Shown: one piece after another, positions 1 through 36,080 of the stretch
How positions within the stretch are numbered: the first letter of the stretch is position 1
Layout: each line of letters begins with the position of its first letter
Assembly (NCBI GenBank): GCA_018897295.1
Contig: JAHILA010000006.1
Span: 1 to 36,080, forward strand
DNA: 36,080 nt
Source: Patescibacteria group bacterium
Lineage (GTDB): Bacteria > Patescibacteriota > Minisyncoccia > RBG-13-40-8-A
Direction of reading: 5' to 3'
Notes under the pieces: model-generated
What the model saw: the letters and a program-made list of their open reading frames with translations, nothing else
The model's database searches: none
Told to the model about the DNA's origin: nothing
Program-made: the position numbers and the translations under genes

Positions 1-90
1 ACCGTTGTTTCTTTTTTTTGTGCATTGATGTTTGGCCCATTTTTCTTTCTCATCTTGTGGTTGTTAAGAAGGAGGAGTCGTTTCGAGTGA
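1..90 (+). CDS. C-terminal end of a membrane protein (partial, 5' end outside window)
   Basis: Reading frame 1 is open from the first base to a TGA at 88-90. It encodes 29 residues: a hydrophobic stretch (SFFCALMFGPFFFLILWLL) followed by a basic tail RRRSRFE. This is the pattern of a last transmembrane helix with a positive cytoplasmic end. An intrinsic terminator follows 22 nt downstream on the same strand, which supports a real gene end here. The family cannot be named from this fragment. Confidence 0.5.
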   Translation, partial: TVVSFFCALMFGPFFFLILWLLRRRSRFE

Positions 91-112
91 TTTAGTGCGG
101 GGCAAATGCCAT

Positions 113-142
113 AGACCAGTCCGTTAATCTGGTCTTTTTTTA
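113..142 (+). terminator. Intrinsic terminator after the partial membrane-protein gene
   Basis: The arms AGACCAG (113-119) and CTGGTCT (129-135) form a perfect 7-bp stem with a 9-nt loop, followed directly by a run of T. Confidence 0.85.
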
Positions 143-268
143 TTTCTAACTCATCAAACAGGTTCTAACAGCGTCCCCACCTAAACTTATCACTCGCCTT
201 TTGGGAACTATTCGTTCACGGCTCGTGTTGCGTAAATCGGTGGGCAGGCACTTGCCGACCCCAAAAAC
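143..268. other. Intergenic stretch without a convincing gene
   Basis: No open frame of note. It contains AACAGGTTCT (158-167), a motif seen twice more downstream, and some self-complementarity (CCCACC 176-181 with GGTGGG 239-244). I cannot assign a function; a small structured RNA is possible but unsupported. Confidence 0.3.
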
Positions 269-296
269 TTGACACTAAGTTTATAGAGAATATAAT
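269..296 (+). promoter_or_regulatory. Promoter of the 95-aa coiled-coil gene
   Basis: TTGACA (269-274), a 16-nt spacer and TATAAT (291-296) form a near-perfect sigma70-type promoter. The ATG at 305 lies only 8 nt past the -10 box, so the transcript should begin at or within about 2 nt of the start codon. Confidence 0.85.
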
Positions 297-304
297 TAAA
301 ACAT

Positions 305-592
305 ATGTTAGATGATAAAGATATACAGAAACTAAAAGAAGTATTGGCAACCAAAGAGGATTTGGCTGGATTAATTACATTAGAAGAATTTGATGAATTT
401 AAGAAAGAATACAAGAATGATTTTTCTGGTCTTCAAGATTCTATTCAGGGCCTAATAGTTTCAATAGATAAATTAACTCAATCAATGAGTATTTATCATG
501 ACGAATATGTTGCTTTAACTGCCAAAGTTGATAAACACGAGAAATGGTTTCAGCAGGTCGCCGAGAAGCTTGGCTTAAAATTAAATTATTAG
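305..592 (+). CDS. Small coiled-coil protein of unknown function (95 aa)
   Basis: The protein is acidic, has no cysteine, and looks helical throughout. Residues about 5-40 and 45-85 have heptad-like spacing of Leu/Ile/Val, suggesting a dimeric or trimeric coiled coil. There is no signal peptide or membrane segment. The gene has its own promoter ending 8 nt before the ATG and its own terminator at 636-664, so it is monocistronic. No Shine-Dalgarno sequence is present. Similar short coiled-coil proteins are common in CPR genomes, but no function is known to me. Confidence 0.75.
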   Translation: MLDDKDIQKLKEVLATKEDLAGLITLEEFDEFKKEYKNDFSGLQDSIQGLIVSIDKLTQSMSIYHDEYVALTAKVDKHEKWFQQVAEKLGLKLNY

Positions 593-635
593 TTTCTTAA
601 AATATTATATTTTTTTACAATATTGATTTCGTGTA

Positions 636-664
636 AAATCGTCTTTCAATTAAGGCGATTTTTT
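636..664 (+). terminator. Intrinsic terminator after the coiled-coil gene
   Basis: AAATCGTC (636-643) pairs with GGCGATTT (654-661), with one G-U pair and a 10-nt loop, followed by T residues. A near-identical terminator (same CGTCTTT..AATTAAGGCG core) sits at 2672-2702. Confidence 0.8.
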
Positions 665-682
665 GTTTACAGATAATGCCAC

Positions 683-711
683 TTGACAAGCGATTATTAT
701 GAATATATACT
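683..711 (+). promoter_or_regulatory. Promoter of the DUF5320 gene
   Basis: TTGACA (683-688), 17-nt spacer, TATACT (706-711). The predicted start near 718 leaves a leader of about 40 nt before the ATG at 760, longer than for most genes here. Confidence 0.8.
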
Positions 712-759
712 CATAATAGGAAAAGGTCGTTAAATGATTATTAATATAAAAACAAATAT

Positions 760-984
760 ATGCCAAAATTAAATGGAACAGGTCCCAGGGGATTAGGTGC
801 TGGTACTGGTCGAGGATTTGGTCTCTGTTGCCCCAGATCAGGACGAACGCTTAATACGGGATATGGTTTTAAGGGATACGCAAAACAAGACGAAAAATCT
901 ATTATAGAAGAAGATATAAAGATATTAAAAGAAGAACTGAAAGCAGCCGAAGAAGAATTAAAATCCTTAAAAGACCAGAAATAA
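760..984 (+). CDS. DUF5320 family protein (74 aa)
   Basis: The N-terminus is Gly/Arg-rich (PKLNGTGPRGLGAGTGRGFG, residues 2-21), followed by Cys-Cys (CCPRSG) and a C-terminal coiled coil (about 48-74). This matches the DUF5320 pattern of a glycine-rich GTGP..G.GTGRG head and helical tail. The family often lies next to DUF134 and dinitrogenase-cofactor-like genes in anaerobic bacteria and archaea. Here DUF134 follows after a terminator. The biochemical role is unknown; metal or cofactor binding through the paired cysteines is only a guess. Confidence 0.8.
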   Translation: MPKLNGTGPRGLGAGTGRGFGLCCPRSGRTLNTGYGFKGYAKQDEKSIIEEDIKILKEELKAAEEELKSLKDQK

Positions 985-989
985 AAGAA

Positions 990-1016
990 GCCCCGACATA
1001 ATGTCGGGGCTCTCCC
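990..1016 (+). terminator. Intrinsic terminator between DUF5320 and DUF134
   Basis: GCCCCGACA (990-998) and TGTCGGGGC (1002-1010) form a perfect 9-bp G+C-rich stem with a 3-nt loop. The T-run is weak (TCTCCCC follows), so it may act as a partial terminator or 3' stabiliser. Confidence 0.65.
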
Positions 1017-1049
1017 CATAATTTTAATAATATATTAAACTTAAAGTAT

Positions 1050-1328
1050 ATGACAAGACCGCGACTTTGCAGAAGAATAAGATTCAATCCGAAGGTGAGT
1101 TATTATAAGCCGCAAGGTGTTCCGATGCGGTTTTTGAAAGTAGTAGAATTAACCAGAGAAGAAGTAGAAGCACTAAGATTAAAAAATATCAAAGACTTAG
1201 ATCAAATTGATGCGGCTAAACAAATGAATACTTCGCAAAGCACATTTCAGAGAATTCTATCATCGGCTTATAAAAAAATCAGTAAAGCCATAATAGAAGG
1301 CAAGGCGATTAAAATAATTAAAAATTAA
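1050..1328 (+). CDS. DUF134 (UPF0251) family HTH protein (92 aa)
   Basis: The N-terminal RPRLCRRIRFNPKVSYYKPQGVP block (residues 3-25) and the following LTREEVEALRLKNIKDLDQIDAA are the hallmarks of DUF134. Residues about 44-75 form a sigma70-region-4-like helix-turn-helix (QIDAAKQMNTSQSTFQRIL). The family is predicted to bind DNA. Its constant neighbours, DUF5320 and dinitrogenase iron-molybdenum cofactor-like proteins, suggest a metal- or redox-linked regulator. Only DUF5320 is adjacent here. The ATG at 1050 has no Shine-Dalgarno site. Confidence 0.88.
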   Translation: MTRPRLCRRIRFNPKVSYYKPQGVPMRFLKVVELTREEVEALRLKNIKDLDQIDAAKQMNTSQSTFQRILSSAYKKISKAIIEGKAIKIIKN

Positions 1329-1391
1329 TTAAACAGGTTCTCCTACTTCGTTGAATGAGGGCATTCTCCGACACAGCGTAATTTTAAAAAG

Positions 1392-1417
1392 CCCGAGATT
1401 TTTTCTCGGGTTTTTTT
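1392..1417 (+). terminator. Intrinsic terminator after DUF134
   Basis: CCCGAGA (1392-1398) pairs with TCTCGGG (1404-1410) across a T5 loop, followed by seven T. The 1329-1391 stretch before it carries the AACAGGTTCTCCTA motif and no gene. Confidence 0.9.
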
Positions 1418-1436
1418 GTGTTAAAATAGATAATAT

Positions 1437-2642
1437 ATGAAAAAGAATTTAGAAAAATACAAAAAGATTGTTGGAGAAGAAATCGTAGAGAAAATTTATA
1501 AAAAAGCAAAAAAACTTTTAAAGAAAAATATTGTTTGTATCAGCTCTACCAATCAAGAAGGAGGGGTGGCCGAAATACTTAATAGCATTATTTTTTTGTT
1601 CAATGAAATTGGCATAAAATTCGATTGGAGGATTATACACGGTACCCCTAATTTTTTTACAATTACTAAGAAATTTCACAACGCATTGCAAGGAGCTGAT
1701 ATTCATTTGTCTAAAGACAAAAAGAGGATATATTATGAGACAAATAGAAAGTTTTCAATGCTTAACCATTTAGATCATGATTTGGTTATGGTTCACGATC
1801 CCCAGCCCCTGCCCCTAATCGATTTTTATAAGAAAAAGCAACCATGGATTTTTAGGTGTCATGTTGATTTATCGAATCCTAATCTGGAGGTCTGGAACTA
1901 TCTAAAGCATTTTATTAAAAAATACGATGAATTAGTAATATCTACAGAGGAATATAAAAAGAACTTGTCTATTCCTCAAACCGTAATTCATCCTGCCATA
2001 GACCCATTATCTCAAAAGAATCGCCAGGTGCAGAAAAAAACCATTAAAAAATACTTATCCAAAAATGGCATAGATTTTAAAAAACCAATAATTTCTCAAA
2101 TTTCCAGATATGACAAATGGAAAGATATGGAGGGAGTTATTAAGATTTTTGAAAGGGTAAAAAAAGAGATTGATTGTCAACTTGTGTTGTTGGGGAATAT
2201 AGCCCCTGATGATCCTGAAGGCATTGATATTTATACCGAAATAGTAAGAAAATTTGGCAACCGTAAAGATATTAAAATTTTGGTAAATGTAAGTGCCAAC
2301 GATTTAGTGGTTAATTGTTTACAAAGAAAGTCAGCAGTAATTATTCAGAAATCTTTGAAAGAGGGATTTGCTTTGACTGTTTCAGAGGCACTATACAAAG
2401 AAACTCCAGTTGTGGCTTCTAGTGTTGGGGGAATTCCCTTGCAGATAATTCACGGAGAAAATGGTTTCTTACACGAGCCGAACGATATTAACGGATTCGC
2501 TGAAAGCATAGTAACGCTTTTAAAAGATGATAAACTAAGAAAGAAAATGGGAAAAAGTGGAAGAGAACACATAAAAAAGAATTTTTTGATTACTCGATTA
2601 ATGTTGGACTGGCTTGATTTGTTTGAGAAATATTTATGTTAA
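1437..2642 (+). CDS. GT4-family glycosyltransferase, trehalose synthase (TreT)-like
   Basis: 401 aa with the GT-B fold pattern. The N-terminal nucleotide-sugar loop is GGVAEIL (residues 42-48). The order GTPNFF..TKKFHNALQG and VHDPQPLPLI is typical of TreT-type trehalose glycosyltransferring synthases, which join an NDP-glucose to glucose. The C-terminal donor-binding E-x7-E motif is E309 to E317 (KEGFALTVSEAL), followed by VASSVGGIPLQI. The length is normal. A weak -10-like TAAAAT lies at 1422-1427, inside the downstream edge of the preceding terminator. No trehalose-pathway partner is nearby, so the exact acceptor is unproven. Confidence 0.8.
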   Translation: MKKNLEKYKKIVGEEIVEKIYKKAKKLLKKNIVCISSTNQEGGVAEILNSIIFLFNEIGIKFDWRIIHGTPNFFTITKKFHNALQGADIHLSKDKKRIYYETNRKFSMLNHLDHDLVMVHDPQPLPLIDFYKKKQPWIFRCHVDLSNPNLEVWNYLKHFIKKYDELVISTEEYKKNLSIPQTVIHPAIDPLSQKNRQVQKKTIKKYLSKNGIDFKKPIISQISRYDKWKDMEGVIKIFERVKKEIDCQLVLLGNIAPDDPEGIDIYTEIVRKFGNRKDIKILVNVSANDLVVNCLQRKSAVIIQKSLKEGFALTVSEALYKETPVVASSVGGIPLQIIHGENGFLHEPNDINGFAESIVTLLKDDKLRKKMGKSGREHIKKNFLITRLMLDWLDLFEKYLC

Positions 2643-2671
2643 ATCCGAACAGGTTCTCCTAGTAATTTTAA

Positions 2672-2702
2672 AAATCGTCTTTTAATTAAGGCGGTTTTTT
2701 GT
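2672..2702 (+). terminator. Intrinsic terminator after the GT4 gene
   Basis: AAATCGTC (2672-2679) pairs with GGCGGTTT (2690-2697) with G-U pairs, followed by a T-run. It resembles the terminator at 636-664. AACAGGTTCTCCTA lies just after the GT4 stop codon. Confidence 0.8.
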
Positions 2703-2727
2703 TTACACTGTTTATTCTGAATGTAAT

Positions 2728-2755
2728 TGAGGAAAGTCTACTCAAGTGGTAAAAT
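2728..2755 (+). promoter_or_regulatory. Promoter of the flavoprotein gene
   Basis: TTGAGG (2728-2733), 16-nt spacer, TAAAAT (2750-2755). The ATG at 2773 would have a leader of about 10 nt. Confidence 0.55.
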
Positions 2756-2772
2756 GAAAATATATAAGAATT

Positions 2773-4020
2773 ATGGAATATGACGTAGCAGTAATTGGCG
2801 GAGGGCCTACGGGAATGATTTCTGCGGGGAGAGCTGGCGAATTGGGGGCCAGTGTTATTTTAATTGAAAAAAATAAGAATCTCGGAAGAAAGCTTTTGAT
2901 TACAGGTAAAGGGCGATGCAATATTACAAACAAAGAAAATAATCCAAGAGAATTTATAAATAAATTCGGAAAAAACGGGAAATTTCTTTTTTCGTCTTTT
3001 TCCATATTTGGGATTCAAGAAACGATAAATTTTTTCGAAAAACTTAACTTAAAAACAAAAATCGAAAGAGGAAGAAGAGTTTTTCCCGTAAGCGATAAAT
3101 CACAAGATGTACTTGAAGCGCTGATTGGTTATCTAAAAAAATCGAATGTAAAAATAAAATTAAATTCAGAGGTGAAAGAAATAATAAAAAAAGACAATAA
3201 AATTGAAAAAATTATTCTTACAAACAACGAGGAGATAATAGCAAGCAAGTTTATAATTTCTACAGGAGGAAAATCATATCCCGGAACTGGTTCTACGGGA
3301 GACGGATATAAATGGGCCAAAAAATTAGGGCATATAGTTACGAATCTTTCGTCGTCGCTTGTACCAATTATCGTAAAAGAAAAAATAGTAAAAGAATTAG
3401 AAGGATTGAGCTTAAAAAACGTCGAAATAAGCGTCTATGAAGAGAATAAAAAAATCGATTCAAGATTTGGTGAAGCAATATTTACAGCAGATGGAATGAG
3501 CGGACCAATTATTATTGATATGAGTAAAAAAATTGGACAGGAATTACCCAAAAACATTAAAATTAAGATAGATTTCAAGCCAGCATTAGATTTTTCAAAA
3601 CTTGACCAGAGGATTCGGGAAGATTTTAGTAAGGACTCTAAAAAAATGTTTAAAAACAGTCTTAATGATTTATTACCACAAAAACTTATCCCCGTTATCG
3701 TAAAACTGTCCAAAATTAATCCAAATAAAAAATCCAGTTCTATTACTAGAGAAGAAAGAAAAAAATTACTATATCTTTTAAAAAAGTTCACCCTAGAGGT
3801 AAAATCCTTGGCTGTTCATGAAAAAGCAATTATCACTTCTGGCGGAATTGAATTAAGCGAAGTTGATCAAAAGACCATGAAATCAAAATTAATAGATAAT
3901 TTATATTTTGCAGGGGAGATACTTGACGTTGATGGTCCAACTGGCGGATATAATTTACAGGTTTGCTGGACAACGGGATATATCGCAGGAGAAAACACTG
4001 CTCCAGTTGCCCGCCCTTGA
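2773..4020 (+). CDS. NAD(P)/FAD-dependent oxidoreductase, BaiN/HI0933 (YhiN) family
   Basis: 415 aa. The Rossmann dinucleotide motif VIGGGPTG is at residues 7-14. The family signature GKGRCNITN is at 45-53, and the second FAD contact is near the C-terminus (LYFAGEILDVDGPTGGYNLQVCWTTGYIAG). These are diagnostic of the HI0933/YhiN flavoproteins, often annotated as 'aminoacetone oxidase family'. The substrate in most members is unknown, and the bile-acid role of BaiN should not be carried over. The last codons overlap the terminator stem at 4014-4032. Confidence 0.9.
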   Translation: MEYDVAVIGGGPTGMISAGRAGELGASVILIEKNKNLGRKLLITGKGRCNITNKENNPREFINKFGKNGKFLFSSFSIFGIQETINFFEKLNLKTKIERGRRVFPVSDKSQDVLEALIGYLKKSNVKIKLNSEVKEIIKKDNKIEKIILTNNEEIIASKFIISTGGKSYPGTGSTGDGYKWAKKLGHIVTNLSSSLVPIIVKEKIVKELEGLSLKNVEISVYEENKKIDSRFGEAIFTADGMSGPIIIDMSKKIGQELPKNIKIKIDFKPALDFSKLDQRIREDFSKDSKKMFKNSLNDLLPQKLIPVIVKLSKINPNKKSSSITREERKKLLYLLKKFTLEVKSLAVHEKAIITSGGIELSEVDQKTMKSKLIDNLYFAGEILDVDGPTGGYNLQVCWTTGYIAGENTAPVARP

Positions 4021-4037
4021 TTTTTTCAAGGGTTTTT
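4014..4037 (+). terminator. Terminator overlapping the flavoprotein stop codon
   Basis: CCCTTGA (4014-4020, containing the TGA stop) pairs with TCAAGGG (4026-4032) across a T5 loop, followed by T5. The T-run overlaps the -35 box of the efp promoter. Confidence 0.85.
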
Positions 4038-4064
4038 GATAAATTAGTATTATCTATGTAATAT
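4036..4064 (+). promoter_or_regulatory. Promoter of efp
   Basis: TTGATA (4036-4041), 17-nt spacer, TAATAT (4059-4064). The ATG lies 5 nt past the -10 box, predicting a leaderless efp transcript. Confidence 0.75.
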
Positions 4065-4069
4065 AAAAT

Positions 4070-4639
4070 ATGATTAATTATAATAATTTAAAGCCGGGGA
4101 CGATTTTTATTTTAGACGGACAGCCGTATCAGGTGCTTGAGTTTAATTTTCTGCGCATGCAGCAAAGAAAACCGGTTGCCCAGACCAAAATCAAGAATTT
4201 GATTTCCAACAAGATTATCAGCCGCAATTTCCAGCCCAGCGAAACTTTTGAAGAAGCGGAGGTTGTTTATAGGCAGGTAAAATTTCTCTATAACCATAAA
4301 GATAAGTTTGTTTTTTGCGAAATAAACGACCCGTCAAAAAGATTTGAATTAGGGCAAGAACAAATCGGCGATATAAAGCTATATTTAAAACCGAACAGTT
4401 CTATCGATGTGATGGAATTTAATGATAAAATCATTAATATTAACCTGCCGATTAAAATGGATTTTAAGGTTATTGAAGCCCCTCCAAGCATTAAGGGCAA
4501 TACAGCGCAAGGCGGGGTAAAAGCAGTAAAAATAGAAACTGGCACAATGCTCAATGTACCGTTATTTGTTGAATCCGGAGATGTTGTTAGGATAAATACT
4601 GAAACAGGAGATTATGTGGAGAGAGTTGATAAAGGATAA
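4070..4639 (+). CDS. efp: Elongation factor P
   Basis: 189 aa, the usual three-domain EF-P length. EF-P enters the ribosome E site and rescues stalls at polyproline. The N-terminal KOW-like domain (LKPGTIFILDGQPYQVLEF) and the C-terminal OB-fold signature (GTMLNVPLFVESGDVVRINTETGDYVERV) are clear. An ungapped alignment with my recollection of E. coli EF-P puts MQQR (30-33) where most EF-Ps have PGKG, so Gln32 replaces the modified Lys34. It heads a two-gene unit with the Memo-AMMECR1 fusion 14 nt downstream and has no Shine-Dalgarno site. Confidence 0.96.
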   Translation: MINYNNLKPGTIFILDGQPYQVLEFNFLRMQQRKPVAQTKIKNLISNKIISRNFQPSETFEEAEVVYRQVKFLYNHKDKFVFCEINDPSKRFELGQEQIGDIKLYLKPNSSIDVMEFNDKIININLPIKMDFKVIEAPPSIKGNTAQGGVKAVKIETGTMLNVPLFVESGDVVRINTETGDYVERVDKG

Positions 4640-4653
4640 GTTGTTATAAAAAT

Positions 4654-6099
4654 ATGGCGCAAAAAAATAACGAACAATCTTTTCAACAAAATTCAAGGCA
4701 AGTGAGAGAGCCGGCTGTAGCTGGTTCTTTTTATCCCGATAATAAGGCTGAATTGAAATCAATGGTTGATGAATATTTAAATAAAGCAGAATTGCTAGAG
4801 ATAAACGGAAGCATCAAAGCCCTAATTGTGCCTCATGCTGGATACGAATATTCCGGACAAATCGCGGCTTATGGCTTTAAAACATTAGTTGGTAAGCCCA
4901 TTAAACGCGTGATTTTAATTGGCAATAGTCATCAGGAATATTTTGACGGCGTTTCTGTTTGGAATGCTGGTAATTTTAAAACTCCTTTGGGTGAAATTGC
5001 AATAGATGAAGATTTTGCAGACAAATTAATTAATTCAAATCCTAAAATAATTTTTAAGGAGAGCGCGCATTTAAAGGAACATTCCCTGGAAGTCCAATTG
5101 CCATTCTTGCAAAGAATTCTGCCATGTTCGGATTGGAAAATCGTGCCGATTATTTTAGGAAACCAGGGAGGTATTGATATTTTAATTGATGCTCTGAGAA
5201 ATTTAATTAATGATAATACCCTACTTATTGCTAGTTCTGATTTATCGCATTATCCGAATTACAAAGATGCGCAATATTCTGATAATAAAGTCATACAAGC
5301 AATTTTATCCGGCAAAAGAGAGAATTTGCAAAAAATAATTTCTGATTTAGAAAAACAAGGAATCCCAGATTTACAAACCTGTGCCTGTGGACAGGGTGCA
5401 ATTGAAGTAGTGATGGGATTAACAGGTGGTTCTGATGTGAGATTGTTAAAATCCGCGAATTCCGGAGATTTATCTCGACCTGAAAGGGCGGACAAAAACA
5501 GGGTAGTTGGTTACATGAGTATCGCATTTATTGATAATGACTCTAAATTAAACGAAGCAGAGCAGAAAATTTTGCTCAATCTTGCCAAGCAAACTGTGGA
5601 AAACTATGTCCAGACCAATAAAATTATTGAAATCAAAGAGACCAATGCGAATTTAAACAAACACCAGGGCGCATTTGTGACCATAAAAAAACACGGGGAC
5701 TTACGGGGATGTATTGGAGAGTTTAAGGCGGATGAACCGCTTTATCAGGTAGTAATAGACATGGCAATAGCAACAGCAACTCAGGATCCGCGTTTTAATC
5801 CGATTTCAGAAGATGAATTAGATGATTTAGAATATGAGATTTCAGTTTTAAGCCCTTTACGAAAAGTAAATTCCTGGAAAGAAATCGAAATCAACAAACA
5901 TGGAGTTGAGATAAAACAGGGAATGCGCAGAGGAGTATTTCTGCCTCAGGTCGCGACAGAGAATAATTGGGATTTGAATACCTTTATGAGTGTTTTATGC
6001 ACTCAAAAAGCCGGTTTGTCAGCTGATTGCTGGAAAAATCCAAAAACAGAGATTTATGTATTTACAGCACAAGTTTTCCCCATTGACAAACAGGAATAA
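4654..6099 (+). CDS. Fused AmmeMemoRadiSam system protein (Memo domain plus AMMECR1 domain)
   Basis: 481 aa. Residues about 15-285 are a Memo-like dioxygenase-fold domain (REPAVAGSFYPD, VPHAGYEYSGQIAA, IGNSHQEYF, HSLEVQLPFLQ, SSDLSHY), with conserved His residues that could bind a metal. Residues about 300-478 are an AMMECR1 domain with its invariant LRGCIG at 350-355. The two are often separate genes beside a radical-SAM enzyme in the AmmeMemoRadiSam system, whose chemistry is unresolved. No radical-SAM gene is visible in this window. Cotranscription with efp is likely. Confidence 0.9.
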   Translation: MAQKNNEQSFQQNSRQVREPAVAGSFYPDNKAELKSMVDEYLNKAELLEINGSIKALIVPHAGYEYSGQIAAYGFKTLVGKPIKRVILIGNSHQEYFDGVSVWNAGNFKTPLGEIAIDEDFADKLINSNPKIIFKESAHLKEHSLEVQLPFLQRILPCSDWKIVPIILGNQGGIDILIDALRNLINDNTLLIASSDLSHYPNYKDAQYSDNKVIQAILSGKRENLQKIISDLEKQGIPDLQTCACGQGAIEVVMGLTGGSDVRLLKSANSGDLSRPERADKNRVVGYMSIAFIDNDSKLNEAEQKILLNLAKQTVENYVQTNKIIEIKETNANLNKHQGAFVTIKKHGDLRGCIGEFKADEPLYQVVIDMAIATATQDPRFNPISEDELDDLEYEISVLSPLRKVNSWKEIEINKHGVEIKQGMRRGVFLPQVATENNWDLNTFMSVLCTQKAGLSADCWKNPKTEIYVFTAQVFPIDKQE

Positions 6100-6111
6100 A
6101 TATGATATATT
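6083..6111 (+). promoter_or_regulatory. Promoter of the 161-aa zinc-ribbon gene
   Basis: TTGACA (6083-6088), 17-nt spacer, TATATT (6106-6111). The -35 box lies inside the last codons of the Memo-AMMECR1 gene. Confidence 0.7.
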
Positions 6112-6131
6112 TATAATATAGGAGGTGTACC

Positions 6132-6617
6132 TTGTTAAATCAAGCCTACGCTTTCCAGTCAGGAAAGCGTCAGGGCAAAGCCATGGAATTAATGATGTTC
6201 GATGATTACGGGTTTTTGCTTTGGTACATCCATAAGCTGAATTCCGAAACACGAACATGGAAGAACGCAGCGCATCTGCATCTGGAAGAACTTCTTCAAA
6301 AAGGAGAAAATCGCCAGCCCAAGATGTTTTGTCCCCAGTGTCATAAGAAACCTGTGGAATTCTTCTCTCTGCTTTCCAAGTACGAGGGATTCTCAATCGG
6401 GTCGTATTACACCTGTTGCGGGGACAAAGCGTGCAAACAGATGCTATGCGAAATGGCGGCTGGAAACGACATTGAATTTCTCCATTTTAAGTTCTCTGTG
6501 CTGAGAATATTTTATTCAAAATCAGACAAGCGGAGAGTCGCAAATTTATTTAAGAAGGTTTTCGAGTTGCCAGGTCCTCTAACCCGTCAGTTCGCACTCG
6601 ATTTTTTCAATGAATAG
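6132..6617 (+). CDS. Unknown protein with ExoX-C-terminal-like start and zinc-ribbon cysteines (161 aa)
   Basis: The start is TTG at 6132, chosen because GGAGGT (6121-6126) lies 5 nt upstream, a rare strong Shine-Dalgarno in this window. Residues about 8-35 (FQSGKRQGKAMELMMFDDYGFLLWYI) resemble the FGK..GK......DP.YLLW motif found C-terminal to ExoX-like nucleases. CPQC (about 69-72) with a later CC..KAC suggests a zinc ribbon. Codon use is more G+C-rich than in neighbouring genes. It has its own promoter and terminator. The function is unknown; nucleic-acid binding is a guess. Confidence 0.7.
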   Translation: MLNQAYAFQSGKRQGKAMELMMFDDYGFLLWYIHKLNSETRTWKNAAHLHLEELLQKGENRQPKMFCPQCHKKPVEFFSLLSKYEGFSIGSYYTCCGDKACKQMLCEMAAGNDIEFLHFKFSVLRIFYSKSDKRRVANLFKKVFELPGPLTRQFALDFFNE

Positions 6618-6640
6618 TAATAAAACATGGCAATGCCCTT

Positions 6641-6671
6641 GGGCTCCGAAACATCGGAGCCCAATTTTTTT
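6641..6671 (+). terminator. Intrinsic terminator of the zinc-ribbon gene
   Basis: GGGCTCCG (6641-6648) pairs with CGGAGCCC (6655-6662), followed by AA and a T-run. Confidence 0.92.
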
Positions 6672-6680
6672 ATAAACAAT

Positions 6681-6708
6681 TTGCTATTGATTTTTTTTAT
6701 GCTACAAT
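6681..6708 (+). promoter_or_regulatory. Extended -10 promoter of the ferredoxin gene
   Basis: TTGCTA (6681-6686), 16-nt spacer, TACAAT (6703-6708) preceded by TGC. The ATG lies 8 nt past the -10 box. The block TTTTTATGCTAYAAT recurs before the metallo-hydrolase gene at 19873-19885. Confidence 0.7.
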
Positions 6709-6716
6709 AAAGCCCT

Positions 6717-6932
6717 ATGACAAAAGTAATTCATCAAAGAGATAAATGCATTGGCTGCGGAACCTGCGTGGCAGTATGTCCGGCTTTTTGGCATATGGGC
6801 GATGATGGAAAAGCCAGTTTAAAGGATGCTAAGGACACTGGAGAAGGAAGGTTTGAATGCGAACGCGAAGATTGCGGATGCTGCAAAGAAGCAGCTGCTT
6901 CCTGCCCAGTGCAGATTATCACCGTAGAATAA
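6717..6932 (+). CDS. Monocluster ferredoxin
   Basis: 71 aa. CIGCGTCVAVCP (residues 11-22) supplies three cluster cysteines, and the distal CP (SCPVQIITVE) supplies the fourth. This is the Thermotoga/Clostridium-type single [4Fe-4S] ferredoxin pattern. Extra cysteines (CEREDCGCC, about 48-56) lie in the loop and could form a disulfide. It is a soluble electron carrier; the partner is not evident, though the flavoprotein upstream is a possible redox enzyme. It is monocistronic, with a predicted leaderless start. Confidence 0.9.
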   Translation: MTKVIHQRDKCIGCGTCVAVCPAFWHMGDDGKASLKDAKDTGEGRFECEREDCGCCKEAAASCPVQIITVE

Positions 6933-6955
6933 AAAAGAACCATTTATGGTCTTTA

Positions 6956-6991
6956 CCCCCAACACCATATCCGCGGTGTGGGGGTTTAAAT
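6956..6991 (+). terminator. Terminator after the ferredoxin
   Basis: ACCCCCAACACC (6956-6967) pairs with GGTGTGGGGGT (6976-6986) with one bulged A, followed by a T/A-rich run. Confidence 0.8.
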
Positions 6992-7027
6992 TTTAATAAA
7001 AGTGTGTTAGGATAATGACTATATTGA

Positions 7028-7099
7028 GCCCTTGTAGCTCAACGGATAGAGCAATTCCGTCCTAAGGAAGAGATAGGGGTTCAATTCCTCTCAAGGGCA
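7028..7099 (+). tRNA. tRNA-Arg(CCT)
   Basis: Acceptor GCCCTTG/CAAGGGC with discriminator A, D arm GCTC/GAGC, anticodon loop GTCCTAA (anticodon CCU) and T arm AGGGG-TTCAATT-CCTCT. The anticodon stem's outermost pair is A-G. The 3' CCA is not encoded. Confidence 0.93.
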
Positions 7100-7108
7100 T
7101 TATATATC

Positions 7109-7137
7109 TTGCACATTGACAATCTTTGGAGTACAAT
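7109..7137 (+). promoter_or_regulatory. Promoter of the first HTH/endonuclease-like gene
   Basis: TTGCAC (7109-7114), 17-nt spacer, TACAAT (7132-7137). The ATG at 7144 lies 6 nt past the -10 box, which favours it over the TTG at 7126. Confidence 0.65.
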
Positions 7138-7143
7138 AGAATT

Positions 7144-7827
7144 ATGAGACATAATATTAACATAAAAGAAACCGTAAAAAGGTTGCGATCCAGAGGGAAG
7201 ACATATTCCGAGATATTAAAAAAGATTGGATGTATTATCCCTAAAAGTACATTATCAGATTGGTGTAATAATGTTAAATTACCGAAATGGTATTTAGTTA
7301 AGATTAATAATCTTAATAATAGAAACCTTGGTAATGCCCAGAAAATGGCTTGGGCATCTAATAAACTTAAAAGAGAAAGATTTTTAAATGAATTGTTGAG
7401 TAAAAATAAATATCTTGTTCAAAAACTCAAAGACAAAGATGTTCAAAAATTAATTTTATCCGTGCTTCATGCTGCGGAAGGATCAAAATGGAAATCCCAC
7501 CGGGGATTGCTACTTGGTAATTCTGACCCAGATATTATTAAATTATATATATGTTTATTGGGTTCTTGCTATAACATAAGGCCGGAAAAATTAAAGTGTA
7601 GGATTAGTTATAGGGCAGACCAAGATATAAATTTTTTACAAAGATATTGGTCGCGCGTTACTTGTATACCTATAAAAAATTTTTACAAAACAAAACCAGA
7701 TCCCCGTACAATAGGAAAACCCACAAAGAATAAAAATTATAAAGGAGTGTGCGTGGTTTCTTGCAGTGGTACACATATCCAATTAGAACTAGAAGCAATT
7801 CCAAAATTAATTCTAAAGGGGATATAG
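7144..7827 (+). CDS. HTH plus LAGLIDADG-like protein, tRNA-flanked (copy 1)
   Basis: 227 aa from ATG 7144 (a TTG at 7126 is also in frame). Residues about 5-45 are a helix-turn-helix (VKRLRSRGKTYSEILKKIG..PKSTLSDW). The C-terminal half holds HAAEGSK, LGNSDPDIIKLY, the EKLKCRI strand, W..VTCIPIKNFYKT and KGVCVVSCSGT. The same order occurs in the gene at 12078-12734. It recalls a CPR/archaeal family with an HTH and a LAGLIDADG-endonuclease-like fold, with no proven activity. The gene lies between tRNA-Arg and tRNA-Ala, and its TAG stop (7825-7827) is inside tRNA-Ala. Confidence 0.75.
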   Translation: MRHNINIKETVKRLRSRGKTYSEILKKIGCIIPKSTLSDWCNNVKLPKWYLVKINNLNNRNLGNAQKMAWASNKLKRERFLNELLSKNKYLVQKLKDKDVQKLILSVLHAAEGSKWKSHRGLLLGNSDPDIIKLYICLLGSCYNIRPEKLKCRISYRADQDINFLQRYWSRVTCIPIKNFYKTKPDPRTIGKPTKNKNYKGVCVVSCSGTHIQLELEAIPKLILKGI

Positions 7828-7891
7828 CTCAGTTGGTTAGAGCGTCTGCGTGGCACGCAGAAGGCCGCCGGTTCAAATCCGGCTATCTCCA
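7818..7891 (+). tRNA. tRNA-Ala(GGC)
   Basis: Acceptor GGGGATA/TATCTCC (one G-T pair), anticodon stem TCTGC/GCAGA with loop GTGGCAC (anticodon GGC), T arm CCGGTTCAAATCCGG, discriminator A. CCA is not encoded. Its first 10 nt overlap the end of the upstream coding region. The murA ATG lies 2 nt after its 3' end. Confidence 0.95.
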
Positions 7892-7893
7892 TT

Positions 7894-9195
7894 ATGTCGG
7901 AAAATCAACAATTCATTATTGAAGGCGGATATTCTTTGAAGGGAAGAATTCGTTTGAGCGGTGCGAAAAATGCGTCAACCAAGATGTTGATTGCCAGTTT
8001 ATTGACTGACGAAGAATGCGTTTTTGAAAATTGCCCTGATTTGAATGATGTGCGCATAACTGCTGAAATTTGCGAAATGATAGGCAGTAAAATCGAAAGG
8101 AAGGAAGGAATTTTAAAAATTAAAACCGCGGAAATTATCAATCATCGGGTTAAAGAATTAAACAGGAAAAACCGCATTTCGATTTTAGCGCTATCGCCAT
8201 TACTGCATCGTTTTGGGAAAGCCGAAGTGCCGATTGTGGGCGGAGATAAAATCGGCCCACGGCCGGTAAATTTTCACATTAATGCTTTGAAAGAAATGGG
8301 CGCGGAAATAGAAGAAATAGGAGATAGCTATGTGGCAAAAACGAATGGATTAAAAGGTGTTAATGTTGAACTTCCGTATCCGAGCGTGGGCGCAACTGAA
8401 AATATAATTTTGGCAGCAGTTCTGGCAAAAGGCAGGACAAAAATTTTCAATGCTGCTGTTGAGCCGGAAATTATTGATTTGATAAAGCTGTTACAGAAAA
8501 TGGGAGCGATTATAGAATTGGGGACAGACAGAAAAATCTGCATTGAAGGCGTTGAAAGGCTTCATGGCGCAAATCATTATATTATGCCTGACAGGAACGA
8601 AGCTGTTTCTTTCGCAATTATGGCAATTGCAACCAATGGCGATATTTTTATCGAAGAAGCGCAACAGGAAGTTCTAATCACTTTTTTAAATACAATCAAG
8701 AAAATCGGGGCAGAGTTTAAAGTTGAGAAAAATGGGATTAGATTTTTCAGGGACGGAGATTTAAAGCCGATTGAACTGGAAACTGATACTCATCCCGGTT
8801 ATATGACTGATTGGCAGCAGCCCTTAGTTGTTCTCTTAACCCAAGCGAACGGGATTTCTGTGATTCACGAAACAGTTTACGAAGATAGATTTGGCTATAC
8901 TGACGAATTGCGCAAAATGGGCGCGGAAATTACGGTGTTTTCAAAATGTTTGGGGGAAATTCCCTGCCGTTTTAACGGCAAAAATCATCCGCACAGCGCA
9001 GTAATCAAAGGATCGACTCCGCTTAAAGGAATTGAAATGCAAATTTGTGATATTCGCGCAGGATGCGCGCACGTGATTGCTTCGTTAATTGCATCCGGCC
9101 AGTCGAAAATTTCCGGCATTGAACATCTGGACCGCGGATACGAAAACTTTGAAAAAAAAATATTGAGTTTAGGAGCGAAAGTAAAAAGAATTTAA
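7894..9195 (+). CDS. murA: UDP-N-acetylglucosamine 1-carboxyvinyltransferase
   Basis: 433 aa. MurA transfers enolpyruvate from PEP to UDP-GlcNAc, the first committed step of peptidoglycan synthesis, in the cytoplasm. LSGAKNAS (18-25), GPRPVNFH (after 120), PDRNEAVSFAI and the C-terminal DIRAGCAHVIASLIASG fit the family. The catalytic loop reads GGDKIGPRP, with Asp118 in place of the usual Cys115 (E. coli numbering); Asp at this site is known to give fosfomycin insensitivity. The ATG lies 2 nt after tRNA-Ala, and tRNA-Ser begins 4 nt after the stop. No Shine-Dalgarno is present. Confidence 0.96.
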   Translation: MSENQQFIIEGGYSLKGRIRLSGAKNASTKMLIASLLTDEECVFENCPDLNDVRITAEICEMIGSKIERKEGILKIKTAEIINHRVKELNRKNRISILALSPLLHRFGKAEVPIVGGDKIGPRPVNFHINALKEMGAEIEEIGDSYVAKTNGLKGVNVELPYPSVGATENIILAAVLAKGRTKIFNAAVEPEIIDLIKLLQKMGAIIELGTDRKICIEGVERLHGANHYIMPDRNEAVSFAIMAIATNGDIFIEEAQQEVLITFLNTIKKIGAEFKVEKNGIRFFRDGDLKPIELETDTHPGYMTDWQQPLVVLLTQANGISVIHETVYEDRFGYTDELRKMGAEITVFSKCLGEIPCRFNGKNHPHSAVIKGSTPLKGIEMQICDIRAGCAHVIASLIASGQSKISGIEHLDRGYENFEKKILSLGAKVKRI

Positions 9196-9198
9196 CTT

Positions 9199-9285
9199 GG
9201 AGAGGTGCCGGAGCGGTTGAACGGGTCGCTCTCGAAAAGCGATATATCCGAAAGGGTATCGTGAGTTCGAATCTCACCCTCTCCG
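9199..9285 (+). tRNA. tRNA-Ser(CGA)
   Basis: Class II tRNA of 87 nt. Acceptor GGAGAGG/CCTCTCC, anticodon stem TCGCT/AGCGA with loop CTCGAAA (anticodon CGA), long variable arm TATCC-GAAA-GGGTA, T arm GTGAGTTCGAATCTCAC, discriminator G as expected for serine. Confidence 0.95.
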
Positions 9286-9298
9286 TCCTTAAAAATTT

Positions 9299-9763
9299 AT
9301 GGCACAATTTTTAAACAACAATTTAATTTTAATCGTAGCTGTTTTGACAGTTATTGATATTGTTTTGATTTTTCTGTTTTTAAGAACCAGGAAGAAAATT
9401 AAGATTTTTATGAAAGGCGCGAAGGTGGCGGATATTGAGGAAGTGGTAATGGAACAGAATAAAATTATTAAAGAAGTGAAAAATGACATTAAGAAACTTC
9501 ACGACCATAGTAAAGAACTTCAAAAAATCTGCGATATTTCAATTACTAAAGTTGGCGTGGTCAGATTTAATCCGTTTAAAGATGTAGGTGGGGACCAGAG
9601 TTTTGCTATTGCGCTATTAGACAGCAATGATGACGGAATAGTTATATCTTCACTCTACACCCGCGAAGGAACAAGAGTTTATACTAAGCCGATAAAAATA
9701 GGAAAGTCGACTTACAACTTATCTGATGAAGAACAAGAGGCAATTAAGAAAGCAATAAAATGA
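9299..9763 (+). CDS. DUF4446 family membrane-anchored protein (154 aa)
   Basis: There is one N-terminal transmembrane helix (about residues 8-28), a coiled-coil segment (about 45-75), then the conserved DUF4446 core VGVVRFNPFKDVGGDQSFAIALLDSNDDGIVISSLYTREGTRVYTKPI. The function is unknown; the family is widespread in Gram-positive and CPR bacteria. The ATG lies 13 nt after tRNA-Ser, and the end overlaps infB by 4 nt (ATGA). Confidence 0.88.
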   Translation: MAQFLNNNLILIVAVLTVIDIVLIFLFLRTRKKIKIFMKGAKVADIEEVVMEQNKIIKEVKNDIKKLHDHSKELQKICDISITKVGVVRFNPFKDVGGDQSFAIALLDSNDDGIVISSLYTREGTRVYTKPIKIGKSTYNLSDEEQEAIKKAIK

Positions 9764-11271
9764 CAAAAAATAAAGACAATCAAAATTTTATGGTTAGACC
9801 ACCTGTTGTGGTCGTTTTAGGCCACGTTGACCATGGCAAAACCACTCTATTAGATACAATCAGGAAGACTAATATTGTTACTAAAGAATCTGGTGGGATT
9901 ACTCAGCATATCGGCGCCTACCAGATTGAATACAAAGGTAAACTAATTACTTTTATTGATACTCCTGGGCACGAGGCATTTTGCCAAATGCGTTCAAGGG
10001 GCGCGAAAACAGCTGACATCGCAATTTTGGTTGTTGCTGGCGAAGAAGGAGTAAGGCCGCAGACAAAAGAGGTTATTGACTGCATTAAAAAAGAAGAATT
10101 GCCGACAATTGTGGTAGTGAATAAGATGGATAATCCGCTGGCTAATTTTGAAAAAACAATCGGCGAATTGGAAAAAGAAGGGTTGATGGTTGAACAGAGA
10201 GGTGGAAAAACTCCTGCAATAAAAGTTTCAGCTGTAACCGGAATAGGCATTGACGAGCTTCTGGAAATGATTATTTTACTGGCAGAGATGGAAGAAATAA
10301 AGGTTGATATTTTAAAGCCCGCAAGCGGGGTGGTTATTGAATCGTATATGGATTCAAGAAAAGGCGCTACTGCAACTTTTCTTGTATTGGAAGGAATTTT
10401 AGAAGTCGGGCAATGGGTTGTTTGCGGAAGCGCTTATGGGAAAGTAAAAAATTTAAATGATTTTAAAGGAGAAAAAATTGACAAAGCAGAACCAAGTACG
10501 CCGGCAATAGTTATTGGTTTGAATGAAGTGCCAGTTGTGGGAGACATGTTTGAGAAGGTTGAAAGCGAGGAAGCTGCTGTTGCTAAATTAAAAGAAAAAT
10601 TCGTTAAAAGCTGGAGCGTGCCAGCGGGCCATCTCGATTCTGAAAGTGTTGATAAAGAGAAAGCAGTGAATGTAATTTTGAAAACCGATGTTCATGGTTC
10701 GCTTGAAGCAATTGGCGAAAGCTTGGCAAAATTAGAATTGGGAAATATCGGCCTAAAGATTTTAAAAGCTGATGTTGGCGATATTTCCGAAGCTGATGTT
10801 AAATTGGCTTATCCGGCTGATGCAGTAATCATCGGATTTAGGGTTAAAACTTCAAGCGATATTGAGAATATGGCGAAAAGAAGCGGAGTGAAAATCAGGA
10901 ATTACGATATTATTTATGAATTATTTGAGGGGATTAAAAAAGAAGCCTCCAAATTATTGGAGCTGGAATCCAATAGGGAGGATTTAGGTAAATTAAAAGT
11001 CATTGCGATTTTCAGGAGGGAGAAAACGAGAATGATTGTCGGCGGAAAGGTTTCGGAGGGGAAAATCGTCAATAAAACCCATATCGATATTATGCGTAAT
11101 GAGGAGAAAGTCGGCACTGGAAAAATAATCCAGCTCCAGCACAATAAACAAGATATGGCAGAGGTTGAAAAGGGAAGAGAAGCAGGAATTATGTTTGAAG
11201 GCAATGCCATAATTGAGGAAGGAGATGTTTTGGAGTGTTACCGAGTTGAAAGAAAGAAGAGAGAATTATGA
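9760..11271 (+). CDS. infB: Translation initiation factor IF-2 (short form)
   Basis: 503 aa. GTPase motifs: G1 GHVDHGKT (21-28), GGITQHIGAY switch I, DTPGH (67-71) and NKMD (121-124). Domains II, III and the fMet-tRNA-binding C2 domain follow. IF-2 brings initiator tRNA to the 30S subunit and drives subunit joining. The long N-terminal region of E. coli IF-2 is absent, as is usual in small genomes. It overlaps DUF4446 upstream by 4 nt and rbfA downstream by 4 nt, so the three are translationally coupled. The start has no Shine-Dalgarno. Confidence 0.97.
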   Translation: MTKNKDNQNFMVRPPVVVVLGHVDHGKTTLLDTIRKTNIVTKESGGITQHIGAYQIEYKGKLITFIDTPGHEAFCQMRSRGAKTADIAILVVAGEEGVRPQTKEVIDCIKKEELPTIVVVNKMDNPLANFEKTIGELEKEGLMVEQRGGKTPAIKVSAVTGIGIDELLEMIILLAEMEEIKVDILKPASGVVIESYMDSRKGATATFLVLEGILEVGQWVVCGSAYGKVKNLNDFKGEKIDKAEPSTPAIVIGLNEVPVVGDMFEKVESEEAAVAKLKEKFVKSWSVPAGHLDSESVDKEKAVNVILKTDVHGSLEAIGESLAKLELGNIGLKILKADVGDISEADVKLAYPADAVIIGFRVKTSSDIENMAKRSGVKIRNYDIIYELFEGIKKEASKLLELESNREDLGKLKVIAIFRREKTRMIVGGKVSEGKIVNKTHIDIMRNEEKVGTGKIIQLQHNKQDMAEVEKGREAGIMFEGNAIIEEGDVLECYRVERKKREL

Positions 11272-11600
11272 AAAATAGAATTGACAGGGTGAATGAGTTA
11301 ATAAAGAAAAAAATCGCAGAAATTATCTTTAAAGAGATACTTATTCAAAATGCTTTAATTACCGTGCAGAGTGTTGATACCTCAAAAGATTTGAAATATA
11401 CTAGAATAAAAGTAAGCGTATTTCCATTCAAGTACTCAGAAGAAGCTTTGAAAATTTTAAAAAAACAATCACCCAATTTACAGAAAGTTTTAAATAGAGC
11501 AATCAAAATAAAATTTGTTCCAAGAATAAGATTTATATTAGATAGAACCGAAGAAAGAGCAGGCAGAATAGAGAGAATTTTGAGAAACTTAAAAAATTAA
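11268..11600 (+). CDS. rbfA: Ribosome-binding factor A
   Basis: 110 aa with the RbfA KH-like pattern: RIDRVNELIKKKIAEII at the start, VDTSKDLKYTRIKVSVF in the middle and KFVPRIRFILDRTEERAGRIERIL at the end. RbfA matures the 16S rRNA 5' end in the 30S subunit. The infB-rbfA order is conserved across bacteria. The stop lies 4 nt before tRNA-Leu(TAA). Confidence 0.93.
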   Translation: MKNRIDRVNELIKKKIAEIIFKEILIQNALITVQSVDTSKDLKYTRIKVSVFPFKYSEEALKILKKQSPNLQKVLNRAIKIKFVPRIRFILDRTEERAGRIERILRNLKN

Positions 11601-11604
11601 ATAC

Positions 11605-11686
11605 GGGCGAGTGGCGGAATGGTATACGCACAACACTTAAAATGTTGCGGGTTTTGCCCATGAGGGTTCGACTCCCTCCTCGCCCA
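11605..11686 (+). tRNA. tRNA-Leu(TAA)
   Basis: Class II. Acceptor GGGCGAG/CTCGCCC, anticodon stem CAACA/TGTTG with loop CTTAAAA (anticodon UAA), variable arm CGGGTTTTGCCCA, T arm GAGGGTTCGACTCCCTC, discriminator A. Confidence 0.95.
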
Positions 11687-11694
11687 TTTTTAAA

Positions 11695-11765
11695 GGGCGA
11701 TTAGTTCACTGGTAGAATGCTTCGTTTACATCGAAGAGAATGGGGTTCGATTCCCTAATCGCCCA
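11695..11765 (+). tRNA. tRNA-Val(TAC)
   Basis: Acceptor GGGCGAT/ATCGCCC, anticodon stem CTTCG/CGAAG with loop TTTACAT (anticodon UAC), T arm GGGGTTCGATTCCC, discriminator A. It follows tRNA-Leu by 8 nt. Confidence 0.95.
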
Positions 11766-11794
11766 TTTAACGGGGCAAGCGCAGAATACGTTTC

Positions 11795-11866
11795 GGCCAG
11801 GTAGCCAAGCAGTAAGGCATTGGTCTGCAAAACCAATATACATGGGTGCAATTCCCATCCTGGCCT
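11795..11866 (+). tRNA. tRNA-Cys(GCA) with altered T loop
   Basis: Acceptor GGCCAGG/CCTGGCC, anticodon stem TTGGT/ACCAA with loop CTGCAAA (anticodon GCA), discriminator U as usual for Cys. The T loop is TGCAATT (G55 instead of U55) and the D loop is AGCAGTA, lacking the usual G18-G19 pair. The tRNA-Gly at 12741 has the same change. Confidence 0.92.
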
Positions 11867-11868
11867 CA

Positions 11869-11896
11869 TTGTAAAAATTAATATTTTTGATAGAAT
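11869..11896 (+). promoter_or_regulatory. Promoter of tRNA-Phe
   Basis: TTGTAA (11869-11874), 16-nt spacer, TAGAAT (11891-11896), 9 nt before the tRNA. Confidence 0.55.
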
Positions 11897-11905
11897 AAAA
11901 ATTAC

Positions 11906-11977
11906 GCCGAGGTAGCTCAGTGGTAGAGCACGCGACTGAAAATCGCGGTGTCGAGAGTTCGATCCTCTCCCTCGGCA
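11906..11977 (+). tRNA. tRNA-Phe(GAA)
   Basis: Acceptor GCCGAGG/CCTCGGC, D arm GCTC/GAGC, anticodon stem CGCGA/TCGCG with loop CTGAAAA (anticodon GAA), T arm GAGAGTTCGATCCTCTC, discriminator A. Confidence 0.96.
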
Positions 11978-12016
11978 AATAGGTAGTTAGTATTTTGTAG
12001 TTTGTATTTCAGTTCT

Positions 12017-12044
12017 TTTACAATTAGCACTATTGTGATATAAT
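12017..12044 (+). promoter_or_regulatory. Promoter of the second HTH/endonuclease-like gene
   Basis: TTTACA (12017-12022), 16-nt spacer, TATAAT (12039-12044). The predicted leader to ATG 12078 is about 27 nt. Confidence 0.6.
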
Positions 12045-12077
12045 ATAAATGTAATAATCAGTAGTTCGAATCGATTT

Positions 12078-12734
12078 ATGAGAAAAGATAGATATTCTGC
12101 AATAAAACTTAGGAAGCAAAATAAAAGTTATAATCAAATTAGTCAAAAATTGGGAATTCCCAAAAGTACTTTAGTTTATTGGTTTGGCGACAAAAATTGG
12201 TCAAAGAACATCAAAAATAAACTAAATACAAGAAATATACTTTTATTCAAGACGAGATTGAAATTAATAAATAAAACCAGAATAGAAAAATGGGAAAAGT
12301 GGAGAGAAAGTTTTAGAATTGAGGCAAGAAAAGAATTTAAAAAACTTTTCAGAGATCCACTTTTTATTTCAGGAATTAATTTATATTGGGGCGAAGGAGA
12401 TTCTGTTTTAAAAAACGGAAAAGTAAGATTATCTAATACCGATTATAGATTGATAAAAGTTTTTACTAAATTTTTAGTTAATATTATTGGTGTGCCGAAA
12501 GAAAAAATTAAATGTACATTGATTTTATATCCTGATTTAAAAGAAAAAAAGTGTAAATTGTTTTGGAGAAATATAATTAAGATTCCTTTATCGCAATTTT
12601 ATAAAACACAATTTATAAAAGGGAAACATCCAACAAAAAGATTAGAAAATGGAATTTGCATGATTCAGGTTTTGAGTCGTGGGATTAAAGAGAAAATCAT
12701 GGTTTGGACTGATCTATTATATAAAAATGTATAA
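12078..12734 (+). CDS. HTH plus LAGLIDADG-like protein, tRNA-flanked (copy 2)
   Basis: 218 aa, lysine-rich and very A+T-rich. The N-terminal HTH (AIKLRKQNKSYNQISQKLGIPKSTLVYWF, about 7-35) matches copy 1. The core has LYWGEGD, RLSNTDYRLIKVF, KEKIKCTLILYPD, FWRNIIKIPLSQFYKTQF and GICMIQVLSRGIKEKIMVW, in the same order as in 7144-7827. The family resembles predicted endonuclease-like proteins of CPR and archaea; WGEGD may be the catalytic acidic region (inference). It lies between tRNA-Phe and tRNA-Gly, so both window copies are tRNA-bounded. Confidence 0.72.
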   Translation: MRKDRYSAIKLRKQNKSYNQISQKLGIPKSTLVYWFGDKNWSKNIKNKLNTRNILLFKTRLKLINKTRIEKWEKWRESFRIEARKEFKKLFRDPLFISGINLYWGEGDSVLKNGKVRLSNTDYRLIKVFTKFLVNIIGVPKEKIKCTLILYPDLKEKKCKLFWRNIIKIPLSQFYKTQFIKGKHPTKRLENGICMIQVLSRGIKEKIMVWTDLLYKNV

Positions 12735-12740
12735 ATTAAT

Positions 12741-12815
12741 GCGGGAGTAGTTCAGCAGCAGAACGCTTCCTTGCCAAGGAAGAGGTCGCGGGTGCGAATC
12801 CCGTCTCCCGCTCCA
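12741..12815 (+). tRNA. tRNA-Gly(GCC) with encoded CCA and altered T loop
   Basis: Acceptor GCGGGAG/CTCCCGC, anticodon stem CTTCC/GGAAG with loop TTGCCAA (anticodon GCC), discriminator U at 12812 followed by an encoded CCA (12813-12815). The T loop is TGCGAAT (G55) and the D loop is AGCAGCA without G18-G19, parallel to tRNA-Cys. Confidence 0.93.
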
Positions 12816-12820
12816 AATAA

Positions 12821-12851
12821 AAAATACGACTTCGGATGAAGCCGTATTTTT
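12821..12851 (+). terminator. Terminator after tRNA-Gly
   Basis: AAAATACG..CTTC (12821-12833) pairs with GAAG.CGTATTTT (12838-12850) around the loop GGAT. The A- and T-rich arms would let it act on both strands. Confidence 0.85.
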
Positions 12852-13003
12852 GTGCTGTATTCTTGAATTAGTCCGAACGCATTTTTCCGGAAAAATTCCC
12901 CCACGAAAATTCGGAAAGGCGGCGGAGCCGCACCGCTGACAATTTCAAGTTTTTCTTTGGTGGCAAATTGTTTTATGAAATTTTAGATTCAGAAATTAAA
13001 AAT
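12852..13003. other. Non-coding stretch rich in short palindromes
   Basis: It holds ATTTTTCCGGAAAAAT and a G+C-rich block (GGCGGCGGAGCCGCACCGC) in otherwise A+T-rich DNA. No coding frame or RNA family is recognised. It may be degenerate repeat or mobile-element remains. Confidence 0.35.
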
Positions 13004-13004
13004 T

Positions 13005-13047
13005 AAAAAAAGTCCCAAGCAGAATTGGATTCCGCAAGGGACTTGAA
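13005..13047 (-). terminator. Terminator of the 87-aa minus-strand gene
   Basis: On the minus strand, AAGTCCC and GGGACTT arms enclose an inner imperfect hairpin (GCGGAAT/ATTCTGC), followed by a T-run. Confidence 0.7.
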
Positions 13048-13089
13048 TGTGAGCAGATGTTGTCCGGCTCACTTCGGACTGATGTGGAG

Positions 13090-13353
13090 TTAGGGGTTTT
13101 CGTCGTATTCCCGACCTCCAATGGATTCATTCAGCATCTCGCGGCGGCGTTCCGCCTTTTGCCCTTCGCGGATTGCGCGCTGACGCCGACATTCGGGGGA
13201 CGCCTCCCATCTTTCGTCGCTGTCTATCGCTTCCTCACGACGGATGGCGCGTCGCCCTTCAAGGGTAACCATGTTCTGTGCTATCTCGCTAATTTCTTCA
13301 CCAGCGAGGGGCTCATAAATTCTCATTGTCTTTCCTCCTTTTTTGATTGTCAT
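13090..13353 (-). CDS. Small charged protein of unknown function (87 aa), two possible starts
   Basis: The protein is rich in Arg and Glu and predicted helical or disordered, with a single cysteine (SPECRRQRA), no membrane segment and no recognised domain. Two in-frame ATGs each have a strong Shine-Dalgarno: ATG 13353 after GGAGGT (8-nt spacing) and ATG 13326 after GGAGG (7-nt spacing). The codon use is clearly more G+C-rich than in core genes. A near-consensus promoter, an about 86-nt leader with a hairpin and a private terminator make it a monocistronic unit. Coding status rests on these signals, not on homology. Confidence 0.65.
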   Translation of the reverse strand: MTIKKGGKTMRIYEPLAGEEISEIAQNMVTLEGRRAIRREEAIDSDERWEASPECRRQRAIREGQKAERRREMLNESIGGREYDENP

Positions 13354-13390
13354 TGCTTTTTACCTCCTCTTAAAATTTTTTATTGTTCAA

Positions 13391-13407
13391 GGTGCAAAAA
13401 TCGCACC
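13391..13407 (-). promoter_or_regulatory. Hairpin in the 5' leader of the 87-aa gene
   Basis: GGTGC and GCACC form a perfect 5-bp stem around a 7-nt loop in the leader between the predicted start (near 13439) and the Shine-Dalgarno. It could be regulatory; no riboswitch class is recognised. Confidence 0.4.
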
Positions 13408-13445
13408 ATTTCAGCCAAAAACTATCATTTCTGAATTCTGTAAAG

Positions 13446-13474
13446 AGTATAGCATATAACAACACAGATGTCAA
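13446..13474 (-). promoter_or_regulatory. Promoter of the 87-aa gene
   Basis: Minus strand: TTGACA (13474-13469), 17-nt spacer, TATACT (13451-13446). Confidence 0.85.
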
Positions 13475-13524
13475 TAGTCGCGTAATGGTTCAATAGCTTC
13501 TAACCACTTCTGGGGTTAAGATGT

Positions 13525-14418
13525 ATGTATATGGCATATTCAAATAATCCCAATCTGCCCTCCGTCCGCATGGAGGCAGTTCGTTTAGTAAAGTCAGGCT
13601 GGTCAATCAGAAAGGCAGCCAAACACTTAGGATTCAGTCATTGCTCTGTAAGATTATGGCTGAAAAGGAAACCAGTCTATGGCTGGCATGGAAAATTGGT
13701 AATTCCAACTTTTTCGTCTCGGCCCAAGCATCACCCAAAACAATTAAAACCAGAAACTATCGATGCAATTGTTAAACAAAGGCAAAAACGAAATCGTTGC
13801 GCGGAGGTAGTCCATCGAGAATTGTTAAAACAAGGAATCATTGTCAGCTTATCCAGTGTCAAACGTACATTAAAACGACAAGGGTTAATCAGATATCGTA
13901 GTCCATGGAAACGTTGGCACTTCTCAGAAAGCCGTCCAGAAGCTGTTTTAGCTGGGGATTTGGTTCAAATAGATACAATACACTTCGTTATCGGAGACAA
14001 AAGATTTTATGTTTACACATTGTTGGATGTTGCATCCCGTTGGGCGTACGCTAAGACAAGCTTAAGGATTAACACCTGGAACAGTTTAAAATTTGTAAAA
14101 GAAGCATTAAAATATGCAGGATTTAATTTTAAAATGATACAATCTGATCATGGTTCTGAATTTTCTGTTTGGTTTACGGAACATTTAGGTAAACTCTCAA
14201 TTTCGCACCGCCATATTCGTGTCAGAAAAAGCAACGACAACGGACACATTGAGAGATTTAATAGAACAATACAAGAAGAATGTTTGAATAAAGTTAACCG
14301 GAATCTAAAGTCATTTCAGAAAGCAATCAATGAATATTTACCTTATTACAATAATCAAAGATTGCATCTCGGAATTAATTATTTAACACCACTCGAGTGG
14401 TTAAAAGCTATTGGTTAG
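13525..14418 (+). mobile_element. Transposase with DDE integrase core (IS481/IS3-like), intact frame
   Basis: 297 aa. The N-terminal HTH (RMEAVRLVKSGWSIRKAAKHLGFSHCSVRLWLKR, residues 16-49) is followed by an HTH_29/33-like linker and the rve/DDE core: D at AGDLVQIDTIHF, D at MIQSDHGSEF and E at DNGHIERFNRTIQEECL. The end LPYYNNQRLHLGINYLTPLEWL is the common IS481/IS3 tail. It is a single open frame without a frameshift. An alternative ATG is at 13531. I could not identify terminal inverted repeats, so the IS boundaries are undefined. It has no sequence overlap with the transposase fragment at 35937-36080. Confidence 0.88.
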
Positions 14419-14564
14419 AAAACGTAGTCGTCCAATTTTTCAGAATTGGCTGAAACAAAAAAGAAATTCGCAGGAATTCCATTAAATACAAAAATGAAAA
14501 AATTTTCTTTTCCCAGAACGAAATCGTCAGCTGATTTTTTCGCCCAAAATTGAATACAATTTAA
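14419..14564. other. Non-coding stretch downstream of the transposase
   Basis: A+T-rich, with no open frame of note. It may contain the right end of the insertion sequence, but no terminal repeat was matched to the left side. Confidence 0.35.
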
Positions 14565-14606
14565 TCGCCGAGTCCCGCCAGAAGCGGGATAAACTCCGCG
14601 AGGCGA
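14565..14606 (-). repeat. Nested palindromic repeat and likely terminator of the ftsH-rplS-tRNA block
   Basis: Minus strand: TCGCC ... GGCGA arms enclose GAGT ... ACTC, which enclose CCCGC-TTCTG-GCGGG. It lies 27 nt past the CCA end of tRNA-Leu and could end that transcript. It looks like the G+C-rich palindromic repeats often scattered through CPR genomes. Confidence 0.65.
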
Positions 14607-14632
14607 ACCAAAACCACTTGCAAATTCCTTAC

Positions 14633-14719
14633 TGGTGCGCGGGAGAGGACTCGAACCTCCACGGGATAATTCCCACTAGCTCCTTAGGCTAGCCTGGCTA
14701 CCAATTACAGCACCCGCGC
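14633..14719 (-). tRNA. tRNA-Leu(AAG) with encoded CCA
   Basis: Class II. Acceptor GCGCGGG/CCCGCGC, discriminator A and encoded CCA at 14635-14633. Anticodon stem CTAGC/GCTAG with loop CTAAGGA gives anticodon AAG. The variable arm is GTGGGAATTATCCCG and the T arm is GAGGTTCGAGTCCTC. A34 in a bacterial tRNA-Leu is unusual and would need inosine editing to read CUC. Confidence 0.9.
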
Positions 14720-14723
14720 GAGA

Positions 14724-15086
14724 TTACACAGCAATCTCGGAACGCATCTTGGCTTTCTTGCCAGTTCTTTTTCTCATGTAATAGAGTTTGGCGCGCCTGA
14801 CTTTCGAATGTTTTAAAACCTCAATTTTGACAATTGACGGGCAATGCAGAGGGAAGATTTTTTCCACTCCGACTCCCTCGGAAATTTTTCTTACTGTAAA
14901 TGTCCCTTCCATTCCTTTGCCGTGTTTTTTGGCGATTACCAATCCTTCAAATGCCTGAGTTTTATCTCCGCCTGCTTTTGTTTTTTCTGCAAGTTTTACG
15001 TGAACGCAAACAATATCTCCGGATTTTATTTCCGGGACATCGGTTCTCAAACGTTTTTTAGTAAATGCATCTAATTTGTTTGTCAT
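14724..15086 (-). CDS. rplS: 50S ribosomal protein L19
   Basis: 120 aa. The pattern fits L19: [95 protein letters not shown]19 sits at the 30S-50S interface. Its start overlaps the stop of the pseudouridine synthase by 4 nt, so the two are translationally coupled. tRNA-Leu(AAG) begins 4 nt after its stop. Confidence 0.97.
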
Positions 15087-15733
15087 AGTTTTTTTAATAT
15101 TTTACTTAGTTCTTCTGGTAATTCAGAATAAAACTCTTTTATTTCTCCGTCAAGCAGAGAAAGTTTTAAATATTTAGCATGTAGAAATTGGCGATTTAAT
15201 CCCTTGATTATTTTTCGCCTTTTGAATTTATATTTTTCGTCGCCAGTAATCGGGTGGCCGATTGAAGCGAGATGGACCCTGATTTGGTGAGTGCGGCCGG
15301 TTTCAGGAGAAATTTCTAGTAAGGAATAATCAGGGAATTCTTTTATTACTTCATATCTGGTGATTGCTTCTCTTGTTTTTCCGATTGGCGCTGTTGTTTG
15401 CGAACCTCCTCTTTTTCTGGACTTGGAAATTGATTTAACGATTATGCCTTTTTTGTCTTTCAAAATTCCATGGACCAGGGCAAGATATTTTTTCTTAATT
15501 TCTCTGTTTAAAAATTGGTTTTTCAGAAATTCATACGCTTTTTCATTTTTCGCCGCAACTATTACGCCTGAAGTGTCCTGGTCTAAGCGATGCACCAATT
15601 GCGCCTTGGGGTATTTGGTTTTCAAAAAATCCAGTAAAGTATTTTTTTCATTTGTCACTGGATGAACCAATAATCCAGCTGGCTTATCTATTACAACTAT
15701 ATTATTATCCTCGTAAATAATCGGAATTTCCAT
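15083..15733 (-). CDS. RluA-family pseudouridine synthase
   Basis: 216 aa. [11 protein letters not shown] (15-25), then the catalytic [15 protein letters not shown] (about 48-62, catalytic Asp in RLDxDTSG), [21 protein letters not shown] and [14 protein letters not shown]. It has the RluA/RluC/RluD fold but no N-terminal S4 domain, so it is closest to a short RluA-type enzyme. It isomerises uridine in rRNA or tRNA; the target site is not predictable. The ATG lies 1 nt after the 3' end of tRNA-Val(GAC). Confidence 0.93.
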
Positions 15734-15734
15734 A

Positions 15735-15806
15735 TGGGCGCGAGAGGGATCGAACCTCTGATCTCTACAATGTCAATGTAGCGTTCTACCACTGAACTAC
15801 GCGCCC
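15735..15806 (-). tRNA. tRNA-Val(GAC)
   Basis: Acceptor GGGCGCG/CGCGCCC, anticodon stem CTACA/TGTAG with loop TTGACAT (anticodon GAC), T arm AGAGGTTCGATCCCTCT, discriminator A. It is the second valine tRNA in the window. Confidence 0.95.
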
Positions 15807-15816
15807 GTTTCGTAAA

Positions 15817-15890
15817 TGCGCATGCTTGGACTTGAACCAAGGACCCCGGCTTTATAAGAGCCGTGCTCTAACCAACTGAGCTACATGCGC
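15817..15890 (-). tRNA. tRNA-Ile(TAT)
   Basis: Acceptor GCGCATG/CATGCGC, D arm GCTC/GAGC, anticodon stem CGGCT/AGCCG with loop CTTATAA (anticodon UAU), T arm CTTGGTTCAAGTCCAAG, discriminator A. UAU directly reads AUA; most bacteria use a CAU anticodon modified to lysidine instead. It begins 6 nt after the ftsH stop. Confidence 0.93.
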
Positions 15891-15896
15891 AAGCCG

Positions 15897-17711
15897 TTAT
15901 TTTGCCATGAGCGCTTCAAATTCTTTCTTTTCGATGGTTTCTTTTGTGATTAATTCTTTGGCAATCAGTGCGAGTTTTGACTTTTTGGCTTTTAATGTTT
16001 TGTCAGCAACATTTTCAGCATCGCGAATGAATTTCTTTACTTCTTCATCAATTTCCGAAGCTATTTTTTCCGAAAAATTCCTGCCTTCGGAAATTTCCCT
16101 TCCAAGAAATACCAATTCTTCGTGGCCCCCAAAACTCACTGGTCCCAGCTTTTCTGACATTCCATATTTAGTAACCAAATCCCTTGCTAATTCAGAAGCT
16201 ATTTTCAAATCATTCGATGCGCCAGTAGTTAGTTCATTAAAAATTAATTTTTCAGCGCAATAACCACCCAACAATACTGCCAACTCATCCACAAATTCTG
16301 ATTTACTTCTTAAATGTTTATCCTCTGATGGAAGTTTTAGGGTATACCCGGCTGCTCTGCCTCGGGAAATAATTGAGACCTTATGCACTGGGTCAGTATG
16401 CTTTAAGCTCGCATTAATCAGAGCGTGTCCTGCTTCATGATAAGCGGCAATCTCTTTTTCTTTTTTTGTCAGGATGTGGCTTTTTCTTTCTGGACCCAAT
16501 AAAACCTTTTCAATTGAATTCGTTAAATCCAATTGTGTTATCGTTTTTTGATTTTTTCTGGCCGCAAGTATCGCAGCTTCATTAACCAAATTAGCGAGGT
16601 CTGCTCCGGAGAATCCAGGAGTTCTTTCTGCTAATTGTCTGATATTAACATTATCAGCCAGTTTTTTATTCTTTGCGTGGATTTTTAAAATATCTTCGCG
16701 TTCATTAATATCCGGCATATCCAAGATAACTCTGCGGTCAAATCTCCCTGGTCTTAACAAAGCAGGGTCCAGAATATCAGGCCGGTTAGTAGCTGCCATT
16801 ACAATCAGATTTGTATTATTATCAAATCCATCCATTTCAACTAAAATCTGGTTCAATGTTTGCTCTCTTTCGTCATGTCCTCCGCCTAATCCTGCGCCTC
16901 TGTGCCTGCCAACAGCGTCAATTTCATCAATAAATACAATTGCCGGCGCATGTTTTTTTGCTGTTTGAAATAAATCCCTGACTCTTGAAGCGCCGACACC
17001 AACAAACATTTCTACGAATTCCGAACCGGAAATATGGAAAAAGGGGACATTGCTTTCGCCTGCTGTTGCTCTGGCCAATAAAGTTTTTCCGCATCCCGGA
17101 GGGCCCATTAAAAGCACTCCTCTTGGGATTCTGGCTCCGATATCAGTGAATTTCTTGGGAAATTTTAAAAACTCGACAATTTCTTTTAATTCTTCTTTTG
17201 CTTCCTCAATTCCAGCCACATCTTTAAAAGTGATCCTTTTGCCTTTTTCCGGTTCATTCATTTTAGCATTCGATTTACCAAAAGATAATGCCTGGGTTTG
17301 GCCTTTTTGCGCCTGGCGGAACATAATCCATATAAATATCCCAATTAGGAGAAATGGCAGAAGGAATGGTAAAAGATTTTCAATCCAATATATAATACCT
17401 GATTCATCTTTTATTTCAAGAGCAACCCCTTTTAATTTATTCGCATCAACTCCTAAGTTTTTCAAAGATTCGCTGAGTCCGGCTTCCCCTTCTTTTTGGC
17501 TTAATTTCTTGGTTTCATCTTTAAGTAGGATTTCCAATTTATTTGACTGGATGGTTATTTTCGCCACCCTGTCTTCATTAATTAAAGAAACCACCTGGTT
17601 CAGAGGAATTGTTTCTATTGAGGTGAATGAGGAATTATAGATAGTAAAAATCCCTGATATTATAAGTAGAACAAAAAATGCGATTAATAAATTTTTGATA
17701 AAAGTTTTCAC
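15897..17711 (-). CDS. ftsH: ATP-dependent zinc metalloprotease FtsH
   Basis: 604 aa with a GTG start. TM helices at about 7-22 and 113-131 flank the extracytoplasmic domain. AAA module: Walker A GPPGCGKT (203-210), Walker B VFIDEID (259-265), pore [30 protein letters not shown]. Zinc protease motif HEAGH is at 425-429. FtsH is a hexameric inner-membrane protease for misfolded membrane proteins and regulators. It appears to head a block running through tRNA-Ile, tRNA-Val, pseudouridine synthase, rplS and tRNA-Leu. A structured inverted repeat abuts its start codon. Confidence 0.97.
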
Positions 17712-17854
17712 CCCGTACTAGATTTTCGACATATTTATAATCATTTTTGCCGAAAATCAATTAATGTTTATTATTTTAATAATCTATTATTGATTTATCA
17801 TGCCCCGATTGCGGTCCGATGGACATCGGACCAGTCGAAAATTCAGTATCGGGG
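17711..17854. repeat. Structured inverted-repeat element, copy 1 (upstream of ftsH)
   Basis: The left arm 17711-17730 (CCCCGTACTAGATTTTCGAC) is nearly complementary to the right arm 17833-17854 (AGTCGAAAATTCAGTATCGGGG). A 20-nt hairpin (17813-17832, GGTCCGAT/ATCGGACC) lies immediately before the right arm. The A+T-rich spacer is about 80 nt. The element touches the ftsH GTG start and probably contains the ftsH promoter. Copy 2 at 18619-18695 has the same architecture. Confidence 0.75.
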
Positions 17855-17896
17855 TTCATAAATATTATCATACCATGATTTAGGAAAAATTCAAAT

Positions 17897-17930
17897 AAAA
17901 AAGATGCCCTCCGACCGGAGTCGGAGGGCA
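17897..17930 (-). terminator. Terminator of the 201-aa gene
   Basis: Minus strand: TGCCCTCCGA pairs with TCGGAGGGCA (10 bp, 17930-17905) around a 6-nt loop, followed by a T-run. Confidence 0.93.
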
Positions 17931-17940
17931 GAGGGTTTCG

Positions 17941-18546
17941 TTATTGGTACAGTTCGCGGTGTCGGCGGCCATTGCCACGGTTATGGTTTTGTCGTCCGTT
18001 GACATGACCATTGGATCCTTCGTGTTTGCGAAAAGGGTCCACTTGAAGATTGGCGATTTCATTTGCCGTCTTGGGATCGATGGCCGGAGCCGTCTTCGTT
18101 TGTTGGGACAGTTTTTCGGACGCGGGCTTGGGCGTGGATTTCTTGATGAGCCGTGCGTTCTTGTCTGGATTAGTTACACGAAGGCGATAGATGCCTCTCT
18201 TTTCGTCCAGGAAGTACTCTGTTAGAAATTCAGCAGATGTTCCGTTTGACCAGAGGCGTACCTTGATTCGTTTCATGGTTTCGAATCTCCAAACGTCTGG
18301 TTCGTGCGGATACTGAGCATCGAGAACTTTTCCACTCTCATCAGTCACCGCGAATTTGGTGAACTGATTTTGCCGGAAAAGCTTGTTGTTGTGCTCAATC
18401 TTCACGCCGTTGAATAACGTGAACTGCTTGCCTTCTTTTCCAATCCATTTTTCGCAGGGCTGGGAAAATAATTTCCCGTCCCCTTTGAAAAACTTGACCA
18501 CCATTCGGAACGAAACCCGGATGGAACCAAAAGTAAAAATGAACAT
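17941..18546 (-). CDS. Unknown protein, folded N-terminus with basic disordered tail (201 aa)
   Basis: Residues 1-130 look like a compact beta-rich domain (RFETMKRIKVRLWSNGTSAEFLTEYFLDEKRGIYRLRVTNPDKNARLI). Residues about 135-201 are low-complexity, rich in Lys, Pro, Asn, Arg and His (HVNGRQNHNRGNGRRHREL), as in RNA-binding tails. I recognise no family. The ATG has a strong AAGGAGGA Shine-Dalgarno, a consensus promoter and a perfect private terminator, and its G+C content is higher than that of ftsH or the S1 gene. It stands alone between two copies of a structured repeat. Confidence 0.72.
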   Translation of the reverse strand: MFIFTFGSIRVSFRMVVKFFKGDGKLFSQPCEKWIGKEGKQFTLFNGVKIEHNNKLFRQNQFTKFAVTDESGKVLDAQYPHEPDVWRFETMKRIKVRLWSNGTSAEFLTEYFLDEKRGIYRLRVTNPDKNARLIKKSTPKPASEKLSQQTKTAPAIDPKTANEIANLQVDPFRKHEGSNGHVNGRQNHNRGNGRRHRELYQ

Positions 18547-18589
18547 TTTATCCTCCTTGCCTTGCTTTAAGCTAAGGACTTATACTACT

Positions 18590-18618
18590 ATTATATACCC
18601 AAACAAAAAATCTGTCAA
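18590..18618 (-). promoter_or_regulatory. Consensus promoter of the 201-aa gene
   Basis: Minus strand: TTGACA (18618-18613), 17-nt spacer, TATAAT (18595-18590), an exact sigma70 consensus. The leader is about 40 nt and ends in AAGGAGGATAAAATG. The -35 box directly abuts repeat copy 2. Confidence 0.93.
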
Positions 18619-18695
18619 CCCTGTAGTAGATTTTGGACTAATTAAAATTGAAATGCTCCGACCAGAGTCGGAGCAGTCCAAAATTCACTACGGGG
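18619..18695. repeat. Structured inverted-repeat element, copy 2 (downstream of the S1 gene)
   Basis: Left arm 18619-18639 (CCCTGTAGTAGATTTTGGACT) and right arm 18675-18695 (AGTCCAAAATTCACTACGGGG) are nearly complementary over 21 nt. A 20-nt hairpin (18655-18674, GCTCCGAC/GTCGGAGC) sits directly before the right arm. The spacer is 15 nt. It may also end the S1 transcript. Confidence 0.78.
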
Positions 18696-18711
18696 TCAAG
18701 CCCATTATTTT

Positions 18712-19818
18712 TTATTCCAATATCGGCTTCAATGCCATTCTGTATTCTGACGGTTTAATGGATAAAATCTTAAAATTGTATTCTTTGTTGAGTTTTAATG
18801 TTTCCTGCATTTTAGCTTCAGTGACGAATTCGGAAATATGCGCCAAGCCCTGGATATTTTTATCTAATTTTACAAAAGCGCCAAAAGGATTGAATTTCGT
18901 AACAGTTCCTTTGACTGTTTGTCCGGTCTGGTATTTTTCTTCAACATTAGCCCATGGATTTTTTTTTAATGCCCGGGTTGATAAAGAAACTCTATCTCCA
19001 TCTATTTCAATTATCTGGGCTTTAACTTTGTCGCCGACTTTGAAAATTTCATTTGGGTTATCAATAATCTGCCAGTTCATTTCGGAAATATGGATCAATC
19101 CTTCAAGTTCATCTCCGCCGTCGCCAAGGCTTTGGCGGACAGGGAATTTTATAAATGCGCCGAAATCAACAATGCCGGTGATAATCCCTTCAACTGTGTC
19201 TCCGACTTTGTATTTTTCCAGAGCAATTTTTAATTTCTTTTCTTCTGTTGCTTTTTCTGAAACAATTATTTTTTTCTCCCGCTGGTTAACATCGATTATT
19301 TTTAATTTAAGCGTCTGGCCGATCAGTTTATTCAATTCGGAAAGGATTCTTGTTTTATCTCCACCTTCAACTCTCGGATAGTGGGATGAAGACAATTGAG
19401 AAACAGGCATAAATGCCTCAATCCCATTAACTTCTATCATTAATCCGCCTTTATTTGCCTTGGTAACCATAGCATCAATAATTTCATTTTTTTCCAATTT
19501 TTCTCTTAAACCTTTCCAGGTTTTTTCTTCACCAGCCTTGAGCAGAGAAACCTCGACATAGCCATCTTCATTATCAATGGAAATAATTTTTACCATTAGA
19601 ATGTCATTTAATTTAACATTTTTAAACTCGAAAGGATGCTTTTTGATTTCGCTTCCCAGAATTATCCCGTTTTTAAAATTGCCCAAATCAAGATAAATAA
19701 TGCTTGGCTTTAAAGCAATAACATTACCCTCAACAACATCACCAACCTTGGGAATATTAAAAGTCTCTTGGTCAAAGAGTTTTTGCATTAATGGTGAATT
19801 TTTAACTTCTGTTTTCAT
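18712..19818 (-). CDS. Ribosomal protein S1-like protein (four S1 domains)
   Basis: 368 aa with four OB-fold S1 repeats at about 24-95, 110-185, 200-283 and 292-367 (GDVVEGNV, IDAMVTKANKGGLMIEV, GDTVEGIITGIVDFGAFIKF, GQTVKGTVTKFNPFGAFVKL). S1 binds single-stranded mRNA and helps it onto the 30S subunit. The third domain carries an extra loop PVRQSLGDGGDE between FGAFIKF and LEGLIHISEMNW, encoded by a palindromic repeat (19114-19139). Promoter: TTGCCA-17-TATACT, with the ATG 8 nt past the -10 box. It is divergent from the metallo-hydrolase gene. Confidence 0.93.
   Translation of the reverse strand: MKTEVKNSPLMQKLFDQETFNIPKVGDVVEGNVIALKPSIIYLDLGNFKNGIILGSEIKKHPFEFKNVKLNDILMVKIISIDNEDGYVEVSLLKAGEEKTWKGLREKLEKNEIIDAMVTKANKGGLMIEVNGIEAFMPVSQLSSSHYPRVEGGDKTRILSELNKLIGQTLKLKIIDVNQREKKIIVSEKATEEKKLKIALEKYKVGDTVEGIITGIVDFGAFIKFPVRQSLGDGGDELEGLIHISEMNWQIIDNPNEIFKVGDKVKAQIIEIDGDRVSLSTRALKKNPWANVEEKYQTGQTVKGTVTKFNPFGAFVKLDKNIQGLAHISEFVTEAKMQETLKLNKEYNFKILSIKPSEYRMALKPILE
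19114..19139 (-). repeat. Palindromic repeat inserted in frame in the S1-like gene
   Basis: TCCGCC...GGCGGA outer arms with an inner CGCCAA/TTGGCG stem. It encodes residues 227-235 in the loop that is short in ordinary S1 domains. No frameshift results. Confidence 0.75.
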
Positions 19819-19826
19819 ATCCTAAA

Positions 19827-19855
19827 AGTATAAAACATGTTTATTTTTTTGGCAA
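19827..19855 (-). promoter_or_regulatory. Promoter of the S1-like gene
   Basis: Minus strand: TTGCCA (19855-19850), 17-nt spacer, TATACT (19832-19827). Only 8 nt separate the -10 box from the ATG. Confidence 0.75.
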
Positions 19856-19877
19856 GTATTCACTCCGCTTTTTTTAT

Positions 19878-19885
19878 GCTATAAT
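19878..19885 (+). promoter_or_regulatory. Extended -10 box of the metallo-hydrolase operon
   Basis: The hexamer TATAAT (19880-19885) is preceded by ATGC, giving an extended -10 TG motif at about 19877-19878. The -35 region is weak. The ATG at 19892 lies 6 nt past the box. Confidence 0.6.
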
Positions 19886-19891
19886 TAAAAT

Positions 19892-20542
19892 ATGAAAATT
19901 ACTTGGCATGGTCAAAGCTGTTTTAAGCTTTTGGTTAAATCTAATAATGGCGGAAAAATCACCATACTTATTGACCCATTTGACAAAGAAATAGGACTGA
20001 ATCCTCCGCGCGGCGGGGCTGACGTTGTTTTAATTACCCATAACCATCACGACCATAATAATCTTAAAGCCGTGAGCGGCACGCCGTTTGTGATTAGTGG
20101 TCCGGGAGAATATGATATTAAAGGAGTTCCGATTAAAGGCGTATATTCTTATCATGACAATTCCAAGGGCAGCGAAAATGGCGTGAATACAATATATGTA
20201 ATTGAAGCAGAAAATATGCAGATTTGCCACTTAGGTGATTTGGGACAGAAAGAATTAACTGATGAGCAGTTGGATAAAATGGGAGAAATCGATATTTTAA
20301 TGGTTCCGGTCGGCGGGACATGGACAATAGACGGAGAAGGAGCAGTTAAGATTATAAACCAGATTGAGCCGAGTATTACAATTCCAATGCATTATAAAAT
20401 ACCAGGTATAAATATCAAACTTGAAAAAGTTGATGATTTTTTAAAGGAAATCGGAGTCCAGCAGAAAACAGTGGATGAGCTTGATGTCAAAAAGCTTGAT
20501 TTAGGAGAGGATATGAAAGTAGTGGTAATGAAACCATTATGA
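19892..20542 (+). CDS. MBL-fold metallo-hydrolase (UlaG-like, Lactamase_B_3 type)
   Basis: 216 aa. ITWHGQSCFKL at the start and the metal motif THNHHDHNN (about 50-58) are followed by a glycine-rich GPGEYDIKGV strand, HLGDLG and IPMHYK with the distal ligands. This is the UlaG-like branch of the metallo-beta-lactamase superfamily; the substrate is unknown. It heads a plus-strand run leading to gyrA and overlaps the next gene by 4 nt (ATGA). Confidence 0.9.
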   Translation: MKITWHGQSCFKLLVKSNNGGKITILIDPFDKEIGLNPPRGGADVVLITHNHHDHNNLKAVSGTPFVISGPGEYDIKGVPIKGVYSYHDNSKGSENGVNTIYVIEAENMQICHLGDLGQKELTDEQLDKMGEIDILMVPVGGTWTIDGEGAVKIINQIEPSITIPMHYKIPGINIKLEKVDDFLKEIGVQQKTVDELDVKKLDLGEDMKVVVMKPL

Positions 20543-20820
20543 GCTTTATAGACAATTTGCAAAAAAAGCCAAAAAAAACCAGAGTTTTGATTGTATGGGC
20601 AGCAAGCATTTGCGTAATGATAATTATTATCATAATCTGGCTTTTTTCTTTTTCCAGCAATTTGGATACCAAAAAAATTGAACAAGGCATCGGAGATACG
20701 AAAATTCCATCTTTATTTGAAAGCATAGGCAAGGATTTTTCCCTAATTAAAGAAAAATTGGAAGCAAGTTTTAAAAATGTTAAAGACAAAATAAATGAAG
20801 GAGAAACAGGACAACAATAA
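20539..20820 (+). CDS. Single-pass membrane protein of unknown function (93 aa)
   Basis: There is a basic N-terminus (QKKPKKTR), one strongly hydrophobic helix (about residues 16-40, [21 protein letters not shown]), then a charged helical tail with amphipathic periodicity. The topology is probably N-in. It overlaps the metallo-hydrolase by 4 nt and gyrA by 26 nt, so translation of the three is likely coupled. No family recognised. Confidence 0.8.
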
Positions 20821-23338
20821 ATATAAAGAAAACAAAGGCAATCAGGATATAAACGAAGGTCCGAAGAAAAATATTGAATTGAAAGAAATTACCGAAGAAA
20901 TGCAGGAATCCTATTTAGATTATGCCATGAGTGTTATCGTGGCTAGGGCATTGCCTGATGTACGCGATGGATTGAAACCAGTCCACCGCCGAATTTTATA
21001 TGCTATGCATGATATGGGATTGTCTTCCGGCGCCAAATACAGAAAATCAGCAACAGTTGTCGGAGAAACATTGGGTAAATATCATCCGCATGGCGATATG
21101 GCTGTTTATGATTCTATGGTCAGAATGGCACAGGATTTTGCAATGAGATATCCATTGGTGGATGGCCAGGGCAATTTTGGTTCGGTTGACGGAGATAATG
21201 CTGCTGCTATGCGCTATACTGAAACTCGCTTGACCCCGATTGCTGAAGAAATGCTTAAAGACATCGAAAAAGATACTATTGATTTTGTTCCAAATTATGA
21301 CAATACCCGTGTAGAGCCGAAAGTCCTGCCTTCGCGCATTCCCCAGCTTCTTTTAAATGGGACGCTGGGCATTGCTGTTGGCATGGCAACCAGTATTCCG
21401 CCTCATAATCTGACAGAAGTAATTGATGCTACAAATCATTTAATTGATAATCCAAAGGCCACTGTTGAAGATTTATTCCAGTTTATTAAGGGCCCGGATT
21501 TCCCGACTGGCGGAGAAATTTACAATAAAAAAGAAATAATTCAGGCATATGTTTTCGGTAAAGGTCCGATATTAAACAGGGCAAAAATAGATATTATTGA
21601 AGAAAAGGGCAAATTCAGAATAATTATCTCAGAATTGACTTATCAGACCAATAAATCAACATTGCTGGAAAAAATTGCTGATTTAGTAAAAGAGAAAAAA
21701 CTGGAAGGCATAAGAGATATTCGTGATGAATCCGATAAAGACGGAATAAGAATTGTGATTGAATTAAAAAACGACGCTTTCCCGCAGAAAATTTTAAATA
21801 AATTATACAAATACACAGAACTCCAGAAGACCTTTCATTTGAATATGCTGGCCTTGACCGAAGGAATCCAGCCGCAAACTTTGTCATTGAAACAAGTATT
21901 GACCCAGTTTATCGAGCACCGTCAAATTGTTGTAACCAGAAGATACAAATTTGAATTGGCCAAAACAACAGAAAGAGTTCATATATTGGAAGGATTAGCT
22001 AAAGCACTGAAAAACATTGATAAAGTAATTGAGCTGATTAAAAAATCCAAGGACCGCGAAGATGCAAAACTCGGATTGATGAAAACATTCAAACTGACCG
22101 AAATTCAAGCAAATGCAATTTTGGAAATGAGGCTTCAAACACTGGCTGGGCTGGAGAGAAAGAAAATTCTTGATGAATTAGAAGAGAAATTAAAATTGAT
22201 AAAAGAAATTGAAGATATCTTAGCTAATCCTAAAAAGATTTTGAAAAAAGTCAAAGATGAATTGCTGGAAATTAGGCAGAAATACGGAGACGAGAGAAAG
22301 ACAAAAGTATTTACGTCAAAAGTCGGAGAATTTGCCGAAGAAGATTTAATAGCAGACCAGGAAATAATTGTTACGGTTACCAATACCGGCTATATCAAGA
22401 GAGTTGATCCCAAGTCATATCGCGCCCAGAATCGCGGGGGCAAAGGAATGATCGGCATCAAAACAAAAGAAGAAGATTTTGTCGAGCATTTCTTTGTCTG
22501 TTCAACCCATGATGATTTGCTTTTCTTCAGTAATAAAGGAAAAGTTTTTCAGAATAAGGCCTATGAGATTCCGGAAGCAACACGGGTTTCCAGAGGTAGG
22601 GCAATTGTGAATATTCTGGGGCTGTCTTCAGAAGAAAAAATCAGCGCAGTAGTGCCGCTGGAACGGGAGAAAAAAGGCACCAATGGAAATAACATCCAGT
22701 CGAAATTTTTGGCAATGGTCACAAAAAAGGGTATAATAAAAAAGACAGAGGTTGATAAGTTTAGAAATATCAGGAAAGGTGGAATGGCGGCAATTACCCT
22801 GGATAAAGGCGATGATTTGAAATGGGTGAAAATAACACATGGCGATGATGAAATAATGCTGGTGACAAAACTGGGCCAGGCAATTAAATTTTCAGAAAAA
22901 GATTTAAGACCGATGGGCAGAAATGCTATGGGCGTGAGAGGCGTAAAATTGAGAGTGATAAAATCAAAAGACAAGGAAGAATTTACAGACGCGGTTGTGG
23001 GTATGGAAATAATTACTGCTAATACAAAAAAATTAAATCCGGATATTTTAGTTGTAAGTTCTAATGGTTATGGCAAAAGAACGCCGGTTGATAATTTCAA
23101 AGTCCAGCGCCGCGGTGGTGTGGGCATAAAGGCAGCCAATACTACTGAAAAAACCGGTTCATTAATCGGAATTAGAATGATTACGCCGGAAAAAGAGGAT
23201 TTAATTGTTACTTCTGAAAAAGGTAATGTAATTAGAACAAGCATCAAAAACATTTCAAAATTAGGAAGAGTAACGCAAGGTGTGAGAATTATGAAATTGG
23301 CTGATAAAGACAAAGTTGCTTCAATTGCATGCGTCTAA
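20795..23338 (+). CDS. gyrA: DNA gyrase subunit A
   Basis: 847 aa. A charged 26-residue lead precedes the GyrA start ([41 protein letters not shown]). The catalytic tyrosine is Y141 (AAMRYTETR). The GyrA box is QNRGGKG at 545-551, marking a wrapping C-terminal domain and so gyrase rather than ParC. The quinolone pocket reads [11 protein letters not shown], with Met102 where E. coli has Ser83; the Asp87 equivalent is kept. GyrA cuts and rejoins the passing DNA segment in the A2B2 complex. gyrB is not in the window. Confidence 0.97.
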
Positions 23339-23357
23339 AATTTATAATTTAAAATTT

Positions 23358-23897
23358 ATGACATTAGGTACTGGTGGTTTTCTTAATCCAGGGGAAACAA
23401 TAAAACAACTCAATATTGCCAAAGGAATGCAGGTTGTTGATTTTGGCTGTGGAGCGGGTTATTTTGTGATTCCAATGGCTAAAATGGTTTTTGAACAAGG
23501 CAAGGTATATGCTTTAGACGTTTTGGACTCAGCTCTCGAATCTGTACGCAGCAAAGCGAAGATTGAAGGACTTTTTAATATTGTGGTCAGGCGCTGTAAT
23601 TTAGAGGTTTTAAATAGTTCAGGACTGGATAATAATTCAATGGATTTAATTTTATTATCCAATATTTTATTCCAGTCAGATAATAAACCTGGTATAATAA
23701 AAGAAGCAGTCAGGGTTTTGAAAAAAAGCGGAGAATTGGCAATTATAGACTGGCGCGCAAACCAGCCATTAGGTCCGTCCAAAGAATTAATTGTGCCAAT
23801 AGAAAATATTAAAAAACTGGCCGAAGAGAACGGATTGATTTTCAAAAAAGATATTTTAGTTGATAAATACCACTGGGGAATGATATTTACTAAATAA
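23358..23897 (+). CDS. Class I SAM-dependent methyltransferase
   Basis: 179 aa from ATG 23358 (an in-frame ATG at 23316 would overlap gyrA by 23 nt). SAM motif I is VVDFGCGAGYF, motif II is KVYALDVLDSALE, and motif post-III is DLILLSNILFQSDNKPGIIKEAVRVLKKSGELAIIDWRANQPLGPSKEL. This is the UbiE/Methyltransf_11-like fold. The substrate is unknown. It ends 1 nt before the solute-binding protein. Confidence 0.88.
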   Translation: MTLGTGGFLNPGETIKQLNIAKGMQVVDFGCGAGYFVIPMAKMVFEQGKVYALDVLDSALESVRSKAKIEGLFNIVVRRCNLEVLNSSGLDNNSMDLILLSNILFQSDNKPGIIKEAVRVLKKSGELAIIDWRANQPLGPSKELIVPIENIKKLAEENGLIFKKDILVDKYHWGMIFTK

Positions 23898-23898
23898 A

Positions 23899-25194
23899 AT
23901 GGAAAAGAAACAAATTTTAATCATTGTCTGCGCAGCGATTGCGATAATAATCGTTGTGATTATTTTTGGACTGATGAGTAGGGAGAAATGCAAGCCAGCA
24001 AATTTGGAAATGTGGGGGGTTTATGATGAATCAGAGATTTACAACGAGTTTATTGACGAGTATAAAAAAACAGCCGAATGTCAGGTAACAATTATTTATA
24101 AAAAGAAATCTTTCGAGACTTATGAGAAAGAATTAGTTGACGCTTTTGCTGTTGACCAAGGTCCGGATATTTGGCTGATACATAATACGTGGCTGGCCAA
24201 ACACAAAGAAAAAATAAAGGAAATGCCGGAAGATCTTTTATTACTTGCTGATTTCAGGAAAATATTTGTTGAAGTTGCTGAACACGATTTGGTTGACAGT
24301 GGGAAAATTTACGGATTGCCATTGTATATTGATACTTTGGCTTTATTTTATAACAAAAACTATTTCAACAGCGCCGGCATTTCCAGTCCGCCGGAAACAT
24401 GGGAAGAGTTGATTGAGGATTTAGACAAACTAACAACAAAAAACCAATGGGGAGGAATAGAGCGCGCGGGCGCGGCCATTGGCACAGCTGAAAATATAAA
24501 CCGGGCAACTGATATTCTGTCGCTTTTGATGCTACAGAATGGCACACAAATGGTGAGCGAAGACAAAAAAACAAGCACCATTAATAAAGGCGTAATATTG
24601 AAAGACGAAACCTATTATCCAGGCAAAGATGCTTTGCGTTTTTATACGGATTTTTCAAATCCGAGCAAAAGAAATTATACTTGGAACAGGCAGGTGCCTT
24701 ATTCAATAGATGCTTTTGCTGATGGAAAATCTGCAATGATGTTCGGTTATGCTTATCATATCCAGAACATTGCCTCAAAAGCTCCTTATTTGAATTACGG
24801 CATTGCCACAATGCCTCAGATTAAAGACCGCGAATTTGATATAAATTATGCCAATTACTGGGCTTATACAGTTTCTAAAAAAACAAAATCCCCAGAAGAG
24901 GCCTGGAAATTTTTGCTCTATTTAACCCAAAAGGAAATTAATAAACGCTATACGCAGAAAACAGGTAGGCCAACTAGCAGAAGGGACTTGATTGATTGGC
25001 AAAAAGGCGATAATCTTAATTTAGCGGTCTTTGTTGGTCAAAGTTTGACTGCACGTAGCTGGTACCAGATTGATCCGCCAGTAATAGAGAAGATTTTCTC
25101 TGACGCCATTGAGTCAGTTGTGCTTGGTAGCGCCAATATAGAAAAAGCTATTGAAATTGCCAATGACCAAATAAATTTATTAATGAAAGATTAA
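23899..25194 (+). CDS. Extracellular solute-binding protein (family 1), membrane-anchored
   Basis: 431 aa. One N-terminal hydrophobic helix (about 5-25) acts as anchor or signal, and CKP (31-33) is not a clear lipobox. The body has the family 1 sugar-binding-protein pattern: LEMWGVYDESEIYNEFIDEYKK, DAFAVDQGPDIWLIHNTWL, GKIYGLPLYIDTLALFYNKNYFNSAGISSPPETWEELIEDLDKL, FADGKSAMMFGYAYHI. Such proteins deliver sugars to ABC permeases, but no permease or ATPase lies nearby. It is followed by three pilin-like genes. Confidence 0.9.
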   Translation: MEKKQILIIVCAAIAIIIVVIIFGLMSREKCKPANLEMWGVYDESEIYNEFIDEYKKTAECQVTIIYKKKSFETYEKELVDAFAVDQGPDIWLIHNTWLAKHKEKIKEMPEDLLLLADFRKIFVEVAEHDLVDSGKIYGLPLYIDTLALFYNKNYFNSAGISSPPETWEELIEDLDKLTTKNQWGGIERAGAAIGTAENINRATDILSLLMLQNGTQMVSEDKKTSTINKGVILKDETYYPGKDALRFYTDFSNPSKRNYTWNRQVPYSIDAFADGKSAMMFGYAYHIQNIASKAPYLNYGIATMPQIKDREFDINYANYWAYTVSKKTKSPEEAWKFLLYLTQKEINKRYTQKTGRPTSRRDLIDWQKGDNLNLAVFVGQSLTARSWYQIDPPVIEKIFSDAIESVVLGSANIEKAIEIANDQINLLMKD

Positions 25195-25220
25195 TTATAA
25201 AGGTTCAGGGTAACAAAAAT

Positions 25221-25631
25221 ATGAAACAGAACCAAAACAAGAAACCCGCCGCAAGCCCTGCAAGCAGGCGGGCCCGCCTAAATGCGCAAAGCGCTTTTGG
25301 CGGGAAATTATTGCCTATTATAACAATTTGTATTATGGCCTTGATAGCCGGTTCCTTGGTTGTCAATGCTGTGGTTATTGAAAATCCATTGAAATATGAT
25401 GATATCGGAAAGATAATAAGTGCTATAGGAGGTTTATTAAAGGTTCTGGCTATTGGTATAGGAACAATTATGATTATAATTGCTGGAATTCAGTATATGA
25501 CTTCAGCCGGAAATGAAGAAAGAGCGGCAAAAGCCAAAAAAACCATTCTTTACACGCTTATTGGCGTAGCAATTGTAGTGGCAGTAGATTTTATTATTGG
25601 ACTTATTGGAGAAATTGTAGGGAAAAAATAA
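25221..25631 (+). CDS. T4SS pilin-like protein, paralogue 1, with repeat insertion
   Basis: 136 aa. Its core matches the other two: a first hydrophobic helix (about 30-50), then ISAIGGLLKVLAIGIGTIMIIIAGIQYMTSAGNEERAAKAKKTILYTLIGVAIVVAVDFIIGLI. This is the TrbC/VirB2-like T4SS_pilin pattern of CPR genomes (helix, GGIQYMTSAG..E...KAKK loop, helix). Residues 9-28 are encoded by a 60-nt palindromic insertion between the basic start MKQNQNKK and the hydrophobic KLLPIITI. Without it the N-terminus would be an ordinary signal peptide cut near VNA. Confidence 0.85.
   Translation: MKQNQNKKPAASPASRRARLNAQSAFGGKLLPIITICIMALIAGSLVVNAVVIENPLKYDDIGKIISAIGGLLKVLAIGIGTIMIIIAGIQYMTSAGNEERAAKAKKTILYTLIGVAIVVAVDFIIGLIGEIVGKK
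25245..25304 (+). repeat. 60-nt double palindrome inserted in frame in pilin 1
   Basis: Two G+C-rich hairpins lie side by side: CCCGCC/GGCGGG at 25245-25272, and CCCGCC..AAA.GCGC/GCGC.TTT..GGCGGG at 25273-25304. The whole is exactly 60 nt (20 codons), so the frame is kept. Its base composition contrasts sharply with the flanking A+T-rich DNA. Confidence 0.85.
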
Positions 25632-25656
25632 ATAATTAATAATTTATTTGATTAAT

Positions 25657-26004
25657 ATGAAATATTTAATTCCGGTTCTTGCAACAATTTTTGTGCTTTT
25701 TCCCGTAATCGCCCATGCTAGCATAATTCTTATCAGATGTGGTAGCTTGCCAGAATATACCTCAAAATTATGCTATTTATTGGAGGATATCCAAAAAATA
25801 TTATACGGACTTTCTTTGGGAATAGCGGTAATCGTTATTATTGTCGGAGGTGTTACTTATATGACGGCTGGCAATGATGAAGAGAAGACAAAAAGAGCAA
25901 AAAAGATTATAACTAATGGTGTTATCGGTTTTGCTATAGTATTAGCCTTTTCTTTTATCTTGGGGATGGTGATGGAAATAATAGAAAATAGTCTTGGCGT
26001 ATAA
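25657..26004 (+). CDS. T4SS pilin-like protein, paralogue 2
   Basis: 115 aa from ATG 25657 (an in-frame TTG at 25648 is less likely). A signal peptide is followed by likely cleavage at AHA. Two cysteines (RCGSLPEYTSKLCYL) may form a disulfide. The second part is IQKILYGLSLGIAVIVIIVGGVTYMTAGNDEEKTKRAKKIITNGVIGFAIVLAFSFILGMV, the VirB2-like two-helix pattern. Such pilins may build a conjugative or DNA-uptake pilus; no T4SS ATPase or channel gene is present. Confidence 0.85.
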   Translation: MKYLIPVLATIFVLFPVIAHASIILIRCGSLPEYTSKLCYLLEDIQKILYGLSLGIAVIVIIVGGVTYMTAGNDEEKTKRAKKIITNGVIGFAIVLAFSFILGMVMEIIENSLGV

Positions 26005-26045
26005 TTCTTAAAGGTCGGAAGATAAATATAGTAATTAAAATATAT

Positions 26046-26402
26046 ATGAAAAAACTTTTACCAGTTGTCCTATTGTCTTTAATGGTTTTACCATTATTTG
26101 CCAGCGCTGCGGCTGTAAATCCAGAGATTGCTATCTGTAATATTTTGAACAAAATTAAGGTTGTCATTGCGGCATTGGGTTTTGGTTTAGCGGTGATTTT
26201 CCTGATTATAGGCGGTATTCAATATATGACTGCAGGAGGTGATGATGAAAAAGCAAGCAAAGCGAAAAAATTGATTATCAATGCTATAATTGGCATTGCC
26301 ATAATTTTTGCTGCGACCTTTATACTTAGTTTGGTTGAAGGATTATTGATTGGTGGTGGTATTACACCTAATCCTTTTGGCAATCCTTGCGGCAGTTATT
26401 AA
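26046..26402 (+). CDS. T4SS pilin-like protein, paralogue 3
   Basis: 118 aa. Signal peptide MKKLLPVVLLSLMVLPLFASAAA with a clear ASA cleavage site. After it comes ICNILNKIKVVIAALGFGLAVIFLIIGGIQYMTAGGDDEKASKAKKLIINAIIGIAIIFAATFILSLV, closely parallel to the two upstream genes. The C-terminus is Gly/Pro-rich and has a second Cys (NPFGNPCGSY) that may pair with Cys near 36. It is the last gene before a hairpin at 26439-26463. Confidence 0.87.
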   Translation: MKKLLPVVLLSLMVLPLFASAAAVNPEIAICNILNKIKVVIAALGFGLAVIFLIIGGIQYMTAGGDDEKASKAKKLIINAIIGIAIIFAATFILSLVEGLLIGGGITPNPFGNPCGSY

Positions 26403-26438
26403 TTGCAAAGATTTAAATTCTGACGAGCTTCGAAGCTT

Positions 26439-26475
26439 CGCCACACTCTTTGAGAGTGTGGCGATTGATTTTTAG
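26439..26475 (+). terminator. Hairpin terminator after the pilin cluster
   Basis: CGCCACACTCT (26439-26449) and AGAGTGTGGCG (26453-26463) form a perfect 11-bp stem with a 3-nt loop. The T-run (ATTGATTTTT) is imperfect. Confidence 0.8.
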
Positions 26476-26502
26476 GATAATTTGGGATAAGATTTAATTG
26501 TT

Positions 26503-26584
26503 GTTCGGGTGGCGGAACTGGCAGACGCGTTAGCCTTAGGAGCTAATGGGGAAACCCGTGGGAGTTCGACTCTCCCCCCGAACA
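26503..26584 (+). tRNA. tRNA-Leu(TAG)
   Basis: Class II. Acceptor GTTCGGG/CCCGAAC, anticodon stem TTAGC/GCTAA with loop CTTAGGA (anticodon UAG), variable arm TGGGGAAACCCGT, T arm GGGAGTTCGACTCTCCC, discriminator A. It is convergent with the VanW-type gene, whose stop lies 5 nt further on. Confidence 0.95.
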
Positions 26585-26589
26585 CTTTT

Positions 26590-28239
26590 TTATTCCAGAG
26601 GAGTTTTTTCTTCCGGATACAAAGAAGGCGATTTGTAATCTGAAAGAAATGTTTTATTGATGATGATATTTCCGTTTTTATCAAAAACTTTTTGGATTAG
26701 TTTTGCTTTCATTGAACCATCGGGCTGGATATCGTATTGTTCCGGCCCAATAACTTCAACTTTTCTCTGGTCATTAGTTCCATAAAATTCAAAAATTAAT
26801 TCCTTGCCAACAAGTTTTGTCTGAATAAGAATGTAGCCAGGAGTGTTGTTTATAAATTTTAAATCAGGCATAGGAGGATAGATAGTGGCATCGAATCCTT
26901 GTGGATTATAGTATTTAACCGGAAAAGCGTGCGGATAACGCTGGGTAATTTCTAGTCCAGCAAATATCGCAGCTCTGAACGTTGTAGTAGAAACCTGGCA
27001 AAGCCCGCCCCCGTATTCCGGGACCATTTTATCTTTTTTAATCACTAACCCTGGTTTATATCCTTGTTCCGGACCAACATCGCCTAGCAGATTATTGAAA
27101 GAAAATTCTTCATTTGGTTTTAGCAGAATACCATTGAATATTGCTGCGCCTATTCTTATATTGGCAATTCTATCAGCTGACGAGCCGGCGAAATTCGAAA
27201 CACCTTTTGACAAAAGCGAAGTAATACCAAAATTATCAATATCTTTAGTACTGATTTTCGGTTTTGTATCGCTAGTTTTAAGAGTAATTTCTTTTTGGTT
27301 GTTTAGAATTCCGCTTTTAAGAATATCAATATTGTCATTAATATCTAAACTTATTCCTTTCTGCGACAAAGCAAAATTAGTGACCTTATTATTAACAACA
27401 GTTAATTGCGCATCTACTGGTTTCTGAACAACTAAATGGGAGAGAAATACAATATAATTCTTGATTTTTTCACTACTAAGCGTTGGTATAGGATCCATTA
27501 ATTCCAAAAGGTTATCTTGATTTATTTCATCTATTTGTTTGTCTCCCACGATTATTTTAATCGGGGCGCTTTCTAGGATTCTTCCTGCTTCTGGTATAAG
27601 TTTTTCTGCTTCAGATTCGATTATTTTTGGTTTATCATCAGATAAAGATAATTTAATGTCTTTTGTCTGGAAAACATTTATAACACTTGCCAAATCGTTT
27701 TTAAATTTTTCTTTGTTTATGATAATTCCTGATTTACTCGGCACAACAACAAATCCTTCTGTCTGTTTATTGTAGGCGAGAATAGAATTTTTCGCTGGTT
27801 GGTGAATTGTGTACAAATTCTCTCTGAAGAATTTTTCCAGTTTATCTTCATCTAATTTCCAAATTGGCTTTAAGGTGTAGCTGAAAAGAGATTTTATTTG
27901 CCACCATCTATTTGATAAGAACTCATTTTTCTTATGGCCGAGTTCATAAGCCAGGTTTACGGTTCTAATAATATCAACTTCTATTCCTAGACTTTTTAAA
28001 TTGACTGTCCAAAGATAATTTTCATAGAGTAAATTAAAATCTTTCTTGATGAGTTGCTGGTAATTGGCTTCTATTTTATCGAGGGCTTCTTCCATGGATA
28101 GTCCGCTTATTGATATATCGGCTATTTTCATGCCTTGATTTATTTTATTAGTATTAGCGATATCTAGGACAATAAAAAAAATAATAGCGATTAGTAAAAT
28201 CACTGCCAAAATCAATAAATTGCGGGGGATTTTCTTCAT
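26590..28239 (-). CDS. VanW-family protein with peptidoglycan-binding-like N-terminal domains
   Basis: 549 aa from ATG 28239, chosen because a -10 box ends 9 nt before it and the N-terminus becomes a classic MKKIPRN-plus-helix anchor (about 7-24). Two YoaR-type PG_binding_4 repeats follow. The C-terminal VanW domain has PNEEFSFNNLLGDVGPEQGYKPG and YGGGLCQVSTTTFRAAIFAGLEI..RYPHAFPVKYYNPQGFDATIY. The family is linked to the cell wall; its biochemical activity is unknown and vancomycin resistance should not be inferred. It is divergent from murJ. Confidence 0.9.
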   Translation of the reverse strand: MKKIPRNLLILAVILLIAIIFFIVLDIANTNKINQGMKIADISISGLSMEEALDKIEANYQQLIKKDFNLLYENYLWTVNLKSLGIEVDIIRTVNLAYELGHKKNEFLSNRWWQIKSLFSYTLKPIWKLDEDKLEKFFRENLYTIHQPAKNSILAYNKQTEGFVVVPSKSGIIINKEKFKNDLASVINVFQTKDIKLSLSDDKPKIIESEAEKLIPEAGRILESAPIKIIVGDKQIDEINQDNLLELMDPIPTLSSEKIKNYIVFLSHLVVQKPVDAQLTVVNNKVTNFALSQKGISLDINDNIDILKSGILNNQKEITLKTSDTKPKISTKDIDNFGITSLLSKGVSNFAGSSADRIANIRIGAAIFNGILLKPNEEFSFNNLLGDVGPEQGYKPGLVIKKDKMVPEYGGGLCQVSTTTFRAAIFAGLEITQRYPHAFPVKYYNPQGFDATIYPPMPDLKFINNTPGYILIQTKLVGKELIFEFYGTNDQRKVEVIGPEQYDIQPDGSMKAKLIQKVFDKNGNIIINKTFLSDYKSPSLYPEEKTPLE

Positions 28240-28248
28240 ACTATTTAT

Positions 28249-28276
28249 ATCATAACTCATTTTAGTTATTTGGCAA
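28249..28276 (-). promoter_or_regulatory. Promoter of the VanW-type gene
   Basis: Minus strand: TTGCCA (28276-28271), 16-nt spacer, TATGAT (28254-28249). Its -35 box is the complement of the murJ -35 box. Confidence 0.6.
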
Positions 28277-28298
28277 ACCTCTTCTATTTTGCTACAAT
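28270..28298 (+). promoter_or_regulatory. Promoter of the murJ operon
   Basis: TTGGCA (28270-28275), 17-nt spacer, TACAAT (28293-28298) with an upstream TGC. The leader to ATG 28313 is about 7 nt. Confidence 0.72.
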
Positions 28299-28312
28299 AA
28301 AAACAAATCAGC

Positions 28313-29959
28313 ATGGTTGGCAGAATTTTGAACCACAAATCAAAAACGGTTTTTTCAGCTACGCTTGTTTTAGCAACAACGGCTTTATTGAGCCGTATTT
28401 TAGGTCTGTTCAGAGACAGATTACTGGCTGGAAGATTCGGAGCAGGAGATGAATTAGATATCTATTTTACTGCATTTCGTTTGCCTGATTTGATTTACAG
28501 TATTTTAATTATGGGTGCGATTTCCTCGGCTTTTATTCCTATTTTTGCTCAGTATTTTAAAAAAGATGATAAGGAGGCCTGGCATTTGGCCAGCGGCCTT
28601 TTTAATTTAGTTCTGTTGATTCTAATAGTTTTATCCGGATTGCTTATTTTATTAGCTCCTTGGGTGATTTCAGTTATTGCTCCGGGATTTTCCGGAGCGA
28701 AAAGAGAAATGACTGTTATGTTGACCAGGATTATGTTTCTCAGTCCGTTATTTTTAGGCATGAGCAGTATTTTAAGCGGTGTTTTGCAGTATTTCCACCG
28801 CTTTTTTGTTTATTCTCTGGCCCCAATATTTTATAATCTGGGAATTATTTTTGGCATAGTTTTCCTTGTTCCCAAAATGGGCTTGGTCGGGTTGGCTTGG
28901 GGAGTAGCGCTTGGCGCATTCTTACATTTTTTAATTCAGGTGCCGAGCGCAATCTATTCGGGATTTAGGTTTAAATTTATTTTAAGCTTTCATCAAGGCA
29001 TTAAAAAAATAATTAAATTAACCATTCCCAGAATAATTGGCTTAGCCGGATCACAGATTAACTATGTCGTGATTACGGCTATTGCTTCGAGTTTGGCAGT
29101 AGGCAGTATCGCGATTTTCAATTTGGCCAATAATTTGCAGTATGTGCCAATAGGCATTATCGGAATTTCTTTTGCTATGGCTGTTTTCCCGCGGTTAGCC
29201 GAGTCCTCTGTTGAAGAAAATAAAGAAAAATTTTCAAAAGATTTTTCCTCGTCTTTTAGCCAGATTCTTTATTTGGTTTTGCCGATCACAGCTGTGTTTT
29301 TCATATTAAGAGCCCAGATTATCAGATTGATTTTAGGCACTGGCCAGTTTGGCTGGGTTGATACGAGATTGACTGCCGCAGCTTTGGGTATTTTCGCGTT
29401 TAGTGTTTTTGCCCAGAGCCTGATTCCTTTAATCTCTCGGGCATTTTATTCTCTTAACGATACTAGGACTCCGGTTTCAATCAGCTTAATCAGTATTGGC
29501 TTAAATATTGTCCTAAGCTTTGGTTTTGTTTGGATTCTGAATAACGACAACTCATTTTCTCAACTGTTTTCAGATATTTTTAGATTAGGCGGCATCAAAA
29601 AATTCGCTGTTTTAGGATTGCCTTTGGCATTTTCTTTATCCAATATTTTTAACTTCGCTATTTTAATGAAATTTTTCAATAAAAAATCAAAAGGATGGAA
29701 TGTCCAATATGTTTTAAATTCGGTTTACAAAATTATAATCTCCTGTATCTTAATGGTGATAGTGATTTACGGATGTCTTCATATTCTTGATTTATTTTTT
29801 GACACGCAGACTTTTTTCGGCTTATTCCTGCAAACAGCAATTTCTGCGTTGGTTGGCGCAGGAGTATATTTTGCGATTTCCTGGACGTATAAATTGCCGG
29901 AACCAATATCATTTATGAAAAGAATCTTTAGGAAAGGTTATGACACAGAACAATATTAG
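28313..29959 (+). CDS. murJ: Lipid II flippase MurJ
   Basis: 548 aa, about 14 transmembrane helices. The MurJ/MviN pattern is present: LLSRILGLFRDRLLAGRFGAGDELDIYFTAFRLPDLIYSILIMGAISSAFIPIF near the start, LPITAVFFILRAQIIRLILGTGQF and AFYSLNDTRTPVSISLISIGLNIVLSF later. It moves lipid II to the outer membrane face for peptidoglycan assembly, the same pathway as MurA in this window. It heads the run murJ-lepA-ftsB-like-GT2 and overlaps lepA by 20 nt. Confidence 0.95.
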   Translation: MVGRILNHKSKTVFSATLVLATTALLSRILGLFRDRLLAGRFGAGDELDIYFTAFRLPDLIYSILIMGAISSAFIPIFAQYFKKDDKEAWHLASGLFNLVLLILIVLSGLLILLAPWVISVIAPGFSGAKREMTVMLTRIMFLSPLFLGMSSILSGVLQYFHRFFVYSLAPIFYNLGIIFGIVFLVPKMGLVGLAWGVALGAFLHFLIQVPSAIYSGFRFKFILSFHQGIKKIIKLTIPRIIGLAGSQINYVVITAIASSLAVGSIAIFNLANNLQYVPIGIIGISFAMAVFPRLAESSVEENKEKFSKDFSSSFSQILYLVLPITAVFFILRAQIIRLILGTGQFGWVDTRLTAAALGIFAFSVFAQSLIPLISRAFYSLNDTRTPVSISLISIGLNIVLSFGFVWILNNDNSFSQLFSDIFRLGGIKKFAVLGLPLAFSLSNIFNFAILMKFFNKKSKGWNVQYVLNSVYKIIISCILMVIVIYGCLHILDLFFDTQTFFGLFLQTAISALVGAGVYFAISWTYKLPEPISFMKRIFRKGYDTEQY

Positions 29960-31667
29960 AAATTTTGTAATTATGGCGCATATTGACCACGGCAAGTCAA
30001 CTTTAGCTGACCGGTTTTTAGAAATTACCAAAACAGTTGATTCAAGGAAGATGCAGCCGCAATTTTTGGACAGGATGGCGATTGAAAGAGAAAGAGGAAT
30101 TACGATAAAAATGCAGCCGGTAAAAATGATTTGGAAAGAATATATTTTAAATCTAATTGATACACCAGGTCATGTTGATTTTTCTTACGAAGTTTCCAGG
30201 AGTTTGGCAGCTGTTGAAGGGGCAATACTTTTAGTTGATGCGACTCAAGGCGTTCAGGCGCAGACATTAACCAATTTAGAATTCGCCAAGAAAGAAAATC
30301 TAATTATAATTCCGGCAATTAACAAAATCGATTTACCGACTGCCAATATTGAACAATCAATTAAGGAGATTGAAAAGCTTTTAAATGTTAAAAAGGAAGA
30401 TATAATTTTAATTTCAGCCAAGACCGGAGAAAATGTAGAAAAACTTTTGGAAAGAGTGGTTGAAAAAGTACCAGCACCCATTGATTCGCCAGATAAAAAC
30501 CTGCGAGCTCTTATCTTTGATTCTGACTATGATGTTTATAAAGGCGTTGTTGCCTATGTGAGGATTTTTAACGGGCAAATAAAAAAAGGGAATAAAACTT
30601 ATTTGATGCAGGCAAAAGCAAATGCTGAAGCGCTGGAATTGGGATACTTTCACCCTGAGCTTGTCGAGGGAAAAGAATTAAAATCAGGAGAAATCGGCTA
30701 TATCGCAACAGGGTTAAAAGAAATAGACAAATGCAGGGTCGGAGATACTATAACCTTACAGGCATCAAATTATAATTTAGAATCGCTTAAAGGGTATAAA
30801 GAGCCCCAGCCGGTTGTCTTTGCCAGTTTTTATCCGATTGATTCTGATGATTACGATTTATTAAATGATGGTTTGAGAAAATTAAAATTAAATGATGCCT
30901 CTCTGTCTTTTAATCCTGAATCCTCCGGCGCATTGGGACGCGGATTCAGGTGCGGTTTTTTAGGAATGCTCCATTTGGAAATTGTTTCTGAAAGATTGAA
31001 AAGAGATTATGGGTTGGACTTGATTACTACTTCCCCGAGCGTTGTTTACAGGAAAGATAAAGACAATAAAATCGAAGAACCAGTTATGGATATGGAAATT
31101 ATTGTTTTCCATCAGTATTTGGGCGCAATTAATAAATTATTAAGTAATTTTCCCGGAGAATTCAAGGATACTACTTGGCTGACCGATGAAAAAATTATCA
31201 TTAAATTTGAAGCGCCCCTGGACATTGTTCTTCATGGATTTTATGATAAACTTAAAACCGTGAGTTCGGGCTATGCCTCAATGTCATACCAGATTAAAGA
31301 TTATAAACCAGCTGATTTAATAAAACTTGATATATTGATTGATAAGGAAAACATTGAGGCATTTTCCAAAATAGTCAGGCGTAGCGAAGCATACAGAGAA
31401 GGCAAGAGATTGGTTGAACTATTAAAGGAAATCCTGCCTTATTATCAGTGGTCAGTGCCGATTCAGGCAGTAGTTGGCGGAAAAATCGTTGCAAGGGAAA
31501 CAAAGAGAGCGATGCGCAAAGATGTGACGGGCTATTTGTATGGCGGCGATTATTCCAGAAAAAGAAAGCTTCTGGAAAAACAGAAAAAAGGCAAGAAAAA
31601 AATGGCGCAATTCGGTAGAATTACCATTCCCTCAGAAGTATTTTTAAAAATATTAAAAGCAAAATGA
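29940..31667 (+). CDS. lepA: Elongation factor 4 (LepA)
   Basis: 575 aa. GTPase motifs AHIDHGKST (13-21), DRMAIERERGITIK, DTPGHVDFSYEV and NKIDLP, then EF-G-like domains and the LepA C-terminal domain (GGKIVARETKRAMRKDVTGYLYGGDYSRKRKLLEKQKKGKKKMAQFG). LepA acts on ribosome biogenesis or translocation under stress. The start lies inside murJ, preceded by AGGAAAGGTT, a modest Shine-Dalgarno. Residues 238-244 (HPELVEG) are encoded by a sequence matching a common palindromic repeat (30649-30670), but the length fits the family. Confidence 0.96.
   Translation: MTQNNIRNFVIMAHIDHGKSTLADRFLEITKTVDSRKMQPQFLDRMAIERERGITIKMQPVKMIWKEYILNLIDTPGHVDFSYEVSRSLAAVEGAILLVDATQGVQAQTLTNLEFAKKENLIIIPAINKIDLPTANIEQSIKEIEKLLNVKKEDIILISAKTGENVEKLLERVVEKVPAPIDSPDKNLRALIFDSDYDVYKGVVAYVRIFNGQIKKGNKTYLMQAKANAEALELGYFHPELVEGKELKSGEIGYIATGLKEIDKCRVGDTITLQASNYNLESLKGYKEPQPVVFASFYPIDSDDYDLLNDGLRKLKLNDASLSFNPESSGALGRGFRCGFLGMLHLEIVSERLKRDYGLDLITTSPSVVYRKDKDNKIEEPVMDMEIIVFHQYLGAINKLLSNFPGEFKDTTWLTDEKIIIKFEAPLDIVLHGFYDKLKTVSSGYASMSYQIKDYKPADLIKLDILIDKENIEAFSKIVRRSEAYREGKRLVELLKEILPYYQWSVPIQAVVGGKIVARETKRAMRKDVTGYLYGGDYSRKRKLLEKQKKGKKKMAQFGRITIPSEVFLKILKAK
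30649..30670 (+). repeat. Palindrome-like sequence within lepA
   Basis: The 22 nt from TTCACCCTGAG to TCGAGGG match my memory of a widespread bacterial palindromic repeat that encodes HPELVEG. The hairpin itself is imperfect (CCCT/AGGG). Confidence 0.5.
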
Positions 31668-32035
31668 AAAATAATTTTTCCAATTCCAAATATTTTAGTT
31701 TGGTATTGACAGTCATTCTTATTCTTGTGGTGATTGCTCTTGGTAGGGAGAGTTATCGCTATTTTAAAATCAGCCAAGAAATCAGGGACTTGGAGAAGCA
31801 AATCGAAGAATTTAAAAAAGATAATGAAGAATTGTCGAAAATGAAGGATTATTTCCAGTCAAAAGAATTTTTGCAGGATGAAGCAAGGGGAAAATTGAAC
31901 TTGGTAAAAAAAGGGGAGAAGTTGATTATCGTTTCAAATGAAGGTGATTTACAAGAAGAGATTAAACTGGAAGAAAAAGAAAACAAAACTTCTAATATTA
32001 AGCTTTGGCTGGAATATTTTTTCGGAAATAATTAA
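31664..32035 (+). CDS. FtsB/DivIC-like septum formation protein
   Basis: 123 aa. A short cytoplasmic N-terminus, one TM helix (about 10-30), then a coiled coil (RYFKISQEIRDLEKQIEEFKKDNEELSKMKDYFQSKEFLQDEARGKLNLVKKGEKLIIV), the FtsB/DivIC layout with the usual EAR.KLNLVKKGE motif. Such proteins link the early and late divisome through FtsL and FtsQ. The extra acidic tail (EDLQEEIKLEEKE-like) is not typical. It overlaps lepA by 4 nt and precedes GT2 by 3 nt. Confidence 0.85.
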   Translation: MKNNFSNSKYFSLVLTVILILVVIALGRESYRYFKISQEIRDLEKQIEEFKKDNEELSKMKDYFQSKEFLQDEARGKLNLVKKGEKLIIVSNEGDLQEEIKLEEKENKTSNIKLWLEYFFGNN

Positions 32036-32038
32036 TTT

Positions 32039-33571
32039 ATGAAAGAATATATCAAAATTGGTTTTGCGCGAGATTTAAAAACTCCCAAAGACAAGAGATT
32101 ATTTCGTTTTCTGGAAATATTGCCGGGAGCTTTGAGCTGGGGCACTCTTCTCTTGATGATTTTTCTTTCCTGGGAAAAGCCGGTTTGGGTGGCGTTTTTT
32201 ATTATTGCTTTTGATATTTATTGGATTTTAAAATTAATTTTTCTTGCTTTCCACCAACAGTTTACTTATAGAAGGATGAAAGAAAATTTAAAAATCGACT
32301 GGCTGCAAAAACTGAATGAACTGCCAATCAAAAATTGGTCAGGAATTTACCATTTAATTATTCTCCCCTTTTACGAAGAGGAATTAAAGGTTGTTCAATC
32401 GACATTTAGAGCACTGGTCAGTTCAAAATATCCTTTTGATAAATTTATTATTGTTTTAGGTGTTGAAGAAAGGGCTGGCGAGCAGGCATTGAAGACCGCT
32501 GAAGAGATAAAAAAAGAATTCGGCGACAAATTTTTTAAATTCTTGATTACTATCCATCCCGATGGAATTGAAGGCGAATTAAAAGGAAAGGGTGCTAATG
32601 AAACTTGGGCAGCAAGGCAGGCAAAGGAAATGATTGACGAGTTGAAAATTCCCTATGAAAACGTGATTGTTTCTTCTTTTGACATTGATACCCAGGTTTA
32701 TCCGTATTATTGGGCGCGATTAACCCATGCTTATTTGTCTTGTCCTGACCCGCTCCATTCCAGTTTTCAGCCGGTTCCGATGTATAACAATAATATTTGG
32801 GATGCCCCGGCAATTTCCCGGGTTATTGCCATGGGTGCGACCTTTTGGCACATGGTCCAGCAGGAAAGGTCAGAGAGAATGTCTACTTTCTCCTCCCATT
32901 CAATGGGCTTTAAGGCTTTAGTGGAAATGGATTTCTGGACAACCAAGAATGTTTCTGAGGATTCCAGGATTTATTGGCAGTCGCTTCTGTTTTATGATGG
33001 CCATTACTACAATGTTCCCTTATATTATCCGCTTTCTATGGATGCCAATCTGGCGGGTACTTTCTGGCAGACAGTCAAAAATGTTTTTAAACAGCAGACT
33101 CGCTGGAGCTGGGGAGTAGAAAATGTTCCTTACTTCACTTTCGGCTGTATAAAAAATAAGGCCATGGCCTTGAGGAAAAAGATTTACCATATGTTTTATC
33201 ATTGGGAAGCATTCTGGTCTTGGGCAACAAATTCTCTGCTGATTTTTATGCTGGGCTGGCTGCCGTTGATTTTGGGCGGGGAAGCGTTTAATAGGACTTT
33301 AATTTCATATAATCTGCCGCGCTTGACTCGTTCGCTGATGACTGTAGCTATGTTAGGTTTATTCCTTTCGGCATTTTATACTTTGAAACTTTTGCCGCCG
33401 AGACCGGAAAAATACAAATCCCGAAAATATATTTGGATGATTATTCAGTGGATTTTGGTGCCGATTGCCACAATTATTTTTGGCTCTATTCCCGCGCTTA
33501 TTTCCCAAACCCGTTTAATGTTCGGCAAATATATGGGATTTTGGGTGACTGAGAAAAAGCGAAAGGAATAA
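32039..33571 (+). CDS. Membrane-bound family 2 glycosyltransferase
   Basis: 510 aa. Two N-terminal TM helices (about 30-70) and C-terminal TM segments (about 385-500) flank a cytosolic GT-A domain. Visible motifs are D215-I-D217 (SSFDIDTQ), the SEDSRIYWQ acid-base region and Q352QTRW356 (the QxxRW-like motif of processive GT2 enzymes). It probably makes or exports a surface polysaccharide; the donor and product are unknown. It ends the murJ operon, and its stop is directly next to the recG stop on the other strand. Confidence 0.88.
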   Translation: MKEYIKIGFARDLKTPKDKRLFRFLEILPGALSWGTLLLMIFLSWEKPVWVAFFIIAFDIYWILKLIFLAFHQQFTYRRMKENLKIDWLQKLNELPIKNWSGIYHLIILPFYEEELKVVQSTFRALVSSKYPFDKFIIVLGVEERAGEQALKTAEEIKKEFGDKFFKFLITIHPDGIEGELKGKGANETWAARQAKEMIDELKIPYENVIVSSFDIDTQVYPYYWARLTHAYLSCPDPLHSSFQPVPMYNNNIWDAPAISRVIAMGATFWHMVQQERSERMSTFSSHSMGFKALVEMDFWTTKNVSEDSRIYWQSLLFYDGHYYNVPLYYPLSMDANLAGTFWQTVKNVFKQQTRWSWGVENVPYFTFGCIKNKAMALRKKIYHMFYHWEAFWSWATNSLLIFMLGWLPLILGGEAFNRTLISYNLPRLTRSLMTVAMLGLFLSAFYTLKLLPPRPEKYKSRKYIWMIIQWILVPIATIIFGSIPALISQTRLMFGKYMGFWVTEKKRKE

Positions 33572-35620
33572 TTATTCCAAATGGATTGTTTTTTTGAATT
33601 CGGAAAGTTTTTCTGCGAGTAATGGATAAGACCTTAAATTAAGGTCTTTTTTTAATAATTCAAATGCTTCGTGCCGAGTTGATTTTATCAGTTCTAAATT
33701 TTTTAAATTTGCCATTACCAGATCCGGCAGGCCCGATTGCGCTATTCCGTAAAACTGTCCTGGCCCCCTGATTTCCATATCTTTTTCAGCCAGTTCAAAT
33801 CCATTATCGCATTTTTGCAGGGCGCGCAAGCGCGCAGTTGTTTCGCCGGATGTGCTGAATAACAAACAATAGGATTGATATTCGTCTCTGCCGACTCTGC
33901 CTCTGAATTGGTGTAATTGCGCCAAGCCGAATCTGTCAGCCCCTTCAATCATCATGATTGTTGCATTTGGAATATCAATTCCTACTTCAATTACTGATGT
34001 AGAAACCAAGACATCGATTTTGTTGTTCCGGAAATCCGTCATAATGCGTTTTTTTTCTTTTGTTTTAATTCTTCCGTGAATCATATCAATTTTTAAATCA
34101 GGGAATATTTTTTCAGAAAGTTTTTCGTATTCTTCTTTGACTGCTTTTGCTTCAGCCCAGAGGATATTTTGAGAACTTGCCCCGAGCGATGTCGAGGGGT
34201 CTATTCTTGGACAGATTACAAAGCATTGTCGACCATTTTTCACTTCCCTTCTGATAAATTCATAAGCTTGCTCTCTTTTATCTGGTGGAACAATTTTGGT
34301 AATGATTTTCTTTCTGTTTTTAGGCATTTCATCTAAAATAGAAATATCTAAATCCCCATAAATGGTTAAAGCTAATGTGCGGGGAATCGGAGTAGCAGTC
34401 ATTGATAGTAAATGAGGGACATAATTATTATTTCGCAATAATACAGCGCGCTGTTCAACTCCGAATCTGTGTTGTTCATCAACAATTACTAATGCCAAAT
34501 TATTGAATTTTATAGATTTTTGGATGAGTGCGTGCGTGCCGATAAAAATTTTTGTCTTTTTGGAAACTTTTTTCTCGCTTCCGGTTAAAAGCCCGATTTC
34601 TATGTCAAATCCAGTTAGTAATTTTTTAATTTCTTTAAAATGCTGCTGGGCTAAAATTTCTGTTGGCGCCATAAAAGCGACTTGGAAACCCGCTTTGGCA
34701 ACTTCCAAACCAGCCATTGCGGCAACCACTGTTTTTCCGGACCCGACATCGCCCTGCAACAATCTGTTCATTGGGTGGGATTTCTTTAAATCCAGAATTA
34801 TTTCCCAGGCAGTTTTTTTCTGGGCATTGGTCAATTCAAATGGCAGTTTTTTCACGAATGCCTGGATTAAGTCCTTGTTAAAGGAAATTTTAAGGGTATT
34901 TTCTTGCTGTAATTTCTTTTTTTGTTTCAAAACGAATAATTGCAGTAAAAATAATTCTTCAAAAATAAATCTTCGGCGCGCCTCATCAGCAGATTTCAGA
35001 TTTTTAGGGAAATGGATATTTTTGATTGCTGTTTGAAGATTCGGCAGATTATATTTTTTCAGAATTTCATAAGGCAGGAATTCTTTAATTTGGATAATTG
35101 TTGGCAAAACCAGCTTGATATAATATCTTAAAAATCTTGAACTTAGGCCGATTGTTTCCGGATAAATCGGCACAAGTCCTGCTGTGTGGGTGGTGGTTTT
35201 TCCGAGCAATAATAATTCATAGCTTGGATTTGATAAATATAGGCCTTTTGGCCCCATTGAGTATTTTCCGGACAAACTCACCCTTTTCCCTTCTTTCAAA
35301 TTTTTGATTAAAAATGGCTGGTTGAACCAAATTACTTTTACAGAAGCAGTTGGGTCTTTGACTAATGCTTCGGTTAAGGACATCCTTCTTTTGAATGTGT
35401 GGATGTTGTCGATTTTTAAAATTTCTCCTTGAATCGTGGCAACTTCATTCAGTTTTAATTTATCCATAGTGATAATTTTTGAAAAATCATCATATCTGTT
35501 CGGAAAATGATAAATTAAATCCCGGACTGTATTCAGCCCGAGTTTGTGGAACTTTTTCAAATATCTTTCATTAATTCTCGGTAGTTTTGCAATTGGGGTA
35601 TCAAGAGAATATTTAGTCAT
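33572..35620 (-). CDS. recG: ATP-dependent DNA helicase RecG
   Basis: 682 aa from ATG 35620; an upstream extension to 35731 would run through a terminator hairpin and is rejected. Wedge OB domain: PIAKLPRINERYLKKFHKLGLNTVRDLIYHFPNRYDD. Helicase motifs: Walker A GDVGSGKT (about 285-292), DEQH (about 381), TATPIPRT, and motif VI LHQFRGRVGRDEYQSYCLL. RecG reverses stalled forks and processes R-loops. A palindrome-coded DPSTSLGAS segment (near residue 474) sits in a surface loop. The -10 box TAAAAT lies 7 nt before the ATG. Confidence 0.96.
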   Translation of the reverse strand: MTKYSLDTPIAKLPRINERYLKKFHKLGLNTVRDLIYHFPNRYDDFSKIITMDKLKLNEVATIQGEILKIDNIHTFKRRMSLTEALVKDPTASVKVIWFNQPFLIKNLKEGKRVSLSGKYSMGPKGLYLSNPSYELLLLGKTTTHTAGLVPIYPETIGLSSRFLRYYIKLVLPTIIQIKEFLPYEILKKYNLPNLQTAIKNIHFPKNLKSADEARRRFIFEELFLLQLFVLKQKKKLQQENTLKISFNKDLIQAFVKKLPFELTNAQKKTAWEIILDLKKSHPMNRLLQGDVGSGKTVVAAMAGLEVAKAGFQVAFMAPTEILAQQHFKEIKKLLTGFDIEIGLLTGSEKKVSKKTKIFIGTHALIQKSIKFNNLALVIVDEQHRFGVEQRAVLLRNNNYVPHLLSMTATPIPRTLALTIYGDLDISILDEMPKNRKKIITKIVPPDKREQAYEFIRREVKNGRQCFVICPRIDPSTSLGASSQNILWAEAKAVKEEYEKLSEKIFPDLKIDMIHGRIKTKEKKRIMTDFRNNKIDVLVSTSVIEVGIDIPNATIMMIEGADRFGLAQLHQFRGRVGRDEYQSYCLLFSTSGETTARLRALQKCDNGFELAEKDMEIRGPGQFYGIAQSGLPDLVMANLKNLELIKSTRHEAFELLKKDLNLRSYPLLAEKLSEFKKTIHLE
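34180..34199 (-). repeat. Palindromic repeat inserted in recG
   Basis: CCCC...GGGG arms with an internal TCGA/TCG half-palindrome. It encodes PSTSLG-like residues in a loop whose length varies in RecG. Confidence 0.55.
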
Positions 35621-35627
35621 AGAGTTT

Positions 35628-35636
35628 ATTTTATCA
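35628..35636 (-). promoter_or_regulatory. Extended -10 box of recG
   Basis: Minus strand: TGATAAAAT (TG-A-TAAAAT), with the hexamer at 35633-35628. No good -35 box is seen. The ATG lies 7 nt downstream. The box adjoins the T-run of the upstream terminator. Confidence 0.6.
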
Positions 35637-35637
35637 T

Positions 35638-35669
35638 AAAAAAAGTCCCCCAGACACCGAAGTGTCTGG
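35638..35669 (-). terminator. UUCG-capped terminator of the 61-aa gene
   Basis: Minus strand: CCAGACAC (35669-35662), TTCG loop, GTGTCTGG (35657-35650), then GGGACTTTTTTT. An 8-bp stem with a stable UUCG tetraloop and a T-run. Confidence 0.93.
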
Positions 35670-35703
35670 AGGGAATGAAAAAGAGCGGGAACGGACGGCT
35701 GGT

Positions 35704-35889
35704 TCATGTTTGTTTTTTGTGGACGGCGCACCTATAGAGTACGACTCCGCAAATCGTCCAGGTAAAGAAGTGGACTACTTGTGCCAATGGCTTGACGTTT
35801 TCTGCAAATTTTACATTGAACATTTTGTCTATAACTCCAGCCAAAACACCCAAAATAATAGCCACTGAAAAAAATTTTGCAAGTTTCAT
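35704..35889 (-). CDS. Small two-helix membrane protein of unknown function (61 aa)
   Basis: Two hydrophobic segments (about 5-22 and 36-54) are joined by a short loop with charged residues (DKMFNVKFAENVKPL). The ATG at 35889 is preceded by AAAAAGGAGGATAAA, a textbook Shine-Dalgarno identical in context to that of the 201-aa gene. It has a consensus promoter and a UUCG terminator. No family recognised. Its strong signals argue for real, efficient expression. Confidence 0.75.
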   Translation of the reverse strand: MKLAKFFSVAIILGVLAGVIDKMFNVKFAENVKPLAQVVHFFTWTICGVVLYRCAVHKKQT

Positions 35890-35906
35890 TTTATCCTCCT
35901 TTTTAC

Positions 35907-35934
35907 ATTATATCATATCTATTTAATTTGTCAA
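35907..35934 (-). promoter_or_regulatory. Consensus promoter of the 61-aa gene
   Basis: Minus strand: TTGACA (35934-35929), 16-nt spacer, TATAAT (35912-35907). Confidence 0.93.
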
Positions 35935-35936
35935 GT

Positions 35937-36080
35937 TTATGTACAAGATGACCACATAGGTGACACTTTTGAGATTTCAATGGGCGTGCGATAACCCAAC
36001 GCTTGATGAGGTCTGTGAAAGTTGTATTCAATCAGCCATTCCGTAAGGTTTTTGTTAAATAAATCCGTATTTGAAGTAAA
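35937..36080 (-). CDS. C-terminal end of a second DDE transposase (partial)
   Basis: The minus strand is open from the window edge to a TAA at 35939-35937, encoding 47 residues that include EWLIEYNFHRPHQALGYRTPIE, the classic tail of IS3/IS481-type integrases. It differs in sequence from the transposase at 13525-14418, so it is a separate element. The stop lies 2 nt upstream of the -35 box of the 61-aa gene, suggesting insertion just outside that promoter. Confidence 0.85.
   Translation of the reverse strand, partial: FTSNTDLFNKNLTEWLIEYNFHRPHQALGYRTPIEISKVSPMWSSCT

Follow-up and report, generated by a model that had tools for sequence, protein, structure and literature searches.

Short palindromic elements that are inserted in frame in many unrelated, often essential genes of small-genome bacteria, and that also occur outside genes, have been described from Rickettsia (RPE) and Wolbachia (WPE) (PMC10969869). 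RPEs are ~150 bp long (PMC10969869) and carry the end tag CGTC (PMC3733652). REPs and REPINs consist of palindromes of 20–40 nt that are often paired and in some cases lie inside genes; REPs have a GTAG end and are linked to RAYT genes (PMC3733652). In-frame palindromic insertions have so far been regarded as a peculiarity of Rickettsia and a small number of REP-rich bacteria. Here, we describe a comparable insertion in a pilin gene of a Patescibacteria group bacterium, located in a window of 36,080 nucleotides.

The pilin 1 gene is an open reading frame of 136 aa at 25221–25631 on the forward strand. It encodes a T4SS pilin, with the Pfam domain PF18895 (T4SS_pilin) at residues 60–129 and a score of 46.3 bits against a curated cut-off of 26.6. 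Codons 9–28, PAASPASRRARLNAQSAFGG, are made up by a double-hairpin palindromic element of 60 nt at 25245–25304 (forward strand), hereafter family A, which scores 72.6 bits with the covariance model. Hairpin 1 occupies 25245–25272 (CCCGCCGCAAGCCCTGCAAGCAGGCGGG, which reads CCCGCCGCAAGC-CCT-GCAAGCAGGCGGG) and hairpin 2 occupies 25273–25304 (CCCGCCTAAATGCGCAAAGCGCTTTTGGCGGG, which reads CCCGCCTAAATGCGC-AAA-GCGCTTTTGGCGGG), both on the forward strand. The element is flanked by AAA at 25242–25244 and again by AAA at 25305–25307 of the same strand. It sits between MKQNQNKK and the hydrophobic stretch KLLPIITICIMALIAG, in phase with the 136-codon reading frame, and is rich in G+C in a window of 37% G+C. 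The DNA of the insert folds at -22.9 kcal/mol, compared to -15.0 ± 2.3 kcal/mol for dinucleotide shuffles (z -3.5), and an equally good fold was reached by just one of 200 such shuffles. The paralogues downstream, pilin 2 (25657–26004, forward strand) and pilin 3 (26046–26402, forward strand), have ordinary N-termini without insert. A preliminary description of this locus, as two adjacent G+C-rich hairpins forming exactly 20 in-frame codons next to two paralogues with ordinary N-termini, is thereby confirmed in its coordinates.

Just 3' of the insert lies a TTG at 25311, preceded by GGCGGG, a candidate internal start that could skip the insert. Elsewhere in the window there are two terminator-like repeats of 37 nt, at 635–671 and 2671–2707, which are 95% identical. 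A repeat finder detected no second copy of the insert within the window alone.

Genome-wide, the insert is one of many. The preliminary description had proposed to look for the same palindromes inside and between genes, and dispersed copies were indeed found in both settings: a BLAST search of the region against the whole 611-kb genome, after which each site was read, yielded 13 family-A copies. The pattern CCCGCCN{10,30}GGCGGG occurs at 26 sites in the genome, versus none for the reversed control pattern. Elements of family A are 56–64 nt long and consist of CCCGCCGCAAGC-loop-GCAAGCAGGCGGG, with the second hairpin next to it in 10 copies. Hairpin 1 is the unit most conserved among copies, and stands alone at the end of RpoB, in S9 and at one intergenic site. 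Nine of the 13 copies lie in or at the ends of reading frames. Besides pilin 1 (codons 9–28), these are the N-termini of L23 and S9, the tail of S6, the last codons of RpoB, two small ORFs (one before rpoB, the other for a basic protein on contig 5), and the middle of YchF (in a variable region) and of SecA, where the frames are uninterrupted and conserved protein is found on both sides of the insert. Two copies are intergenic, one between rpoA and rplQ and one after a glycosyltransferase gene, and the remaining two lie in 5' remnants of tRNA genes (tRNA-His and tRNA-Arg). With its copies in genes for ribosomal proteins, secretion and polymerase as well as in tRNA fragments, the insert is very probably a selfish repeat that spreads.

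Palindromes belonging to other sequence families were also seen in frame, in SecA (L034/L080), trigger factor (L028) and two glycosyltransferases (L030, L033). In SecA, an older palindrome holds a second one in its loop.

One might object that the insert is an ordinary terminator or intergenic repeat misread as coding sequence, with the start codon set too far upstream. Such hairpins often are terminators, and an internal TTG exists. However, the frame of pilin 1 is open from its ATG at 25221 onwards, no T-run follows the hairpins, and the mid-gene copies in YchF and SecA lie in open frames of otherwise conserved proteins, which makes a misreading hardly credible. A Rho-independent terminator as such is ruled out, as the insert is followed by AAATTATTGCC inside the ORF, with neither a T-run nor a gene end.

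Pilin relatives are present in nearly all genomes searched. In the alignment of pilin 1 orthologues that the preliminary description had recommended, the syntenic orthologues of four genomes of the same family (G001, G002, G004 and G005) lack the insert and have ordinary signal peptides, starting with MKKALFFI, MNKFLIFL, MKKYLPLL and MEKTLFFV, respectively. Since these orthologues are insert-free, they do not carry a similar extension encoded by unrelated DNA, which that description had named as evidence against an insertion. Their identity to pilin 1 is only 45–56%, and hence the ancestral site can be given at the DNA level only as a reconstruction, with AAGAAA-AAATTATTG as the putative exact empty site. 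Pilin 1 has ~6 further residues (QNQNKK) that are absent from the orthologues. Therefore, the 20 palindrome codons explain part of its N-terminal extension, and not the whole of it.

The pilin domain is not affected by the insert, which brings three Arg but no acidic residues into the cytoplasmic n-region. For this reason, and because the sequence is tolerated in many proteins and absent from orthologues, a near-neutral effect on the pilin seems more likely than the altered export that the preliminary description had named as a possibility. Alternatively, the insert might be functional and selected, either because an extended basic n-region tunes export or membrane insertion of the pilin, or because the hairpins regulate translation of the pilin operon. 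The Arg residues are added beside the hydrophobic core, the ORF runs into strong hairpins 24 nt after its start, and the TTG with GGCGGG in front of it could in principle act as an internal start 3' of the insert. Yet, the element recurs in many proteins that are unrelated to one another and in intergenic DNA, and the orthologues manage without it, so that we consider selection for such a function very unlikely.

The repeat appears to have been inserted at different times. In alignments with the same-family genomes G001–G004, the family-A peptides of S9, L23, S6, SecA and YchF were absent wherever the gene was found. In G005, the S9 and S6 inserts and the first SecA palindrome are present in an eroded state, whereas its pilin 1 is empty, and therefore insertion has been ongoing over time. 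The S6 tail of G006, a genome of another family in the same order, also bears the element. This makes inheritance with loss, or repeated insertion, possible, and some copies (S6 in G006; S9 and S6 in G005) could have spread by inheritance or gene conversion instead of new insertion. The family-A covariance model matched 16 of the 238 genomes of the class; at a stricter cut-off, in a sample drawn from the phylum, it matched 5 of 287 genomes including the source genome. Of 188 class genomes, 163 contain the broader CCCGCC..GGCGGG pattern. The 40 nearest genomes together hold 234 pattern sites versus 47 control sites, and the source genome ranks among the richest.

Comparison of nine full-length copies revealed two-sided, pairing-preserving changes in 7 of the 20 pairs, a number reached by none of 500 shuffles and far above that of slid pairings. 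Hence, pairing is kept by compensatory changes between copies. All copies share a common orientation, along the transcription of the host or neighbouring gene (13/13; two-sided p 0.0002, with copies taken as independent). Open frames are about equally frequent in the forward and reverse direction, and therefore stop codons are no explanation of this bias. An A precedes every copy (13/13; p ~2e-6, again with copies taken as independent), and the base after a full-length copy is a purine, mostly as part of RA, so that the ends of family-A copies read A-CCCGCC and GGG-R, where the hyphen marks the junction.

At tRNA remnants, the insertion is demonstrably exact, because an intact tRNA adjoins each remnant, which thereby acts as a fossil empty site. 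The tRNA-His remnant, GGTTA-element-AAG, rejoins exactly to the sequence of the adjacent intact tRNA, GGTTAAAG, and the tRNA-Arg remnant, GGATA-element-GAG, rejoins exactly to the adjacent GGATAGAG. In these two cases, the flanking A is part of the target and not of the element. The same holds more widely for exactness: 13 of the 13 tRNA-remnant junctions compared (two of family A and 11 of other palindromes), which were picked by eye and then checked by script and hence represent clear cases and no random sample, rejoin exactly, and neither target duplication nor deletion was detected at these 13 junctions.

Possibly, family A is a REP/REPIN-type repeat mobilised by RAYT, a Y1 HUH transposase, by strand-specific insertion of hairpins without target duplication. 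The lack of target duplication, the hairpins, the single orientation and the fixed 5' base would all fit single-strand transposition by a Y1 enzyme, as generally known for IS200/IS605 and as described in PMC6006769, and the genome does contain a RAYT-like gene, its sole Y1 transposase gene. However, the palindrome at the flanks of this gene is a different one, GTAGGACAT..ATGTCCTAC, with three copies that occur only there. Furthermore, GTAG is missing from the family-A ends, and the number of Y1 genes does not track the number of palindromes; G012, for instance, has 23 palindromes and no Y1 match. We therefore regard mobilisation by RAYT as somewhat unlikely. The RAYT-like gene (L067, C18:53052–53817) bears one of its three identical palindromes in frame inside the gene. 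With this other palindrome at the flanks of the gene at C18, RAYT is unsupported as the owner of family A.

In the source genome and its relatives, tRNA remnants are linked to small GIY-YIG ORFs. An intact tRNA comes directly after 14 of the 74 small GIY-YIG ORFs, compared to 4 of the 366 other ORFs of the stretches concerned (Fisher p 8e-9, although the true significance is weaker because the genomes are related). The tRNA-linked GIY-YIG ORFs are preceded by a 5' fragment of that tRNA, ~20–55 nt long, and nearly all of these remnants are broken by one to three palindromes; at L126 and L130, divergence of the remnant precludes a significant alignment. GIY-YIG genes between a palindrome-broken tRNA remnant and an intact tRNA are located at C9:148–590 (L002; the small GIY-YIG protein of this tRNA-His unit is encoded at C9:232–489) and C2:6500–6870 (L023), with further loci at L126 (C9), L139, L159, L171, L176, L177, L179, L183, L185, L195 and L197. 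The tRNA kinds involved are His, Gln, Tyr, Arg, Asp, Leu, Val, Ser, Cys, Met and Gly, and the public record JAKAHA010000005.1 shows the same arrangement at tRNA-Gly. At L156, L141 and L197, a G+C-rich hairpin takes the place of the anticodon arm, and the tRNA sequence resumes 3' of the hairpin. The tRNA-Leu(CAA) unit occurs in three genomes (L159, L176, L177) with a similar TTTAG(T/C)CGCC.. palindrome in the same place, which suggests that the whole unit may have been inherited or transferred together. The GIY-YIG gene and the tRNA remnant would form a putative mobile unit, which would draw on the promoter of the tRNA and leave a restored tRNA behind.

Several observations would be compatible with palindromes that travel with these GIY-YIG units or are generated by them, if the nuclease cuts the loops of tRNA genes or hairpins, and palindromes are captured at the breaks and then seeded elsewhere. 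The association of the GIY-YIG ORFs with tRNAs and the palindromes in nearly all remnants point in this direction, as does one family-A copy (C9) that lies within a GIY-YIG/tRNA unit. The number of GIY-YIG genes is also weakly correlated with the raw number of palindromes (rho 0.34, p 0.03), but the correlation is no longer significant after subtraction of the control pattern (rho 0.19, p 0.24), and G009 and G003 have palindromes without a GIY-YIG match. Moreover, the remnants may be mere neutral landing sites, or palindromes may be selected there because they break a direct repeat. Such capture at nuclease breaks therefore seems quite unlikely to us. A bolder proposal, which we also judge unlikely, is that Patescibacteria harbour a two-part selfish system. 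In this system, tRNA-homing GIY-YIG units would duplicate the 5' part of a tRNA, use its promoter and restore the tRNA, while hairpin elements would enter loops by exact insertion (the D and anticodon loops of tRNAs, and the loops of earlier palindromes), and from there would land in frame in essential proteins, including the pilin.

In the explanation that we favour, the insert in pilin 1 very probably belongs to a dispersed family of short palindromic elements that are non-autonomous and enter A-rich sequence of the sense strand precisely, with no duplication of the target site. Copies would land just 3' of an A, and those in protein genes would survive if they are divisible by three in length and if ~20 hydrophilic residues can be accommodated at the site. 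Tolerant sites may include the n-region of the pilin signal peptide, the tails of ribosomal proteins, a variable region of YchF and the last codons of RpoB. New copies would arise by transposition-like copying via a single-stranded hairpin intermediate, with a putative mobilising enzyme acting in trans. Neither the number of Y1 genes nor that of GIY-YIG genes clearly explains the number of palindromes.

An Rfam scan returned no match except tRNA. Compared to known elements, family A resembles MITEs in being short, non-autonomous and dispersed. MITEs, however, normally have terminal inverted repeats and target duplications, whereas insertion of family A is exact. Mitochondrial double-hairpin elements and G+C clusters consist of two G+C-rich hairpins inserted in A+T-rich genomes. 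Family A shares this double G+C-rich form, in a comparison by description only, but the mitochondrial elements belong to organelles. Free-standing GIY-YIG homing endonucleases, for example those of phage T4, provide a precedent for a small GIY-YIG enzyme linked to a tRNA region. In contrast to the T4 type, the gene here lies between a duplicated tRNA 5' remnant and an intact tRNA, in cellular genomes, as judged from sequence alone.

The traits expected from IS200/IS605-type transposition (no target duplication, hairpins, strand bias and a fixed 5' flank) are seen in the sequences of family A, for which this mechanism is a candidate. REPs and REPINs likewise are short palindromes that are often paired, but family A lacks the GTAG end and is mostly intragenic (9/13) instead of extragenic, and the RAYT of the genome has a palindrome of its own.

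The closest likeness is with RPEs. The preliminary description had drawn this comparison. It holds for behaviour, given the in-frame insertion of short palindromes in genes of unrelated function, whereas membership is not supported. Family A is shorter than the published RPE length (56–64 nt), consists of two adjacent hairpins, does not end in CGTC, and occurs in Patescibacteria-like genomes, in another phylum, where it is also found in tRNA remnants. Hence, family A appears to work like an RPE, while the published length and end tag of RPEs set it apart. In a literature search in which most subscription papers were beyond reach, palindromes in genes of Patescibacteria or Parcubacteria and GIY-YIG genes at tRNAs were undescribed. 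As far as this search extends, selfish in-frame palindromes of the kind known from Rickettsia would be new for this large group. Copies in essential genes of streamlined Patescibacteria-like genomes indicate that such elements thrive in minimal genomes too, and the tRNA remnants, as fossil empty sites, bear directly on how such palindromes move.
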